DNA from: a virus | Direction: 5' to 3' (one strand) | Virus record (IMG/VR): IMGVR_UViG_3300021963_000220 | Location: 1-44,654 of that record | Length of the DNA stretch: 44,654 nucleotides | In this document: one piece after another, positions 1 through 44,654 of the stretch | Layout: every line of letters begins with the position of its first letter | How positions within the stretch are numbered: position 1 is the first letter of the stretch | Notes under the pieces: model-generated | Database searches by the model: none | Told to the model about the DNA's origin: nothing | What the model saw: only the letters and a program-made list of their open reading frames with translations | Made by a program: the position numbers and the translations under genes

Positions 1-1
1 A

Positions 2-181
2 GATCCTACATTCCCAAATGTAGATATGGGTAAAGGTGAAGTTTTATTTAAAATTGATAAATCGGTTGCAACAAGATTTGATCAACCAGATGCTAATATA
101 GCAAGCGATACATTTTACATAAATATTAAAAACGGTTCAACATCATCTATGTTGTATCATGGAACAGTAAACATCATATAA
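2..181 (+). CDS. C-terminal end of an unidentified protein (partial)
   Basis: The reading frame is open from the left edge and ends in a TAA whose last base is also the first base of the next ATG (TAATG). Only the last 59 residues are visible. They are mostly polar and beta-prone, including FPNVDMGKGEV and SSMLYHGTVNII at the end, with no recognisable motif. The one-base overlap with the tail-tube-like gene suggests the same late transcript and a structural role, but that is only context. No function is proposed. Confidence 0.6.
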   Translation, partial: DPTFPNVDMGKGEVLFKIDKSVATRFDQPDANIASDTFYINIKNGSTSSMLYHGTVNII

Positions 182-732
182 TGATTTTAAATAGTAGAAA
201 CAATTTATTTAACTTTAAGTTACCTAGGACTTTTATTCCTAAGGAAGTTGCTGACAAATATAAAAAATATTTGAACAGAATTCCTGGCAATTTAATAACT
301 GAGCCTATTGACTTTGTTAATTATTCTATTCAAGGTATCAATTTACCTGGTTTAAGTTTTGATCCTATTAGTCAAAATAATAATGATGGTACCACTAGAT
401 ATTTTAGAGGTGCAATACCTATTCAAAATGTAATTGATAGAACATTTACTATTAAGATGCAAATGTTAGACGGTTATATCAATTATTGGATCATGCAAGA
501 TACTCTTTTGTATTATTATTCAAAGGCTGTTAAAGAACCTTATACATCTGATTTAAAATTACAAATTATGGATGCAGAAGGAATTCATTTAGTTTCTGCA
601 GTGTTTGAAAAACCAATATTACACCAAATTTCAGAGATTGATCTAAATATGAGTTCTAACATTGCTGAGTTTGATACTTTCGAATTATCATTCACATATA
701 ATAAATTTAATATCGAACTAGAAATAGACTAA
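181..732 (+). CDS. Tail-tube-fold protein (gp19/gp54-like)
   Basis: This 183-residue protein has the layout I know from T4 gp19 and its relatives, which build the inner tube of contractile tails or start it at the baseplate. An early beta region (YSIQGINLPGLSF, about residues 48-60) matches the gp19 stretch around ATALPAGI. It is followed by DRTFTIKM and an aromatic helix ending NYWIMQD. The end, DTFELSFTYNKFN, parallels gp19 QTFEVTLALDYWE. Length is close to gp19 (163 residues). Which tube paralogue it is (tube, tube initiator or gp48-like) cannot be told from sequence alone. It overlaps the upstream gene by one base, and the next gene starts 10 bases downstream. Confidence 0.55.
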   Translation: MILNSRNNLFNFKLPRTFIPKEVADKYKKYLNRIPGNLITEPIDFVNYSIQGINLPGLSFDPISQNNNDGTTRYFRGAIPIQNVIDRTFTIKMQMLDGYINYWIMQDTLLYYYSKAVKEPYTSDLKLQIMDAEGIHLVSAVFEKPILHQISEIDLNMSSNIAEFDTFELSFTYNKFNIELEID

Positions 733-742
733 TATATAGGAT

Positions 743-1111
743 ATGAAAACATTTGTACAACACCTAGAAGAGCAAAAAGTAACTGGTTCAGAATGGACTT
801 TATTACAAGAATCTTTAACTTCTGAACTTACACCAGAATTAGAAGAAAAAATAGATAGAGCTATTGATGAATTTATGGCTCAATACACCAATGAAGATGG
901 TATCGTTGAAATCACAAGATTTAATGAAGACGTTACCAATGAAGGTTTCTTAGGTTCTATTTTAGGCGGTTTAACTGGCTTTGCATTAGGAACTACAGTT
1001 GGTAAAATAGTTGCTAAAGCTTTAGGTGTACAATCTGGTATTTTATACGATTTACTAACTTCTAGATTAGTTGGAGCCGCAGTAGGTTCTGCTCTTGGTA
1101 CTAGATTCTAA
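743..1111 (+). CDS. Small glycine-zipper membrane-type protein, possible virion cargo
   Basis: The 122-residue protein has two parts. Residues 1-66 are acidic and helical, beginning MKTFVQHLEEQK, which resembles the capsid-targeting N-termini of T4 internal proteins (MKTYQEFIAE in IPIII, from memory), with a possible cut at L-E-E. Residues 68-122 form two glycine-rich hydrophobic helices (GFLGSILGGLTGFALG and LVGAAVGSALG), a glycine-zipper pattern seen in pore or membrane-inserting proteins. TNE|G precedes the hydrophobic part and resembles other possible processing sites in this phage. A membrane-acting ejection protein is one reading. A holin is less likely, because the gene sits between tail and recombination genes. 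Function is not established. Confidence 0.5.
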   Translation: MKTFVQHLEEQKVTGSEWTLLQESLTSELTPELEEKIDRAIDEFMAQYTNEDGIVEITRFNEDVTNEGFLGSILGGLTGFALGTTVGKIVAKALGVQSGILYDLLTSRLVGAAVGSALGTRF

Positions 1112-1121
1112 TTCATTTAAT

Positions 1122-1769
1122 ATGAACATAGTCGCTATTGACTTCTCACTTAATTCACCAGGTATTGTAATTTCAAAAAAAGATTCAGTTCACTTTATAT
1201 CTTATATTAAAGATGGAATTGGAACCAAAGCTGAAACTAAAATGAATGAAGAACTTGCTTTATGTAAGGACATTTCTTTTAAAATACAACCAACTTTTAC
1301 AACTTCAAAAGACTTTTCTGAAAAAGAAATATCTAAGCTTCAACGTTTTATAACAATGGCTAAAGATATGATTGAAATGATTCAACCTCACATAGATCTT
1401 AATGAACCTATTGTTTTTGGGTTTGAAGGAGTTTCTTATGGTTCAGGCGGAGGTGGTACAAACAATCTAATTGATTTAGCGGCCGCTGCAGCTATCTTTA
1501 AATATTCTCTTCTTTTGTATTATAGAGATTATAAAGTTAACATTGTGACAGTTGCTCCTACTACAATTAAAAAACATGCAGGCAATGGTAGACTCAAGAA
1601 AAGAGAATTGTGGGATGTGTTTGTTGAAAACCAACTTAATGATTCTTTGTTAAATGAAAATTCTGTGTGGGGCTTTGCCAACAATCTTAAAATTGGGGCC
1701 AAAGTTCCAAAGCCCTTTGATGACATAATAGATGCTTATTTTTTAGCGTCATACCTTAGGGCCCTTTAA
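1122..1769 (+). CDS. RuvC-like Holliday junction resolvase / RNase H-fold nuclease
   Basis: The ATG at 1122 gives MNIVAIDFSLNSPG, which places the first catalytic aspartate of an RNase H/RuvC fold at residue 6. The frame is open to a TTG at 1095, but that would overlap the previous gene and add nine residues with no family match. Further RuvC-type signs are a beta strand ending in a glutamate (FGFEGVSYG, near residue 105), the basic stretch KKHAGNGRLKKREL, and the C-terminal DDIIDAYFLA with paired aspartates on a helix. Such enzymes cut branched DNA. T4 itself uses the unrelated gp49, so this may be a substitute for resolving recombination intermediates before packaging. The gp32, UvsY and UvsW genes nearby fit that role. 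Confidence 0.65.
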   Translation: MNIVAIDFSLNSPGIVISKKDSVHFISYIKDGIGTKAETKMNEELALCKDISFKIQPTFTTSKDFSEKEISKLQRFITMAKDMIEMIQPHIDLNEPIVFGFEGVSYGSGGGGTNNLIDLAAAAAIFKYSLLLYYRDYKVNIVTVAPTTIKKHAGNGRLKKRELWDVFVENQLNDSLLNENSVWGFANNLKIGAKVPKPFDDIIDAYFLASYLRAL

Positions 1770-1811
1770 AGTTTTAAACCCTTCCCATAATAACCTTTCA
1801 CCGACGCTAAA
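1742..1811. repeat. Nine-base inverted repeat around the resolvase gene end
   Basis: TTTAGCGTC (1742-1750) at the end of the resolvase gene is complementary to GACGCTAAA (1803-1811) in the spacer. The 52 bases between include GGGCCC and several TTTAAA-type segments. No T-run follows, so it is not a standard terminator. It could be an mRNA 3' structure or chance. Confidence 0.35.
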
Positions 1812-1825
1812 GAACTTAACTTATA

Positions 1826-1833
1826 TATGTTTG
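1826..1833 (+). promoter_or_regulatory. Possible Bacteroidota -7 box (TATGTTTG)
   Basis: TATGTTTG fits the TAnnTTTG consensus of the Bacteroidota housekeeping sigma factor and lies upstream of the small gene leading into gp32. No TTG is found at the usual -33 spacing, so the call is weak. Confidence 0.3.
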
Positions 1834-1901
1834 GCCCCGGTTTGTTTCAAAAAAAGTAAAAATAATTTAAAATAAATTAAAAAGAAACAAAATAAGGTTG
1901 A

Positions 1902-1911
1902 GATATATAAG
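1902..1911 (+). promoter_or_regulatory. GATATATAAG box, candidate late promoter element
   Basis: GATATATAAG is one base from the GATATATAAT box found ahead of several virion genes here. It is only 5 bases before the ATG at 1917 but 38 bases before the in-frame ATG at 1950. If it is a -10 box, the downstream start is the real one. Confidence 0.3.
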
Positions 1912-1916
1912 ATAAT

Positions 1917-2129
1917 ATGATTCTTAATAACTACATTCAAGCTCAAGAAATGACAACAACAGATCATTTTGATTTACACAATGTCTTAAATAAGATGGTG
2001 TTAATGGATAAAATTTCTCAAGAAGAAATGGATAATCTCTTAGCTAAATCGGGTTTAACTAAATTAGAAACTGGTGTATACGAAGATGCGAACGGTTCTG
2101 TTTTGGCCATGGCTAGTTTGAAACAGTAA
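1917..2129 (+). CDS. Small protein of unknown function upstream of gp32
   Basis: This is a 70-residue helical protein with no recognised domain. Starting at 1917 it begins MILNNYIQAQE. An in-frame ATG at 1950 gives a 59-residue form beginning MTTTDHFDLHNVL, preceded by an A-rich leader (CTCAAGAA) like other starts in this phage. I cannot decide between them, although the GATATATAAG box just upstream favours the shorter form. The gene ends 82 bases before gp32. The gp32 leader contains CAAACTA, complementary to TAGTTTG at the end of this gene (2114-2120), so the two could be structurally linked in one mRNA. Confidence 0.5.
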   Translation: MILNNYIQAQEMTTTDHFDLHNVLNKMVLMDKISQEEMDNLLAKSGLTKLETGVYEDANGSVLAMASLKQ

Positions 2130-2158
2130 TTTTTTATCATATATAAAAGGTATAAACA

Positions 2159-2208
2159 GTCTCACTAAGAGACAAACTAAACAATTTAAACGTAATTAAA
2201 GTATTAAA
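2159..2208 (+). promoter_or_regulatory. gp32 leader: hairpin plus repeated TTAAA motifs (candidate translational operator)
   Basis: GTCTC (2159-2163) and GAGAC (2169-2173) form a five-base stem with loop ACTAA. Downstream are TTTAAA (2185-2190), ATTAAA (2195-2200) and ATTAAA (2203-2208), ending four bases before the gp32 ATG. T4 gp32 represses its own translation by binding a 5' pseudoknot and then spreading over unstructured TTAAA-type repeats across the start. The arrangement here is the same in outline. A true pseudoknot partner was not identified. Confidence 0.45.
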
Positions 2209-2211
2209 GAC

Positions 2212-3147
2212 ATGGCAGAATTTGACATTTTCAATCTGAGTGTAACCGACGTTGACACTCACGAAACCGCAACAGCATCATCTACAAATGATGTTTACAA
2301 ACCAACAGCCGATCAAGGCAAAGACGGAACTTACAAAGCACTTATTCGTTTTGTTCCAAACCCAGCAAATCCACGTAATTCATTAGTTAAAAAGTATGTA
2401 CATTGGTTGACTGACGCTTCAGGCGAAGGTAAACTAGTTGACTCTCCAACTTCTATTGGTGAAAAGTGTCCTATTGCTGATGCATTTTTCAAACTACGTA
2501 AGTCTGATTCAGCAGTAGATCGTAAAATGAGTGAGAAATTAAAAAGACGTGAACAATACTACGCTCTTATTAAAGTAATCAAAGATCCTCAGTTCCCAGA
2601 AAATGATGGTACTTACAAAATCTTCAAATTTGGTTATAAAATCAAAGAGAAAATTGATGAAGAATTAAAACCAGCATTCGGTGAACCAACGCAAGTATTC
2701 GATTTATTCGAAGGTAAAAACTTTGAATTGATTATTACTCGTCAAGGTGATTATAATAACTATGACAAATCTAAATTTTCAGCTTCTAAAAGCGCAATCA
2801 ACATTGATGGTAAAACAGCTGAAAAAACTAAAGAGGTTATGTCAGCTATCAAGGCAGAATTAGACAAAGCTCCATCATTAGAGCCTTATGAGTACAAACC
2901 ATGGGACGATGAAGCAAGAGATTTTGTTAATTCAATCTTACGTCAGTATTTAAATCCAGGTTCAGCAATGGACGAGATCGTTAATACTAAGAAAGCAACA
3001 ACTAAAGCTACAGCAGCTGCAAAAGCACAAGAAAGTTCAGATGATTTCGATTTCGATACTACATCTGCACCAGCAGCAAGCTCTACAACTTCAAGTGTTG
3101 ATTCTTCAGACGATTTAGATGCATTCTTGAATGACCTTGACATCTAA
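2212..3147 (+). CDS. gp32: Single-stranded DNA-binding protein gp32
   Basis: The protein has 311 residues (T4 gp32 has 301) and coats single-stranded DNA during replication, recombination and repair. Matches to the T4 OB-fold core include YKALIRFVPNP, KVIKDPQFPENDGTYKIFKFG and GDYNNYDKSKF. The low-complexity linker and acidic tail ending DDLDAFLNDLDI match T4 gp32's tail (DLDDLLNDL), which recruits partner proteins. Unlike T4, the zinc ligands are not conserved: the T4 CPVC region reads CPIA here and this is the only cysteine. The gene overlaps the primase gene by 17 bases. Translation is probably self-regulated through the leader just upstream. Confidence 0.93.
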   Translation: MAEFDIFNLSVTDVDTHETATASSTNDVYKPTADQGKDGTYKALIRFVPNPANPRNSLVKKYVHWLTDASGEGKLVDSPTSIGEKCPIADAFFKLRKSDSAVDRKMSEKLKRREQYYALIKVIKDPQFPENDGTYKIFKFGYKIKEKIDEELKPAFGEPTQVFDLFEGKNFELIITRQGDYNNYDKSKFSASKSAINIDGKTAEKTKEVMSAIKAELDKAPSLEPYEYKPWDDEARDFVNSILRQYLNPGSAMDEIVNTKKATTKATAAAKAQESSDDFDFDTTSAPAASSTTSSVDSSDDLDAFLNDLDI

Positions 3148-4207
3148 AATATCAGAACAACTTAAAGGTAGAATTAAATTATTAGTTAAGCAAGTTATTA
3201 CCAAAGAACATGCTCAACCAAATAAACACACTCTAAAAGACATGCCAGGGCGAATAACTCTGGCATGCCCTTATTGTGGCGATTCAACAACAGATGATAA
3301 CAAGAAGCGTGGCAATCTTTATTGGGCTACGCTTCAATATCACTGTTTCAATTGTTCACATCACACCGACGTATATGGTCTTTTAAAAGATCACGGCATT
3401 AGATTAAATACAGATGAGACCATTGAAATCATCGATTATGTTAAAGAACATAAATTAGAAACTCGTGATGTAGAAGTTTTACAACATGGTATTTTTGCTA
3501 AAGTTTTAGAAATAGCACCAACCAAACAAGAGCTTAGACAAAAATTAGGATTTGTCGATATAGAGCCAGGCGATCCAGCTTTCTTTTATCTAAGAAAGAG
3601 ATTATTATCAAATAAATTAGAACATTTCATGTATTCGCCTAAAGATAAAAGGCTTTACATTTTAAATATAGGACCAGAAGAAAAAGTTATAGGTATGCAA
3701 TCTAGAACTTTGGTCAAATCTGCGAATAGCAGATATTTAACATACGACTTAGGCAAACTTAAAGAATGGCTAGGCACTCCTTTAGAATTAACAGAAGAAG
3801 AATTAGTTCCTATTAACAAAATGTCAACATTGTTTGGTATTATGCAAGTTAATATGATGATTCCTGTTACTATATTCGAAGGACCATTAGACAGATTATT
3901 CATGCATAATTCATTAGCATTAGCTTCAGCTCACAGAGACACTGAAGAATTAGATGAAATACCAACCATCAGATACATGTTTGATAATGATGAAACTGGT
4001 AAAAAGAAAATGATGCAAAAGCTTAAAAAAGGCAAAGGCGTATTTACTTGGAATAAATTTCTAACCGAAAATAAGTTAGATACATATTCTAAACAAATAA
4101 AAGACTTAAATGACTTGGTATTAGTTGCTTTTCAAACAAAAAGCAAATGTCTAAAAGAATTAGAAACTTATTTTAGTGATTCACAATTAGACGCATATTA
4201 CCTATGA
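3131..4207 (+). CDS. gp61: DNA primase gp61
   Basis: This 358-residue primase (T4 gp61: 342) makes RNA primers for lagging-strand synthesis and works with the gp41 helicase. An N-terminal zinc-binding module is visible: CPYCGD near residue 51 and HCFNCSHH near residue 74. The central TOPRIM-type segment contains IFEGPLDRLFM near residue 250, with the metal-binding glutamate, and YMFDNDETGKKK near 284, with the DxD-type aspartates. The start lies inside the end of gp32, and the stop overlaps the next gene by four bases, so translation is probably coupled through the block. Confidence 0.9.
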   Translation: MTLTSKISEQLKGRIKLLVKQVITKEHAQPNKHTLKDMPGRITLACPYCGDSTTDDNKKRGNLYWATLQYHCFNCSHHTDVYGLLKDHGIRLNTDETIEIIDYVKEHKLETRDVEVLQHGIFAKVLEIAPTKQELRQKLGFVDIEPGDPAFFYLRKRLLSNKLEHFMYSPKDKRLYILNIGPEEKVIGMQSRTLVKSANSRYLTYDLGKLKEWLGTPLELTEEELVPINKMSTLFGIMQVNMMIPVTIFEGPLDRLFMHNSLALASAHRDTEELDEIPTIRYMFDNDETGKKKMMQKLKKGKGVFTWNKFLTENKLDTYSKQIKDLNDLVLVAFQTKSKCLKELETYFSDSQLDAYYL

Positions 4208-4425
4208 TTTTAGAAAGATTATTACAAATGGTTGACGAAGAACTAGAAGATTTTCAAAACGAAAAAGAAAAAAGAAAGGGCTTAAAATCTCTTGTCGATT
4301 TTACTTCTACGAGCACGCAATATGATGGTAACGCTTTGGGATTTGAAATTAAACCAAAGTTTAAACAAAAGGTAAAATCTTCTGTTTATATTAAAGAAGA
4401 CAAGAACAAGCGCTCACTATTTTAA
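4204..4425 (+). CDS. Small charged protein with C-terminal SLF tail, possible clamp-binding protein
   Basis: This 73-residue, highly charged protein has an acidic N-terminal helix (VDEELEDFQNEKEKRK) and a basic C-terminal half ending KNKRSLF. The DNA polymerase C-terminal half in this phage ends STSLF, and T4 proteins that bind the sliding clamp end in SLDFLF-like tails. The tail therefore suggests a clamp partner, perhaps a replication or late-transcription accessory factor. It starts on ATGA, overlapping the primase stop, and precedes uvsY. No homologue is recognised by eye, so function stays open. Confidence 0.55.
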   Translation: MILERLLQMVDEELEDFQNEKEKRKGLKSLVDFTSTSTQYDGNALGFEIKPKFKQKVKSSVYIKEDKNKRSLF

Positions 4426-4435
4426 AAAGTAACAC

Positions 4436-4879
4436 ATGCAAGATACACCAATATCAAAGGTAGTTAATAAAGTTGTACAATTAGACGAATTATTTGGCAC
4501 ACAACGACTATCATGGACTAACAAAATCAAAGATTTAGCTGAAGATTTAAAACATGGAGAAAACTTACATGAAGTTGCTTCATATACTTTAAGTTATAGG
4601 CAAATATTGGTTGAAAACATTGCATCGGTTTCGTCTAAGATTAGAACTAATAAAGCTAGAGTAGACAAAAACTTTAAAGAAGCTTGGATTCGTTATTATC
4701 AATACGAATACAAACTAAACGATAAACAACGCGAGAAATTCATAGAAGCTGATATGGCTGAAGACCTACAAGTCCAAGATTTATTAGTATCTCACAAAGA
4801 ATTTTTAACAGCGTCTATCAAAACTCTTGATAACATGGGCTTTGCAATAAAGCAGCGTATGGATATGAAGCAGATTTAA
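4436..4879 (+). CDS. uvsY: Recombination mediator UvsY
   Basis: The protein has 147 residues (T4 UvsY: 137) and is predicted all-helical. Its end, NMGFAIKQRMDMKQI, closely parallels the T4 UvsY end SRGFAIKHIQDMRAF, the best single signature of the family. An inner segment with repeated basic helices (VSSKIRTNKARVDKNFKEAW) fits the region that binds DNA and UvsX. UvsY loads UvsX recombinase onto gp32-coated single-stranded DNA. It sits between the primase gene and uvsW. In T4, uvsY and uvsW are also close neighbours. Confidence 0.82.
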   Translation: MQDTPISKVVNKVVQLDELFGTQRLSWTNKIKDLAEDLKHGENLHEVASYTLSYRQILVENIASVSSKIRTNKARVDKNFKEAWIRYYQYEYKLNDKQREKFIEADMAEDLQVQDLLVSHKEFLTASIKTLDNMGFAIKQRMDMKQI

Positions 4880-4895
4880 AAATATCTAATATGTT

Positions 4896-6404
4896 TTGGT
4901 TCTAACCCTAACAGAGGATAACAGATTTTTAAGGATTGATGAGGCTAATGAACTTGAGTTAGAGCAATTAAACATTTCACTAACAAAAAGAATTGATAGC
5001 TGGAGATTTAATCCACTTGTAAAGCGAGGCTTATGGGACGGTTATGTTTCTTATATTAAAGATGACAAATGGATTCCAGTAGGTTTATGGCGATATGTCA
5101 TGACGCTTTGCAAAGAATATAGATTCGAATTAAAAGTTAATGGTATCACAAGACTTTTTGATCCTAACATTACCATGGAATCTTTTGAAGCATGGGTTAA
5201 TGATTTCTTTAATGGATCAAAGATGGTTCCAAGGGACTATCAAGTAGAAGCAGCTTTCAATATACTTAAATTTAAAAGATGTTTAGCTGAATTGGCTACA
5301 TCAGCAGGTAAGACTATGATTAGTTTCATGGTCGTTTCATATATGCTTGAAAAACAAAAAGCAACTAAGATTTTATTTATAGTGCCTAACGTATCTTTGG
5401 TGGTTCAAGCTACTGAAGATTTCTATGAGTACAATTGGCAAAATAGAGTTAAGATCAAAGTACAGCAGATATATGCTGGTCAAAAATTAAAACCAAACGC
5501 AAATATCGTTATAGGTACATATCAGTCACTTGTTAAAAAAGACAAAGATTATTTTGATGAGTTTGACGCAGTTATTGTCGATGAAACACACAAAGCTAAA
5601 TCACAATCTATTAAAGACATTTTAGCTAAGTGTAGAAATGCGCATTATAAGTTTGGTCTTTCGGGTACTTTGCCAAAAGATGGAACGCTTGATAAATTAA
5701 CTTTAATGAGTCAAACTGGCCCAGTAATTACTGAGGTTAAAGCATCATTCTTGCAAAAAGAAGGACACATTGCAGGTTGTAAAGTTAAAATCATTGAAAT
5801 GGACTATGCTCCAGAATCAGCTAAAATTGCCTTTCAAGAATTGGCTCAAAATAAATACGAAAGTAAAGATGTTTTTCAACTTGAACAAAATTATGTGGTC
5901 AACAATCAAGCACGTCTTGACTTTGTTGTGTCTGTTATATCCAGAATTCCAAGGAATTCTTTGGTACTTTTCCATAGAATCGAGCATGGCAAGAAAATAT
6001 ACGACGCCCTTAGACAGAATAGCGATAAAAAAGTTTATTACGTCGATGGCTCTACAGACTCAGATATTAGAGAAGAACATAAAAAGAAGATGGAAAACGG
6101 TGAAGAGATCGTTATCGTAGCTTCTTATGGTACATTCTCAACAGGTATCTCTGTTAAGAAAATTCACAACATCTTTTTTACAGAGTCGTTTAAATCTGAA
6201 GTAATTATTAGACAGTCTATTGGTCGTGGTTTAAGACAACATGAATCTAAAACAGATGTACTTATTATAGACTTTGTGGATAATATTTGCACATTAGAAT
6301 GGGAAAACTATCTATACAAGCATGCTCTCGAAAGACAGCGTATATACAGGCAGGAGCAATTTGAATATGATATTAAGAAAGTCAAATTCGAAGGAGATAT
6401 ATAA
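4896..6404 (+). CDS. uvsW: UvsW-type superfamily 2 DNA/RNA helicase
   Basis: This 502-residue protein (T4 UvsW: 587) unwinds branched DNA and R-loops and controls the switch from origin to recombination-dependent replication. The N-terminal DNA-binding domain has the UvsW landmark WRFNPLVKRGLWDGY. Helicase motifs follow: DYQVEAAFN (Q-type), TSAGKT (Walker A), IVDETHK (DExH box), KFGLSGTLP (motif III), VIVASYGTFSTGISVK (motif V) and QSIGRGLRQHESK (motif VI). The start appears to be TTG: the nearby ATG at 4891 is out of frame and stops after four codons. The stop overlaps a GATATATAAT box that probably serves the next gene. Confidence 0.92.
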   Translation: MVLTLTEDNRFLRIDEANELELEQLNISLTKRIDSWRFNPLVKRGLWDGYVSYIKDDKWIPVGLWRYVMTLCKEYRFELKVNGITRLFDPNITMESFEAWVNDFFNGSKMVPRDYQVEAAFNILKFKRCLAELATSAGKTMISFMVVSYMLEKQKATKILFIVPNVSLVVQATEDFYEYNWQNRVKIKVQQIYAGQKLKPNANIVIGTYQSLVKKDKDYFDEFDAVIVDETHKAKSQSIKDILAKCRNAHYKFGLSGTLPKDGTLDKLTLMSQTGPVITEVKASFLQKEGHIAGCKVKIIEMDYAPESAKIAFQELAQNKYESKDVFQLEQNYVVNNQARLDFVVSVISRIPRNSLVLFHRIEHGKKIYDALRQNSDKKVYYVDGSTDSDIREEHKKKMENGEEIVIVASYGTFSTGISVKKIHNIFFTESFKSEVIIRQSIGRGLRQHESKTDVLIIDFVDNICTLEWENYLYKHALERQRIYRQEQFEYDIKKVKFEGDI

Positions 6405-6405
6405 T
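6396..6405 (+). promoter_or_regulatory. GATATATAAT box ahead of the cargo block
   Basis: GATATATAAT lies 35 bases before the ATG of the 763-residue cargo-type protein. The same ten bases recur before the 253-residue structural gene, the protease gene and the small cargo gene near 29.2 kb. Candidate gp55-type late promoter element. Confidence 0.4.
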
Positions 6406-6440
6406 TAACATAATAACTTATTAAAAAATAAAAAAAGAAT

Positions 6441-8732
6441 ATGTCAGTACAAAAAATTTCATCATTTAAGTCCTTTACTGAGGTTAAAAACCAATCAAAG
6501 GCAGCTCAACTTCATGAAGAAGGTAAAGCCAAAAGAGCAGAAATAGTATCTAAAATTGGTGCAGCTCTTGAAGAAATGGGTGTTACTTCACTACAAGAAT
6601 TAGATGAAGAAAAAAGAAATGCCTTAGTTGCTAAAATCTTTAATGAAGATGAAGCAGAAGAAATTGAAAAAGATATTGTTAAATTAGGTGAACCTAAAAA
6701 AGAAGATCCTAAAAAAGGCGAAGAATTAACAAACGAAGCTATTATCAATGAAGGGACAAGATCTCAAATTGGTAAAATTGACAAGTCAGGTAAAATTGTA
6801 TCAACTTATGTACATTATGATGGTTATCCAGAGAATATGGTGCCATTATTGAAAAATTACAAAGACACTAAATCAGTAGATCAATTATTAAAATTAGGTA
6901 AAGCGGGTATTTCATACTTAGATGCAAAGATTGGTGATAAACCATTGGATTTCAATAATCCAGAAAAAGGCATTACTTTATTCTACGGAAGAGATAGAAA
7001 TGAAAAAGGTGACATGACCACTAAAGCAGACGTTAAAAACGTAGCTAAGTATTTAAAAGGTGTTGCAAACCAATCAGGTGCAGAATATGCTTATTTATAC
7101 GATGAAAGAGACGGTAAATGGTACATGGCTGACACATATGAAGATAAAGAATTAAAACCAGTTGCAGAATCTTTGTTAACTGAAGGTAATGCTTTTGGCG
7201 CTGCAGTTACTAAAGCTAAAGAAGCTGGAGAAAAAGAATTTGAATTTGACGGTAAAACTTACAAAGTTAAAGAAGATAACGCATCTGAATTTGATGTAAT
7301 TGATGATGTATTCGAAGCAAACTATAATGTTTCTAGATCAGCTATCGGTAGAATGGGCGGTTTAGTACCAATCAAAGAAATGAAAGCTTTGATAGATTGT
7401 TCTAAAGCAGTCATCGAAGATCTATACGAAGAAGGCTTTGAATTAGACGAAATTATCGGCTACATCGCTTACAGAATCAATGATAAATTTGAAGGCGTGT
7501 ATGAATCAGCATTAACTGAAGGTTCACACGGAATGGCTACTAAATTGCTTCAAGCTATTGTAGACGGAGATTCTTCTAGTGCAGAAGGTATTAAAATGTC
7601 AAAAGAATTAGCACAACATTATATTGATTGGATTAGAACTTCACCTTACGGTAAAAAGAATGCAAACTTGCCATTAGCAATGTTGGTTAAAGCATCTCAC
7701 AACTGGGGTATTGAAAGAGGTTTGGATTCAAAATTAAAAACTGAATTAAAAGGTTTAAAAGAATCTACTGAATCAATCGAAAGCGATGGCGTAAACGAAG
7801 CTAGATCAATTAATAAAATCCAGACAGAATGGACTAAAGTTACTAATGCAATGAAAGACACTGCAGCTAGTTGGAAAGCAGCTGAAGGTGATGCAAAAAC
7901 TGCATTATTAACAACTTTAAAAGAAATGACAGCAAAAAAGAAAGCTTTAGAAGCTGAATTAGATGCAGTTGTTTCAGATAAAGACAAAGACTTAGAATTA
8001 GCAATGGAATCAATGACTTTAGTTTTACGATCAGTTGACGAAGGCTTTGAAGTTCATTATTCTGATGGCGTTAGAGCTATGAAGAAATTCGGTAATGAAA
8101 AACAAGCAATCGATTTTGCTAAAGATCTAATCAAAAACAAAAAAAGTTTACAATTCGTAGATGTTTTTAATGCAGGATCAGGATTTCACTCAACATCTGA
8201 TACAAATGCCATCGTAGCATTTTGGGGAGATGGTTCTTATACAGACAATGTTTCTAAGAGAGATACTAAATTAGCTGCTAAAAAAATTCAAGAATCTGTA
8301 GAAATTAACGAAGAAGACATCACGTCAGATGATCAATTTAAAGAATATGCGATGACAGTTTTAAAAGATGCATTCAAAGATGAATTCGATGAAGCTAAAG
8401 CAGAAGATGTTATCAAAGGAATTCTTAGTAAAGTTGATGGTGATTACGGCGCAGCTATCGGAATGCTAACAAGTTCTTTAGGAGAATCAGTTACAAATGA
8501 AGCTACTGTTGAAGTAGATGCTACAGACCCTAAAGATAAAAACTTAGCTAAATTATTAAAGAAACACAATGTTACTTTAGAAGTAATTAACAAAAAGGGA
8601 CCATCGGGTTATCCAGAAGTTAAATTAACCGGAGATACCAAAGATCTCAAAGCAGTTTTAGCAGATGATGAATATGGCTGGGACGATGAAGATCTTGCAG
8701 ATTATATTGAAGAATCAAACACTGAAAACTAA
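6441..8732 (+). CDS. Large modular internal protein with multiple prohead-protease-type sites
   Basis: The 763-residue acidic protein appears built of separate modules. T4-type prohead proteases cut at (I/L)xE before A, G or S. Such sites occur at INE|G (after residue 104), LTE|G (248) and LTE|G (360), with weaker VNE|A (453), VDE|G (534) and TNE|A (687). The module after 104 carries STYVHYDGYPENMV, which I recognise as a motif of an uncharacterised family common in phages. Residues 454-525 look like a coiled coil (KKKALEAELDAVVSDKDKDL). Residues 535-605 are a beta-rich unit with FEVHYSDGVRAMKKFG. The N-terminus MSVQKISSFKSFTEVK may be a divergent capsid-targeting peptide. I infer a packaged polyprotein cut during head maturation. 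No enzyme activity is visible. Confidence 0.6.
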   Translation: MSVQKISSFKSFTEVKNQSKAAQLHEEGKAKRAEIVSKIGAALEEMGVTSLQELDEEKRNALVAKIFNEDEAEEIEKDIVKLGEPKKEDPKKGEELTNEAIINEGTRSQIGKIDKSGKIVSTYVHYDGYPENMVPLLKNYKDTKSVDQLLKLGKAGISYLDAKIGDKPLDFNNPEKGITLFYGRDRNEKGDMTTKADVKNVAKYLKGVANQSGAEYAYLYDERDGKWYMADTYEDKELKPVAESLLTEGNAFGAAVTKAKEAGEKEFEFDGKTYKVKEDNASEFDVIDDVFEANYNVSRSAIGRMGGLVPIKEMKALIDCSKAVIEDLYEEGFELDEIIGYIAYRINDKFEGVYESALTEGSHGMATKLLQAIVDGDSSSAEGIKMSKELAQHYIDWIRTSPYGKKNANLPLAMLVKASHNWGIERGLDSKLKTELKGLKESTESIESDGVNEARSINKIQTEWTKVTNAMKDTAASWKAAEGDAKTALLTTLKEMTAKKKALEAELDAVVSDKDKDLELAMESMTLVLRSVDEGFEVHYSDGVRAMKKFGNEKQAIDFAKDLIKNKKSLQFVDVFNAGSGFHSTSDTNAIVAFWGDGSYTDNVSKRDTKLAAKKIQESVEINEEDITSDDQFKEYAMTVLKDAFKDEFDEAKAEDVIKGILSKVDGDYGAAIGMLTSSLGESVTNEATVEVDATDPKDKNLAKLLKKHNVTLEVINKKGPSGYPEVKLTGDTKDLKAVLADDEYGWDDEDLADYIEESNTEN

Positions 8733-8749
8733 AATATCTATAAAATTAA

Positions 8750-8776
8750 AAAGACCCAATTAATCTTGGGTCTTTT
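8750..8776 (+). terminator. Rho-independent terminator
   Basis: AAAGACCCAA (8750-8759) pairs with TTGGGTCTTT (8766-8775) around a six-base loop, with flanking A and T runs. It lies between the 763-residue protein gene and the ligase-like gene. The symmetry would allow function in both directions. Confidence 0.8.
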
Positions 8777-8790
8777 ATATTTCTCCTAAT

Positions 8791-10071
8791 ATGAAAACAC
8801 TTTTAAACTATACAGAGTTCCTTATTGAAAAATGGAATCAACAATATCCAGACATTATCTTAGAAGGCGGAGCAGCAGGACACATGATGCACCCATTTGA
8901 TGATGAAACTCTTACATTTGGTGAAATCAAACACATTATTGATGGTGCTTTAGAAGGTCGTTTAGATTTCGAAGCGGCTCCTACTGAAAAAACAGACGGA
9001 CAAAATGTCTTTGTTACAGTTAAGAATGGTCAAGCAATGTTCGCTAGAAATAAAGGACAGATGAAACAACCAATAGATCTTAATGGAATCACACAGATGT
9101 TTCAGGATCATCCATCAACTGGCGTTAGAGATACATTTACGTTCGCTGCACAAGATTTGGCCAGTGCGCTGCAATCACTATCCGCAAAGGACCAACAAGA
9201 ATTTAATGATGGAACTTCATTTATGAATATGGAATTAATTTACTCTGGTAATTCAAATGTAATCGCTTATGGTAAAGATGTTATTCAATTTCATGGTATG
9301 GTTCACACCGATGGAGAAGGTAACCAAACAGGCTCAGACTCTAAATTAGCTGGTAAAATAACAAACGCACTAAAATCAGTTAATTCACACGTACAAAAAA
9401 CATTTGAAATCATTCCACCTCAGGAATTACAAATAGGTAAATCAATTGACTTTGAAGAAAAGAAAGGTTATTTCTTAAATAAGGTTAATGTTTTACAAAA
9501 AAGATATAACTTACAAGACACAGATCCAGTTTCTAAATATCACGCGATGTGGTGGAAAGAACTTATAGATAAAGACTTTTCAAAATTAGATGAAATTGAT
9601 AAAGCAGGCTTAGTACAAAGATGGGCATTCAATGACAAGAAAACTTTAAATATTAGAGATCTTGCAAAGAAAATGGATCCAACAGAATATAAAGCATTTC
9701 AAAAATTTGATAAAGAAGACTCAGTTAAAAAATTTAAAGAAAACATTTTACCATTTGAAAACTTATTCTTAGAATTAGGTTCAGTGGTGTTAAAGAATGT
9801 TTCTAATCTTTTAGTTGCTAATCCAGCTCAAGAAATGCAAAGACTACATACACAAATTAAAACAGAGGCCGATAAAATCAAACAAAACGGAGATTTAACT
9901 CAATTAGCTAAAGTAGAAAAAGAATTAGCTAGATTAGATTCTATCGGCGGTATTGATTCTATCGTACCTTCAGAAGGCTTAGTTTTTCAATATAAAGGTA
10001 AATTATTTAAGCTTACTGGAACATTTGCTGCCATTAATCAGCTTATGGGTATTATAAAATACGGAAGATAA
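8791..10071 (+). CDS. Ligase-like nucleotidyltransferase with capsid-targeting-like N-terminus
   Basis: The 426-residue protein has motifs of the covalent nucleotidyltransferase (DNA/RNA ligase) superfamily. Motif I is EKTDGQN with candidate nucleophile Lys67. MFARNKGQ follows about 15 residues later, NMELIYSG resembles motif III, and SEGLVFQYKGKLFKLTG near the end fits motifs IV and V. The N-terminus MKTLLNYTEFLIEKW resembles a capsid-targeting peptide and is followed by a clean prohead-protease site, ILE|G after residue 25. This suggests it is packaged and injected. Residues 28-36 (AAGHMMHPF) resemble a segment I recall from cyanophage proteins of unknown function. Substrate (RNA or DNA) is unknown. 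It is followed by a second ligase-like gene with its own promoter. Confidence 0.6.
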   Translation: MKTLLNYTEFLIEKWNQQYPDIILEGGAAGHMMHPFDDETLTFGEIKHIIDGALEGRLDFEAAPTEKTDGQNVFVTVKNGQAMFARNKGQMKQPIDLNGITQMFQDHPSTGVRDTFTFAAQDLASALQSLSAKDQQEFNDGTSFMNMELIYSGNSNVIAYGKDVIQFHGMVHTDGEGNQTGSDSKLAGKITNALKSVNSHVQKTFEIIPPQELQIGKSIDFEEKKGYFLNKVNVLQKRYNLQDTDPVSKYHAMWWKELIDKDFSKLDEIDKAGLVQRWAFNDKKTLNIRDLAKKMDPTEYKAFQKFDKEDSVKKFKENILPFENLFLELGSVVLKNVSNLLVANPAQEMQRLHTQIKTEADKIKQNGDLTQLAKVEKELARLDSIGGIDSIVPSEGLVFQYKGKLFKLTGTFAAINQLMGIIKYGR

Positions 10072-10093
10072 ATAAAATAAATCTATAAATATT

Positions 10094-10123
10094 TTCATAT
10101 ATCAAATAGATTTAGTATATTTG
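10094..10123 (+). promoter_or_regulatory. Bacteroidota-type promoter for the ligase-NMNAT gene
   Basis: TATATTTG (10116-10123) matches the TAnnTTTG -7 box exactly, with TTC (one base off TTG) 19 bases upstream at 10094-10096. The ATG is 19 bases downstream behind an A-rich leader. It is the best host-type promoter in the window. Confidence 0.6.
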
Positions 10124-10142
10124 TAAAACAAAAATAAGAAAA

Positions 10143-12023
10143 ATGGCATTACAAAAATTAAGAGATTTTTATCAAGGTACGAATCCCAATACATTTAACG
10201 ACATGTTAAAGTCAAGAGTTGTTGTAACTGAAAAGATTGCAGGAGCTTCATTTCATGTTAGAAGAGCAATGGAAGGTTTTGAGTATTTCAAATCTGGAAA
10301 TAACGAAGCTATGAATATCATAGATAGAACGTTAACTTCAGTATATGAAAATGCAATTAAACACTTTCAAAGTTTAACATTAAACGAGAAAAATCAAATG
10401 CCAAGTGATTGGAAGTTTGGATTTGAATATTTACCAGAAGCTAATATGTCTTCTATTGAATATGATTCAACGCCTTTCAATTTTATGATATTAACGCACA
10501 TTCAAGTTTTAGGAACTAATGGCAAAGCTAAAAAGGTTTTAACAGATCCTAAGGTTCTAAAAGAATGGGCACAAAAACTACAAGTACAAGGACCATCAAT
10601 CATTTTTGATGGCATGTTAAATGAGGATCAAAAGAGAAATTTAGTGACATTACTTTCAATGTCAAACGAATCATACGCTAAAAGATTTGGAAATGAAGCG
10701 TTCACCAACCACATTTACAAATTATTTAATCCAGGAGCTTATAAAACCATTTTAAATGAAGATTTAATCAAACCGATTGATGGTTTAATAGTCTCTTTCG
10801 TAGATTCAACACAAATTAAAAGTTTTAAATTAGAAGAGTTTAAACCAGCTAATGAAGCTGAAACTTCCAACAGAGAAGCAAGTCACATGTATCAAATTAC
10901 AATGGTTGATTTGCTAGAATTCTTTTCAACAGTAGACCTAGATAGTATTGAGCTTTTAGAAACAGCTTCAGATAAAAGATATATTGAGTTGATTTCAGCA
11001 ATGTACAATTCGTATGTTAAAGAAAATGCTACTAAATATGTAGGAGTTGATTTTGGAGCAGCTGATTTTTCTAAATCTGCATTATTCAATATCAATACAA
11101 AATACATTGACAACGAAAAGACATTAGAATATTTAGACAATCCAGTTTTAGCTGAACTTTATAAAATCATGCTAAGCTCTTTTTCTAAAAAGAAAATAAA
11201 AGAATCTGCATTGTTAAATTCAAATATCTTAGAACAATTAAATCAGATTATTGATGTAATTGAACAAAAAGTATTTGTAGAAAACGCAGATGAAAATGCA
11301 ATTCACAACTTCAATAATTTCTTAATGCACAATAAGATTTCTGCTAGTAAAACTAACATGAACGAAGCATTAAAAATTAATTATTCAGAACAAGGTAAAG
11401 AAAAAGTAAACATGTTTGTTGGTAGATTCCAACCATTTACTCTTGGACATGCTAAAGTTTTAGAAACAATCCACAAACAAAATGGTTATCCAGTCGTAGT
11501 ATTTTTGGTTAAAGCTGCAAAGGCTCAAAAAGACGATGCCGTTAAAAGACCGTTTGATACAGAAACACAAATTCAAATGTTTATGCAAGTGCAAAAGCAA
11601 TATCCTTTCTTAAAAGAGATTTTTGTAATTCCATCAGCTGGTATCGATTTGATGTTTAATGAAATGAGACCTAAATATGAACCAGTTTTATGGGGAACAG
11701 GCACAGATCGTTTCAAAACTTATGGCTATCAAGTAAACAATGACAAATATAGAGATGAACTTGGTGTTTTACCAGAGTTTGGTTTATATGAGATCAAAAG
11801 AGACGATGAAGATATTTCAGCAACTAAAGTTAGAGAAGCTTTATTAGCTAATGATAAAAAGACTTTTGATAAAATGACACCTAAAGCGTTAGGTCCTTTA
11901 TTTAATGAACTTAAACAAAAGTTAGAAACTTCATTAAAAATTTCAGAAGCTATTGAAACAGAAGCAAGTACGGATGTATTAACTTTTGAACAATTTAAAT
12001 TAAATACTAATATTATTAAATAA
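10143..12023 (+). CDS. RNA ligase fused to an NMN-adenylyltransferase-like domain
   Basis: This 626-residue protein has two enzyme domains. The N-terminal part reads as an RNA ligase: motif I EKIAGASF with nucleophile Lys31, FGFEYLPEAN (motif III-type), PIDGLIVSF (motif IV) and IKSFKLEEF (motif V). From residue 424 a Rossmann-type nucleotidyltransferase begins with FVGRFQPFTLGHAKVL, the GRFQPxxxGH signature of NadM/NadR-like NMN adenylyltransferases. It ends near ISATKVREAL, matching their ISxTxxR motif. The middle third (about 240-410) is helical and unassigned. The end, LTFEQFKLN, recalls the FEQF of the cargo N-termini. A host-type promoter lies upstream. Roles in RNA repair, NAD synthesis or both are possible. 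I know of no such fusion in T4. Confidence 0.72.
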   Translation: MALQKLRDFYQGTNPNTFNDMLKSRVVVTEKIAGASFHVRRAMEGFEYFKSGNNEAMNIIDRTLTSVYENAIKHFQSLTLNEKNQMPSDWKFGFEYLPEANMSSIEYDSTPFNFMILTHIQVLGTNGKAKKVLTDPKVLKEWAQKLQVQGPSIIFDGMLNEDQKRNLVTLLSMSNESYAKRFGNEAFTNHIYKLFNPGAYKTILNEDLIKPIDGLIVSFVDSTQIKSFKLEEFKPANEAETSNREASHMYQITMVDLLEFFSTVDLDSIELLETASDKRYIELISAMYNSYVKENATKYVGVDFGAADFSKSALFNINTKYIDNEKTLEYLDNPVLAELYKIMLSSFSKKKIKESALLNSNILEQLNQIIDVIEQKVFVENADENAIHNFNNFLMHNKISASKTNMNEALKINYSEQGKEKVNMFVGRFQPFTLGHAKVLETIHKQNGYPVVVFLVKAAKAQKDDAVKRPFDTETQIQMFMQVQKQYPFLKEIFVIPSAGIDLMFNEMRPKYEPVLWGTGTDRFKTYGYQVNNDKYRDELGVLPEFGLYEIKRDDEDISATKVREALLANDKKTFDKMTPKALGPLFNELKQKLETSLKISEAIETEASTDVLTFEQFKLNTNIIK

Positions 12024-12028
12024 TAAAA

Positions 12029-13165
12029 ATGGCACAAACGCACGGAGACATTAGAGCAAAATTTGCTAGTCAATTAAATAAAAACGAAATGTTTAGAGCA
12101 ATAGATGAAGCTGCAAATGATTCACTAAATGGAGAAGTAAATGCTCCAGGTTCTCAGCATCGTAACATGGTTTTAATCGATCAAATCAAAAAGAATGGTA
12201 AAATTCAAGATTATATAAATTTTGCATCTTTGTACCCTAATGGACAAGCATCTGCAGCACTTATTAATTTTATAGCTAGTTTAAATCCAAAAGATTCAAT
12301 TGAATTAGCAAACAGTTTAGCTTCTTTAAAATCTCCAAGTGAATTAACGATTTCGATGTATTCAAATAAAGGTAGTGTATTAGGTAGATTATTCGATTGT
12401 ATTCCTTCGAGAGGTTTAGGTCGTGGAGAACCATTAATCGCATGGATGATTAAAGGTGCTGAAATCCAAGGTGGTAGTGAAAGCTTTGACGTTAAAATCG
12501 GTAAAGATAGATACGAAGTTAAAGATTATTCAGGACAAGGAAATGCAGCTATTTTAGCAGGTGTTCGTTCTAAAGTAAGTAACTTTGAATTCTGGAAAGA
12601 ATTAGTAGATACTCTAAGAAGACTTGATAAACTAACAGGGTTTTCAACACGTTCTAAATTTGATGTATCTTTATATTTTACACCAGAGTTAGTATCGTCT
12701 ATTAATGCTTTATTAAATAGACAACATGTTATTTTATCAGGAGAATGTAATCTTTCTGATTTAGCTAATTTTAGAAATTTTTATCAACAAGCTAGTCAAA
12801 TTCAAAATTTCATGCACGGCTACACTAATGTTATTTTAAGAGGTCCAAATGTAAAACCAATTGAATTAAGCATTGATTTATTAGATCCATCTGATGTTTC
12901 TGGAGATACAATCACATTCCATATTGCTAAAGCAGATCAAACAGATACTTATGTTTTATCAGAATTAAAGCGTTTAAAATACGTTAGAAATCCAAAGGAC
13001 TTAGATAATGATATGCAAAAAGCAGTTGATCAAATCCATGCAGGTTTAACATATATCGTATTTAGAAAGGATGCTATTAATGTAACAACTGATTTTGTTC
13101 CAACTGCAATTTCAATTTCAAGTTTAAAATTTGTTGAAAGAAGCATTAAAAATCCAACAGAATAA
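12029..13165 (+). CDS. Putative PD-(D/E)XK nuclease-like protein
   Basis: This 378-residue protein starts five bases after the ligase-NMNAT gene. Its centre has the spacing of a restriction-endonuclease-like fold: GRGEPLIAW (Glu134), then SFDVKIGKDRYEVKDY with Asp154, Glu163 and Lys165, a D-x8-ExK core. The N-terminal 110 residues are helical. The C-terminal half includes a beta-rich part (VILRGPNVKPIELSIDLL). Such folds also occur in non-cutting proteins, so activity is not certain. Its place directly after two ligase-like genes suggests a cut-and-rejoin partnership or host-genome attack, but this is inference. No capsid-targeting-like N-terminus is seen. Confidence 0.5.
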   Translation: MAQTHGDIRAKFASQLNKNEMFRAIDEAANDSLNGEVNAPGSQHRNMVLIDQIKKNGKIQDYINFASLYPNGQASAALINFIASLNPKDSIELANSLASLKSPSELTISMYSNKGSVLGRLFDCIPSRGLGRGEPLIAWMIKGAEIQGGSESFDVKIGKDRYEVKDYSGQGNAAILAGVRSKVSNFEFWKELVDTLRRLDKLTGFSTRSKFDVSLYFTPELVSSINALLNRQHVILSGECNLSDLANFRNFYQQASQIQNFMHGYTNVILRGPNVKPIELSIDLLDPSDVSGDTITFHIAKADQTDTYVLSELKRLKYVRNPKDLDNDMQKAVDQIHAGLTYIVFRKDAINVTTDFVPTAISISSLKFVERSIKNPTE

Positions 13166-13205
13166 TATTATCTTAATATATAGATAAAGAAAAATAATAA
13201 AAACT

Positions 13206-15455
13206 ATGAATTTTCAAAACTTTCTTAACGAGAAATATAGCAAAGATGACATCAATACAGCGTATGGCTTCTTTGGTACTATGGAAGATGCACATAATGA
13301 AAAAATAGCATACGAAATATTTGATGCAGCTGTTAAAGACTTGATGAAAGAATTTGGTCTTAAAGATGTTGAAGCTGTAGCTTTATTAAATAGCAAAGCA
13401 GGTAGACAAGCAGCTGATGCAATTATTGCAGGAGAATGTGAAGATAGTGTTGTTGCAGGAATGTATTGGTACTTTGGCAAAAACAACAAATCAAAAATTG
13501 TTAGTGCTGCTAAAAGTGCAATTAGTGAATCTAATGAATTAGATGAAGCTTCTAAATTTGGAGCTCCAGCTGGTTTAACTAAAGCTCAAACTAAAAAGGT
13601 TGCAGAAACTTTAGCTAAAGCAATGTCAAAGGCTGATAATGCTAAAGTGACAGTTAATCTTAGAACATTAGAAGAAGATTCATTTGATTTAGATTATGAT
13701 GGTGAAGAATATGACGGTGGTTCATATAATATTTACGATGACGGTTCTGTCGTTAATCATGCAGTAACACCTAATGAAATTTATGGAACTTCTGATTCTT
13801 CAGTTGAAGATTTTATTAAAGGTTTAAAAAAGCCTATTAAAGAATCATTCTTAGATGCTTATGATGAAAATTCAGAAGAATTAGATGAATCATATTCAAA
13901 TGATTTTGCATCTTGGTTTACAGGTACTTCATTAAATGATGTTAAACATCCAAAATATGGAAATCACAAAGTAACGCCAGATCAAATTAAAAATGCGCCG
14001 GCTGATTACAAAAATAAACTTTTTAAAGCTATAGAAAAGGCAATTAAATCAGGTGATATTACAAATGACATGATTAAAGCCAATGAATCTTTAGAGATTA
14101 GCGAATCTAAAATTACTTTAAAAAGAAGATATACAGAAAGTTATCCAGCTAAAACAACTGGAAAATATGCTGCTGTTAGAAATAAAATCATCGAAGCTTT
14201 AAAAGACGGTGAATTAACTAAAGAAGAATTTGACACTTTAGTTTCTGGTTTAACAGAAGATTCTAAAAGATGGTTAAGAAGAAATTCAACCTTCTTTAAT
14301 ATACAAGAAGATAAAGTTGGTTTAACAAAATCTGGTCAAAAAATAGCAGCTGCTCTTTTTCAAGCGGAAGATGTTAATAGCAACTTAAAAACAAACGAAA
14401 ATAACAATACAAATATGAAAACTAAATTCATTTATGAATCATTTTCTGAATTCGTTAATTCAATTGATGAGTCTTTTGAATTAGTTTCAGAATCATTTAA
14501 ATCATCTATGTTAGCTGGTTTATTTACAAGACAAGGTACATTCGATGCTAGTTTAGCAAAAGCTTTTTATGGAGCTACTAAATTAAAATTAGATCAAATC
14601 GAAGATGAAGATTTAATTAGTACAACACCAGCTTTAGCATATAAAAACAAATTAGAAAGTTCTATCGTTTTTTATATCTCTGATGTAGAAAAACCAAATA
14701 CTTATGCACCAGCAGACACTTACTATGCAAGTAAAACTATTCCAGGTGAAGGCTATTTATTAGCCGTAGCTTCAGGAGATAATAAATTCTATGACAATGT
14801 TTGGACTGGTGGAAGATGGGACAGAAATGCTAAAAATAGAACATTAAAACAAGTTGATAACAATCCAAGCGATTCAATCGGTATTAATAAAAAATACAGC
14901 GGATGGGAAGCAACAGGACTCTACAATGTTAAAAGAATTTCAGAAGTAGCTGATAGAGCAATCGTAATCAATACAACTTTATTAAGACAAAAATATTCAG
15001 CAGAAGCTCAAAGAGCAGATAGAGCTGCAGCTAAAAAAGGTGCAATTGCATTTAAATCAGATAAAGATTTTAAAGCTGAAAACATGGCAAGATATAATCA
15101 AATCATTGCTCAGAAAGCCACTCAAATGCCAATGGACAGTTTAGTTTCAAAAGCAATCGAAAGAATGTCTGAACAAATCAAAGACGGTTTAGCTAAACAA
15201 ACTAAAGGGCGTTATGGCGAAATTATCGTAGGTACAAATGCAAAAGGCGCTGAAGCTAAATTAGCAGATGTTGCTAATCACATGCAACGTATCTTAGATG
15301 ATTATTCTGGATATGTTCGTGTTGTTGCACAGCAAGAAGATTCAGTTGCTAAATATGGAGAAGCAGAGTCTTGGTATAAAAGAGAAGTTGAACAAAAAGC
15401 AAAAGAACTTAAAGATAGACTTGATAAAATAGAATCATTCTCTTATATCTGGTAA
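13206..15455 (+). CDS. Large internal polyprotein-like protein with repeated protease sites
   Basis: The 749-residue protein begins MNFQNFLNEKYS, resembling a capsid-targeting peptide with LNE at residues 7-9. The first 423 residues hold many consensus prohead-protease sites: ISE|S (after 108), LDE|A (114), IKE|S (213), LDE|S (228), ISE|S (300), IYE|S (411) and IDE|S (422). None is evident in residues 423-749. Met404 opens a second capsid-targeting-like peptide (MKTKFIYESFSEFVNS), so the gene looks like two cargo genes fused. The last 320 residues contain SSIVFYISDV, YYASKTIPGEGYLL and a long C-terminal helix. No catalytic motif was recognised. I infer packaging and cleavage into several peptides plus a roughly 327-residue C-terminal protein. 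Confidence 0.6.
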   Translation: MNFQNFLNEKYSKDDINTAYGFFGTMEDAHNEKIAYEIFDAAVKDLMKEFGLKDVEAVALLNSKAGRQAADAIIAGECEDSVVAGMYWYFGKNNKSKIVSAAKSAISESNELDEASKFGAPAGLTKAQTKKVAETLAKAMSKADNAKVTVNLRTLEEDSFDLDYDGEEYDGGSYNIYDDGSVVNHAVTPNEIYGTSDSSVEDFIKGLKKPIKESFLDAYDENSEELDESYSNDFASWFTGTSLNDVKHPKYGNHKVTPDQIKNAPADYKNKLFKAIEKAIKSGDITNDMIKANESLEISESKITLKRRYTESYPAKTTGKYAAVRNKIIEALKDGELTKEEFDTLVSGLTEDSKRWLRRNSTFFNIQEDKVGLTKSGQKIAAALFQAEDVNSNLKTNENNNTNMKTKFIYESFSEFVNSIDESFELVSESFKSSMLAGLFTRQGTFDASLAKAFYGATKLKLDQIEDEDLISTTPALAYKNKLESSIVFYISDVEKPNTYAPADTYYASKTIPGEGYLLAVASGDNKFYDNVWTGGRWDRNAKNRTLKQVDNNPSDSIGINKKYSGWEATGLYNVKRISEVADRAIVINTTLLRQKYSAEAQRADRAAAKKGAIAFKSDKDFKAENMARYNQIIAQKATQMPMDSLVSKAIERMSEQIKDGLAKQTKGRYGEIIVGTNAKGAEAKLADVANHMQRILDDYSGYVRVVAQQEDSVAKYGEAESWYKREVEQKAKELKDRLDKIESFSYIW

Positions 15456-15485
15456 TAAACAAAGAACAAAATAGACAAGTATAAA

Positions 15486-16004
15486 ATGAAACACATTCAA
15501 TTATTCGAACAATTTATTAACGAAGCTAGAGCTGAAGTTAAATTAGGTAGAGTGACACCTAAAAACATAGATGAAAAGGCACAACAAGTGTTAGAAGTTT
15601 TACAAGACGCGGTTGGTAAAACTATCAACGGAGAAGAACTTAAAAAAATGGTTGGTAGAAACTGGGGAGGTCCAGGTGCAAGTAAAGGTCTTAAAAATGC
15701 TAAAATTGAAATTATTGCAGTTCACGTAGGACATAACAATAGCTATATTTCTATGCAATTTATATATAAGACTGATTCAGATTTATTCGATAACCACGCC
15801 GAAGGTAATCAAAAATTAAAAGATCTTGAAGGTTGGGCCAAAGTAGCAGACGGTATGCGTTCTATGAAAGCAATTGACGGTAGTAATAAAGAATATAAAA
15901 GCGATGCATCGCACCAAGTCAAAGAACTTGTATTTAATAGTTTAAGTCCTAAAAACTTAGAAAATGCATTATCTATTTTAAAATTAGGTGATATTATCCT
16001 ATAA
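15486..16004 (+). CDS. Putative packaged internal protein with capsid-targeting peptide
   Basis: The 172-residue protein begins MKHIQLFEQFINEARAEV. This closely matches the style of T4 internal-protein targeting peptides and carries a consensus cut site, INE|A, after residue 13. The same N-terminus, with small changes, starts the gene at 29205 (MKHIKLFEQFIDES). The mature part is mixed alpha/beta (KIEIIAVHVGHNNSYISMQFIY) with no recognised active site. I infer targeting to the head core, cleavage by the protease encoded at 43258, and injection with the DNA. The gene starts 30 bases after the large polyprotein-like gene. Confidence 0.65.
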   Translation: MKHIQLFEQFINEARAEVKLGRVTPKNIDEKAQQVLEVLQDAVGKTINGEELKKMVGRNWGGPGASKGLKNAKIEIIAVHVGHNNSYISMQFIYKTDSDLFDNHAEGNQKLKDLEGWAKVADGMRSMKAIDGSNKEYKSDASHQVKELVFNSLSPKNLENALSILKLGDIIL

Positions 16005-16018
16005 AATAAAACACAAAC

Positions 16019-16465
16019 ATGCCAGCAAAATCAAAAGCACAACAAAGATTAATGGGACTAGCTTATTCAGTTAAGCAGGGTTACATGGATATTGCTCAAG
16101 TCGGTGCAGAGTATAAAGATAAAGTTAAAGAACTTGTTAATTCAATGAGTATCGAACAACTTAAAGATTATGCTACTACGCCACATGAAGGTTTACCAGA
16201 CACTGTAGAATCAGACTCAAACGAATCTATGGGTTTTGCAACTGGTTCGAGCGGACCGCAATCTATTGGAATGCCAGGTATGGGTATGGGCAAAATAGCT
16301 TTGCCAGATTTAGGCACAGGTGCTGTTGGTTCTGGAGATAAACCATCCGGTAGAGGTGATGCCGATGATGAATACGAAAAAGAAAAGAAGAAGAAAAAGA
16401 AACGCGAGAAAAAGCTAGCGAAATCATACGAATCTTTTATTTTCGAAAAGTATGGAAAGCTTTAA
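16019..16465 (+). CDS. Small protein with MPAKSKAQQR N-terminus and lysine-rich tail
   Basis: The 148-residue protein begins MPAKSKAQQRLMGLAY, a start I recognise from small conserved phage and bacterial proteins of unknown function. A glycine/methionine-rich flexible middle (IGMPGMGMGKIALPDLG) follows, then a strongly charged segment ending in a run of lysines (about 121-136). The last residues, SYESFIFEKYGKL, resemble the FEQFIxE targeting peptides but lie at the C-terminus. It closes the cargo block and is followed by a strong terminator. A DNA-binding or packaged role is possible; nothing firmer can be said. Confidence 0.55.
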   Translation: MPAKSKAQQRLMGLAYSVKQGYMDIAQVGAEYKDKVKELVNSMSIEQLKDYATTPHEGLPDTVESDSNESMGFATGSSGPQSIGMPGMGMGKIALPDLGTGAVGSGDKPSGRGDADDEYEKEKKKKKKREKKLAKSYESFIFEKYGKL

Positions 16466-16480
16466 ATAAACAAATTAAAA

Positions 16481-16507
16481 AAACTCAGTATAAAAACTGA
16501 GTTTTTT
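16481..16507 (+). terminator. Rho-independent terminator closing the cargo block
   Basis: AAACTCAG (16481-16488) pairs with CTGAGTTT (16497-16504) around an eight-base loop. A-runs precede it and T-runs follow. Confidence 0.8.
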
Positions 16508-16520
16508 ATTTTATAAAGAT

Positions 16521-16763
16521 ATGGATATATTTAAAATATTTAAAGTAGATTATGAAAGGTGGTCGCATGCAGCTATTGATAAAATAATCAAATGCGTAGA
16601 TACTTCTAATACAGAAGAACATTTTGAAACTTGTAAAAGAATGATAGATCAATTCGTATTAGCTTCTGTTGTAAATTCTAATTTTAATGCAGATGAATTA
16701 CAAAGAATTACTAAATTAATAAACACATATTTAAATACTAAAAAAAGTCTAACCATCGGTTAG
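16521..16763 (+). CDS. Small helical protein of unknown function
   Basis: This 80-residue protein (MDIFKIFKVDYERWSH...) is predicted all-helical, with two cysteines and no recognised motif. It starts 14 bases after one terminator, and its stop codon lies inside the stem of the next, so it is a single-gene unit at the end of a transcript. Read-through of the upstream terminator or an unseen promoter must supply its mRNA. Confidence 0.55.
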   Translation: MDIFKIFKVDYERWSHAAIDKIIKCVDTSNTEEHFETCKRMIDQFVLASVVNSNFNADELQRITKLINTYLNTKKSLTIG

Positions 16764-16770
16764 ACTTTTT
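16742..16770. terminator. Bidirectional terminator between convergent genes
   Basis: A perfect 13-base stem, AAAAAGTCTAACC (16742-16754) with GGTTAGACTTTTT (16758-16770), encloses a three-base loop. It overlaps the stop of the plus-strand gene and lies four bases beyond the stop of the minus-strand gene, with A/T runs suited to both directions. Confidence 0.85.
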
Positions 16771-16773
16771 CAT

Positions 16774-16905
16774 TTAACGACCTTGTCCTCTATACTTTTT
16801 CTTGTAGTTTTTAGAGTGCTTGTTGTTAGATTGTTTCTTTGATGCTTTACCAGATTTTTTAGTCTTTTGAAAAGCGCCACCGTTTGGAGAAGAAGCTTTA
16901 GCCAT
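16774..16905 (-). CDS. Small basic GQGR-ending protein (only minus-strand gene)
   Basis: Read on the minus strand, this is a 43-residue, very basic protein, MAKASSPNGGAFQKTKKS at the start and NYKKKYRGQGR at the end. It is shorter than the usual gene-calling cutoff but well supported. It has a clean ATG, convergent placement against a perfect bidirectional terminator, and a composition unlike a chance frame. From memory, small basic proteins ending in (S)KNYKKxYxGQGR are widespread in Bacteroidota genomes with no assigned role, which would tie this phage to that host group. RNA or ribosome association is a guess based only on charge. No clear minus-strand promoter was found. Confidence 0.7.
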   Translation of the reverse strand: MAKASSPNGGAFQKTKKSGKASKKQSNNKHSKNYKKKYRGQGR

Positions 16906-16975
16906 TGGTTATCAATAGTTTATTTGAGTCGGTTATTCGACAAACTATTTATTAAAAAAGTTGCTAAAATATTTT

Positions 16976-17003
16976 TATATTTGAGATTTTTTTTGTATAT
17001 TTA
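16976..17003 (+). promoter_or_regulatory. Two Bacteroidota-type -7 boxes
   Basis: TATATTTG (16976-16983) is an exact TAnnTTTG box. TATATTTA (16996-17003) differs at the last base and sits 22 bases before the ATG at 17026, the same distance as in other leaders here. Neither has a clear TTG at -33. One of them probably starts the unit running into the modification cluster. Confidence 0.45.
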
Positions 17004-17025
17004 CTACATAATTAAAAGAAACAAA

Positions 17026-17289
17026 ATGAAACCATATACAATTTATTATTTACATTACAAAGATGAAATGTTATTAGTTCCAAACTGGAGCAATAAGTCT
17101 GATTTCGTTGCTTGTGTAATGGCTGAAGATGCTCAAATGGCCATAGATAAAGTAAAAGCATTTACATGTGGCTTTATTAAAGTTATGGGAGTTGCCTCAG
17201 GTAGAGAAGACTGGGTAAATGAAAATGGTCCAATCGACAATGGTAAAATTATGCCTTTAGGTGGTTGGCCAAAAACTGAAACAAATTAA
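17026..17289 (+). CDS. Small protein of unknown function
   Basis: The ATG at 17026 is chosen because the frame upstream runs through the promoter region. The leader AAAAGAAACAAA before it is typical of this phage. The 87-residue protein begins MKPYTIYYLHYKDEMLL, is mixed alpha/beta, and contains AEDAQMAIDKVKAF, a pattern of a small ferredoxin-like or regulator fold, but no family is recognised. It is the first gene of the unit that continues into the enzyme cluster. Confidence 0.55.
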   Translation: MKPYTIYYLHYKDEMLLVPNWSNKSDFVACVMAEDAQMAIDKVKAFTCGFIKVMGVASGREDWVNENGPIDNGKIMPLGGWPKTETN

Positions 17290-17321
17290 TTCGTATAAAT
17301 ATAATATCTAAAACATAATCT

Positions 17322-17621
17322 ATGAACATATTAGACCAAGCAAACAAGATTATTAATGAACGCTCTGAAGAAAAAGAACGTCAATATGGTCCATTTGAAG
17401 AAGGTATGCGCAGAGCCGCACAAATTGCCAGCGGTATGACTGGTAAAGATTTTTCTGGTAGTGACATGTATGCAGCTTTAGTTGCATTAAAATTAAGTCG
17501 TCACTCATACAACTACAAACAAGATAATTTATTAGATGCGGTAGCTTACTTAGGTGCTCTAGATAATTATGTTGAAAAATTCGGTTATAAAGACAGTGAA
17601 AAACCAGTTACGAATGAATAA
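17322..17621 (+). CDS. Phage protein resembling the DUF6378-type helical family
   Basis: The 99-residue helical protein has a recognisable order: an early ERQYGPFEEGMRRAAQIASG, then YAALVALKLSRHSYNYKQDNLL, then DAVAYLGALDNY. I associate this pattern (YG...; LKLxR...K.DN..D...Y) with a phage family named DUF6378. Its MazG-like arrangement of acidic and aromatic helices hints at nucleotide handling, but no activity is assigned. It overlaps the next gene by eight bases and so belongs to the same transcript as the enzyme cluster. Confidence 0.5.
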   Translation: MNILDQANKIINERSEEKERQYGPFEEGMRRAAQIASGMTGKDFSGSDMYAALVALKLSRHSYNYKQDNLLDAVAYLGALDNYVEKFGYKDSEKPVTNE

Positions 17622-18693
17622 TCAAGAGTTTAGTTATTTTACAGACTATGTTACTGACAAATCAGCTAAGATTGGTATTTCAGCTCTTGTTGGTAAATTA
17701 AGCCCTAAGATTAGTTCACATAAATCTGCGTGGTGTTTTATGATTGCCAATCAATTGACAAATGTTGGATTTGAAAGCGTAGATGTTATCACATCAAACG
17801 AAACTGATTGGAATAACTATGATGTTATCTTAATCGATCACGGTATGGAATTCAAAGGCAACTTTAATATTTTTGGAGGAGCTAATGATGATTTATACAA
17901 TCAAATAATCCGTATTAAGAGTAAAGTTAAGATGTATAGTTTACATCATGAGATGCCATGTATTGGTGCTTTAATTGAACAACGATTAAAAACAGGTACA
18001 GATTTATTTAAGACTTTAGAACAAGACATTGATTTGATCAAAGGTATTTGTGCCAATGATATTCCTAAAATAGATCATATTGAAAAAACAGACAAGCTTT
18101 GTTTTGGTGATAGTCACTCTTTTGGAATGTATCAAGCTGGTTACATGTGCCAAAGACATGACGGTTTGACAATGCACGGCGCTCTTAAAAGAGGATTAGA
18201 TTCTTACATTTATCCATGGATTAAAACACTAACATGTTACATGGGTAATATTGATGTTAGACATCACTTGATGAGACAAGCTAATCCTAAAAATGCAGTT
18301 GAGATCATGATGAAAAATTATGAGCAACAACTTAAAGCGTTACAAGAAAACGGAGTTAGTAATATTGAGTTGATCCATGTTTTACCAATAGAAAACGAAT
18401 CAAGAGTTTTGCCAAAGACTGGTTACTATAAAGACACTCCATTTTATGGCTCTTGGTTAGAACGTACTCAATTGTCTAAAGAAATCAATAACTATATTGA
18501 TGAAATGTGTAAACGAAATAATTGGAAAGTTTACAAACATTCAGATGTTTATTTTAATGATAAAGGCGAATTAACGTTTGATGTGATGGAACAACCAAAA
18601 TCTGTTCATATTTCTAGAGAATATTATAGATGGGACATGGCAGCAAATTGCCCAAACAAAAGATTAGAAAAGAAAACAATGTCCTTATTTTAG
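17614..18693 (+). CDS. SGNH/GDSL-hydrolase-like protein with C-terminal SLF tail
   Basis: The ATG at 17614 (MNNQEFSYFTDYV) is chosen over an in-frame one at 17569 because it overlaps the previous stop by only eight bases. The 359-residue protein has a Rossmann-like first half (VDVITSNETDWNNYDVILIDHG). It is followed by CFGDSHSFGMY, a GDS nucleophile motif of SGNH hydrolases, a strand IELIHVLPIE, and a late KSVHISREYY that could supply the catalytic histidine. Such enzymes often remove acyl groups from sugars or lipids. The end reads EKKTMSLF, similar to the polymerase tail, so clamp binding is possible. It heads the putative modification cluster; substrate is unknown. Confidence 0.5.
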   Translation: MNNQEFSYFTDYVTDKSAKIGISALVGKLSPKISSHKSAWCFMIANQLTNVGFESVDVITSNETDWNNYDVILIDHGMEFKGNFNIFGGANDDLYNQIIRIKSKVKMYSLHHEMPCIGALIEQRLKTGTDLFKTLEQDIDLIKGICANDIPKIDHIEKTDKLCFGDSHSFGMYQAGYMCQRHDGLTMHGALKRGLDSYIYPWIKTLTCYMGNIDVRHHLMRQANPKNAVEIMMKNYEQQLKALQENGVSNIELIHVLPIENESRVLPKTGYYKDTPFYGSWLERTQLSKEINNYIDEMCKRNNWKVYKHSDVYFNDKGELTFDVMEQPKSVHISREYYRWDMAANCPNKRLEKKTMSLF

Positions 18694-18711
18694 GATTTAA
18701 AACCAGTATTT

Positions 18712-18966
18712 ATGAAATATTTATATTTTTCTGCACCTTGGTGTGGCCCATGTAGAATGTTAGGACCAATTATGGAAAAGGTTAGTCAAAAATATGCAGT
18801 TGAAAAAATCAACGTAGACGAGAACGAAGAGTTATCAACACAATTTGGAATTAGAAGCGTGCCTACAGTTATTTTAGTAGATGAATCAAACGCAGAATTA
18901 GAACGTCTTGTTGGTGTAAAAGCCGAAGGAGACTATTACGATATTTTTGAAAAGCATAACGCGTAA
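18712..18966 (+). CDS. Thioredoxin
   Basis: The 84-residue thioredoxin fold protein has the active site WCGPCRM near residue 10 and the cis-proline motif SVPTVIL near residue 50. It lacks the first helix and strand of full thioredoxins, as small phage versions often do. It could supply electrons to the ribonucleotide reductase encoded at 26.4-29.0 kb, whose large subunit ends in a CxxC pair, or to an enzyme of the surrounding cluster. The stop shares one base with the next start (TAATG). Confidence 0.88.
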   Translation: MKYLYFSAPWCGPCRMLGPIMEKVSQKYAVEKINVDENEELSTQFGIRSVPTVILVDESNAELERLVGVKAEGDYYDIFEKHNA

Positions 18967-20189
18967 TGAAAATTCAAACTACAAGATATTACGACGAGTT
19001 TATAAGATACTTTGATCTTGCACAAAAGCAGCAAGATCTTTGTAATTTAGGAACAGTTGGATATATGGAAAGCAATATGGGCGATTCTTTAATGGAGCAC
19101 ATAGAACTTTATGATGTTGTTGAAAGAAAATATGCAGGTTTTTCTCAGATTGTAAACGATATTTTTTACGGCTGGACTCCAGAACATCCATATTGGGATA
19201 AAATGAAAGCTGGAATTCACACTTCACAAAGAGAAGAAGTTGCTAAAAACTGGACAGGAAAGCAAAAGATATTTGGATTAGAAGAATGGCTTTATCTTTT
19301 TATTCTACATAGAGTTACGGGTTCTGGAATTAATTATGCGACCAAACCTTCTGGTTATCATAACACGATTTTGTTTCATTTACATGAATGTGACACAATA
19401 GAAGATATGTGTGAAGTAATTAAATCACATCAAACTCCATTTTATACATCAGTTGGTTATCAATTTCCAGCCTTTCCAAAGCCACCAGAAAATCAAACTA
19501 ATGCAGAAGATTTATTTGTCGGTATGACAGGCTTTTCTAATGAAGTAACTTACACTTACAAAAGAGGCGGAGATTATTATCTTTGCGAATTTGCGCCAAG
19601 ATTAGCTAGAGAATTAGCAACATATTTAACAACTGGAGAAAAGAAACAACTTAGAGAATTAGGTGAATGGCTTTTTAAATGGAACTATGATAATGGTTTA
19701 AGAGCTTATAGATTTCAATATGCTGCAGTTATCGCAGACATAGCAGACTGGTACCCTGAATATGTTGTTAGAGAATCTATGTTTTATTATGGAACTAACG
19801 CAGTAGAATGTATCGGTTATTTAGCAGATCCTGAAGGTGGCAAAGGTAATAAAAAAGGAGAAGAATTCTTAGATGCGGTCATGACCAAGATCTACGCAGA
19901 TACAGGATCGCTGCCATATAACGCAGAAGATGTGGCCTGTGATTATATTAGATGGATCGAAAACTACTTAAGGCCAGGAAAAGATTACAACCACGTAAAC
20001 ATGGACACTGTTTGGAACAGTAGTACAATAAAAGACCATCCGTTTGGTAGACAAAAAGCCATGTTAGATTTAGGCATAGTTAAGACGTTTAATGGAATGA
20101 CTAGTCACCCATCAGATGATAAAATTTTAGTAGAAGCTGGTCTAACAGTAGATCAATATAAAGAAATGGTTAAAAAAATATACAAATAA
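18966..20189 (+). CDS. Helical protein, possibly amino-acid:DNA transferase (aGPT-PPlase)-like, copy 1
   Basis: This 407-residue, mostly helical protein contains LEEWLYLFILHRVTGSGINY (about 105-124) and NAEDVACDYIRWI (319-331). The latter aligns with NVEDKSCFFFKHI in the next gene, so the two are probably distant relatives: N-x-ED-x-x-C-x-(Y/F)-x-(K/R). I tentatively link both to the helical superfamily that joins amines or amino acids to phosphorylated hydroxymethyl-pyrimidines in hypermodified phage DNA (aGPT-PPlase/AADT). That rests on context and a short C-terminal motif remembered from the family. It overlaps neighbours on both sides by one base, which implies strict co-translation. Confidence 0.45.
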   Translation: MKIQTTRYYDEFIRYFDLAQKQQDLCNLGTVGYMESNMGDSLMEHIELYDVVERKYAGFSQIVNDIFYGWTPEHPYWDKMKAGIHTSQREEVAKNWTGKQKIFGLEEWLYLFILHRVTGSGINYATKPSGYHNTILFHLHECDTIEDMCEVIKSHQTPFYTSVGYQFPAFPKPPENQTNAEDLFVGMTGFSNEVTYTYKRGGDYYLCEFAPRLARELATYLTTGEKKQLRELGEWLFKWNYDNGLRAYRFQYAAVIADIADWYPEYVVRESMFYYGTNAVECIGYLADPEGGKGNKKGEEFLDAVMTKIYADTGSLPYNAEDVACDYIRWIENYLRPGKDYNHVNMDTVWNSSTIKDHPFGRQKAMLDLGIVKTFNGMTSHPSDDKILVEAGLTVDQYKEMVKKIYK

Positions 20190-21241
20190 TGAATACTCTA
20201 TTAGCAGAAGATTTTATAAGACCAGATGCTTGCGAATTACCAAAAGCAAAAAAGAAATATCAGCAGGCAGAATCTTTGTTTGAAGACGAAGGTGTTCATT
20301 ATACAAACATTGAATATCCAAATACGGCTGATGTTAAAATGAAAAATGGCAAGCCTATTGAATCTTGGATGAAAGATTGGACTCAAGAAGAACGTTTTGA
20401 TAAATTCTTTGAATTTTGCGAAGCCTTCGATAAAAGACAAGACAAATTATTAGCCGAAGATTATCAGATATTTTCACACAGATTACACTGGCATGAACAT
20501 CCTTTTTGCGATTTAATGAAAGATGTGACTGATCCAATGAAAAGACTTTGGTATACTTTGGTGTTTTCATTTACTAATGAGCATTGGGGAACTTTAACAA
20601 TGTTAATCAATGATGGCGAAGAAGCTCTTAAGAAACATTTTAAAGATAATAGACACGCACGCAATGATCTGTTTCAGATATACTATCCAAAGGGCACAGA
20701 TGTTAAGGAGTGGCTTCTATGGGGTCCAAAAAGAGCGGCAGAAAAAATGTCACACGTTCTAGAGAATTTAGACAGACCTTATACAATGATGGAGTTTGCT
20801 AAAATCATGGAGAAATATTTCAAAGAGGATCAAAACTTTAGAAGTCCTTTATATCCATGTAAAAATGCAGCTAGATATTTAGCCATGGCATATCCACATT
20901 TAATAGATCCAGAAACACCTTTATATGGCGGAACAGGACACTTTGATGGTATGCAACAAATTTTTAGTGGACCTAACGTTAACGGTAAAGTTAAGTATAC
21001 TATTGGCAAAAATGGCGAGTTTATTGCTGAGAATAAATATGCTGAGTTGTGGTTAGAACAGATGGAAACTTTGGTTAATCATCCTAAGAATCCTATGACA
21101 AGTCAGAAATGGCTTAACGTGGAGGATAAGTCATGTTTTTTTTTCAAACACATTGCAATTTCGCACGGTACTAAATCGCCAACAAAAAGAATACCTTACA
21201 CTTGGATATTTCCAGAATCATTTTCACTTAAAAAAGATTAA
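20189..21241 (+). CDS. Helical protein, possibly amino-acid:DNA transferase (aGPT-PPlase)-like, copy 2
   Basis: This 350-residue protein is the probable paralogue partner of the preceding gene, sharing N-x-ED-x-x-C-x-F-x-K (residues 310-320). Other notable segments are SHRLHWHEHPFCDLM (96-110), LYPCKNAARYLAMAYP (221-236), and a glycine-rich turn LYGGTGHFDGMQQIF (245-259), which could be a helix-hairpin-helix-like DNA contact. The C-terminus has conserved-looking SHGTKSPTKRIPYTWIFP. If the family link holds, having two copies suggests two successive base-modification steps or a heterodimer. The stop abuts the PLP-enzyme start directly. Confidence 0.45.
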   Translation: MNTLLAEDFIRPDACELPKAKKKYQQAESLFEDEGVHYTNIEYPNTADVKMKNGKPIESWMKDWTQEERFDKFFEFCEAFDKRQDKLLAEDYQIFSHRLHWHEHPFCDLMKDVTDPMKRLWYTLVFSFTNEHWGTLTMLINDGEEALKKHFKDNRHARNDLFQIYYPKGTDVKEWLLWGPKRAAEKMSHVLENLDRPYTMMEFAKIMEKYFKEDQNFRSPLYPCKNAARYLAMAYPHLIDPETPLYGGTGHFDGMQQIFSGPNVNGKVKYTIGKNGEFIAENKYAELWLEQMETLVNHPKNPMTSQKWLNVEDKSCFFFKHIAISHGTKSPTKRIPYTWIFPESFSLKKD

Positions 21242-22135
21242 ATGTCACACGATAATCATACAAAAAGTAGTTTTAATCAAGACTTAAATTTAGCTTACCC
21301 AAACAGAGATGCTTGGTTGGAATTAGCAGGAGATTGGCAAGATCCATTTCCAGCTCCTATTGTAAAAGAACATAATGGATTTAATGTAGTTAGAGAAGAT
21401 TTAATGGGCTTTGGTTCTAAGTGTCGCTTTGGCGATATTTTAGTTCAAAGTTGTCCATCAGATACTTTAGTTTATGTACAGCCAAGATACGGATTTGCTG
21501 GAATTTCTTTAGCTTATTTAGCTGAGAAATACAATAAAAAACTAGTTCTTTTTAGTCCAAGTCAAAAAGAAATTTCAGATCATCAAGCTATTTGTATTGA
21601 AAGAGGTGCAGATATGAAATTTCGTAGAATTGCAGCCATGCCAAATCTTAATAAGATTGCAGCTGATTGGGCCAAAGAAAACAATGGCTTTTTTATACCA
21701 CTTGGTTTAAGACACGAATTAGTTACAGCAGCCGCAGTTAAAGTAGCTTATGACATGGCACAAGTACATGGTGAACCTAAAGAAGTTTGGCATGCTATTT
21801 CAACTGGTGTTTTAGGTAGAGCTTTGCAAATTGCATGGCCTAATGCAGAATTTAATGGAGTTGCAGTAGCTAGAAATATCAAAGATGGCGAAAGAGGTAG
21901 AGCAACTATTTGGTCACATCCAAAAGAATTTAGCCAAAACGTAGCCGCTGAATTTGAACCACCATTTCCAAGTGCATTAAATTATGATGCTAAAGCTTGG
22001 GAATTAATGCTTAAAAATGGAAGTCCAGGAGCCTGGTTCTGGAATGTCGGTGGTAACCCTAAGCCAGAAAATGAAGATACTAAACAATCAATCAATGCCC
22101 AAAGAGAATGGGGCGAAATCATAGACGTAAAATAA
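21242..22135 (+). CDS. Fold-type II PLP-dependent enzyme (ACC deaminase/tryptophan synthase beta-like)
   Basis: The 297-residue protein has the landmarks of fold-type II PLP enzymes. VVREDLMGFGSKCRFGD (49-65) matches the KRDDL...GGNKxR region, making Lys60 the candidate PLP-binding lysine. YGFAGISLAYLAEKYNKKLVLF follows, like the family's GNHGxALAxAA segment. ISDHQAICIERGADMKFRR matches the ...ALGAEV segment, and FFIPLG comes later. These enzymes act on amino acids by elimination, deamination or replacement. PLP enzymes are known in phage thymine-hypermodification clusters, where they reshape the amino acid attached to the base. The gene directly follows the two transferase-like genes, which supports that role here. 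Confidence 0.65.
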   Translation: MSHDNHTKSSFNQDLNLAYPNRDAWLELAGDWQDPFPAPIVKEHNGFNVVREDLMGFGSKCRFGDILVQSCPSDTLVYVQPRYGFAGISLAYLAEKYNKKLVLFSPSQKEISDHQAICIERGADMKFRRIAAMPNLNKIAADWAKENNGFFIPLGLRHELVTAAAVKVAYDMAQVHGEPKEVWHAISTGVLGRALQIAWPNAEFNGVAVARNIKDGERGRATIWSHPKEFSQNVAAEFEPPFPSALNYDAKAWELMLKNGSPGAWFWNVGGNPKPENEDTKQSINAQREWGEIIDVK

Positions 22136-22140
22136 TAATT

Positions 22141-23289
22141 ATGAACAGACCAACATTAGCATTTGCAACCATGTGTAAAAACGAAGAACACGTCATAGGA
22201 CAAGTTCTTGATGCTGTTGCACCCTACATTGATTATCTTGTAGTTGCCGACAACGGTTCTACCGATAGAACATTAGAAATTGTCCAAGAATTTATGGATC
22301 GCACTGGAATTCCAGGAGAAATTCATAACGATGAATGGTTCGGTTTTGACAAGAATAAAAACATGATGATGGAATATGTACATGGTAAAACAGACTATGT
22401 ATTACACTTGGACGCTGATGATATTTTAGCAGGCGATTTTAGTTTTACCAACGATGATGCTGGTGAAGATGCATATCACATGACAATGAAACGTGGAACA
22501 GCAACTTATAAAGCAACCGTTATTTATAATAATAGATTGCATTGGAAATTCTGTGGAACAGCACACACAATAATCAAATGTATTGAGAGACCTCATTTTT
22601 CAACAGGAGATTTATCAACTAGAGGTTGGGTTATATGTGACCCCGTTGGTTCAAGAGCATTTGATCCTAAGAAATATTTTTATGATGCTGAAAGATTGAA
22701 AAAGCAATTCTTCGATACTTTGGTAGATGATCCAGATGGATTAAATCATAGATCAGCTTTCTACTGTGCACAGAGTTATATGGATTCTAACATGATGATA
22801 GAAGGTTTACAATGGAATAGGCTTTACACAAGATTAAAAGATACTTGGAGCGAAGAAAGATTTGAAGCACAAATGAGAATTTCAAGATGTTTGATGGCTA
22901 TACCAGATTCAGATCCAACTTTAATTGTTGATGAAATGAATAAGGCTATAGAAATTTCACCAGATAGAGCTGAACCGTATTTTTATTTAGGTACTTATTT
23001 AAATAAAATAGGAAATCACGAATTGGCTTATGACTATTTGAAAAAAGCTAAAGACATCTCTTTAAAATATGCACAAAGTAAATATTTATTATTTGTAACA
23101 TCTAATTGTTATGGTAAATATGTCAATGATGAATTATCAGTTGCTTGTTTTTGGACTAATAGAGTTGAAGAAGGAGTTAAATTAATTAATCAAATTATTA
23201 ATGATCCTGACTTTGAACATGCTAAGCCAAGACTTATTGACAATTTAAATCATTTTAAAAATTTAGAAGCAAAATTACAAGATGCTTAA
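22141..23289 (+). CDS. GT-A family 2 glycosyltransferase with C-terminal TPR-like repeats
   Basis: The ATG at 22141 follows the PLP gene by five bases. The 383-residue protein opens with LAFATMCKNEEHVIGQVLDA and VVADNGSTDRTLEIV, the nucleotide-sugar site of GT2 enzymes, followed by LHLDADDIL (the DxD metal site, Asp91-Asp93). Residues about 270-330 look like TPR helices (EPYFYLGTYLNKIGNHELAY). This GT2-plus-TPR design is common for protein- or glycan-modifying transferases. With a UDP-galactopyranose mutase gene overlapping its end by eight bases, UDP-galactofuranose is a plausible donor. The acceptor could be modified DNA, a virion protein or a host glycan. Confidence 0.82.
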   Translation: MNRPTLAFATMCKNEEHVIGQVLDAVAPYIDYLVVADNGSTDRTLEIVQEFMDRTGIPGEIHNDEWFGFDKNKNMMMEYVHGKTDYVLHLDADDILAGDFSFTNDDAGEDAYHMTMKRGTATYKATVIYNNRLHWKFCGTAHTIIKCIERPHFSTGDLSTRGWVICDPVGSRAFDPKKYFYDAERLKKQFFDTLVDDPDGLNHRSAFYCAQSYMDSNMMIEGLQWNRLYTRLKDTWSEERFEAQMRISRCLMAIPDSDPTLIVDEMNKAIEISPDRAEPYFYLGTYLNKIGNHELAYDYLKKAKDISLKYAQSKYLLFVTSNCYGKYVNDELSVACFWTNRVEEGVKLINQIINDPDFEHAKPRLIDNLNHFKNLEAKLQDA

Positions 23290-24388
23290 TAAGAATTACG
23301 ATTATTTAATAGTCGGCGCAGGTTTTTACGGCTCAGTTTGTGCATACGAACTGAGCCGTTTAGGCAAGAAAGTACTCGTGATTGATAAAAGAAATCATAT
23401 CGGTGGAAACGCGTATACTAAAAAAGTAAACGACATTGATGTTCATCAATACGGAGCTCATATATTTCACACGAATGATAAAGTTATATGGCAGTGGATC
23501 CAGCAATTTGGAGAATTTAACAATTTTAAAAATTCACCAATAGCTAATTATAAAGATGAGATGTATTCTCTTCCATTTTCAATGTGGACTTTTTATAAAT
23601 TATGGGGAACTAAAACACCAGAGGAAGCTAAAAAAATTATAGATTCACAAAGATACACTGGTCCGATTACAAATTTAGAAGAACAAGCGCTTTCTTTAGT
23701 AGGCACAGATATTTACGAAAAGCTAATTAAAGGTTACACTGAAAAGCAGTGGAAGAAATCAGCTAAACTTTTACCAGCTTCAATAATTAAAAGATTGCCA
23801 GTACGTTTTACATGGGATAATAATTATTTTAATGACAAATATCAGGGCATTCCAATCGATGGCTACACTAGTCTATTTGAAAAAATGTTAGAAGGTATAG
23901 ACGTAGAATTAAATCAAGATTATCTAAAAGACAGAGATTATTGGAATTCTAAAGCAGATAAAATAATTTACACAGGACCAATAGATGCCTATTTTAATTA
24001 CAAGTATGGCGATTTAGAATATAAGACAGTCAATTTTGTAACAGAGACCATAGAAAATAAAGACTTTCAAGGTAATGCTGTTGTAAATTATACAGATGCG
24101 ACTATTCCATATACAAGAATTATAGAGCATAAGCATTTTAATTTTAAAAATCAAAAAGATACAGTAGTTTCTTGGGAATATCCAGTAGACTACAGAAGAG
24201 GCGTTGAACCTTATTATCCGGTCAATGATACGCGTAACGCATCTATTTTTAAAAAATATAAACAAAGCGCAAGTAATATAAAAAATATATTTTTTGGTGG
24301 AAGATTAGCAGAATACAAGTACTATGACATGCATCAAGTTATAGCATCTGCTTTGTCAGATTTAAAAACCAATACATTTTTTAAATAA
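23282..24388 (+). CDS. glf: UDP-galactopyranose mutase
   Basis: This 368-residue flavoenzyme converts UDP-galactopyranose to UDP-galactofuranose. Family marks are the FAD-binding start YLIVGAGFYGSVCAYELSR, then VIDKRNHIGGNAYT, VHQYGAHIFHTNDK (matching EYGxHIFHT of Glf), YTEKQWKKS, RLPVRFTWDNNYFNDKYQG and the late GGRLAEYKYYDM, which carries a substrate-contacting arginine. Length matches bacterial Glf (about 370-390). It overlaps the glycosyltransferase gene by eight bases, so the two are almost certainly partners. Phage-borne mutases are uncommon in T4-like core genomes, so this looks like an acquired module. Confidence 0.9.
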   Translation: MLNKNYDYLIVGAGFYGSVCAYELSRLGKKVLVIDKRNHIGGNAYTKKVNDIDVHQYGAHIFHTNDKVIWQWIQQFGEFNNFKNSPIANYKDEMYSLPFSMWTFYKLWGTKTPEEAKKIIDSQRYTGPITNLEEQALSLVGTDIYEKLIKGYTEKQWKKSAKLLPASIIKRLPVRFTWDNNYFNDKYQGIPIDGYTSLFEKMLEGIDVELNQDYLKDRDYWNSKADKIIYTGPIDAYFNYKYGDLEYKTVNFVTETIENKDFQGNAVVNYTDATIPYTRIIEHKHFNFKNQKDTVVSWEYPVDYRRGVEPYYPVNDTRNASIFKKYKQSASNIKNIFFGGRLAEYKYYDMHQVIASALSDLKTNTFFK

Positions 24389-24438
24389 TTCAATAGAAAC
24401 AATTAAGCCTTTTTAAATATAACCTGAAAAATAAGAAC

Positions 24439-24906
24439 ATGGCAAACATAGACAACGAATGCAAAGATTTAGAAGTTAATGACTTCTATGATGAATCTAC
24501 GACCCATTTAGCAGATATAATGGAGCATCAAAAAGAGATGCAGGAAAAGACTTATGGAATTAAGTTTGAAGATATGACAATTAGAGAAGTCATGAATTTT
24601 TGGCATGTAAATACGCATGCTGTGATTGATGAAATTCACGAGATGACAGACGCTTTAGGTGGTATTAAAGACGGTAGCGGTAACGCAGTTTGGAAATACT
24701 GGAAAAAAGATTTCGCCAAGTATGACACTTTAAAAGTTGCAGATCTTTCTGAAGGTGATAAAAAAGAATTGTATATGGAATGGATCGATATTCTGCATTT
24801 CTTTATCAATTACGCAGCTTCCATTGGCTTAGACGCGAAAACAGCATATAACTATTACTTCACAAAGGCAGCTGAAAATAAAGCACGCCAACAACGCGGA
24901 TATTAA
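24439..24906 (+). CDS. gp56: dCTPase/dUTPase gp56-like
   Basis: This 155-residue all-helical nucleotide pyrophosphatase is related to T4 gp56 (171 residues), which removes dCTP and dUTP so that modified cytosine can be used. Strong matches are DEIHEMTDALGG (the ExxE metal helix), WKYWKKDFAKYD (T4: WKKWKARYIE), MEWIDILHFFINYAASIGLD (ExxD helix; T4: FELVDIFHFVLNMF) and the end ENKARQQRGY (T4: ENFARQDRGY). In this genome it stands between the sugar genes and DNA polymerase. It supports the idea that the phage uses an altered pyrimidine and excludes the normal one from its DNA. Confidence 0.85.
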   Translation: MANIDNECKDLEVNDFYDESTTHLADIMEHQKEMQEKTYGIKFEDMTIREVMNFWHVNTHAVIDEIHEMTDALGGIKDGSGNAVWKYWKKDFAKYDTLKVADLSEGDKKELYMEWIDILHFFINYAASIGLDAKTAYNYYFTKAAENKARQQRGY

Positions 24907-24907
24907 C

Positions 24908-26326
24908 ATGCTATTAGACATTGAACAAAGAGAGAAGGAAATTATAGTTTCATATTTCAACAAAGAAGGCACAGTAGATTTTAAACGTTATCCAATAACA
25001 CAATTTAAAAATTGGTATGTTTGTGATCCTAAAGAAGCTGGTGCTAGTCGAGATTTTAAAAACTGGGATGGACGTTCAGTGAAACTTTCACAAGCTAGAC
25101 AATTTAATAAATTTTCATTAGTTTATTTTATGGATGGCTTACCAGAAAAAGACAAAGAAGTTATTTACGAATACAATTCACCTAGAACATATTTCGTCGA
25201 TATTGAAACTGAAATTGTCGATGGCTTTCCAAAGGCCGAAGAAGCTAAATCAAGAATCTTAGCTTTTTCTATAGTTACACCAGACAAAAAGGTAATCGTA
25301 TTAGGTTTAGAAGACTTAGAGTCTGATAAAATTAAAAAGATTGAAGATGACACTAATGAATACATGAAAAAATTTGGTGATGAGTGGACCTTTCAATATA
25401 TTAAATTTAAAACAGAGTATGACATGGTTTATACTTTCGTTTATAAATTTATGCCTAAGTTTCCTATGATGACTGGCTGGAACTTCATTAACTATGACTG
25501 GCAGTATATTGTAAATCGATGTAAACATCTACAGATCGATATAGTTGGTTCGTCCAGGACAGGATCATTAGATCCAGAAGACAGTAGACCATTACACATG
25601 GGAATTCTAGATTACATGCAGCTATATGACAAATACGATAGATCTGTTAAAGTAAAAGAGTCAAACTCTTTGGATTACGTTTCTAGTCAAGTATTAGGTA
25701 CTAACAAGATTAAATTCACAGGATCATTACAAGATTTATATAGAGATAACTTTACTAAGTACATCTACTATAACGTAATTGACTCCATCTTAGTTTATTA
25801 CATTGATAAAAAATTAAAATCAATGGATGTACTTATTACTCTTGCATCTATTACAAAAATGCCATTATATAAAGCAGCTTCACCGGTAGCAGTAACTGAA
25901 GCCTTGATTGCAAGAAAAATTGCGTCTGAAGGTAAACGTATTGGAACTGAAGCCAGAGAAGATAATAAAAAAGAAGGTCAATTTGCTGGAGCATTTGTTA
26001 AAGAGCCTATCGTTGGTTTTTATGAAGGAGTAAGTGCATTTGACTACGCTTCACTATATCCATCTATTATGAGGCAGTTTAATGTTTCTCCAGATGCTTT
26101 TATCGAAAAGGTGCCATCTTCTAAAATAGAAGAAAGACGTAAAGATAAAAATGTTATTGTTTGTGAAAACGGAGTTGTTTATAAAAACGAAGATTCTATT
26201 CTTAAAAAAATATTATCAGATCTTTATTCACAGCGAAAAGAGTATAAGGGAATGTCCTATGAATATTTTCACAAAGCAGAAGAAATAAAAAAGAAAATAA
26301 AAGCACTTGAAAAAGCAGGTCAATAA
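24908..26326 (+). CDS. gp43A: DNA polymerase, N-terminal part (exonuclease plus motif A)
   Basis: This 472-residue fragment of a family B polymerase covers the N-terminal domain, 3'-5' exonuclease and first part of the palm. Exonuclease motifs are FVDIETE (Exo I), GWNFINYDWQYI (Exo II) and YNVIDSILVYY (Exo III). Motif A is SAFDYASLYPSIMRQFN, matching T4 TSLYPSIIRQVN. The frame ends in the fingers helix region (LYSQRKEYKGMSYEYFH) with a short helical extension, before motif B. The remainder is encoded separately at 30520-31716. Both halves carry all expected motifs, so the pair is probably an active split enzyme. It begins one base after gp56. Confidence 0.92.
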   Translation: MLLDIEQREKEIIVSYFNKEGTVDFKRYPITQFKNWYVCDPKEAGASRDFKNWDGRSVKLSQARQFNKFSLVYFMDGLPEKDKEVIYEYNSPRTYFVDIETEIVDGFPKAEEAKSRILAFSIVTPDKKVIVLGLEDLESDKIKKIEDDTNEYMKKFGDEWTFQYIKFKTEYDMVYTFVYKFMPKFPMMTGWNFINYDWQYIVNRCKHLQIDIVGSSRTGSLDPEDSRPLHMGILDYMQLYDKYDRSVKVKESNSLDYVSSQVLGTNKIKFTGSLQDLYRDNFTKYIYYNVIDSILVYYIDKKLKSMDVLITLASITKMPLYKAASPVAVTEALIARKIASEGKRIGTEAREDNKKEGQFAGAFVKEPIVGFYEGVSAFDYASLYPSIMRQFNVSPDAFIEKVPSSKIEERRKDKNVIVCENGVVYKNEDSILKKILSDLYSQRKEYKGMSYEYFHKAEEIKKKIKALEKAGQ

Positions 26327-26391
26327 GCTCATACATATTTAACAATAATATATAACTAACACCAACAAAAAACAAAAATCTTTACACAAAC

Positions 26392-27369
26392 ATGAGCAAT
26401 ATTTTTCAAAAAAGAGTAAATATTTTACCATACGAATACCCTTCTTTATTAGCATATAAGGATGCAATCAGACACTCATATTGGATCCATACTGAATTTA
26501 ATTTTACAACAGATATTGATGATTTTAAAACTAAAATCACAGATCAAGAACGAGAAGTAATTAAAAGATCGATGTTGGCTATTGCACAAATCGAGGTAAA
26601 TGTTAAAACATTTTGGGCAGATCTTTATAAGAGAATGCCTATCACAGAAATCGGAGATGTTGGTATGACATTTGCAGAATCTGAAGTAAGACACAAAGAC
26701 GCGTACGCTCAATTACTACGAGTTTTAGGTCTTGAAGAAGAATTCCAAAGTGTTGTAGAAATTCCAGCAATTAAAGATAGAATTGCATACCTATCAAAAT
26801 ATTTAGACGGCACAAGAAGCAAAGACAATAAAATGTACACAAAATCAGTGTTATTGTTTTCTTTATTTATTGAACACGTGAGTCTATTTAGTCAATTTTT
26901 AATCATGATGAGTTTTAACAAAGAGAAAAACCTATTTAAAGGTATTTCAAATGTAGTTGAAGCTACTTCAAAAGAAGAAGAAATTCATGGTAATTTTGGT
27001 TCAGAACTTATTAACATTATCAAAGAAGAAAATCCAGAATGGTTCGACGAAGATTTTGAACAATTAATTGATTCCGCATGTAAGAAAGCTTATATTGCCG
27101 AATGTAAGATTTTAGACTGGATCTTTGAGAAGGGTGAATTAAGCTTCTTGTCAAAAAACACGATTCAACAGTTTATTCAAAACAGATTTAACAATTCATT
27201 ACAAAGAATTGGTATGAAACCTGTATTTGATGTAGATTTTCAAGAGATTGAAAAGACGTTATGGTTCGATGTAGAAATTCTTTCAACCAAAGAAGGCGAT
27301 TTCTTTTACAAAAAACAAATCGATTATAACAAAAAAAGCAAGTCTATTACAGAAGACGATTTATTCTAA
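26392..27369 (+). CDS. nrdB: Ribonucleotide reductase class I small subunit (NrdB)
   Basis: The 325-residue radical-generating subunit has its diiron-site residues in place: Asp in FWADLYKRM, the E-x-x-H-x-x-x-Y of SEVRHKDAYAQL (iron ligands and the radical tyrosine), Glu in LFIEHVSLF, and the second E-x-x-H in KEEEIHGNF. The C-terminal tail, SITEDDLF, is the type of peptide that docks on the large subunit. It lies with nrdA inside the interval that separates the polymerase halves, so the pair may have arrived as one insertion. The leader is AT-rich with ATATATAAC at about 26349-26357. Confidence 0.93.
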   Translation: MSNIFQKRVNILPYEYPSLLAYKDAIRHSYWIHTEFNFTTDIDDFKTKITDQEREVIKRSMLAIAQIEVNVKTFWADLYKRMPITEIGDVGMTFAESEVRHKDAYAQLLRVLGLEEEFQSVVEIPAIKDRIAYLSKYLDGTRSKDNKMYTKSVLLFSLFIEHVSLFSQFLIMMSFNKEKNLFKGISNVVEATSKEEEIHGNFGSELINIIKEENPEWFDEDFEQLIDSACKKAYIAECKILDWIFEKGELSFLSKNTIQQFIQNRFNNSLQRIGMKPVFDVDFQEIEKTLWFDVEILSTKEGDFFYKKQIDYNKKSKSITEDDLF

Positions 27370-27389
27370 AAAACAAAACATAAAATTAA

Positions 27390-29015
27390 ATGGATTATAA
27401 GAAATACTACTGGCTAAATGAAGACAGTCGCACATTTTTATCAAGAGGCTACATCACTGAAACGCCTGAACAAAGAATCAAGGACATTGCTAACAAAGCA
27501 GAAAAGTATTTAAAAATTGAAGGTTTTGCTAACAAATTCGAAGACTACATGTCTAGAGGATTTTACAGTCTTTCAACACCAGTTTGGATTAACTTCGGAA
27601 AAGACAAAGGACTTCCAATTAGCTGTTACGGATCAAATGTCGATGATACTTTAGATAGTATCTTAAATGGTTCTAGAGAAATTGGAATGATGAGTAAATA
27701 TGGAGGTGGAACTTCAATTTTCTTAGGAAACATTAGAGAAAGAGGAGCTAAAATTTCTACAGGTGGAACAGCAGACGGTCCGGTTCACTACGCTAGGATG
27801 TATGACACTACAGTTGATGTGTGTAAACAATCAGAAGCAAGAAGAGGTGCATGTGCAGCTTGGTTACCAGTAGAACACAATGATATTTTAGAATTCTTGG
27901 ATATGGGAACAGAAGGAAATCCTATCCAAAATTTACAATACGGAGTTACTGTAACTGATAAATGGCTTGAAGAAATGAAAGCTGGAGATGCAGAAAAACG
28001 TAAAATTTGGGCTAAAGTAATTCAAAGACGTAATGAGTTTGGTTTTCCTTACATTATGTTTAAAGATAATTCCAACAACAATTCACCATACAAAGCATTA
28101 GGACTTGAAATCACAGCTTCAAACTTATGTTCTGAAATTCAATTACCAACAGACTCTTTTAATTCTTTCGTATGTTGTTTAGGTTCTATTAACCTATTAC
28201 ATTGGGATGAATTAAAAGACACAGATGCCATTGAAATCTACACATTGTTCTTAAACGCAGTAATGGATGAGTTTGTTAAGAAATCTTACAATATGCCAGG
28301 AATGTCAAGAGCACATAGATTTGCATCTCAACATAGAGCATTAGGCGTAGGTGTATTAGGTTATCACTCTTTATTCCAATCTAAATTAATTGAATTTGAA
28401 TCATTAGAAGCAAAGCAATTAAATTATCAGATCTTTAAAACACTTAAAGAAAAAACTGAATCAGCCTCTAAATTTTTACATGACGAAAGAGGTTATACTT
28501 CTTTAAGAGAAGGATTTGCAAATACAACTTTAGTTGCAATTGCTCCAACAAAATCAAGTTCATTTATCCATGGTCAAGTTTCAATGGGAATTGAGCCAAT
28601 TAAATCTAATTATTTTGTAAAAGATTTAGCTAAATCTAAAACAATCTATAAGAATCCTTTCTTAATTCAAGAATTAGAAAAGTATGGCTTAAATACAACA
28701 GACGTTTGGGAAGGAATCTTAAAGAAAGATGGTTCAGTTCAACACTTAGATTTTCCAACTAAAGCAGTTTTTAAATCATTTATTGAAATTACACCAAGAG
28801 AGTTAATTACACAAGCTGCTCAAAGACAGCAGTTCATTGATCAATCACAATCTTTAAATTTAATGATTCATCCAAGTGTACCGGCTAAAGATATTAATCA
28901 ATTGTATTTAGCAGCACACGAAGAAGGTGTTAAAACTTTATATTATCAATTTAGTCAAAGTTCAGCACAATCATTCGCAAGAGACATTCTTGAATGCAGC
29001 AGCTGTGAGGCATAG
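27390..29015 (+). CDS. nrdA: Ribonucleotide reductase class I large subunit (NrdA), short form
   Basis: The 541-residue catalytic subunit makes deoxynucleotides. Active-site residues are present: Cys in ISCYGSNVDD, the N-x-C-x-E of SNLCSEIQL, Cys in CCLGSINL, the radical-transfer tyrosines in TLYYQFSQ, and a redox-active CSSC at the C-terminus for reduction by thioredoxin. T4 NrdA has 754 residues. This one starts directly in the catalytic domain and lacks the N-terminal ATP-cone, so dATP feedback at that site is probably absent. It follows nrdB by 20 bases and is followed by a structured terminator region. Confidence 0.93.
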   Translation: MDYKKYYWLNEDSRTFLSRGYITETPEQRIKDIANKAEKYLKIEGFANKFEDYMSRGFYSLSTPVWINFGKDKGLPISCYGSNVDDTLDSILNGSREIGMMSKYGGGTSIFLGNIRERGAKISTGGTADGPVHYARMYDTTVDVCKQSEARRGACAAWLPVEHNDILEFLDMGTEGNPIQNLQYGVTVTDKWLEEMKAGDAEKRKIWAKVIQRRNEFGFPYIMFKDNSNNNSPYKALGLEITASNLCSEIQLPTDSFNSFVCCLGSINLLHWDELKDTDAIEIYTLFLNAVMDEFVKKSYNMPGMSRAHRFASQHRALGVGVLGYHSLFQSKLIEFESLEAKQLNYQIFKTLKEKTESASKFLHDERGYTSLREGFANTTLVAIAPTKSSSFIHGQVSMGIEPIKSNYFVKDLAKSKTIYKNPFLIQELEKYGLNTTDVWEGILKKDGSVQHLDFPTKAVFKSFIEITPRELITQAAQRQQFIDQSQSLNLMIHPSVPAKDINQLYLAAHEEGVKTLYYQFSQSSAQSFARDILECSSCEA

Positions 29016-29023
29016 AAGATCCG

Positions 29024-29111
29024 GTGGCTTGAAACACAGCCACGTTTTAGGACCGTTTTAGTTAACGGGTTGGGCAGGAAACAAGTTCGCTACTATTCCT
29101 GCCCTTTTTTT
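29024..29111 (+). terminator. Structured 3' region with three stem-loops ending in a terminator
   Basis: Three hairpins follow nrdA: GTGGCT/AGCCAC (29024-29043), CCGTT/AACGG (29053-29068), and GGGCAGGAA/TTCCTGCCC (29072-29104) with a seven-base T-run. The last is a standard terminator. AGGACCG (29049-29055) between the first two also occurs at the same relative place in the structure at 29642-29708. It could be a stable 3' end or a small RNA. Confidence 0.75.
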
Positions 29112-29123
29112 ATGTTTTAAGGA

Positions 29124-29133
29124 GATATATAAT
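29124..29133 (+). promoter_or_regulatory. GATATATAAT box
   Basis: An exact copy of the candidate late element, between the nrdA terminator and the small cargo-type gene, 71 bases before its ATG. A host-type -7 box lies closer to the same gene, so it may be expressed both early and late. Confidence 0.4.
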
Positions 29134-29175
29134 AAAATAATCTTAAATATATTTTTTTATTTCATATAAATTAAT

Positions 29176-29183
29176 TATATTTG
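29176..29183 (+). promoter_or_regulatory. Bacteroidota-type -7 box (TATATTTG)
   Basis: An exact TAnnTTTG box 21 bases before the ATG at 29205. The -33 position has TTT instead of TTG. It follows a terminator, which supports a real promoter here. Confidence 0.55.
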
Positions 29184-29204
29184 TATATCAAAAACAACAA
29201 AATT

Positions 29205-29633
29205 ATGAAACACATTAAACTATTTGAACAATTTATTGATGAATCCAACGACATGTCTCTTCAATCCGCAGCTGGAAATGGAAGATCAATTGGAAGATAT
29301 AATGGACCTACTGGTGCTTCTGCAGAATGGAAAGATAACCAAACTGTTATTTCAAATAAATCAGAGTATTCTACTGAAATTCTAACAAATGCTGCATCGG
29401 CATTAAGAGATCTTGGTATTCAAGTAAAAGAAAAATCAATACAAGATGGTATATTAACAACTGAATTCGGAGGCTCAACGTGGACGTATCAATTTAAAAG
29501 TGGTAAATGGACTGCTACCGTTACAGATTCTAACGGTACTGCAGAAGCCCCAAAAGACATTTATGAATTTATCAGATTTATGGTCGCGCGAAAATATATA
29601 AAATTTAAAGATAAATTAGTAGGACGTAAATAA
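29205..29633 (+). CDS. Putative packaged internal protein between the polymerase halves
   Basis: The ATG at 29205 is chosen. The frame stays open to a TTG at 29181, but that lies inside the promoter box. The 142-residue protein begins MKHIKLFEQFIDES, nearly the same targeting-type N-terminus as the gene at 15486, with a consensus cut IDE|S after residue 13. The rest is mixed alpha/beta (GILTTEFGGSTWTYQFKSGKW). It has its own promoter and terminator, so it forms an independent unit within the nrd-clamp segment. I infer a head-packaged, injected protein. Its mature function is unknown. Confidence 0.65.
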   Translation: MKHIKLFEQFIDESNDMSLQSAAGNGRSIGRYNGPTGASAEWKDNQTVISNKSEYSTEILTNAASALRDLGIQVKEKSIQDGILTTEFGGSTWTYQFKSGKWTATVTDSNGTAEAPKDIYEFIRFMVARKYIKFKDKLVGRK

Positions 29634-29641
29634 AGAACCAC

Positions 29642-29708
29642 TCCTCAGGATAGAATCGGAGGACCGACTCATAAGAGTTTCAACCTGTCAGTAATGGCAG
29701 GTTTTTTT
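29642..29708 (+). terminator. Structured 3' region with terminator before the clamp gene
   Basis: TCCTC/GAGGA (29642-29663) and ACTC/GAGT (29667-29678) hairpins precede a terminator, AACCTGTC/GGCAGGTT (29682-29703, one G-T pair), with a T-run. AGGACCG recurs at 29660-29666. The order of parts mirrors the region after nrdA. Confidence 0.75.
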
Positions 29709-29770
29709 ATGAAACAAAATGACTAATTCAATTATAATGCTTAAATAATTTAATTTAAACACAAAAAAAC

Positions 29771-30520
29771 ATGAAAGTAGTTATTAACAAAGTAGATCAG
29801 AACAACTTTGTAGCATTCATTAATCGTTTAAGAGTTATTGATTCTTTTGTCTATTTCAAAATTAAAGACGAACAAATCATCTCTTCAGCTTATTTGCCAC
29901 AACGTGACGCTGTAAAACACCACACGCTTCCAATTTCAGAAGTATTTCAAATTGATGCTAGTCAATTAACAACAGACAAAGACCTTAAAGTGGCTTTCTT
30001 TGATGCTGGTAAAATTATCGAAGCATTCAAACAATTTGAATACGATTCTATTCAAGCAGAAATTGAATTCGTAGAAAACGATGAAGACTGTGTAGCTTCT
30101 ACATTTAAAATCTTTAATGACGAGTTAGAAATCGTTTTAGCTTGTTCAGAACCATCTTTAGGTTACAAAGACTTAACAGAGTCTCAATTACAAAATATCT
30201 TCATGACTGAAGGTGCTGAAGTTAACTTTGATTTATCATTCACTGATACATCTAAGATTAAATCTCTTTTCAACTTAGATAAAGATGAGACTTTTGCAAT
30301 TTCAACTTCTAAAGAAGGTGTTCGTATTAAAGGTAAATCTTACAACAAATTAATCAATTCAACTAGCGTTTCTAAGGCTAATGTGACTGTTTACAAAAAG
30401 TATTTGAACTTGTTTGACAAAGAAGATTATTCTACTTATGTCTTTAACAATAGAGTAGTTTTACGCTCTAAAGACTCAAACACTCTTTTAACAATCGCAA
30501 CTTGCCAAAGCACTGATTAA
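29771..30520 (+). CDS. gp45: Sliding clamp gp45
   Basis: The 249-residue protein (T4 gp45: 228) has the repeated beta pattern of a trimeric clamp. ETFAISTSKEGVRIKGKSYNK parallels T4 DTIAITVKEGKIVINGFNK, and an acidic, strand-rich N-terminal half precedes it. It tethers the polymerase and, in T4-like phages, also activates late transcription through gp33 and gp55. Its TAA shares a base with the ATG of the polymerase C-terminal half, so clamp and polymerase half are translationally coupled. Clamp-loader genes 44 and 62 are not in the window. Identity rests on weak similarity plus strong context. Confidence 0.72.
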   Translation: MKVVINKVDQNNFVAFINRLRVIDSFVYFKIKDEQIISSAYLPQRDAVKHHTLPISEVFQIDASQLTTDKDLKVAFFDAGKIIEAFKQFEYDSIQAEIEFVENDEDCVASTFKIFNDELEIVLACSEPSLGYKDLTESQLQNIFMTEGAEVNFDLSFTDTSKIKSLFNLDKDETFAISTSKEGVRIKGKSYNKLINSTSVSKANVTVYKKYLNLFDKEDYSTYVFNNRVVLRSKDSNTLLTIATCQSTD

Positions 30521-31716
30521 TGACTATTGAACAACTACTTAATAAACCAGAAGACCAACTAACTTTGGTTGAGCTTAAATCCTTAGCAGACTTTTATTCA
30601 AACGAGTCTGCTAAGTTTACAGCTTATGAACAAGCAGTTAAGTTAACACTTAACTCGATCTACGGAGCCTTTGGTAATAAGTGGTTTCACTTCTTTAATA
30701 TTGACATTGCTGAATCTATTACTTTACAAGGTCAAAATGCAATCTTATATTCCGAAAAGATACTTAATAAGTACTTTCAAGAATTCTTTGTCAAAGATAC
30801 TAAAATTCATGAAGAATTAAATATCAAAGTTAAAAGAGCTTGCGTTAAACCGGCTGTAATTTATATCGATACCGATTCTAATTACGTCCAATTTCAAGAG
30901 ATGTACGAATCTATCGAGTGGTTAGGTGAAAAACTAGACATTGTAACGTTTATTCTTAAACTTTACAATTTACGTATCAAAGATTATATCGTTAAGTCGC
31001 TAGACAAATACGCTGAAAACAGAAACACTGATTCATTTTTAGAATTTGAATTAGAATCTATTGCATACTCAGGTATTTGGATGGCTAAAAAGAAATACTT
31101 GCAAAATTTAGCGTGGGACGATAAACTTGGCGTAAACGAAAGACATGCAATGTTAAAGAAGATCAAAACCATCGGTTATGATACTATTCAATCTTCAACA
31201 CCAATGTTTGCTCGTAAGAAACTATCAGAAGCTTTACAGATTCTTTTTGAAAAGAAGCCAACCCCAGAAACTTTAACAACTATTGTTTCGTTTCTTAAAA
31301 AGGCAAAGAAAGAATTTAAGTTAGCGCCGATAGATGAAATCTCTTTTAACAAGAGAACAAACAATTTAGAGAAGTATATTGTAGATGATCACGTTGAGTT
31401 TCAATATGGACTAAAATGTCCACCTAACGTTAAAGCTGCTGGATTTTATAATTACTTAATGAATAACAATCCTAAGTATAAAAACAAATACAGAATGATT
31501 GGTAATGGTGAGAAGCTAAGATTATTCCATTGTGAACACAAGACATGTGAGATCTTTGCATATTTGCCAGGTGATCATCCTTATGAATTTGCACCAGCCG
31601 TAGATTATGAAACTCAATTTGAAAAATCAGTAATTGATCCATTGAATAGAGTTTTAGGCTGTATTGGTCTTCAGACATTAAACAGAAACTTAATTTATTC
31701 AACTTCATTATTTTAA
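30520..31716 (+). CDS. gp43B: DNA polymerase, C-terminal part (motifs B and C, thumb)
   Basis: This 398-residue half completes the family B polymerase. After a 38-residue leader with a helical start comes motif B, VKLTLNSIYGAFGNKWFHF (T4: KILINSLYGALGNIWFRYY), then motif C, IYIDTDSNYVQF with the catalytic DTDS. The KxKKY element follows (WMAKKKYLQNL), then IGYDTIQSSTP (T4: GMETQQSSTP) and the thumb. The end, FEKSVIDPLNRVLGCIG...STSLF, parallels the T4 end, with its clamp-binding SLDFLF tail. It must pair with the fragment at 24908-26326 for activity. No homing endonuclease or inverted intein signs flank it. Confidence 0.93.
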   Translation: MTIEQLLNKPEDQLTLVELKSLADFYSNESAKFTAYEQAVKLTLNSIYGAFGNKWFHFFNIDIAESITLQGQNAILYSEKILNKYFQEFFVKDTKIHEELNIKVKRACVKPAVIYIDTDSNYVQFQEMYESIEWLGEKLDIVTFILKLYNLRIKDYIVKSLDKYAENRNTDSFLEFELESIAYSGIWMAKKKYLQNLAWDDKLGVNERHAMLKKIKTIGYDTIQSSTPMFARKKLSEALQILFEKKPTPETLTTIVSFLKKAKKEFKLAPIDEISFNKRTNNLEKYIVDDHVEFQYGLKCPPNVKAAGFYNYLMNNNPKYKNKYRMIGNGEKLRLFHCEHKTCEIFAYLPGDHPYEFAPAVDYETQFEKSVIDPLNRVLGCIGLQTLNRNLIYSTSLF

Positions 31717-31717
31717 T

Positions 31718-31900
31718 ATGGATCTTTTAAAAAACTACTCTGAAGAGCAGATCAATTTTGTTGAAAAATACACAGAATTGTATCATAGAATTGAAACCCT
31801 ACAAACTAGAATGTCATTAGTTGAAACAGATTTGAATAATGCACTAGAAGAACTAGAACAATTACGAGAATTAGAAAAAAAACAAATACAAAATGGCTAA
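31718..31900 (+). CDS. Small coiled-coil protein between polymerase and uvsX
   Basis: This 60-residue protein is almost entirely a predicted coiled coil (RIETLQTRMSLVETDLNNAL, then ELEQLRELEKK). It begins one base after the polymerase C-terminal half and overlaps uvsX by eight bases, so it is co-translated with both. An accessory or scaffolding role at the replisome is possible. No homologue is recognised. Confidence 0.6.
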   Translation: MDLLKNYSEEQINFVEKYTELYHRIETLQTRMSLVETDLNNALEELEQLRELEKKQIQNG

Positions 31901-33005
31901 AAGCAACAAAACGTTCACGTTCGATGATTTGAACAATGAATTAGCAAATTTAAACCCAATGGGTTCTGTAATGGAAATGTCAGATTTCAGTGAGATTACA
32001 GAATACTTAGACACTGGAAACTATCACTTAAACGCATGTGTTTCTGGATCTCTTTTTAAAGGATGGCCAAACAACAGAGCATGCTCAGTAGCTGGACCAT
32101 CGGGAACAGGTAAAACTTTCTTAATGTTAAATACAGTAAGAGAAGCTATCGAAAAGGGTTACAGTGTCATTTATTATGACTCAGAAGCAGCTATCGATAA
32201 AGAACTTATGAAAAAGTTTGGCATTGATATTTCCAAAGTAAACTATCAACCAGTTAATACTGTACAAGAATTTAGAACTTCTGTAACTACAATTACTAAG
32301 AAGATGCAAGAAGCTAAAAGAAACGGCGCAGAATTGCCTAAGGTGATGATATTGCTGGATTCTGCAGGTAACTTAGCTACACAAAAAGAGATCGATGATG
32401 CAGCCTCAGGCTCTGATAAAGCAGATATGACTCGTTCTAAAGTTTTAAAATCAATCTTTAGAATTATCATGACTCCTTTAGCTGATTTAAAGATTCCTTT
32501 CTTATTTACAAACCACACTTACTTATCACAAGACTTTATGCCAACACATACAGTTGGCGGTGGAACTGGACCAGAATACGCAGCTTCTATTGTTTTAATT
32601 TTAACAAAAGCTCAATTAAAAGATGGAGCAGAAAGAGTTGGTATTATTGTAACTGCAAAACCAGCTAAAAATAGATTTGCAAAACCACATCCTGTTAAAT
32701 TCCATTTGGATTTCAGTAAAGGTATGAACAGATTCGTTGGTCTAGAACAATACGCAACTTGGGATATTTGTGGAATTACAAGAGGAACAATTGATCCTAA
32801 AACCAAAGAAAAGATTCCAAAGGACAGTGCTAGAACATGGATTGCAAAACACTTAGACACTACAGTTTCTAATGCAGAATTCTTTACTGAAAAAATGTTT
32901 ACTGAAGATGTTTTAAAGCAAATCGATGCACACATCCAACCTATTTTTAATTACAATTCAGATACTACTGGATTTACAATTGACGATATTATAGACGAAG
33001 ATTAA
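31893..33005 (+). CDS. uvsX: RecA-like recombinase UvsX
   Basis: The 370-residue strand-exchange protein (T4 UvsX: 393) has Walker A AGPSGTGKTFLML near residue 70, VIYYDSEAAIDKELM (the RecA-type catalytic glutamate region), Walker B KVMILLDSAGNL and the loop region FTNHTYLSQDFMPTHTVGGGTGPEYAA. It forms filaments on single-stranded DNA with help from UvsY and drives recombination-dependent replication. The C-terminus is acidic (IDDIIDED), as in RecA-family proteins. It is followed two bases later by a small gene and then the replicative helicase gene. Confidence 0.95.
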   Translation: MAKSNKTFTFDDLNNELANLNPMGSVMEMSDFSEITEYLDTGNYHLNACVSGSLFKGWPNNRACSVAGPSGTGKTFLMLNTVREAIEKGYSVIYYDSEAAIDKELMKKFGIDISKVNYQPVNTVQEFRTSVTTITKKMQEAKRNGAELPKVMILLDSAGNLATQKEIDDAASGSDKADMTRSKVLKSIFRIIMTPLADLKIPFLFTNHTYLSQDFMPTHTVGGGTGPEYAASIVLILTKAQLKDGAERVGIIVTAKPAKNRFAKPHPVKFHLDFSKGMNRFVGLEQYATWDICGITRGTIDPKTKEKIPKDSARTWIAKHLDTTVSNAEFFTEKMFTEDVLKQIDAHIQPIFNYNSDTTGFTIDDIIDED

Positions 33006-33006
33006 T

Positions 33007-33321
33007 ATGAGTACAGAATTACAAGAACTAGTTGAAGATAAATTACCAATTAAATACATCTTGGGTATTGAGAATGAATTCGAAACATACCCAGATGCAT
33101 TTGATATAGTTTATCAATATCTTTTAAAGGTTAAAAAGAATCCTGAAAGATACAAAGGTACATTTACCAAATATGCTCTTGTGACTTATGAATTTCCAAC
33201 TGCGCCTGTAGAAAATATAGACAATGCTTTGAAAAGAGGATTAGAACTTGGTCTATTAGAATGCACCAATGAAACAGAAGACAAAGAAGCTTATAAAATA
33301 ATTTTAAACCCATTTTCATAA
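33007..33321 (+). CDS. Small protein of unknown function between uvsX and gp41
   Basis: This 104-residue protein is mixed helical, with FDIVYQYLLKVKKNPERYKG and ENIDNALKRGLELGLLEC, reminiscent of a small winged-helix-like fold, though this is uncertain. It sits in the position of T4 gene 40 but does not resemble it. It shares one base with the gp41 start, so it is co-translated with the helicase. A helicase loader or accessory role is possible only by position. Confidence 0.55.
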   Translation: MSTELQELVEDKLPIKYILGIENEFETYPDAFDIVYQYLLKVKKNPERYKGTFTKYALVTYEFPTAPVENIDNALKRGLELGLLECTNETEDKEAYKIILNPFS

Positions 33322-34628
33322 TGAAGTTCGGACAAGATTTCGAGAAAGTATTTTTTAAGCTTTCATTACAAAAACCTAAATATTTAGAAGCCATTAAAAA
33401 AGGCTTTTATACAAGTGAAGAAATAGATGCAATGCACTATTTAGCTACTAAGTTTTATGAGAAGTTTCATGAGGCTCCATCAAAAGAGCAAATGAAATTA
33501 TTAATTCAACGAGGTAAAAAAGAAGTTGATGAAGATTTAATAGACATTATTTACTCTTCAGATCTTACACAATATGATGAAGAGTGGATGAATTCTACTG
33601 CTGAATCATGGATCAAGTGGAGAAACTTTGATACAACATTGATTGACACTATCGAGTACATCAAAACAACGCAGGTTAATCCTGATAATGTTGATGATAT
33701 TATCTCAAAGGTTAAAGGTTTAATCAATGATAGAAATTCACTTACCTTTAATTCAGATTTAGGTTTAGATTTCTTTAATCCAACAGATCACTTTCAAGAA
33801 GGTGTTACAAAATTCTCAACGGGTTATAATTTCTTAGATAGAGCTTTAGGCGGTGGTTATGACAAAGACGGTACTTTAGTTGTTTACGTAGGTGAGCAAA
33901 ACATTGGTAAGTCGATTTATTTAGCTAATGATGCTTCTAATTTTGTAAAAATGGGCGTTAACACAGCAGTAATTACAGCAGAGATGTCAGCTCATAAATT
34001 TATGAAGCGTATTGGATCTAATGTTCTTTCTATACCAATGACTGAATATGATGACAAGGCTAAAAACGTAGATTATCTTAGAAGAAAGTTAGAAACTGTA
34101 GGTGATGGTTTGACTCCACCTGGTCAATTATTTGTTAAGCAATTTCCAACTTCTCAAGCTACAGTACCAGATATTGAAGCTTATTTAAAACAAATCGAAG
34201 AAGAACGTAAAATCAAATTAGGCGTAGTAGTTATTGACTATATTAACATCTTGTCAAACTATAGAAATCCAAACTCTGAAAACACATACTTAAAAATCAA
34301 GCAAATTGCCGAAGATTTAAGAGCCATGGGAGTTAGAAATAAATGGTTAATTGTAACAGCTACACAGATTACTCGTTCAGGTTATAATTCAAGTGATATA
34401 TCTATGACAGACGTTGCAGAATCTGCAGGTCTTTCACACACAGCAGACGTCATGTTAGGTATTATTCAAGACGACATAATGAGAGCCAGTTATGAATACT
34501 GGTTAAAGATTTTAAAGATCAGAGATGGTGAAGGTCGAGGAGTCAAATGTAAATTAGCTATTAACTATCAATACATGAGATTAACAGAGACTGACGATAT
34601 TTCAAATTCAAACATACATTCAATATAA
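33321..34628 (+). CDS. gp41: Replicative DNA helicase gp41 (DnaB-like)
   Basis: The 435-residue ring helicase (T4 gp41: 475) unwinds the replication fork and partners with the gp61 primase. The C-terminal RecA-like core has Walker A VGEQNIGKSIYLAND near residue 191, AVITAEMSAHKFMKRI, Walker B VVVIDYINILSNY, LIVTATQITRSGYN and SAGLSHTADVMLGI, all typical of DnaB-family motifs. The N-terminal 140 residues are helical. It follows uvsX and one small gene, as in the T4 41-40-uvsX neighbourhood. Confidence 0.94.
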   Translation: MKFGQDFEKVFFKLSLQKPKYLEAIKKGFYTSEEIDAMHYLATKFYEKFHEAPSKEQMKLLIQRGKKEVDEDLIDIIYSSDLTQYDEEWMNSTAESWIKWRNFDTTLIDTIEYIKTTQVNPDNVDDIISKVKGLINDRNSLTFNSDLGLDFFNPTDHFQEGVTKFSTGYNFLDRALGGGYDKDGTLVVYVGEQNIGKSIYLANDASNFVKMGVNTAVITAEMSAHKFMKRIGSNVLSIPMTEYDDKAKNVDYLRRKLETVGDGLTPPGQLFVKQFPTSQATVPDIEAYLKQIEEERKIKLGVVVIDYINILSNYRNPNSENTYLKIKQIAEDLRAMGVRNKWLIVTATQITRSGYNSSDISMTDVAESAGLSHTADVMLGIIQDDIMRASYEYWLKILKIRDGEGRGVKCKLAINYQYMRLTETDDISNSNIHSI

Positions 34629-34633
34629 AAAAC

Positions 34634-35092
34634 ATGGAACAAACTCCAAATCCAATTAAAAGAGATAAGATATTTGACAATACGTTTGAAGAACAAGATT
34701 TTCAATTAGACTCAAGTATTTCATTTCAAATTTCACCGCAATATAGCGATGATAGAGACGAAGAAGATAAAATTCAATTAGAGATGATTAGACGTGATAT
34801 TCATGGTCTAATAGATAAATCTAGATTTAGATCATTTAACGACCTAGATGATTTGTCTCAAGCTAAAAAGCTTAAAAAGATGGACATTAATGAGATCTAT
34901 GAATTTATCGTCTCTGAATTAAATTTGAAATACTCACAGATAGAATTATTTTCTGAAACTTCAGATTATTTCAATATCAATCCAACCAAATTTTATGCTT
35001 CTTTAAGCAATAAATTCAAAGAAGAGCTAATCCAAGAGTTAGACATTAGAACTAAAATTTTAAAGAAGAAAAAGATAAATCGTTTATTTTAG
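34634..35092 (+). CDS. Putative gp33-like late transcription coactivator
   Basis: The first ~75 residues of this 152-residue protein are acidic and probably disordered. Residues ~90-140 (IYEFIVSELNLKYSQIELFS... then KFYASLSNKFKEELIQEL) follow the spacing and character of the T4 gp33 core (EKMVEEFGMSYLEATTAFLE... FAKFIPSGIIEKIQ). The end, KKKINRLF, could replace the gp33 clamp-binding tail LDFLL. In T4, gp33 bridges RNA polymerase and the sliding clamp to fire late promoters together with gp55, which is also encoded here. The match is by eye and modest. The stop abuts gp47. Confidence 0.42.
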   Translation: MEQTPNPIKRDKIFDNTFEEQDFQLDSSISFQISPQYSDDRDEEDKIQLEMIRRDIHGLIDKSRFRSFNDLDDLSQAKKLKKMDINEIYEFIVSELNLKYSQIELFSETSDYFNINPTKFYASLSNKFKEELIQELDIRTKILKKKKINRLF

Positions 35093-36208
35093 ATGATAGA
35101 AGATAAAAAAACAAATCAACCAGTCAAAAGAGTGTGGGTCCTTGGGGATCTGCACTTTGGCGTTAGGTCTAATTCGATCGAATGGCTTGAAATTCAACAA
35201 GACTTTTTCGAAAACGTATTTATTCCTACATTAAAAGAGCATGTTAAACCCGGTGATGTTTTAGTACAGGTAGGTGATGTCTTTGATAACAGACAAAGCA
35301 TAAATCTTAAAGTATTACATTATGCGATAGAGCTGTTCGAGAGACTTGGCAAGATACTACCAACACACGTTATTTGTGGAAATCATGATATTTGGGCTAA
35401 AAAATCAAACGAAGTTACTTCAATTGATACTTTAAAATGGATTCCTAATGTTAATATCTATAAAAAACCAAAGGCATTAAATTGGAATGGTAAAGAAATT
35501 TTAATGATGCCATGGAGAAGAGATGAAGATCATGAGATTGAAACTCTACTTAAGTTTCCAAAGACAAATATAGTTTTCTGTCACTCTGAAGTTGCAGGTG
35601 TAGCTTTAAATAATAAAGTTAGAAACTTACATGGAACAGATAGTGAATCATATAAGGGGTTTGACGCAGTTTACTCAGGTCACATTCATTATAGACAAAC
35701 TAAAGGTAAACTTAGATTAGTAGGAACTCCTTATGAGCTAACTAGATCAGACTCTGGTAACGCTAAAGGATTTGACTTAGTAGATTTAGAAACCATGGAA
35801 GAAACTTTCTTTCAAAATGATAGATCACCTAAGTTTTTAAAATTCAATCTAAAGAGTCTTTATATGGTTCAATTAGGTGAATTTAAAAAACAAATTGAAA
35901 ATAACTTTGTAGACCTTTATGTTCCATCTAAAATTGCAACGTCAAGCGCTCTTTCTAAATTAATCAATAGAGTACAAAAAATATCTAGAAAAATAGAACC
36001 AAACATCTATGAAGATGATGATTTATTGGACAAAGATTTGTACGACATGGATCAAATAGAAGATCTTTACAAAAATTACAACATTTTGCACTTATGTAAT
36101 ATGTATGTTGATGGCACACACCATGACGATGATGTGAAACAAAAGCTTAAACAAACATTAAAACAACTACACGATAGAAGTGCATACAATTACGATCTTG
36201 ATATATGA
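35093..36208 (+). CDS. gp47: Recombination nuclease subunit gp47 (Mre11-like)
   Basis: The 371-residue metallophosphoesterase (T4 gp47: 339) has the phosphoesterase motifs in order: VLGDLHFGV, VQVGDVFDNRQ, VICGNHDIWAKK, FCHSEVAG and YSGHIHYRQTKGKL. With gp46 it processes DNA ends for recombination and degrades host DNA. The C-terminal ~120 residues are acidic and helical and probably contact gp46. It overlaps gp46 by four bases (ATGA), which matches the paired expression of these subunits. Confidence 0.94.
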   Translation: MIEDKKTNQPVKRVWVLGDLHFGVRSNSIEWLEIQQDFFENVFIPTLKEHVKPGDVLVQVGDVFDNRQSINLKVLHYAIELFERLGKILPTHVICGNHDIWAKKSNEVTSIDTLKWIPNVNIYKKPKALNWNGKEILMMPWRRDEDHEIETLLKFPKTNIVFCHSEVAGVALNNKVRNLHGTDSESYKGFDAVYSGHIHYRQTKGKLRLVGTPYELTRSDSGNAKGFDLVDLETMEETFFQNDRSPKFLKFNLKSLYMVQLGEFKKQIENNFVDLYVPSKIATSSALSKLINRVQKISRKIEPNIYEDDDLLDKDLYDMDQIEDLYKNYNILHLCNMYVDGTHHDDDVKQKLKQTLKQLHDRSAYNYDLDI

Positions 36209-37878
36209 GAATAAAATCTATTGAATTTAAAAACTTTGCATCTTACGGTAATAAAGCTCAAACTTTAAGCTTCGAAGATGATAAAGCAGAATTGTTTTTA
36301 ACGACTGGTAAAAATGGCGATGGTAAAACTACTATCGCCAATGCCATTGTGTTTGGGCTATATGGAAAATTAGAAGGTGTAAAATTACAAGACTTACCCA
36401 ATAGAATTAATAAAAGCTTAATGGTAAAGTTAAAGGTTCAATGTAAAAATATCGAAGTTGATATTGAGCGAGGACTTGCGCCTAATCATTTTAAAGTAAT
36501 GCTTAATGGCATTGAATTTGATAAAGCAGGTAAAAAATCAGTTCAGGAATATTTAGAAGAAGAAGTCTATGGCATTCCTTACCACGTATTTAAAAACATT
36601 ATTATTCTATCAGTTAATGACTTTAAGTCATTTTTAACCATGTCTAATAATGACAAGAAGCAAATCATCGATAGATTGTTTGGCTTCTCTATTTTAAATG
36701 ACATGGCTAAGTCCATTAAAGAAGAGCGTAGAAATCTTAAGATTGATTTAGATTCATTTGATAGAGAATTAAAACAGATTAATGAAAACATGACATCTGT
36801 TCAAATGAAATTAAACCAGTTATTAGCAGAATCAAAAACTAAGAACAAAGAAAAGATCAAAGAATTAAAAGAAAAACTAATTCAATTTGATGAAAATAAA
36901 AAGAAGTTAGAAGAAGCTAAAGATAAAATAAAAGAAACTCTAGGTAAACAAACAAAAGATTTAGATACTAAAAAGTCAGAATACAGCAAGTTAAAGCATG
37001 AGCATGATGAGCTTAAAAAGAAATTAGCTCTCTATGAAAAAAATGCATGTCCAACTTGTGAAGCGCCTTTGACTGGCGATTTTCACACAGATAGAAAAAA
37101 TGAAATGGAGCACAAATGCGAAGGCATGCCAGATATTTTATCTTCTTGTGAAACTGGAATTAGAGAAATTTCAACAGAAATCAATGCATTAAAAACCAAA
37201 GAAACTCAAGTCTTAGAAAAGGTTTCTATGTTAAACACTAACATTAGAAATTTTAAAAATGAATTGTTAAGTATTAAAGAGTCTATTGATAATAATGGCC
37301 AATTTGATCACTTAAAACAAATCATTGAAGACTTTGAGAAAAAAGAAGCTGAGAAATCAATCAACAAAGATAAAACTAATGTAGATTACATATTCTTAGA
37401 AGCTGTTGAAGAAATCTTAGGCGAAGGTGGCGTTAAAAACTTAGCTATTAAAACTATTTTACCAGGTTTAAATGCAAACATTGCAGCTTTAAGTCAAACA
37501 ATGCACTTGAACTTTCAATTAAAATTCAACGAGAAATTTGATTGTGTTATAACGCATTTAGGTCAAGAGATTAATGCAATGACTTTATCAACTGGAGAAC
37601 GTAAGAAAGCAGATTTTGTTATCATTATTTCAATCATCAAAATTCTTAAATTAAGATTTCCACAGTTAAACCTATTATTCTTAGACGAATTATTAAGCTC
37701 AGTTGACCAAGATGGTATTTACAACATCTTAAAGATATTGAGTCAGGTTATAAAAGAAAGTAAGATAAATACATTTGTAATCAATCATACACCGTTACCA
37801 CACGAGATCTTTGATAAAAAATTACACATATTTAAAGAAAACGGCTTCTCTAAGTTTGAAATAGAGGCAATTGAATAA
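36205..37878 (+). CDS. gp46: Recombination nuclease subunit gp46 (Rad50-like)
   Basis: The 557-residue SMC-type ATPase (T4 gp46: 560) opens with IKSIEFKNFASYG and Walker A TGKNGDGKTTIANAI. Long coiled coils (about 180-350) flank a zinc hook, ACPTCEAPLTG, near residue 283. The signature LSTGERKKADF and Walker B LNLLFLDELLSSVD complete the ATPase head. It pairs with gp47. The last gene of the replication block, it is followed after 14 bases by a tail gene. Confidence 0.95.
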   Translation: MRIKSIEFKNFASYGNKAQTLSFEDDKAELFLTTGKNGDGKTTIANAIVFGLYGKLEGVKLQDLPNRINKSLMVKLKVQCKNIEVDIERGLAPNHFKVMLNGIEFDKAGKKSVQEYLEEEVYGIPYHVFKNIIILSVNDFKSFLTMSNNDKKQIIDRLFGFSILNDMAKSIKEERRNLKIDLDSFDRELKQINENMTSVQMKLNQLLAESKTKNKEKIKELKEKLIQFDENKKKLEEAKDKIKETLGKQTKDLDTKKSEYSKLKHEHDELKKKLALYEKNACPTCEAPLTGDFHTDRKNEMEHKCEGMPDILSSCETGIREISTEINALKTKETQVLEKVSMLNTNIRNFKNELLSIKESIDNNGQFDHLKQIIEDFEKKEAEKSINKDKTNVDYIFLEAVEEILGEGGVKNLAIKTILPGLNANIAALSQTMHLNFQLKFNEKFDCVITHLGQEINAMTLSTGERKKADFVIIISIIKILKLRFPQLNLLFLDELLSSVDQDGIYNILKILSQVIKESKINTFVINHTPLPHEIFDKKLHIFKENGFSKFEIEAIE

Positions 37879-37892
37879 AAATATATAAATTA

Positions 37893-38693
37893 ATGTCAAC
37901 GTACAATTCAAAATATAATGCAGACGATTCTGTAGTAAGACATATTATTATAGGCCTAATTTCAGACCTTAATAATAAAATTTACTTTTACAGACAAAAG
38001 GACAATGATACTAGAGTAGTCGTAGATGTTCCGTTTTATTATTCAATTACAGGAGATGATCAATTCTTAAGAGATAATTTCTTGTTTACTACTCCAGATG
38101 GATTAGATTGTGTACCAGATAAAATGTTTGCAGATGGTAACTATGATTCTATACCAAGAGGTGTTGCTAATTTAACATCTTTAGCTATAGATTCAAGTAA
38201 ATTAGTTAATAAAGGCGTTAGAGGATCTTATACTAAATTAAATAGCGAAGGCGCCATGGAAGGTTACAATGCTGAATTTACAATGATTCCAGTAACTCTT
38301 GGCTTTTCAATTGAGATTTTAGTAGGTTCACAGTTAGACTCCTTAAAAATCACCGAAATGATTATTAAGAGACTTTACAAATCTAATTATTTTAACGTTG
38401 ATGTTGGTCACTTAAATGAAGGTACTTACAGAATAGCTTCATATTATGCCATGCCAGATGATTATGAAAACGAAAGACCATTAGAATTTACATTTGATGA
38501 TAAAGATAAATACAAAATTACATTCTCAGTTGAAGTAAACTCATTCATACCAGCTTTTGAATTTGACACAGAGATACATTCAGGTAATAGAATGTTTGAA
38601 ATACTATCAACTGTAACAGATCAAAAAATTGAAAGCTTTACACGAGGGTCTAATACAGATGACGTGAATATTATAGACAAAAATGACATATAA
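37893..38693 (+). CDS. Putative tail sheath terminator/stabiliser gp15-like
   Basis: This 266-residue protein (T4 gp15: 272) follows the gp15 layout. Its N-terminal helix, VRHIIIGLISDLNNKIYFYRQ, resembles FRRYATLMGDLFSNIQIKRQ of gp15. It is followed by VDVPFYYSITGDDQFL, a middle with TMIPVTLGFSIEILV (gp15: IKMIYELSIFTRY), and a late strand pair with KITFSVEVNSFIPAFEF (gp15: IEWSLTFEVNGWMYPP). gp15 caps the contractile sheath and joins the tail to the head. Placement next to head genes fits. The similarity is pattern-level, so another tail-completion role is possible. Confidence 0.52.
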   Translation: MSTYNSKYNADDSVVRHIIIGLISDLNNKIYFYRQKDNDTRVVVDVPFYYSITGDDQFLRDNFLFTTPDGLDCVPDKMFADGNYDSIPRGVANLTSLAIDSSKLVNKGVRGSYTKLNSEGAMEGYNAEFTMIPVTLGFSIEILVGSQLDSLKITEMIIKRLYKSNYFNVDVGHLNEGTYRIASYYAMPDDYENERPLEFTFDDKDKYKITFSVEVNSFIPAFEFDTEIHSGNRMFEILSTVTDQKIESFTRGSNTDDVNIIDKNDI

Positions 38694-38699
38694 TATTAG

Positions 38700-38709
38700 G
38701 ATATATAAT
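38700..38709 (+). promoter_or_regulatory. GATATATAAT box before a structural gene
   Basis: An exact copy of the candidate late element, 24 bases before the ATG at 38734, which is a usual distance for a -10 box and leader. Confidence 0.45.
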
Positions 38710-38733
38710 AAAAGATAAAAAAATTAACAAAAA

Positions 38734-39495
38734 ATGAGAACAAATATTCTTGCTCCTTTAGTACAATCAGAGACTTCTGCTACATTTTATTTAAATGGTA
38801 GAATTTTTGAAATGTCAGGTGACTCAGTTTCTTTAGTAGAAACTTCAAACAATGCTAATTTAAACGCAGCAATTGCAGCTTTTGAAACTTTTGAATTTAG
38901 CGAAAACAATGTTAGATGGTATTTAGGTACTTCTAGATTTAACTATAACATTGCAGAAAACAAATTTACATGGGGTAATTCAGAAATTGTATCTGAAAGT
39001 TTCTCTAAGCATATTTTTGCAGGTGGTGCAATTAGATATGAAAACTTAAAAACAGCTGAATTGTTCGAAGCTATTCCAGCAATGTTAGAATCATTTATCG
39101 TTTTAGATATGGTTGCATGTTTTGAAGGAAATAATATTACGGTTGATTTAATCAAAGCTGATGAAAAACTTTATGTTTCTAGAAACAACAAAGGAAATCA
39201 CATTTACAAATTCTTCGAAGCTAAAAATGCAAACGAAGCTTTAGAATATGTTAAAGAACAAACAGGGCAAGATGCATCTGAATTCTTAATCGAATCTTTA
39301 GAAGGTGAAGCATCTACTTTAGCTAACGTACAAGCACAAATTAATGAATTTCAAGAAACTATTGCTTTCTTAAAAGATCAAAGAAACGTATTAGCTGAAG
39401 CTGATAGAAATTTACCAGAAATTAAAGAAGCTAATAACTTTCTTTTATCTGAAATTAAATCATTCGAAGCTAAGATCGCTGAATTACAAGCATAA
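38734..39495 (+). CDS. Probable virion protein of unknown function
   Basis: The 253-residue protein is beta-rich at the start (ATFYLNGRIFEMSGDSVSLV, then VRWYLGTSRFNYNIAENKF) and ends in a coiled coil (about 195-253; INEFQETIAFLKDQRNVLAE). Residues 105-185 look alpha/beta. Serine-rich acidic segments around FLIESLEGEAS could hold protease sites (LIE|S). It has a GATATATAAT box before it and a strong terminator after it, so it is a single-gene late unit between a tail gene and the late sigma gene, typical of an abundant structural protein. No family is recognised. Confidence 0.6.
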   Translation: MRTNILAPLVQSETSATFYLNGRIFEMSGDSVSLVETSNNANLNAAIAAFETFEFSENNVRWYLGTSRFNYNIAENKFTWGNSEIVSESFSKHIFAGGAIRYENLKTAELFEAIPAMLESFIVLDMVACFEGNNITVDLIKADEKLYVSRNNKGNHIYKFFEAKNANEALEYVKEQTGQDASEFLIESLEGEASTLANVQAQINEFQETIAFLKDQRNVLAEADRNLPEIKEANNFLLSEIKSFEAKIAELQA

Positions 39496-39513
39496 CATTT
39501 CATACAAATATTT

Positions 39514-39544
39514 AAAAGGGGTCGCTAATGCGTCCCCTTTTTAG
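39514..39544 (+). terminator. Rho-independent terminator
   Basis: AAAAGGGG (39514-39521) pairs with CCCCTTTT (39534-39541), extended by an inner CGC/GCG pairing, followed by T residues. It isolates the 253-residue protein gene from the gp55-like gene. Confidence 0.85.
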
Positions 39545-39596
39545 TTTATAAACAAAATTGAATATTTACGTATAATAAACTAAAAACAGACATACA

Positions 39597-40049
39597 TTGG
39601 CAACAAACACAAACATTACAGAACAAAAACCCGCAGTTGTTGAAACTACAACGCCGGTTAAGAAAACGGCCAGAAAGAAAAACTATTTAAACAATAGGGA
39701 TTTATACGATCAAATCGTAATTTCAAAAGAGCAAGAAAAGCTAACTAAAGAAGCAGAAAAAATGCTTATTCTTTTGGCAGAAAAAGCAATTAACAGAATG
39801 AAATACGTTGATGAAAAAGACAGAGAAGATTGTCTATCATTCGCTATTTTGGATTTGTTAAAGTATTGGAAAGGCTTTAATCCTAAATACACCAATGCAT
39901 TTGCATACTTTACAGAAATAGCTAAAAGAGGTTATGCTAAAGGTTGGAATGCAATTCACCCAGAAAAATACAAAGGTACTATCTCATTAAATAAAGCTAA
40001 TTCTCACAATGGAGAAGACAGTGATATGGGTGGAATTTACACAATATAA
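39597..40049 (+). CDS. gp55: Late sigma factor gp55-like
   Basis: The 150-residue protein starts at TTG (39597), as no in-frame ATG is nearby. After a disordered 28-residue head, NYLNNRDLYDQIV matches T4 gp55 NYVNNKELLQAII. The core MLILLAEKAINRMKYVDEKD...DCLSFAILDLLKYWKGFNP...AFAYFTEIAKRGYAKGW follows gp55's reduced sigma-2-like domain (gp55: [22 protein letters not shown]). gp55 binds RNA polymerase and recognises only a -10-type late box. T4 gp55's clamp-binding tail (SLDFLYE) is not apparent; this one ends GGIYTI. It presumably reads late promoters such as the GATATATAAT boxes. Confidence 0.75.
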   Translation: MATNTNITEQKPAVVETTTPVKKTARKKNYLNNRDLYDQIVISKEQEKLTKEAEKMLILLAEKAINRMKYVDEKDREDCLSFAILDLLKYWKGFNPKYTNAFAYFTEIAKRGYAKGWNAIHPEKYKGTISLNKANSHNGEDSDMGGIYTI

Positions 40050-40051
40050 TA

Positions 40052-40537
40052 ATGTCAATAAAAAACGTAAGACCTACAAAAAAGTCAGGATTCAATCAAG
40101 GTTACTATATACCTAATGATCCAACTAAATATGTTGGTCCTACACCGATCATATATAGATCTTCATGGGAAAGAAAGTTTATGATGTGGTGTGATAACAA
40201 TGACAAAGTTATGATGTGGTCCAGCGAGCCGGTCCAAATAGAATACATATCTAGGGCGGATAATAAAAAGCATATATATTATCCAGACTTCTATATGAAA
40301 GTTCTTCAAGAAGATAATAATCTTAAAGAATTTCTAGTAGAAATCAAACCAAAACAACAATTGATAAAACCAGAGCCCCCAAAAAAAGCTTCTAAAAAAG
40401 CTTTAAGTTCATATCAATTTTTAGCAGAACAGTATATTAAGAATTTAGACAAATATACGTTCGCAAAAGAATATTGTAAAAACAGAAACTGGAATTTTAT
40501 AGTTTTAACAGAAGACTCGATTAATGGATTACGTTAA
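40052..40537 (+). CDS. gp4: Head completion protein gp4-like (TnsA-type nuclease fold)
   Basis: The 161-residue protein (T4 gp4: about 150) carries the family's marks: YRSSWERKFMMWCDNN, VMMWSSEPVQIEYIS, YYPDFYMKV and FLVEIKPKQQ. Together SWE, PDF and EIK give the E-D-ExK site of a TnsA-like endonuclease. In T4, gp4 (also called gp50) acts late, after DNA packaging, to prepare heads for tail joining. It starts two bases after the sigma gene and overlaps the next gene by 14 bases. Confidence 0.82.
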   Translation: MSIKNVRPTKKSGFNQGYYIPNDPTKYVGPTPIIYRSSWERKFMMWCDNNDKVMMWSSEPVQIEYISRADNKKHIYYPDFYMKVLQEDNNLKEFLVEIKPKQQLIKPEPPKKASKKALSSYQFLAEQYIKNLDKYTFAKEYCKNRNWNFIVLTEDSINGLR

Positions 40538-41141
40538 GAAAGAAATATTGAAAATGATCAAAGAAAACAAGAGCAAAAAAGAAGCTCGAAATGTTTCTGA
40601 GAAATGGTTTTCAGATGCTCTCAAAAGCAGAAAAGATAAATCGGTCGAGCGTGTTATTAAACCCTTTGAACCGGGCAAAATTTATGTTTTTGATTATGTC
40701 AATCCAGTAACAAAAGAAACTTTAGAATGGTGGGATATGAATCCAGTCGTTCTAGCTCTTTTGCCAATAGATAAAACAACAGAATGTGGTATTAACTTAA
40801 ATTTATTACCAGTTAAATTCAAAGAAGAATTCTTAGATAATTTCTATAAAATGTACCACTCTCAAATAGCTGCTCAAAAAACAGGTATTAAAAAAGATAA
40901 CGCTAGTTTACAAAGTCCATTAAGATCTTTAAAATACGAAGTTGTTAAGAGATATTTAGACAAATATGGCTTTGGATTTGCTATAAGAAGATATAAAACA
41001 CATCTTAAAAAGAATCAAGCCGTAGTATCTTATGAGAGCTGGGCTAAAATAGCTTTATGTGATTTTATAAAGTTAAATGGTGCTAGTCCGTGGAAAATCA
41101 AGAGACTTTTCACAGAGTACTATAGAAATATGAATATATAA
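40524..41141 (+). CDS. Conserved T4-like virion or assembly protein of unknown function
   Basis: The 205-residue protein has a basic N-terminus (KMIKENKSKKEARNVSEKW) and the segment PGKIYVFDYVNPVTKETLEW followed by WDMNPVVLALLP. I recognise this as a recurring domain in T4-like and cyanophage proteins (pattern: FxYxxxTxxxLxYYDxxPLV) whose role I cannot name with confidence. The C-terminal part is basic and helical (FGFAIRRYKTHLKKNQ). It lies between the gp4-like gene and the portal gene, which suggests head or neck assembly. Confidence 0.55.
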   Translation: MDYVKKEILKMIKENKSKKEARNVSEKWFSDALKSRKDKSVERVIKPFEPGKIYVFDYVNPVTKETLEWWDMNPVVLALLPIDKTTECGINLNLLPVKFKEEFLDNFYKMYHSQIAAQKTGIKKDNASLQSPLRSLKYEVVKRYLDKYGFGFAIRRYKTHLKKNQAVVSYESWAKIALCDFIKLNGASPWKIKRLFTEYYRNMNI

Positions 41142-41142
41142 T
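41134..41142 (+). promoter_or_regulatory. ATATATAAT box before the portal gene
   Basis: ATATATAAT, the candidate late core without the leading G, overlaps the previous stop and lies 29 bases before the portal ATG. Confidence 0.4.
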
Positions 41143-41171
41143 TAAATAAGTAAAAACTAAATACAAATATA

Positions 41172-42794
41172 ATGGCAGGATTCGTAGACAGAAACGGACC
41201 GTTTAGTACAGGTAAAAGACCTTTTAGGTTGAGCGATACTCTTAAGAAGTTATCGTCGTTCGGTATGTATTATGACGACTTAGTATTAAGACAATCACAA
41301 GCGATCGGTCCAATGGAAGATCAATTTGGTTACGGCCAAATGAACTTAATGGGCGTAGATTCAGATGACATTTATGGTGCATTTGCTGCACTATCTATGG
41401 CAGATACTAACATGAGAAAGAACCTTCCGTTCTTTGACATGAATTATAAATCTAAAAGAGATGAATTAAGACAATTTTCTCTTTATGATGAAATCGAAGA
41501 CATTTTAGATATTCTTTGTGATGAATCTATTGTATTTGATGAGAAAAATTTCGTAGCAACACCAACCTTAATTGGTATGGAAGTTTCTGAAGAAGTTACA
41601 TCATACATGCATAAATCATTTAGAAATATCTACCAATATTTTGGATTTGCAGGAGATCAATCTGCATGGTTTTACTTTAGAAAATGGTTAATTGATGGTT
41701 ATTTGTCATTTGAGATTGTTTATAATCCAGAAATGACAGAAATTATTGGTTTCAAAGAAATTGATCCAACAACATTAGTTCCAGGTTACAATAAAGAAGA
41801 TGGTAAAAAGGTTTGGGTTCAGTTTAAAGATGATCCAATTAAAGAGCGTAAATTATATGATGCGCAAATTATTTACATCTCATACTCTTCTATTACTACA
41901 GCTTCACGTATCTCTTACGTAGAACGATTAATTAGAGCATTTAACTTATTAAGAGTTATGGAACATACCAGAGTTATTTGGGCTGTTACAAATGCTTCAT
42001 ATAGAATGAAATTTATTATCCCAGTTGGTGGTAAATCTAAAACAAGAGCAAAACAATCATTAGCTCAATTGATGAATAACTATAAAGAAGTAGTTGATTT
42101 TGATTGGGATTCAGGCGTTCTTAATACTAATGGTAAACCGATGCTTCAATTTAATAAAGAATATTGGTTACCTTCAAAAGACGGTGAACAACCAGAAATT
42201 GAAACTTTAGGTGGTGAAGGTCCTGAAATTAATGATGTTGAGTCTTTAAAATACTTCTCAGATAAATTAAAGCACGTTTCTAAGATCCCATATAGTAGAT
42301 TTATGTACGAAGATGGCGGTGGAGAAAACAACATGGCAGCTGACGGTATGATCAGAGATGAGATTAAGTTTGCTAAATTCGTTAACCGTCTAAGATCTTC
42401 ATTCCAAGAAATTTTAGTTAAGCCTTTATGGTTGCAAATGTGTATTAAATTCCCTGAATTCAAAGAGGATCCAATGTTTAGAACACAAATCGCATTAAGA
42501 TATAACGAAGAAAACATGTTTGCTGAAATGAAAAACATGGAAATTATGGAAAAACGTCTAGACTTTATTGGCAATATGCGTAATAACTTGATGACAACGA
42601 ATCCATTAACAATGGAAGAAGAACATTATTTCGATTTAGATTTCTTAGTAGATAAATACTTAAAGCTAAATAATGACGATAAAACAGCCAATGAAGCTGC
42701 TAAAGCAAGAACAGAAGCCAGAAAAGCTGCAGAACCAGAAGATCCAAACGCAATGGCTATGATGGGCGGAGTGCCAGGTGCTGGCGGATTCTAA
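41172..42794 (+). CDS. gp20: Portal vertex protein gp20
   Basis: The 540-residue protein (T4 gp20: 524) forms the dodecameric ring through which DNA enters and leaves. Family marks include FSLYDEIEDILDILCDESIVFD near residue 100, GYLSFEIVYNPEMTEIIGFKEI near 180, IIYISYSSI, VESLKYFSDKLKHVSKIPYSRF and the strongly conserved ADGMIRDEIKFAKFVNRLRS near 393. The C-terminus is flexible and glycine/methionine-rich (MAMMGGVPGAGGF). It precedes the core protein and protease genes as in T4 (20-67-68-21-22). Confidence 0.95.
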   Translation: MAGFVDRNGPFSTGKRPFRLSDTLKKLSSFGMYYDDLVLRQSQAIGPMEDQFGYGQMNLMGVDSDDIYGAFAALSMADTNMRKNLPFFDMNYKSKRDELRQFSLYDEIEDILDILCDESIVFDEKNFVATPTLIGMEVSEEVTSYMHKSFRNIYQYFGFAGDQSAWFYFRKWLIDGYLSFEIVYNPEMTEIIGFKEIDPTTLVPGYNKEDGKKVWVQFKDDPIKERKLYDAQIIYISYSSITTASRISYVERLIRAFNLLRVMEHTRVIWAVTNASYRMKFIIPVGGKSKTRAKQSLAQLMNNYKEVVDFDWDSGVLNTNGKPMLQFNKEYWLPSKDGEQPEIETLGGEGPEINDVESLKYFSDKLKHVSKIPYSRFMYEDGGGENNMAADGMIRDEIKFAKFVNRLRSSFQEILVKPLWLQMCIKFPEFKEDPMFRTQIALRYNEENMFAEMKNMEIMEKRLDFIGNMRNNLMTTNPLTMEEEHYFDLDFLVDKYLKLNNDDKTANEAAKARTEARKAAEPEDPNAMAMMGGVPGAGGF

Positions 42795-42818
42795 TAAAAT
42801 AAAATGAATACATATAAT

Positions 42819-43196
42819 ATGAAAAAATTAATTAAAACATTCGAACAATTTATATTTGAAGCTGAGGCCGTTAAGGCAGAAGATTCAGATGTTTATATCG
42901 ATGATGTATCGGCTGATGGTTCAGACACTGTAATTAAAGCTGTTGAAATTTTAGGAGCTATTAAGGCATCTGCAACAGAAAAAGAATTTAAAGACTATTT
43001 CTTTCAGCAATATGGCCAAACTACTTTAGCACCAGAAGATATGGCTAAACTTTGTAAATATTACAATGAATACAAAGAAGAAGAAAACAAAGAAAAGGCT
43101 GACTCTGAAAAAGAAGGTGAAGATGAAACTTCTACTGAAGAAGATCCATTAGCAGGTTTAGACACAGATTTACCAACAGGAGAAGACGGAAAATAA
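42819..43196 (+). CDS. Acidic prohead core protein (gp67/gp68-like position)
   Basis: The ATG at 42819 is preferred to the in-frame one at 42804 because it gives MKKLIKTFEQFIFEAEA, a capsid-targeting-type N-terminus with a consensus cut, IFE|A, after residue 14. The 125-residue protein ends in a very acidic tail (EEENKEKADSEKEGEDE). T4 places the small core proteins gp67 and gp68 at exactly this spot, between portal and protease. gp67 likewise has an acidic tail. It probably helps shape the scaffold core and is degraded or cut during maturation. Confidence 0.68.
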   Translation: MKKLIKTFEQFIFEAEAVKAEDSDVYIDDVSADGSDTVIKAVEILGAIKASATEKEFKDYFFQQYGQTTLAPEDMAKLCKYYNEYKEEENKEKADSEKEGEDETSTEEDPLAGLDTDLPTGEDGK

Positions 43197-43225
43197 TAAT
43201 ATTAATTTTTTACATTTTAAACAAG

Positions 43226-43235
43226 GATATATAAT
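43226..43235 (+). promoter_or_regulatory. GATATATAAT box before the protease gene
   Basis: An exact copy of the candidate late element, 22 bases before the ATG at 43258. Confidence 0.45.
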
Positions 43236-43257
43236 CCAAAATATACTATAAAAATAT

Positions 43258-44654
43258 ATGAATACAAATTCAAAACTTTTGATTCTTGAAAGAAGTGGTT
43301 CTACATTAGCATTCGCTCAAGATAATTCAGGCGCTTATGTTCTTGAAGGCGTGTTCGGTGAAATCGATAAGTTAAACAGAAACAATCGTATCTATACCGA
43401 AGACGAATATTTACCGCAAGTAGAAAGCCTTCAGGCTAAAATCAAATCATCTAAACTATTAGGTGAATTAGATCACCCACAAAACTTTGACATTTCTTTA
43501 AAAAATGTTTCTCACATTATTGAAGAATTAAGATATGACAAAGACAAGAAACAAATCCTTGGAAAAATTAGATTATTAGACACTGATGCTGGTAAACAAG
43601 CTAAAGCATTAGTTGACGCTGGTGTACCTTTACACATTTCTTCTAGAGCGGCTGGTACAGTAGAATCTAATGGAAAAGTTAAAATCAAACAATTATTTAC
43701 TTATGATTTAGTTGCAGATCCTGGATTTGCTAATGCTGAATTAAAAAGAGTTAATGAAGCTTTTGGTTTTGAAGATAATGAAGATCTTTTAATTTACGAA
43801 ATCAACCCAACTGATAATAAACAAACACAAATAAAAGAAGAACAAAACATGGAAAACGCAAGATTCGTTAGTACTGATGACTTCAATAGTTATTCAAAAT
43901 ACTTAGCTGAAGAAATCAAAGCTTTAAAAGAATCTCTTACAGCATTAACTAGCTCTGAGTCTACTAACGAAGAGATTAAAAATCTAAAAGAGTATTCTTC
44001 TTATATAGCTGAAAAATTAAACCAAGCAATTGCTTATTCTGAGCACGTTGCAGAAAAAGCTGATCAAGGAATTCAGTTCGCTGATTCATTAGCAGAAAAA
44101 TTAGACCAATCAATTCAATATTCTGAGCACATCGCAGAAGGTGTTGAAGCTATCAAAGGTTACACTAACTATTTAGCTGAGTCTTATAACGAAGGAGTTA
44201 TGACACACGAAAATGTAGTTAAATATGTAAACTATTTAAAAGAAAACTTAGAGAAAGTTACTGAATACGCAGAATACGTTGCAGAAACTGTAAACTCTAA
44301 CTTATTAATGGAAGATGATACTGATGCAGGTAAAGAATTAACTGAAGAGCCAAATGATAAAACTCCAGAGGTTATCGATGCAGAAGGTGAAAAATATCCA
44401 AAAGCAGAAGATGCAGCAGAAGATATCGAAGACGAATTAGAAAAAGATATCGAAGCTTCAAAAGCTGACGGTGAAGATACAGGTAAAGAAGTTACTGAAG
44501 AAGTAGAAACTGATGAAGAAGTTGCTGAAACTGAAGACAAAATGGATGCTTATAAGAAAGAAGTTACTGAGAAATTAGCTTCATTAGTTGAAAGCGCTAA
44601 AGCAAAATCAGTAGCAGAACCACATTTCTTTAAATTCATCGCTGAAGCTAAGAA
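43258..44654 (+). CDS. gp21: Prohead protease gp21 fused to a gp22-like scaffold (runs off the window)
   Basis: The frame is open from the ATG at 43258 to the window edge (465 codons). Residues ~30-165 are the T4 gp21-type serine protease (family S80/U9): GVFGEIDKLNRNNRIY, LLGELDHP with His73, DISLKNVSHIIEEL and VPLHISSRAAGTV with catalytic Ser128 or Ser129. A possible self-cleavage site, VNE|A (after 167), ends this part. An internal in-frame ATG (43849, Met198) behind an A-rich stretch opens the scaffold. About seven 14-residue coiled-coil repeats (residues ~250-347; e.g. LAEKLDQSIQYSEH) come first, then an acidic region, then FFKFIAEA with a cut site IAE|A. In T4 these are two genes. The protease presumably matures the cargo proteins. 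Confidence 0.85.
   Translation, partial: MNTNSKLLILERSGSTLAFAQDNSGAYVLEGVFGEIDKLNRNNRIYTEDEYLPQVESLQAKIKSSKLLGELDHPQNFDISLKNVSHIIEELRYDKDKKQILGKIRLLDTDAGKQAKALVDAGVPLHISSRAAGTVESNGKVKIKQLFTYDLVADPGFANAELKRVNEAFGFEDNEDLLIYEINPTDNKQTQIKEEQNMENARFVSTDDFNSYSKYLAEEIKALKESLTALTSSESTNEEIKNLKEYSSYIAEKLNQAIAYSEHVAEKADQGIQFADSLAEKLDQSIQYSEHIAEGVEAIKGYTNYLAESYNEGVMTHENVVKYVNYLKENLEKVTEYAEYVAETVNSNLLMEDDTDAGKELTEEPNDKTPEVIDAEGEKYPKAEDAAEDIEDELEKDIEASKADGEDTGKEVTEEVETDEEVAETEDKMDAYKKEVTEKLASLVESAKAKSVAEPHFFKFIAEAK

Follow-up and report, generated by a model that had tools for sequence, protein, structure and literature searches.

The 44,654-nt window analysed here (the whole of the DNA studied, positions 1–44,654 of IMG/VR record IMGVR_UViG_3300021963_000220) probably encodes an expanded T4-type capsid-targeting system (probability about 0.82), combining a scaffold-mimicking tag, release by a protease, polyproteins and probable injection. 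In the proposed mechanism, a peptide of ~9–14 residues ending in [FY]xx[FY][ILV]xE would direct proteins to the prohead core, docking there through its likeness to a single repeat of the protease-fused scaffold, and a gp21-type protease would then cleave after the Glu of the tag, freeing the cargo inside the head. The modules of p1 and p5 would be parted by the same kind of cut, giving several small head proteins, and p3 and p7 would use a C-terminal copy of this core to dock; once mature, the proteins would probably be injected with the DNA, disarming host defences and repairing damage. Because of the computed tag statistics, the Ala/Gly/Ser enrichment behind the tag Glu, the retention of tags and cut sites by orthologues, the module junctions and the core repeats in a protease–scaffold fusion, identification of the tag as a T4-type capsid-targeting sequence with a prohead-protease cut is strongly supported. 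We strongly infer packaging into the head, and would expect the proteins to dock to the scaffold, be cut, occur in virions, be injected and function as outlined.

The peptides quoted in the earlier note on this DNA are all present where it placed them (MKTLLNYTEFLIE at 8791, MNFQNFLNE at 13206, MKHIQLFEQFINE at 15486, MKHIKLFEQFIDE at 29205 and MKKLIKTFEQFIFE at 42819), and the genes at 29205 and 42819 do start with the same peptide as genes in the block encoding p1–p7 (Table 1). Its description of block genes as opening with the tag applies to three of the seven proteins (8791, 13206 and 15486), p1 having a variant, p3 and p7 a C-terminal core and p4 none; a strict (I/L)xE↓(A/G/S) site (arrow, predicted cut) directly behind the tag is found at 15486, 29205 and 42819 but not at 8791 (E13) or 13206 (E9), where the next residue is Lys. 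The genome-wide motif search that it proposed showed the pattern M-x(1-8)-[FY]xx[FY][ILVM]xE opening five window genes, against 0.08 expected from shuffling. The phenomenon is much larger than first noted, with 116 genes in six related genomes starting with the tag (~3.6 expected from shuffling), their proteins forming 75 unrelated clusters, and roughly 14–25 strict tags in each genome or large contig. Tags are 9–14 residues long with a lineage-specific consensus. Glu is the final residue in 116 cases, any other residue being far rarer there, and the residue after it is Ala, Gly or Ser in 45 of 75 families (background 17%, p = 1e-16), compared with only 9–17 of 75 clusters at other positions near the Glu, so that the enrichment is limited to the next residue. 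Since Ala, Gly and Ser are absent behind the tag in ~40% of tag families, cutting at the tag itself may there be inefficient, or may take place at a second site.

Table 1 Features of the window; cuts are predicted and marked by arrows, and residue numbers refer to the protein
Feature	Position	Strand	Basis or sequence
Conserved 122-aa protein, weak candidate	743..1111	+	tag-like start MKTFVQHLEE
p1, 763 aa, putative modular polyprotein	6441..8732	+	cut motifs, modules
p1 best-supported cuts, after residues 104, 248, 453, 534, 687			AIINE↓GTRSQ, LLTE↓GNAFGA, GVNE↓ARSINK, SVDE↓GFEVHY, VTNE↓ATVEVD
p1 further candidate cut, after residue 360			ALTE↓GSHGM
p2, 426 aa, nucleic-acid-ligase-like, N-terminal tag	8791..10071	+	motifs EKTDG, EGLVF, YKLTG
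p2 capsid-targeting peptide and linker, residues 1–25, predicted to be removed	8791..8865	+	orthologues, model
p3, 626 aa, T4 RNA ligase 2-like and NMNAT/PPAT-like nucleotidyltransferase domains, C-terminal tag	10143..12023	+	PF01467 7e-9
p3 C-terminal tag	11982..12020	+	TFEQFKLNTNIIK (core TFEQFI); T614, F615, F618 conservation
p4, 378 aa, without tag	12029..13165	+	D...ExK stretch
p5, 749 aa, putative modular polyprotein, tag MNFQNFLNE	13206..15455	+	cut motifs, modules
p5 cuts, after residues 114, 228, 300, 422, 429			LDE↓ASKF, LDE↓SYSN, ISE↓SKITLKR, IDE↓SFELVSE, VSE↓SFKSSML
p6, 172 aa, tag then body without known identity	15486..16004	+	sequence; MKHIQLFEQFINE↓A
p7, 148 aa, DUF3008, C-terminal core	16019..16465	+	PF11450 3.8e-10; SYESFIFEKYGKL (SYESFIFE)
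Separate small tagged gene	29205..29633	+	tag MKHIKLFEQFIDE↓SNDM
Portal protein (context)	41172..42794	+	phrog_213
Small tagged protein encoded between the portal and protease genes, position as T4 gp67/gp68	42819..43196	+	MKKLIKTFEQFIFE↓AEAV
gp21-type S77 prohead protease fused to repeat scaffold	43258..44652	+	PF03420 3.6e-12, phrog_207 7e-43
Scaffold repeats with tag core	43891..44286	+	YSKYLAE, YSSYIAE, YSEHVAE, FADSLAE, YSEHIAE, YTNYLAE, YVNYLKE, YAEYVAE
Further scaffold core	44626-44646	+	FFKFIAE

Searching 11 related genomes with a degenerate nucleotide version of the tag gave 62 matches, almost all of them on the coding strand, and the reversed-pattern control gave none; in T4, a pattern of the same kind recovered ipII and ipIII. 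The strict form of the tag was adopted, a plain regular expression with weak residues (L/H/M) having many background matches in phage LR756500, and fixed-spacing patterns were taken instead of a loose nucleotide pattern that took no account of reading frame and is uninformative on huge genomes. C-terminal tags are not enriched genome-wide, and are claimed here for the families of p3 and p7 only.

The protease that had been predicted at 43258 proved to be a gp21-type S77 prohead protease, whose gene adjoins head genes (portal; capsid) in the same genome. The gene runs off the contig end, and the version in relative G001 is 604 aa long. The scaffold part carries 6–10 copies of the core per protein compared with ~0.1 after shuffling, counts that take in related sequences and thus non-independent events, and the commonest spacing is 14 aa. 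As the protease-fused scaffold is built of the same core, the tag probably imitates one scaffold repeat. Such repeats are absent from T4 gp22, PAU gp152 and PTm1 ORF300, and mimicry is not claimed for these proteins.

The distribution of cut motifs points to p1 and p5 as modular polyproteins, predicted to be cleaved into several small head proteins, with 13 motifs in p1 (4.6 when shuffled) and nine in p5 (3.5 when shuffled). The N-terminus of p1 has an F..F variant of the tag (SSFKSFTE) without a cut, and this core is kept in 40 of 41 p1 homologues; the match of phrog_1987 to p1 starts with residue 105, the first one behind a predicted cut. Across eight shuffled modules, 209 of 214 instances lie directly behind a cut motif (~78 expected; related sequences are included, so the events are not independent). 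Modules of p5 occur in relatives right behind an N-terminal tag or as separate tagged genes, and several modules there stand immediately behind an N-terminal tag, with the predicted cut at the same place. Pfam searches of p1 and p5 returned no peptidase or typical polyvalent domain (metallopeptidase, ART, ArdC-like). Both proteins, like the 122-aa protein, are conserved throughout the lineage.

The statement that enzymes are among the cargo is supported by a fold search for p3, which is RNA-ligase-2-like and NMNAT-like (Foldseek: T4 Rnl2 3e-7; PPAT 1e-6), and by ligase-type motifs with weak fold support in p2, so that the window cargo appears to include two RNA-ligase-like proteins. Ligase motif I of p3 has a glycine that is not conserved and a lysine replaced by Gln in one orthologue. 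For p2, the Foldseek matches are weak (best E 0.018), with the top ones nearly all RNA/DNA ligases, and K67xDG and EGLVF are invariant in the orthologue alignment; its profile gave only chance-level matches against PDB sequences, and comparison of the p2 and p3 sequence profiles found no relation. Across p2 orthologues the linker is variable but the tag and the ILE↓GG cut are retained, and at this second site (ILE25↓GGAAGHM) the Glu and the following GG are invariant in all aligned orthologues. The AlphaFold model of p2 comprises a helix (residues 7–16), a low-confidence stretch (18–31) spanning the cut and a folded domain after it. The tail of p3 is variable except at its end, where T614, F615 and F618 are almost invariant, and the cut motifs KISE↓A and ETE↓A lie just upstream of the C-terminal tag; the p3 of LR756500 is without the C-terminal core. 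Several p7 orthologues have F..F tails, including that of LR756500 (FIKTFNEFKTEYK). The conserved YDVxI...YEVKD of p4 weakly suggests a PD-(D/E)xK-type nuclease; p4 has three close relatives only (viral contigs), with no match in the phage database and no Pfam family, and its homologue in L031 (46% identical) retains the D, E and K of the D...ExK stretch.

Tagged genes of relatives G001 and G002 encode homologues of the Thoeris inhibitor Tad3 (PF25185, 8e-19) and of anti-CBASS Acb1 (PF23474, 1.7e-7), above the Pfam cut-offs, so that homologues of both inhibitors here carry the head-targeting tag; the Acb1-like 2H enzymes have two HxT motifs, and GNAT and kinase homologues are also tagged. Tagged bodies are mostly lineage-specific and lie in tandem arrays with these four kinds of homologue. 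Many have no known function. The tagged Tad3, Acb1-like, GNAT and kinase homologues would suit a kit for counter-defence and repair better than the generic takeover kit that had also been considered, and the tags on Tad3 and Acb1 homologues would imply delivery at injection and not only synthesis after infection.

The peptide could instead be a head-core assembly motif, carried by ordinary structural or core proteins that serve to construct or fill the prohead rather than as effectors for injection. The gene in the gp67 position (42819) and the protease–scaffold do have the same core, and lineage-wide conservation of p1, p5 and the 122-aa protein would be expected; we nevertheless consider this unlikely, as 75 unrelated, mostly lineage-specific bodies arrayed with defence-related and enzyme homologues look like variable accessory cargo, and in T4 the internal proteins bearing a tag of this type are inhibitors that the phage injects (PMC12373910, PMC3012670). 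It is more doubtful still that p1 and p5 remain whole as multidomain, polyvalent-type chains with the Glu sites as flexible linkers: multidomain injected proteins are known from other phages (PMC5512222), but the linkers have the specific form (I/L/V)xE↓(A/G/S), relatives carry the same modules behind N-terminal tags or as separate tagged genes with the same cut place, and phrog_1987 begins at a predicted cut.

A localisation signal for the membrane, replication compartment or tail, with the Glu and the protease coincidental, would suit a short, amphipathic-looking tag in front of many bodies without known function. The fixed Glu, the enrichment restricted to the next residue, the repetition of the core in the protease-fused scaffold, the cut-flanked modules and the recovery of T4 ipII and ipIII make it very improbable. 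Similarly, the first 39 bases are very similar within tandem arrays, as might be expected from a DNA element (promoter, ribosome site) or a recent duplication of gene starts; however, at identical tag residues the codons differ synonymously in 26–48% of pairs, near the codon-usage expectation, so that the conserved unit appears to be the peptide rather than the DNA, and the core also occurs as peptide at C-termini and within the scaffold. This explanation was rejected on the codon evidence and retains scarcely any credence.

The capsid-targeting system set out above is a variant of the T4 internal-protein system. As in T4 (Straboviridae; IPI, IPII, IPIII and gp21), a short N-terminal Y/F..F[IL].E peptide (T4 MKTYQEFIAE) is combined with an S77 protease, and diverse small cargo, including counter-defence cargo, stands behind one tag. 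T4 has a handful of tags, compared with the numbers per genome given above; also distinctive here are the 9–14-residue tags with their lineage-specific consensus, the C-terminal tags and the polyproteins, and the protease is here fused to a repeat scaffold matching the tag, whereas T4 gp22 is without such repeats. Polyvalent proteins (Iyer et al. 2017, PMC5512222) and P1 DarA/DdrB are similar in having multidomain chains that are predicted to be delivered with DNA, are processed in the head and take part in conflicts, but differ from the small novel modules found here, with their predicted release by a head protease in trans at repeated motifs. The ejection proteins of phiKZ and SPN3US likewise comprise many head-internal proteins with N-terminal propeptides and an S77-family protease, although several of their propeptides exceed 100 residues and no single short tag is shared (PMC5694885, PMC10052503); phiKZ gave no 13-mer tag matches. 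A literature search of incomplete coverage turned up no previous description of either the tags or the polyproteins for this lineage.

With a little better than even odds, the same scheme extends across a wide range of large and huge T4-type phages, in which one core would serve as scaffold repeat, N- or C-terminal tag and protease site, polyproteins would be diced in the prohead, and the complete injected counter-defence arsenal would be readable from sequence. In T4, a short tag serves to package a few inhibitors of host restriction; the same logic here would apply to about two dozen unrelated proteins per phage, among them homologues of Thoeris and CBASS inhibitors, which would be of greatest use if already there when infection begins. 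The proposed link between tag and scaffold repeat would give a targeting signal known for many years a concrete means of docking, and the polyproteins may allow a single gene to load several head proteins. As the tag is recognisable in raw sequence, the injected effectors of uncultured large phages may be listed by motif search, and tagged proteins without a known domain are candidate new anti-defence genes.

The window is a 44,654-nt fragment of an uncultured T4-type phage, entered as a virus record, and its features, from mechanical gene calls, are collected in the table. Its closest relative is G001, a 256-kb contig (IMG/VR 3300012346_000380) with 94–99% identity at the compared proteins; three huge phages are more distantly related, LR756500 (462 kb), LR756504 (636 kb) and LR756501 (735 kb).

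Features of the window
Feature	Position	Location
Tail tube, SSB, primase and UvsW-like helicase genes		left part
p1	6441	block 6441-16465
p2	8791	block
p3	10143-12023	block
p4	12029	block
p5	13206	block
p6	15486	block
p7 (DUF3008)	16019	block
43-aa Lys-rich candidate gene (MAKASSPNGG...KKKYRGQGR), sole short minus-strand candidate in that area	16774-16905 (-)	
Portal gene	41172	right end
gp67-position gene	42804/42819	right end
gp21-type S77 protease gene	43258 to window end	right end

An earlier note had proposed that the block encodes tagged, protease-cut, head-packaged proteins. The peptides it quoted were all found where it placed them, and the shared N-terminal peptide is real, with 5 tagged genes in the window where shuffled N-termini would give 0.08. 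Counted in its strict form, M-x(1-8)-[FY]xx[FY][ILVM]xE, the tag starts 22, 24, 25, 16, 14 and 15 genes in six related genomes or large contigs (116 genes, ~3.6 expected by shuffling); when the final residue was varied, Glu gave the 116 matches and every other residue far fewer. A degenerate DNA pattern of the tag had 62 matches across 11 relatives, almost all on the coding strand, and the reversed pattern, used as a control, had none. The 13-mer pattern matched 18 times in LR756500 and 6 times in LR756504, with no matches in T4, PTm1, PAU, Lak-A1, LR756501, Mel-JY01, phiKZ, RaK2 or LR756508. With 10-mer spacing, LR756501 gave seven matches, mostly with an INE end, and the T4 matches were ipII, ipIII and gene 61.1 (L238:967-1131), whose uncharacterised product begins MKTFKEFIKE, closely resembles the IPII/IPIII tag and may be an unrecognised internal protein. 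In Sphingomonas phage PAU, the start MKT(L/I)xxL(F/Y)E is common to four head-region proteins in gp150–gp154 (L240:2414-5236), followed by AKLNE|A in two of them; gp154 is annotated as an internal capsid protein.

Clustering places the 116 tagged bodies in 75 groups that share no detectable similarity, the majority singletons, and across 66 representatives only M1 and E13 of the tag are invariant, with F10 near-invariant. A copied DNA element as the source of the tag was rejected, because identical tag residues differ by synonymous codons in 26–48% of pairs, close to the codon-usage expectation. That the tag ends in a putative prohead-protease cut, as had been suggested, is supported by Ala/Gly/Ser next to the tag Glu in 61/116 proteins (17% background, p=7.6e-18) and, with one member per cluster, in 45/75 (p=1e-16; 9–17/75 at other nearby positions). 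Among p2 orthologues the tag drifts in sequence with its pattern kept, the linker behind it varies in length, and a second site, xE|GGAAGHM, is retained; in the p2 model a helix covers the tag, residues 18–31, which span the second predicted cut, have very low confidence and are probably disordered, and a folded domain follows.

Within the block, the N-terminal F..F core is present in 40 of 41 p1 homologues, the core lies C-terminally in p3 and p7, and p4 is without a tag. The p3 tail is of the TFEQF type, with T614, F615 and F618 near-invariant across 34 sequences behind a variable, poorly aligned stretch; p7 ends in SYESFIFEKYGKL, and similar tails occur in LR756500 and in several of the orthologues. 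Since C-terminal tags showed no genome-wide enrichment, this claim is restricted to the p3 and p7 families.

From their sequences, p1 and p5 are predicted to be polyproteins. (I/L/V/M/F)xE|(A/G/S) motifs number 13 in p1 (4.6 when shuffled) and 9 in p5 (3.5), and segments are shuffled among relatives and exchanged between the two proteins. For eight modules, an (I/L/V/M/F)xE motif lies at most ~12 residues upstream in 209/214 distinct instances (random windows drawn from these proteins would give ~78), although instances share descent and are not independent events, and some counts are inflated by related sequences. The module KITLKRRY, behind ISE|S in the window's p5, in relatives comes immediately after the tag at the N-terminus (MNFEEFLNE|SRITIKRQY); L055 has the final p5 module as a gene by itself, with its own tag (MKHIKLFEQFINE|SDSSLNE|AFAS); and the independently defined phrog_1987 starts at p1 residue 105, exactly at a predicted cut.

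The matching protease named in the earlier note is indeed encoded at the right end. In G001 its gene (604 aa) encodes the S77 protease with an extended tail of repeats behind it; the following gene on the same strand encodes a gp23-like capsid protein, assigned by position and N-terminal resemblance only. The tails of homologues carry 6–10 copies of [FYW]xx[FYH][ILV]xE (~0.1 when shuffled), such as YSKYLAE, YSSYIAE, YSEHVAE, YTNYLAE, YAEYVAE and FFKFIAE, most commonly spaced by 14 residues (38 non-redundant homologues); scaffold copies number 12 in LR756504, 15 in LR756501 and 3 in LR756500. Tag-core repeats were absent from T4 gp22, PAU gp152 and PTm1 ORF300; the last, from a Tenacibaculum phage (L228), is a protease-scaffold fusion with another repeat, of the ITESWIKYDFTKELSEGIEKWI type. 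The tag resembles a scaffold repeat, and on the simplest reading a cargo tag would enter the core as an extra repeat and then be cut as one.

Predicted enzymes are among the block proteins, as had been anticipated: p3 is predicted to have two domains, one T4 RNA ligase 2-like (Foldseek 3e-7) and one NMNAT/PPAT-like (PF01467). Some phages may have an inactive ligase half, given that its motif I glycine is unconserved and that the lysine is missing from one orthologue. Ligase-type motifs are invariant in p2, with weak fold matches, and a conserved D...ExK stretch is suggestive of a nuclease in p4. Tagged genes in relatives encode a Tad3 homologue (anti-Thoeris, 8e-19), an Acb1-like 2H enzyme (1.7e-7; two HxT motifs, as in its G001 homologue), PNK3P phosphatase, AAA/zeta-like kinase, GNAT, a DUF2201 metallopeptidase/VWA protein, leucine-rich repeats and ATP-grasp. 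LR756500 has several tagged leucine-rich-repeat proteins (L003:13446-14279, L006, L007, L009), an unusual predicted head cargo. In the related G005, two tagged proteins (L216:6969-7364, L216:8300-9265) have ADP-ribosyltransferase-like starts (FYHAT, VVYHFTS), the former with a below-threshold KptA match (E 0.023). Thirteen tagged genes form a near-continuous array in G001 (193,196-200,292; L185-L186), a candidate counter-defence island with Tad3, Acb1-like, GNAT and kinase homologues.

Related concepts are the polyvalent proteins (PMC5512222) and the propeptides of SPN3US (PMC5694885, PMC10052503), each with one tested defining feature that the window lineage lacks. T4 internal proteins are varied defence inhibitors that share a conserved capsid-targeting sequence (PMC3012670), and Ip1-3 inhibit different GmrSD enzymes (PMC12373910). 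The tag, protease and predicted logic of the window lineage agree with the testable parts of that definition; unlike T4, this lineage has a larger scale, C-terminal tags, predicted polyproteins and a protease-scaffold fusion with tag-like repeats, and lineages beyond it may each have a tag of their own.

Follow-up and report, generated by a model that had tools for sequence, protein, structure and literature searches.

A candidate virion-packaged nucleotidyltransferase with an RNA-ligase fold and a constant HIGH-family partner in a T4-like phage

Why would a T4-like phage place a ligase-type active site behind an N-terminus that resembles a capsid targeting peptide? This question is raised by one gene in a 44.7-kb IMG/VR fragment (the window, which refers to the whole analyzed stretch of 44,654 nucleotides). 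A first-pass annotation of the gene had proposed a ligase-type nucleotidyltransferase that is packaged in the virion, trimmed at a clean ILE/G cut site, and able to repair cut tRNA or nicked phage DNA on entry. The gene product is referred to here as protein A and the product of the following gene as protein B (Table 1).

The window encodes a gp32-like ssDNA-binding protein, a primase, a UvsW-like helicase, ribonucleotide reductase, UvsX, and an SbcC-like subunit, along with a gp20-like portal and a gp21-like prohead protease. The T4-like portal marks the phage as one with a T4-type head. Gene A is a real open reading frame (ATG at 8791, stop at 10071), and differences from its relatives by codon position (63/32/176 and 15/4/95) indicate that it evolves as a coding gene. 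It is flanked by a gene for a 763-aa protein on one side and by gene B on the other. A strong hairpin with a T-run was observed between the 763-aa gene and A; A and B may therefore constitute their own transcription unit.

Table 1. Positions of protein A, protein B, and related features in the window
Feature	Position	Strand	Evidence
Terminator-like hairpin before A	8749..8776	+	-14.4 kcal/mol, z -5.3
Protein A, predicted RNA-ligase-fold covalent nucleotidyltransferase, 426 aa	8791..10071	+	ORF; AlphaFold model; solved-structure matches
A residues 1-25, putative T4-type capsid targeting peptide, candidate cuts LIE13 and ILE25/GG	8791..8865	+	T4 likeness; relatives
A motif I, EKTDGQN, predicted nucleophile Lys67	8986..9006	+	EKxDG in 163/163 loci
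A motif III, FMNMELIY (E148)	9220..9243	+	E148 100% conserved
A helical insertion, ~185 residues, between motifs IIIa and IV	9418..9969	+	DSSP of model
A motifs IV and V, EGLVF...FKLTG	9973..10020	+	E395, G396, K407, T409, G410 100%; DSSP
Protein B, 626 aa, degenerate RNA-ligase-like N-terminal domain and HIGH-family (NMNAT/PPAT-like) nucleotidyltransferase	10143..12023	+	
B HIGH nucleotidyltransferase domain (GRFQPFTLGH ... ISATKVR)	11400..11936	+	PF01467 E 7e-9
B C-terminal targeting-like motif LTFEQF	11979..11996	+	52/62 distinct B proteins
Neighbor with N-terminal targeting-like motif MNFQNFLNE, candidate further cargo	13206..15455	+	38/59 homologues
Portal gp20, T4-like	41172..42794	+	PF07230 E 8e-68
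Prohead protease, gp21-like, Peptidase_S77, runs off window	43258..44652	+	PF03420 E 4e-12

The first-pass annotation had placed motifs I, IV, and V correctly, and the proposed nucleophile is likewise Lys67. These motifs read E66-K67-T-D-G-Q-N72, E395-G-L-V-F, and K407-L-T-G410, and EKxDG was invariant in the 163 loci that encode an A domain, where R86, E148, E395-G396, K407, T409, and G410 were also conserved at approximately 100%. An AlphaFold model of A (pLDDT 83.9, pTM 0.79; residues 1-31 disordered) has strands at the positions of motifs III, IV, and V. When this model was compared to solved structures using VIA-align, the best 50 PDB entries were all covalent nucleotidyltransferases (Z 5.2-9.2), with Naegleria Rnl as the top match (Z 9.2, 182 aligned residues) and further matches to Trypanosoma REL1 (Z 8.2), T4 Rnl1 (8.1), Trl1 (8.1), and T4 Rnl2 (7.8). 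The top 20 Foldseek matches were RNA ligases (E 0.008-0.25). A broad A profile matched a combined Rnl2+Rnl5 profile at a pairwise P of 2e-4, the register being kept over motif I and the strand after it, and matches to T4 Rnl2 alone were weak (E 0.05-0.3 using narrow profiles, 0.002 using the broad one). The fold match is moderate (Z ~9) and the profile homology to known ligases is weak. Judged from the model, A almost certainly has a nucleotidyltransferase fold, and Lys67 is very probably active as its predicted nucleophile. The earlier assignment to ligase-type nucleotidyltransferases was thus borne out by the conserved active-site residues and the predicted fold; modeling returned the fold that had been expected, and the suggested comparison with Rnl-type ligases returned RNA ligases as the best matches.

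With the Rnl5/Rnl2-type ligases (Naegleria gruberi Rnl, T4 RnlB, Trypanosoma REL1), A shares the nucleotidyltransferase core, the KxDG-type nucleophile and the (S/A)RN that follows it, the motif III glutamate, an EG(V/L)VF motif IV, and the motif V lysine. In contrast to these enzymes, A contains the large helical insertion, an upstream GGAAGHMxHPFDD segment, and a putative targeting peptide; it lacks the N-terminal OB domain of Rnl5 and the C-terminal helical domain of Rnl2, its motif V reads K-L-T instead of K-x-K, and PF09414 (RNA_ligase) misses it, none of 52 A members having a listed match over the curated cut-off. In the model, the approximately 64 residues before motif I form no OB strands, a single helix follows motif V, and both a C-terminal OB domain and the known RNA-ligase add-on domains are absent. 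The insertion has conserved residues (W255, R277-W278, P321-F322-E323, G330, and N336) and matched no known family. The segment upstream of the core is invariant as GGAAGHMxHPF(D/E)D and lies outside the known motif set. Based upon the insertion, the lack of a domain after motif V, and the GGAAGHM segment, A was placed within the ligase/capping superfamily and outside of Rnl2/Rnl5.

When A and sets of 52 and 41 relatives were scanned against Pfam and PHROGs, no match rose above chance level. PDB sequence and profile searches using A likewise returned chance matches, RsgI2 and RelB3 among them, and recovered no ligase. In IMG/VR contigs, the A domain was matched by at least 586 stretches, which fall into two clades with different gene arrangements. 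Seven matches were found in bacterial genome contigs, all of them short MAG contigs that are probably misbinned phage. The A domain is therefore a large phage family that has no Pfam or PHROG name. It combines known kinds of protein, the ligase superfamily and the T4-type packaged enzymes, and the family itself is unnamed.

Given that A has neither the C-terminal nor the OB domain of known RNA ligases, its substrate is not readable from its architecture. A packaged and injected A might act as a host-modifying enzyme, as injected T4 Alt does, with a host protein or a small molecule as the acceptor of NMP, and seal no nucleic acid. This reading would account for a protein that consists of the nucleotidyl-binding core with no known nucleic-acid-binding add-on after motif V, and for the large conserved helical insert, but the best fold matches are all ligases and capping enzymes, and the conserved R86 and E148 fit ligase chemistry. 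We consider it unlikely. That A seals nucleic acid is somewhat favored.

The N-terminus of A bears on where such an enzyme would act. It reads MKTLLNYTEFLIEKWNQQYPDIILE followed by GGAAGHM, and contains two T4-type sites, laid out as MKTLLNYTEFLIE then a candidate cut (LIE13), KWNQQYPDIILE then a second candidate cut (ILE25), and GG. The first stretch resembles the tag of the T4 internal proteins, which, in the sequences inspected, begin MKTYQEFIAE, followed by the cut and an alanine. Its core, YTEFLIE, has aromatics at T4 positions 4 and 7, I/L at position 8, and E at position 10. In T4, the first ten residues are enough for capsid targeting, to which residues 4 and 7 contribute, whereas residues 8 and 10 are important in processing, and gp21 cleaves after L/I-X-E (PMC9026906). 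A resembles T4 IPI-IPIII and Alt in its N-terminal MKxxxxFxEFLxE and in a cut after L/I/V-x-E, and a T4-type portal and prohead protease are encoded in its own genome; it differs from the T4 internal proteins in having a second conserved site, E/GG, approximately 12 residues past the first. We know of no packaged ligase-fold counterpart of A in T4. The gp21-like protease in the window is the enzyme that would cut the tag.

In order to score this signal across relatives, a strict motif was derived from T4 ([YF]xx[FYW][LIVT]xE, scored before GG). The strict motif was present in 50 of 58 distinct single-domain relatives of A and a loose form in 57 of 58, in agreement with the earlier description of the N-terminus as targeting-like. 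All 58 relatives have (I/V/L)xE followed by GG (I or L in 37, V in 21), and downstream of internal methionines in the same proteins the motif was found in 0 of 468 cases. By family, the N-terminal motif occurred in 49/57 for A, 23/29 for W743, and 38/59 for W13206. No replication protein compared in these loci, gp32, primase, and UvsW included, has it (0 of 42-52 each). Overall, 155 of the 757 ORFs of the loci carry a T4-type motif, and this frequency lends some weight to the alternative of an unpackaged A, an ordinary ligase for RNA or DNA that is produced in the infected cell and whose motif has another purpose, for example, binding to a phage compartment or core scaffold. Against this, the motif and cut site of A match the experimentally defined signal of T4, and the motif is missing from all replication proteins and canonical RNA ligases of the phage. 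This alternative is regarded as quite unlikely.

The ILE/G site was confirmed, with a caveat. Its consensus is universal among the single-domain relatives, but the E/GG element is also kept in fusion proteins that have no tag directly before it. GG is conserved at 99% and E25 at approximately 92%, M or C replaces E in approximately 12 fusions, and xE/GGAYGHM is mostly retained at the border of the ligase domain in the fused clade. Cleavage alone therefore does not explain the element. The enzyme itself probably requires the GG and the GHMxHPF after it, which leaves the E alone as a possible trace of cleavage.

These fusions make up the second clade. In the isolated Microcystis phage Mel-JY01 (fusion protein WWT39297.1), in LR756508, and in 80 IMG/VR loci, the A domain forms the C-terminal end of longer proteins, whose complete examples span 640-1700 aa. 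In the fusions scanned, a HIGH domain or GRFQP motif lies near the N-terminus or after a kinase domain, and some fusions add Zeta/AAA_33 kinase, Zn-protease, or ParB_N domains. Three loci (L112, L120, and L156) were observed to encode a Zeta-toxin/AAA_33-type P-loop kinase, a HIGH nucleotidyltransferase, and a ligase-fold domain in one chain. The fusion genes are located just upstream of terminase and portal; terminase lies downstream on the same strand in 70 of the 80 loci, mostly within 0.5-5 kb, and the remaining ten have less than 3.5 kb of downstream DNA. The position of terminase is independent support for a late, head-associated fusion protein, and a head-cluster location of homologues further opposes the unpackaged alternative. 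A tag common to neighbors in this clade (MNKLTxWL) was sought and not found; packaging of the fusions is thus argued from gene position.

Like the polyvalent phage proteins (PMC5512222), the fusions are long and multi-domain and are likely delivered with DNA, and the placement of A at the end of proteins with Zeta/AAA_33, ParB_N, and Zn-protease domains adds to the case for a host target, as in injected polyvalent effectors. Differences are that no RNA ligase domain is reported in the accessible part of that account (PMC5512222), and that the window version is two separate genes.

Taken together, the T4-like targeting peptide, the cut site, the prohead protease in the window, and the head-cluster position of the sister clade support virion packaging of A well, as the first-pass annotation had anticipated. 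As a prediction from sequence and gene position, packaging is probable, and we hold it with good confidence.

Further tag-bearing ORFs were observed in the window and are candidate virion cargo or core proteins. An N-terminal T4-type motif occurs at 743-1111, 13206-15455, 15486-16004, 29181-29633, and 42804-43196, and the ORF at 16019-16465 has the motif at its C-terminus instead. Some of these motifs are nearly identical (MKHIQLFEQFINE, MKHIKLFEQFIDE). The prohead protease ORF has in-frame, scaffold-like repeats of YxxYLAE-type motifs after the protease and looks like a protease-scaffold fusion.

Protein B is encoded next to A, downstream on the same strand, in all 78 IMG/VR loci compared at the DNA level and in the 462-kb phage LR756500. 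Its N-terminal domain matched T4 Rnl2 by Foldseek (E 1e-6), and a profile comparison of A against B gave no significant match. In this ligase-like domain, most members lack the DG of motif I, and motif IV reads DG at best; a second active ligase is unlikely given these degenerate motifs. The HIGH domain matched NMNAT (Z 14.1) and PPAT (Z 13.2), i.e., within 1 Z unit, and GRFQPFTLGH and ISATKVR were intact in 38 aligned B proteins. The C-terminal targeting-like motif of B, which was found in none of the replication proteins of the same loci, is comparable to the C-terminal processing reported for T4 Alt. A is thus constantly tied to a HIGH-family (NMNAT-like) nucleotidyltransferase, an association newly seen here and overlooked by the first-pass annotation, and any mechanism for A must account for this partner.

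Proteins with related HIGH domains have been reported from cyanophage virions. Mass spectrometry detected NMNAT-like/cytidyltransferase proteins in the particles of S-CREM2, S-SCSM1, S-CBWM1, and S-SZBM1, and the authors warn that abundant soluble proteins may be carried through purification along with the virions (PMC10665884, PMC9602691). The HIGH domain of these cyanomyovirus proteins is related to that of B, and the S-SSM5 homologue begins MKKFSAFLTEA, a T4-type N-terminal tag. The S-SSM5 protein (386 aa) has no ligase domain, whereas here a ligase-fold protein accompanies the HIGH domain, either in the same chain or as a paired protein.

Away from A, the closest large relative (G001, 256 kb) has genes for a DNA ligase, a PNK-like kinase, and RNA ligases of the Rnl1 and Rnl5 types; neither of these two RNA ligases begins with a tag. 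PF09414 matches two other genes in this record, neither of them A nor B. A role for A as the general RNA repair enzyme of the phage was rejected on the basis of this gene set. With a DNA ligase, a kinase, and two ordinary RNA ligases already available to the phage, A is a separate and probably pre-made enzyme.

The same relative encodes NAPRTase, which makes NMN, and together with the constant HIGH partner this suggests a link between A and NAD. In its strongest form, A and the HIGH domain would be an NAD-coupled machine, in which A draws AMP from NAD+ and thereby releases NMN, and the HIGH domain uses ATP to convert this NMN back to NAD+. Strict pairing in two arrangements (tandem or fused), a HIGH domain nearest to NMNAT though tied with PPAT, the conserved GGAAGHMxHPFDD ahead of the ligase core, and the NAPRTase gene are all in keeping with such a machine. 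It is opposed by the failure to detect a LigA Ia domain and by HIGH-domain scores that barely separate NMNAT from PPAT, and the pairing could simply reflect two cargo enzymes. We rate it as very unlikely, and a virion-delivered version, in which the particle brings both A and a partner that regenerates NAD+ from NMN, as marginally less probable again.

For the preferred reading, a packaged sealing enzyme, we infer packaging, cleavage, adenylylation, sealing, a choice of RNA over DNA, and early timing as follows. A would be made late, its N-terminal targeting peptide would bring it into the prohead, and the gp21-like protease would trim it there at LIE13 and/or ILE25/GG. The ligase fold, the catalytic residues, the T4-like tag, and the constant partner indicate that A probably accompanies the DNA into the host and acts early; injected with the genome, it would be at work ahead of all phage gene expression. 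AMP would be loaded onto Lys67, and A would then rejoin broken nucleic acid (RNA cleaved by a host defense being the likeliest target) before the later-made phage ligases exist. Since the canonical RNA ligases and kinase come from other phage genes, a packaged ligase would bridge the gap that precedes expression. RNA is the somewhat likelier substrate because the nearest folds are RNA ligases, and a preference of A for RNA is held tentatively, a little short of being favored. Repair of tRNA or nicked DNA on entry, as initially proposed, may be one among several possibilities. Overall, what the first-pass annotation saw in the sequence was confirmed, and its interpretation finds support in part. 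B, or the fused HIGH domain, would travel with A, and its most likely task at this early stage would be to make or restore NAD or a similar dinucleotide. The proposal as a whole, with A packaged, trimmed, injected, AMP-loaded, and sealing nucleic acid early and with B co-delivered, is only narrowly favored.

If this is true, phages carry a ready-made ligase-type enzyme in the particle against RNA- or DNA-cutting defenses, and their answer to defense is not limited to enzymes made after infection. The cytidyltransferase/NMNAT proteins of cyanophage virions would also gain a possible partner and hence a testable role. No account of a packaged RNA ligase like A was recovered in full-text literature searches, and the available portions of reviews covering NAD systems of phages, RNA repair in jumbo phages, and polyvalent proteins (PMC9503650, PMC7824862, PMC5512222) do not describe the A ligase family.

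Additional observations concern B and the replication genes. In four loci (L041, L042, L048, and L054), B is extended to approximately 1115 aa, with the frame continuing past LLTFNDFI into a domain of approximately 500 aa. A relative of the N-terminal ligase-like domain of B is present in huge phages (LR756501-LR756504 and LR745206, 635-735 kb), where the match stops short of the HIGH domain. In the window, the family B DNA polymerase (gp43) is split between 24908-26326 and 30520-31716, approximately 4 kb apart; the ribonucleotide reductase genes lie between the halves, and PHROGs assigns a separate family to each half.

Follow-up and report, generated by a model that had tools for sequence, protein, structure and literature searches.

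An RNA ligase 2-type fold fused to an NMN adenylyltransferase-type domain in T4-like marine phages, encoded next to a second ligase-fold protein and possibly associated with the virion

Introduction

The protein considered here, the product of gene B of a marine phage, joins two parts whose closest described relatives are separate. Its residues 1 to about 380 have the same fold as T4 RNA ligase 2 (Rnl2, gp24.1), including the C-terminal helical domain, and carry motif I on the same strand-loop. Unlike T4 Rnl2, B is fused to an adenylyltransferase, and the nucleophilic lysine and the motif IV and V residues are not conserved in its family. Rnl2-family ligases use ATP, not NAD. The other part of B is, by both profile and fold, the same adenylyltransferase domain as in archaeal NMN adenylyltransferases (NMNAT) and in NadM, the bifunctional NMN adenylyltransferase/Nudix hydrolase. 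Like NadM, B has a two-domain design with a partner domain and occurs in large phages, but the partner is an N-terminal Rnl2 fold instead of a C-terminal Nudix domain, and the HxGH motif starts with Thr.

In phages, NadV with NadM or NadR forms an established NAD salvage pathway (PMC9503650). NAD+ salvage through NadV/NAMPT and NMNAT has been proposed to counter NAD depletion, as is likewise proposed below for B. The phage NMNAT fusions described in the consulted parts of PMC9503650 and PMC7824862 are to Nudix or kinase domains, and no fusion to an Rnl2 fold is named there; a word search of one literature library found no NMNAT/RNA-ligase fusion. The link of an NMNAT-type domain to a ligase-fold domain is new, the kinds of component being already known.

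Concerning packaged proteins, the T4 internal proteins IPII, IPIII and Alt are the model for the packaging and ejection that are proposed below for the product of gene A, the neighbour of B. A and other proteins encoded nearby share the motif [FY]xxF[IL]xE with IPII and IPIII, whereas their mature domains are unrelated to those of the T4 proteins. Known T4 targeting sequences are N-terminal. In the capsid-targeting sequence with which IPII and IPIII start, packaging is directed by the aromatic residues 4 and 7 and processing by residues 8 and 10 (PMC9026906). The cyanophage 'cytidyltransferase' or NMNAT-like virion protein (T4-GC190) has an adenylyltransferase domain homologous to that of B, adjoins a ligase-like gene in several cyanophages and has a capsid-targeting-like motif; in contrast to B, it is not fused to a ligase fold, and its motif is N-terminal rather than C-terminal. 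Published proteomics detected such NMNAT-like proteins in virions of cyanophages S-SM1, S-CREM2, S-SCSM1 and others, co-purification not being excluded by the authors themselves (PMC3037559, PMC10665884, PMC9602691).

Results

The fusion gene and its neighbours

The window (the whole stretch analysed, 44,654 nucleotides, IMG/VR record IMGVR_UViG_3300021963_000220) is a fragment of a marine T4-like phage genome, as indicated by PHROG matches to UvsW, gp32-like SSB, primase, DNA polymerase, NrdA/B, DnaB-like helicase, SbcC-like nuclease subunit, tail tube and portal. The genes of interest are the following:

8791..10071, plus strand: gene A, a second RNA-ligase-fold protein, 426 aa (conserved catalytic motifs, structural matches)
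10143..12023, plus strand: gene B, fusion of an Rnl2-fold domain and an NMNAT-type adenylyltransferase, 626 aa (ORF, homologues, structure)
12029..13165, plus strand: gene C, 378 aa, resembling PD-(D/E)xK nucleases in its motif FDV...YEVKD (sequence inspection)
13206..15455, plus strand: gene D, 749 aa, N-terminal motif FQNFLNE (motif scan)
15486..16004, plus strand: gene E, 172 aa, N-terminal motif FEQFINE (motif scan)
16019..16465, plus strand: gene F, DUF3008 protein, C-terminal motif YESFIFE (Pfam PF11450 at 3.8e-10, motif scan)

Gene B is uninterrupted from ATG to stop. An earlier note, made from the letters alone, had placed two sets of motifs in one chain, and all four motifs are indeed found in this single ATG-started frame: EKIAG (residues 30-34), PIDGLIVSF (211-219), GRFQPFTLGH (427-436) and ISATKVR (558-564). 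Its naming of the domains, an Rnl2-type ligase and an NMNAT-type adenylyltransferase, was correct at the level of fold, with matches far beyond chance (PF01467 at 7e-9, TIGR01527 at 8e-9, Foldseek to T4 Rnl2 at 4e-8). That both sets are intact holds for the adenylyltransferase motifs and not for the ligase motifs, which are partial in the window and not conserved across the family. The fusion is no assembly accident, because relatives share its start position. The database search for the same fusion that had been suggested in the note, run as a degenerate-pattern scan of IMG/VR, reported 237 relatives encoding it; the fusion is widespread in T4-like marine phages. Loss of catalytic residues or a wide distribution with a known simple role had been named as speaking against the proposal; relatives do lose catalytic residues and the fusion is widespread, while no simple role is known for it.

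The explanation that we prefer, judging its chances to be evenly balanced, is that B would be a virion-associated NMN adenylyltransferase with a degenerate Rnl2-fold binding domain, acting together with A.

Terminal motifs and a possible virion association

The motif [FY]xxF[IL]xE was counted six times among the 47 window proteins, every time at a terminus. It is N-terminal in five of them, against 0.13 expected in shuffles, namely A, D, E and the ORFs at 29181 (29181-29633) and 42804 (42804-43196), and C-terminal in the product of gene F alone. The ORF at 42804-43196 lies directly after the portal gene, which is the position of T4 gp67, and it also contains TFEQF. D, E, F and the products of these two ORFs, otherwise unrelated proteins, provide a candidate list of packaged proteins. 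The elements found in A and B are:

8809..8829, plus strand: YTEFLIE, a capsid-targeting-like motif close to the N-terminal end of A (motif [FY]xxF[IL]xE)
11979..11996, plus strand: short C-terminal motif TFEQF of B, after a variable linker (homologue comparison)

In most A homologues a motif of the YTEFLIE type is followed by hhhE-GGAAGHM (hydrophobic-x-Glu before GGAAGHM). The C-terminus of B has [LM]TFxx[FY] in 48 of the 51 homologues listed, many of them closely related. If N-terminal aromatic residues plus a processing glutamate are taken as the mark of capsid targeting, A has the motif and B has only the C-terminal TFEQF, without the Glu of the processing site. Four cyanophage homologues examined (about 390-405 aa) have this motif or a closely similar one at their N-termini.

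It is possible, if somewhat unlikely, that A and B are not packaged and would be intracellular proteins of NAD salvage or counter-defence, the [FY]xxF sequences serving as docking sites for some other phage protein. The motif of B, unlike known capsid-targeting sequences, is C-terminal, and the established NadV route shows that phages do salvage NAD. Against this reading, the motif is shared with T4 IPII/IPIII and with the post-portal protein at the gp67 position, and the cyanophage homologues have been reported in virions. On this analysis, the A-B pair looks like virion cargo, not like a self-contained 'ligase plus NAD supply' enzyme.

Concerning the time of expression, gene B had been credited with the best host-type promoter of the window and, from this, with likely early expression. 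The site in question is:

10092..10121, plus strand: promoter-like site upstream of B, matching 9 of 12 positions, not better than chance

The promoter claim was rejected, since 10 of 12 positions are matched by six sites within the first 15 kb and the scanned region contains fewer promoter-like sites than its shuffled versions (54 versus 71.5 ± 9). Early expression is unsupported by the promoter scan, and the terminal motifs, together with the cyanophage virion proteomics, point to a virion-associated protein.

The C-terminal adenylyltransferase domain and NAD supply

The domain and its two characteristic motifs are located as follows:

11388..11942, plus strand: NMNAT-type adenylyltransferase domain, residues 416-600 (Pfam, PDB profile, structure)
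11421..11450, plus strand: nucleotide-binding motif GRFQPFTLGH ([HT]xGH); G, R and H in every domain-bearing homologue
11814..11834, plus strand: ISATKVR motif; S and R in 37/37, T in 35/37

All the homologues that have the domain retain GRFQPFT.GH and ISAT.VR with minor variation; B has the nucleotidylyltransferase fold with [HT]xGH and ISxxxR by which an NMN adenylyltransferase is recognized. Besides the match to PF01467 (CTP_transf_like), the profile search against PDB gave MJ0541 at 5e-9, and residues about 420-598 were superimposed on the archaeal NMNAT 1ej2 with Z 15.1 and rmsd 2.6 over 153 aligned residues. The VIA-align matches listed for B were filled by this domain. With TIGR01527 (archaeal NMN adenylyltransferase) the score was 35.2 bits against an equivalog cut-off of 181.2, which it does not reach, and NMN specificity is for this reason a best guess only. 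Moreover, B has Thr in place of the first His of HxGH, and folds of phosphopantetheine adenylyltransferase (PPAT) are matched too, at Z about 13; because of these two points, NMN would be the likeliest substrate, though an unproven one.

A 256-kb near-identical phage (L009, G001), whose B is 99% identical to that of the window, shows what may accompany the fusion in a larger genome. It encodes a 489-aa NAMPT-family protein (PF04095 plus NAMPT_N; the NCBIfam name is nicotinate phosphoribosyltransferase) and two canonical RNA ligases, of DRB0094 type (8e-58) and of T4 Rnl1 type (3.5e-18). A second PF01467 protein of this phage looks like a sugar-nucleotide cytidylyltransferase, and no NMNAT-type enzyme besides B was found in it. 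From the NAMPT-family gene and the other ligases it follows that B is a plausible salvage NMNAT, RNA sealing being provided by other genes. The pairing of a NAMPT-family gene with an NMNAT-type domain is like that of the NadV/NAMPT and NMNAT salvage systems; in contrast to these, the two genes are not adjacent in the 256-kb phage, and NAMPT is not shown in the window. A 429-kb relative has a nicotinate phosphoribosyltransferase (NAPRT) gene close to a NadM-Nudix-like gene. Altogether, NAMPT or NAPRT genes were found in two of ten contigs (these two) and not in the other eight, many of which are incomplete.

These data bear on a reading that we consider doubtful, with still an appreciable chance of being right, in which B would adenylylate something other than NMN (a modified nucleotide, a small molecule or an RNA end) and the Rnl2 fold would be a nucleic-acid-binding arm. 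NMNATs are the best matches of B by both sequence and fold, and the closest large relative combines a NAMPT-family gene with no other NMNAT-type gene found, which argues against another substrate. In its favour count the Thr of HxGH, the PPAT matches, the scores with NMNAT models, all far under the strict cut-offs, and a group-wide G-x-D-R stretch (WGTGTDR in the window, GGDRV in cyanophages, GSDRIG in phage X1).

The N-terminal Rnl2-fold domain

The ligase-like features of B are:

10143..11282, plus strand: N-terminal Rnl2-like region, residues 1-380, nucleotidyltransferase plus helical C-terminal domain (Foldseek, weak PF09414)
10230..10244, plus strand: motif I EKIAG, residues 30-34, with putative nucleophile K31 (homologue alignment)
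10425..10427, plus strand: motif III glutamate E95; E 33, Q 8, N 1 among 42 sequences
10776..10796, plus strand: motif IV region IDGLIVS, residues 212-218; acid retained in 36/42
10812..10832, plus strand: motif V region QIKSFKL, residues 224-230; K226 in 16/42, K229 in 25/42

In the AlphaFold model of B (mean pLDDT 81), the N-terminal part matched T4 RNA ligase 2 (2hvr_B) in Foldseek with probability 1.0, the alignment running over 361 columns against a 319-residue chain, so as to include the full Rnl2 fold with its C-terminal domain. No convincing Pfam, PHROG or NCBIfam family was found for this domain in the window protein. PF09414 (RNA_ligase) left the window protein unmatched and hit weakly 5 of 35 homologues (best 0.0019, 18.8 bits versus a cut-off of 27). 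The fold match and these weak hits are the reason why the domain name is right at fold level. As the hhalign comparisons of B with T4 Rnl2 and of B with A were not significant, the relationship to Rnl2 is carried by the fold match.

The ligase motif columns were assigned from collinearity and AlphaFold secondary structure, rather than from an inspected superposition. In the model, K31 comes after the first strand, E95 is on the motif III strand, D213 is just before strand 214-221, and K226 and K229 are on strand 224-230. It is worth noting that E30, beside the putative nucleophile, is invariant, while the K31 column contains among 42 sequences K 31, Q 5, N 3 and D 3, and the G34 column G 21, A 18 and S 3. 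In the window protein itself, motif IV has D instead of E and S218 at the K/R position, and motif V has one clear Lys. Ranked by conservation among the 390 columns of a 35-sequence alignment, K31 is 111th, G34 213th, D213 156th, K226 288th and K229 171st. In the B N-domain alignment, 19 other columns and the start Met are invariant, including E30, D61, Y68, W90, F92, Y107, P111, K131, Y280, N289, Y291, N318, K341 and N367 (35 sequences). On a maximum-likelihood tree, the state of the nucleophile Lys has to change three times, and well-supported branches impose two of these changes. The B family is therefore a case of an RNA ligase fold that is retained while its nucleophile is repeatedly replaced and, since the ligase positions drift and other columns are invariant, the domain is retained in much of the family for a role other than ligation through Lys.

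Four huge phages (634-735 kb) encode the N-terminal domain on its own, the nucleophile Lys being replaced by D or N:

L012 5929-7269, L013 5971-7269, L014 5935-7296, L015 5857-7179: stand-alone Rnl2-fold domain in huge phages

In three of these four phages, adenylyltransferase genes are located elsewhere.

The catalytic motif set of an Rnl2-type ligase is partly present in the window and not conserved across the gene B family, and because of that lack of conservation B is not classed here among the active RNA ligases. The candidate assignment of B as an intact RNA ligase was rejected at the family level, on motif conservation. The window copy might nevertheless keep some residual ligase activity, as judged from its retention of Lys and Gly in motif I, of E95, of the motif IV acid and of a motif V Lys.

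The neighbouring ligase-fold protein

Gene A lies directly upstream of B and had been overlooked in the earlier note. Its model (pLDDT 82) has as best structural matches RNA ligases of Naegleria and fungi and T4 Rnl1/Rnl2, with moderate Z values of about 7-8 (top 8.3), and all 50 structural matches listed are ligases or capping enzymes. The ligase fold is accompanied by the KxDG, RNK, E, EGxVF and KLTG positions: E66, K67, D69, G70, R86, N87, K88 and E148 are present in 30/30 homologues, and E395, G396 and K407 in 29/30. No Pfam or NCBIfam family was found above cut-off for A, whose family is uncharacterised, and its PDB profile search gave no relevant match. A homologue of A was not found in the four largest huge phages, in a search run without a positive control. 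Since its catalytic columns are kept in 29-30 of 30 homologues, A is a control, from the same genome, for how the ligase motifs have eroded in B. As predicted from these residues, A is the ligase-type enzyme of the A-B pair, RNA being a putative substrate.

It is quite improbable, in our estimation, that B is a bifunctional enzyme with an active Rnl2-type RNA ligase and an NMNAT, by which RNA repair would be coupled to NAD supply. Eleven of 42 homologues have Q, N or D for the Lys, half of the 42 have Ala or Ser for the motif I Gly (Ala in L022 and L007, the nearest relatives of the window B), the basic residues of motifs IV and V drift, and the near-identical phage has canonical RNA ligases elsewhere; all this outweighs that the window chain has K31, G34, E95 and D213 and the full-length Rnl2 fold with its C-terminal domain. 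The earlier suggestion that one chain couples the healing of RNA ends to the supply of NAD is thus weakened by the unconserved ligase site of B, the conserved site of A and the two canonical ligases of the 256-kb phage. It had been supported by the statement that ligation uses ATP or NAD; Rnl2-type ligases use ATP, so that a chemical coupling of this ligation to NAD does not follow.

Discussion

Returning to the preferred explanation, B as a virion-associated NMN adenylyltransferase acting with A, its steps can be proposed as follows. Through their terminal [FY]xxF motifs, A and B probably enter the core of the prohead, and both packaged proteins would be ejected with the DNA. The dinucleotide that the C-terminal domain of B would make is most likely NAD+, formed from NMN and ATP. 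The N-terminal domain of B, a family-wide degenerate ligase that may have been retained for binding rather than sealing, probably binds RNA or adenylate, or holds the adenylyltransferase against protein A. In the first minutes of infection, the ejected proteins would increase NAD+ and would act on nucleic acid of the host or the phage, either ahead of defences that deplete NAD or cut RNA, or in opposition to them. Of these points, the fusion, both folds, the motif patterns of the adenylyltransferase, of the ligase region of B and of A, and the gene order are seen in sequence or structure; NMN as the substrate, the binding role of the N-domain, the partnership of A and B, their packaging and its purpose are inferred. 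That the packaged pair is a putative RNA-modifying machine delivered with the genome, which would rebuild RNA ends with A or make NAD-capped RNA after transcription (the Rnl2-fold arm holding the adenylyltransferase domain on an adenosine-started RNA, whose 5'-triphosphate that domain would attack with NMN), seems to us very improbable.

The cyanophage virion NMNAT-like proteins, repeatedly met without explanation, may hereby join a wider module of T4-like phages, composed of an adenylyltransferase and one or more ligase-fold proteins, sometimes in one fused chain. The gene order uvsW-G-A-B is conserved in most of the loci long enough to reveal it, and a D-like gene and a DUF3008 gene usually come after it. 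Fusion of an adenylyltransferase in front of A is seen in Microcystis phage Mel-JY01 and in huge phage LR756508, while in several cyanophages and marine virus AG-345-P14 an adenylyltransferase comes after a ligase-like gene with KWDG and a gene whose motifs are nuclease-like; these arrangements in the cyanophages, Mel-JY01 and LR756508 are repeated associations of the same parts as in A and B. In L079-L082 and L087 the B chain is extended C-terminally, the extension of L087 resembling gene C by eye:

L079 6001-9369, L087 6001-8829: B homologues lengthened to 942-1122 aa by a further domain, C-terminal to the adenylyltransferase

Gene C itself gave no Pfam, PHROG or NCBIfam match, and it is replaced or absent in many relatives.

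A scan of genome contigs for cellular homologues gave a single contig, of a Flavobacteriaceae MAG (L115), which is possibly viral; for that reason no cellular origin or spread is argued. Its adenylyltransferase region is 52% identical, and it may be a host hint or a binned viral contig. As to the rest of the window, the T4-type DNA polymerase is encoded by two separate genes, at 24908-26326 and 30520-31716 (halves of PHROG 262), with a distance of about 4 kb and with nrdA and nrdB between them.

Follow-up and report, generated by a model that had tools for sequence, protein, structure and literature searches.

In phage T4, gp21 cuts after L/I-x-E and removes the leaders of 10-19 amino acids by which the internal proteins enter the head (PMC9026906), and the internal proteins Ip1, Ip2 and Ip3 are injected, each inhibiting a different type IV restriction enzyme (PMC12373910). 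In phages SPN3US and phiKZ, a single head protein can be cut several times after E, with nearly all cuts removing an N-terminal propeptide (PMC10052503), and the 250 kDa protein DarB of phage P1 is capsid-internal, carried in by an N-terminal signal, and acts on the host (PMC9024508). We analysed 44,654 nt of viral DNA (IMG/VR record IMGVR_UViG_3300021963_000220, positions 1-44,654; the window) that encodes two polyprotein-like proteins, PP1 and PP2 (polyproteins 1 and 2; all coordinates in Table 1). Like the system of T4 IPI, IPII, IPIII and Alt, this locus combines a short leader-like N-terminus ending in L/I-x-E, an S77/gp21-type protease, small variable candidate cargo and T4-type head genes; in T4 each cargo has its own gene and its own leader, whereas here up to ~12 modules share a chain with paired cut sites between them. 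Unlike the propeptide cuts of SPN3US/phiKZ, the site pairs here flank recurrent, exchanged modules. PP1 and PP2 resemble the P1 Dar proteins in that each would be a large capsid-internal protein brought in by an N-terminal signal, although exchangeable modules separated by protease sites are not described for DarB (PMC9024508). Prohead proteases and internal proteins targeted to the capsid are thus known already, and it is the arrangement of the parts that would be new. Among related topics, the literature search returned only the work on T4, SPN3US/phiKZ and P1, and a phage chain of exchangeable cargo modules between paired protease sites was undescribed in what was searched, which is weak evidence as it was mostly without subscription journals.

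Phage context and the two polyprotein-like genes

The protease at 43258, already named as such in an earlier sequence-only reading, falls in Peptidase_S77, the family of T4 gp21; its open reading frame has a site-containing C-terminal tail and is cut off by the window end. A gp21-type protease (PF03420) is therefore encoded together with PP2 in a T4-like phage (portal, PF07230), and the window also encodes a tail sheath stabiliser and a gp2-like DNA end protector. A Gp23 capsid protein is present in 8 of 10 related records, and near the start of their major capsid protein the relatives share the conserved motifs (I/L)NE↓A and I(I/E/S)E↓(A/S) (↓, cut position). The nearest portal protein is that of an uncultured 462-kb phage (56%), followed at 30-37% by those of other uncultured megaphages, Sphingomonas phage PAU and Tenacibaculum phage PTm1. 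No Shine-Dalgarno-like motif was found at any of the 42 gene starts in the window, where the upstream sequence is A-rich instead. A-rich starts without a Shine-Dalgarno motif are a feature of phages of Bacteroidota, and would point to the host. Elsewhere in the window, 24908-26326 and 30520-31716 look in sequence like two halves of a B-family DNA polymerase, with ~4 kb of other genes between them.

Table 1. Coordinates in the window of PP1, PP2, their parts and the associated head genes.
Feature	Coordinates	Strand	Remarks
PP1 (polyprotein 1)	6441..8732	+	763 aa; PP2-like design, common module pool
PP1 module D4, residues 105-243, phrog_1987	6753..7169	+	border = start of stand-alone cyanophage protein
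PP1 module D14, residues 535-618, FEVHYSDG...	8043..8294	+	also in PP2-type proteins of other contigs
PP2 (polyprotein 2)	13206..15455	+	749-aa open frame; sites; relatives with gained/lost modules
PP2 N-terminal leader MNFQNFLNE, residues 1-9	13206..13232	+	resembles capsid-targeting sequence
PP2 module 1, residues 10-108	13233..13529	+	phrog_8020 match at 17-80; other modules instead in L009
Connector SNELDE, residues 109-114, between ISE108↓S and LDE114↓A	13530..13547	+	pLDDT < 50
PP2 module 2 (family D12), residues 115-213	13548..13844	+	confident fold
Connector SFLDAYDENSEELDE, residues 214-228, between IKE213↓S and LDE228↓S	13845..13889	+	pLDDT < 50
PP2 module 3, residues 229-300, ending ISE300↓S	13890..14105	+	missing as unit in L002, L004, L008; present in L006
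PP2 module 4, residues 301-403, winged-helix-like	14106..14414	+	site IIE330↓A inside fold
PP2 internal leader MKTKFIYE↓SFSEFVNSIDE↓, residues 404-422	14415..14471	+	probably fused gene start
PP2 C-terminal module D2, residues 430-749	14493..15452	+	separate gene in L054, L056, L057, L063; confident fold; site-depleted
Small protein with leader MKHIQLFEQFINE↓A	15486..16004	+	
Small protein with leader MKHIKLFEQFIDE↓S	29205..29633	+	
T4-type portal protein	41172..42794	+	PF07230 E 8e-68
Small protein with leader KLIKTFEQFIFE↓A	42804..43196	+	between portal and protease
Prohead core protease (S77), predicted processing enzyme	43258..44654	+	PF03420 E 3.6e-12; phrog_207 E 7e-43

Neither PP1 nor PP2 has a match above cut-off in Pfam or NCBIfam, and whole PP2 has none among annotated phages, as is also the case for the PP1 and PP2 of other contigs; relatives among annotated phages were found only for PP1 module D4. 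D4 begins immediately after INE104↓, and its first residue is matched in the alignment by residue 2 of a 139-aa protein that stands alone in cyanophage S-SSM4 (31% identity).

Sites in excess, in pairs and at module borders

From its sites alone, PP2 had been read as a polyprotein selected for cutting into peptides and for release of a C-terminal protein. PP2 carries eight (I/L)xE↓(A/S) sites, after residues 108, 114, 213, 228, 300, 330, 411 and 422; all seven sites listed in that reading are present, and IIE330↓A had been overlooked. The shuffled-sequence test that it proposed gave a mean of 1.4 sites, in agreement with its estimate of one or two by chance, and at least eight were reached in 10 of 200,000 composition shuffles (P ~5e-5), so the excess is taken as real. 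For residues 1-429 the shuffle mean is 0.88, and seven sites were reached in 6 of 200,000 shuffles. The last 320 residues hold no (I/L)xE↓(A/S), as the same reading had it, and the corresponding modules of relatives are depleted too (5 [ILV]xE[AGS] against 16.8 expected in the last 305 residues of 22 proteins ending in D2), from which we take the C-terminal part to be truly site-depleted. Among the 48 open reading frames compared in the window, the excess is strongest in PP2 and second in 6441-8732, PP1, with 7 [IL]xE[AGS] against a shuffle expectation of 2.5 (P 0.01), or 12 if V is allowed at P3. As read from sequence, the proposed processing system is wider than one protein, with PP1 as a second member and modules exchanged between the two proteins among relatives.

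Across 70 non-redundant proteins, which are non-independent samples as relatives even with near-duplicates removed, [ILV]xE[AGS] (V at P3 having been added post hoc, after the data were seen) occurs 532 times against 173 in shuffles, a 3.1-fold excess. The control motifs [ILV]xE[KTNDR], [ILV]xE[ILVFYM] and [ILV]x[NQ][AGS] occur at 0.8-1.0 times their shuffled counts, and the ratio is 0.8-1.7 after changing the P1 E to D/K/N/Q or P1' to charged, polar or hydrophobic residues. The motif lies within 5 aa of a homology breakpoint 2.1 times as often as random positions, compared with 0.5-0.7 for versions with D, K or N/Q at P1; [ILV]xE[KTNDR] is 1.8-fold near breakpoints, without numerical excess. 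E/S-rich linkers, and breakpoints in the linkers of any modular protein, are a confound that the control motifs limit and do not remove.

Consecutive sites are spaced in a characteristic manner, with 129 intervals of 4-8 aa (~30 expected), one of 20-29 aa (~49 expected) and 143 of 61-100 aa (87 expected). This corresponds to a double connector, E↓S(2-6 residues)E↓(A/G), between modules of ~60-100 aa, at which paired cuts would excise 4-8 aa. The pairs have a direction: the upstream cut is E↓S in 97/114, the downstream cut E↓A or E↓G in 103/114, and the commonest connectors are SVVNE, SVNE and SVVTE. Sites matching the consensus thus stand at the module borders, the consensus being that of T4 gp21, which may not be that of this phage's protease. 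What had been read as cutting into peptides therefore keeps its polyprotein-like layout and motif-specific excess, with pieces that are recurrent modules of ~60-100 aa, several of them predicted to fold.

PP2 was modelled with AlphaFold2 from an alignment of 16 sequences (mean pLDDT 64.5), yielding confident domains at ~117-209, 320-386 and 430-749. The seven sites first listed all fall within stretches of pLDDT < 50 (105-116, 210-248, 283-319 and 387-429), and site 330 lies in a confident helix (320-331) and was set aside as structural. For PP1, 11/12 sites are in stretches of pLDDT < 50 of a poor model (mean pLDDT 52). Low pLDDT can also reflect a shallow alignment, so disorder at the sites counts as supporting evidence only. 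Foldseek searches against PDB and BFVD gave no matches at E <= 0.001; VIA-align matches for the PP1 coiled coil (446-519), and those of PP2 module 4 to MarR/PadR winged helices (Z ~7-8), were middling and are not taken as function.

Modules, leaders and separate genes among relatives

The first IMG/VR scan gave 11 loci for PP2 and 60 for PP1. Among close relatives of PP2 (85-88% identity), entire blocks are gained or lost: module 3 is missing from L002, L004 and L008, part of the connector is gone as well in L002 and L004 but kept in L008, and L006 has one additional module. The joints between gained or lost blocks fall at xE↓S or xE↓A. The PP2 of L009 (52%) has other N-terminal modules, the first of which is D14 (FEVHYSDG...), also found in the window's PP1. 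Module 4 stands directly after N-terminal leaders in L023, L043 and L061, and the position of D12 ranges from residue 4 to residue 737 in proteins of different construction (directly after the N-terminal leader in L010), at 56-94% identity across contexts.

Chains were cut at the sites and the segments clustered into families by reciprocal 70% coverage, a rule adopted because single-linkage clustering fused unrelated modules into one blob. This yielded 47 families with at least two members (63 proteins), many of them with several different neighbours. One family always starts PP1 and D2 usually ends PP2. Exchange affects the modules in between: on its left and right sides, D5 has 9 and 11 different neighbours, and D7 has 7 and 10. 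Both protein types, PP1 and PP2, include members of D5, D7, D8, D12, D14 and D18; the type was assigned by a simple rule on the first residues that some proteins fit neither way. In a separate search of D7 contexts, E immediately precedes the module in 28/30, and IEE or IKE ends it in 30/30.

The start of PP2 resembles leaders of relatives that continue into different modules (MNFDDFLNE↓S, MNFNQFLNE↓A and MNFNEFLNE↓G); cleavage of PP2 at E9 is less certain, since P1' is K here and not A/S/G. Among 346 open reading frames of these loci, [ILV]xE[AGS] peaks at residues 10-29, with 13.6 and 11.8 per 1000 positions against ~2-8 elsewhere, and many unrelated proteins start MKHIKLFEQFINE↓(A/S/G), some with an adenylyltransferase-like body as judged by eye. 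The small protein at 42804..43196 presumably holds the position of T4 gp67/gp68, a parallel we draw from gene order only.

Where D2 is its own gene it starts MKHKFLFESFEEFTESLNE↓S, and one such gene (L054:9467-10459) aligns at 55% identity to the window's PP2 from Met404, MKTKFIYESFSEFVNSIDE↓S. By this alignment, the internal-protein-like leader of D2 survives inside PP2. The context of the Met404 ATG is at the median level of true gene starts and ranks 3 of 278 internal ATGs; together with the separate D2 gene that aligns from Met404, this suggests that two genes were probably fused to give PP2, and translation of D2 may still begin at the internal start as well. Predicted products of the chains thus occur as separate genes in relatives, for D2 (L054) and for the D4 relative (cyanophage). 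The C-terminal protein of the earlier reading accordingly has a counterpart as a separate gene in other phages, and from PP2 it would be released by cleavage.

Leader-like ends were also seen on enzyme-like proteins. The 426-aa protein at 8791-10071 starts MKTLLNYTEFLIE↓K...IILE↓GGAAGHMMHPF and has an EKTDGQN stretch that by eye is like motif I of nucleic-acid ligases; its relatives lie in many of the same loci and in Microcystis phage Mel-JY01. It may be a ligase-like enzyme that is carried inside the head. Between the two polyprotein genes, the 626-aa protein at 10143-12023 has a nicotinamide-nucleotide adenylyltransferase-like domain at ~420-605 and ends ISE↓A...LTFEQFKLN, leader-like at the C-terminus. 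In L052 (11753-12358) and L067 (7317-7913), a leader MKHVKLFEQFIxE↓A precedes a short PGRFQPFHNGH protein with an adenylyltransferase-like signature by eye, possibly a head-packaged NAD-related enzyme. L028:8370-8549 and residues 455-547 of L061:13365-16184 carry tandem near-identical 30-aa units, GNAFGDAVRKAKEDGKKEFEFDGKTYKVEE, each ending in a cut-like site. In Sphingomonas phage PAU (L089), several proteins, including the annotated scaffolding protein, begin MKTLxxL(Y/F)E↓(A/S), which may represent another type of leader on head proteins; PAU has an annotated internal capsid protein, but a multi-module chain was not recognised in the 50 kb examined.

Alternative readings and proposed processing

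PP2 could instead act in the prohead core as a scaffold, as T4 gp22 and gp67 do, helping to build the core and then being destroyed, with pieces that have no later role. T4 gp22 and gp67 are indeed cut into several fragments (PMC9026906), and the protease open reading frame at 43258 itself has a site-containing tail. A scaffold should however be fragmented throughout, and in this sequence-level test the sites lie between and not within the predicted domains, stand at module borders and are depleted in the 320-aa C-terminal module. The modules moreover look folded and mutually unrelated, the D4 relative is a free protein in cyanophages, and the swapping of unrelated domains between close relatives is not expected of a scaffold, a role that we consider improbable for PP2. 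Slightly less probable again is a long propeptide, in which the 320-aa C-terminal protein alone would be functional and residues 1-429 would be cut redundantly, as in phiKZ and SPN3US. Both phages do have long propeptides with multiple cuts (PMC10052503; PMC9026906) and D2 is the constant part of PP2, but the N-terminal modules are unrelated to one another, exchangeable and individually conserved (D12 at the identities given above), some occur in PP1-type proteins too, and PP1-type proteins have a different constant module.

The least probable of these alternatives, in our estimate, is that PP2 stays whole as a modular protein, its connectors being flexible joints or recombination seams whose likeness to sites stems from E/S-rich composition or shared DNA. 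Module exchange at the joints is directly seen, and the connectors are short and E/S-rich; yet the enrichment is found only for E at P1 followed by A/G/S, the N-terminal leaders end in the same motif, and the folded C-terminal module is avoided by the sites. Within one gene, connectors also vary in length and in the codons used, with some recurring, so a shared DNA seam is not required to account for them but may still play a part. The C-terminal depletion speaks against the scaffold, the enrichment specific to the motif against the uncleaved protein, and the modules common to PP1 and PP2 against the propeptide.

We regard it as quite probable that PP2 and PP1 are precursors of capsid-internal proteins, carried by leaders and cut into modules by the S77 prohead protease. 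The features behind this proposal can be read in the sequences: the sites, their excess and pairing, their position at module borders, the exchange of modules, the leader-like starts and the protease gene. From them we infer that the chains are cleaved and packaged, and that the products are ejected and may act on the host. PP1 and PP2 would each be made as one chain, which a short N-terminal leader like the capsid-targeting sequence (CTS) of T4 would carry into the prohead core. During head maturation, cuts made after (I/L/V)xE by the protease at 43258 would strip off the leaders and short connectors and set free folded modules of ~60-100 aa (roughly 7-10 kDa) and, from PP2, the 320-aa C-terminal protein as well. 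The freed modules would remain with the DNA and presumably enter the host by ejection, like the internal proteins of T4, and phages of the group would swap modules at the connectors, so that the cargo set differs between close relatives. Host-acting roles, possibly against host defences, are plausible for the variable modules by analogy, given that T4 Ip1, Ip2 and Ip3 are injected and inhibit restriction enzymes. With somewhat less confidence, we favour the fuller picture that one leader brings ~10 different small host-acting proteins into the head, where the prohead protease would dice the chain, the double-cut connectors serving as sockets for cargo swapping.

Retroviruses and positive-strand RNA viruses make polyproteins in which one chain yields several products through a virus-coded protease that recognises a short motif. 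If the proposal is true, PP1 and PP2 would be a phage counterpart of these, by analogy and with no homology claimed, the enzyme here being the prohead protease of a dsDNA phage. The connector motif would then be a signature by which to find small, unannotated and probably ejected phage proteins together with their exact mature ends, and the modules are candidates for anti-defence or host-takeover proteins, given the distinct type IV restriction enzymes that T4 Ip1, Ip2 and Ip3 inhibit. Cutting the cargo to pieces of this size beforehand would also hint at how much cargo passes the tail. For these phages, the chains would amount to an arsenal that is reshuffled rapidly and serves at the very start of infection, in its first minutes.
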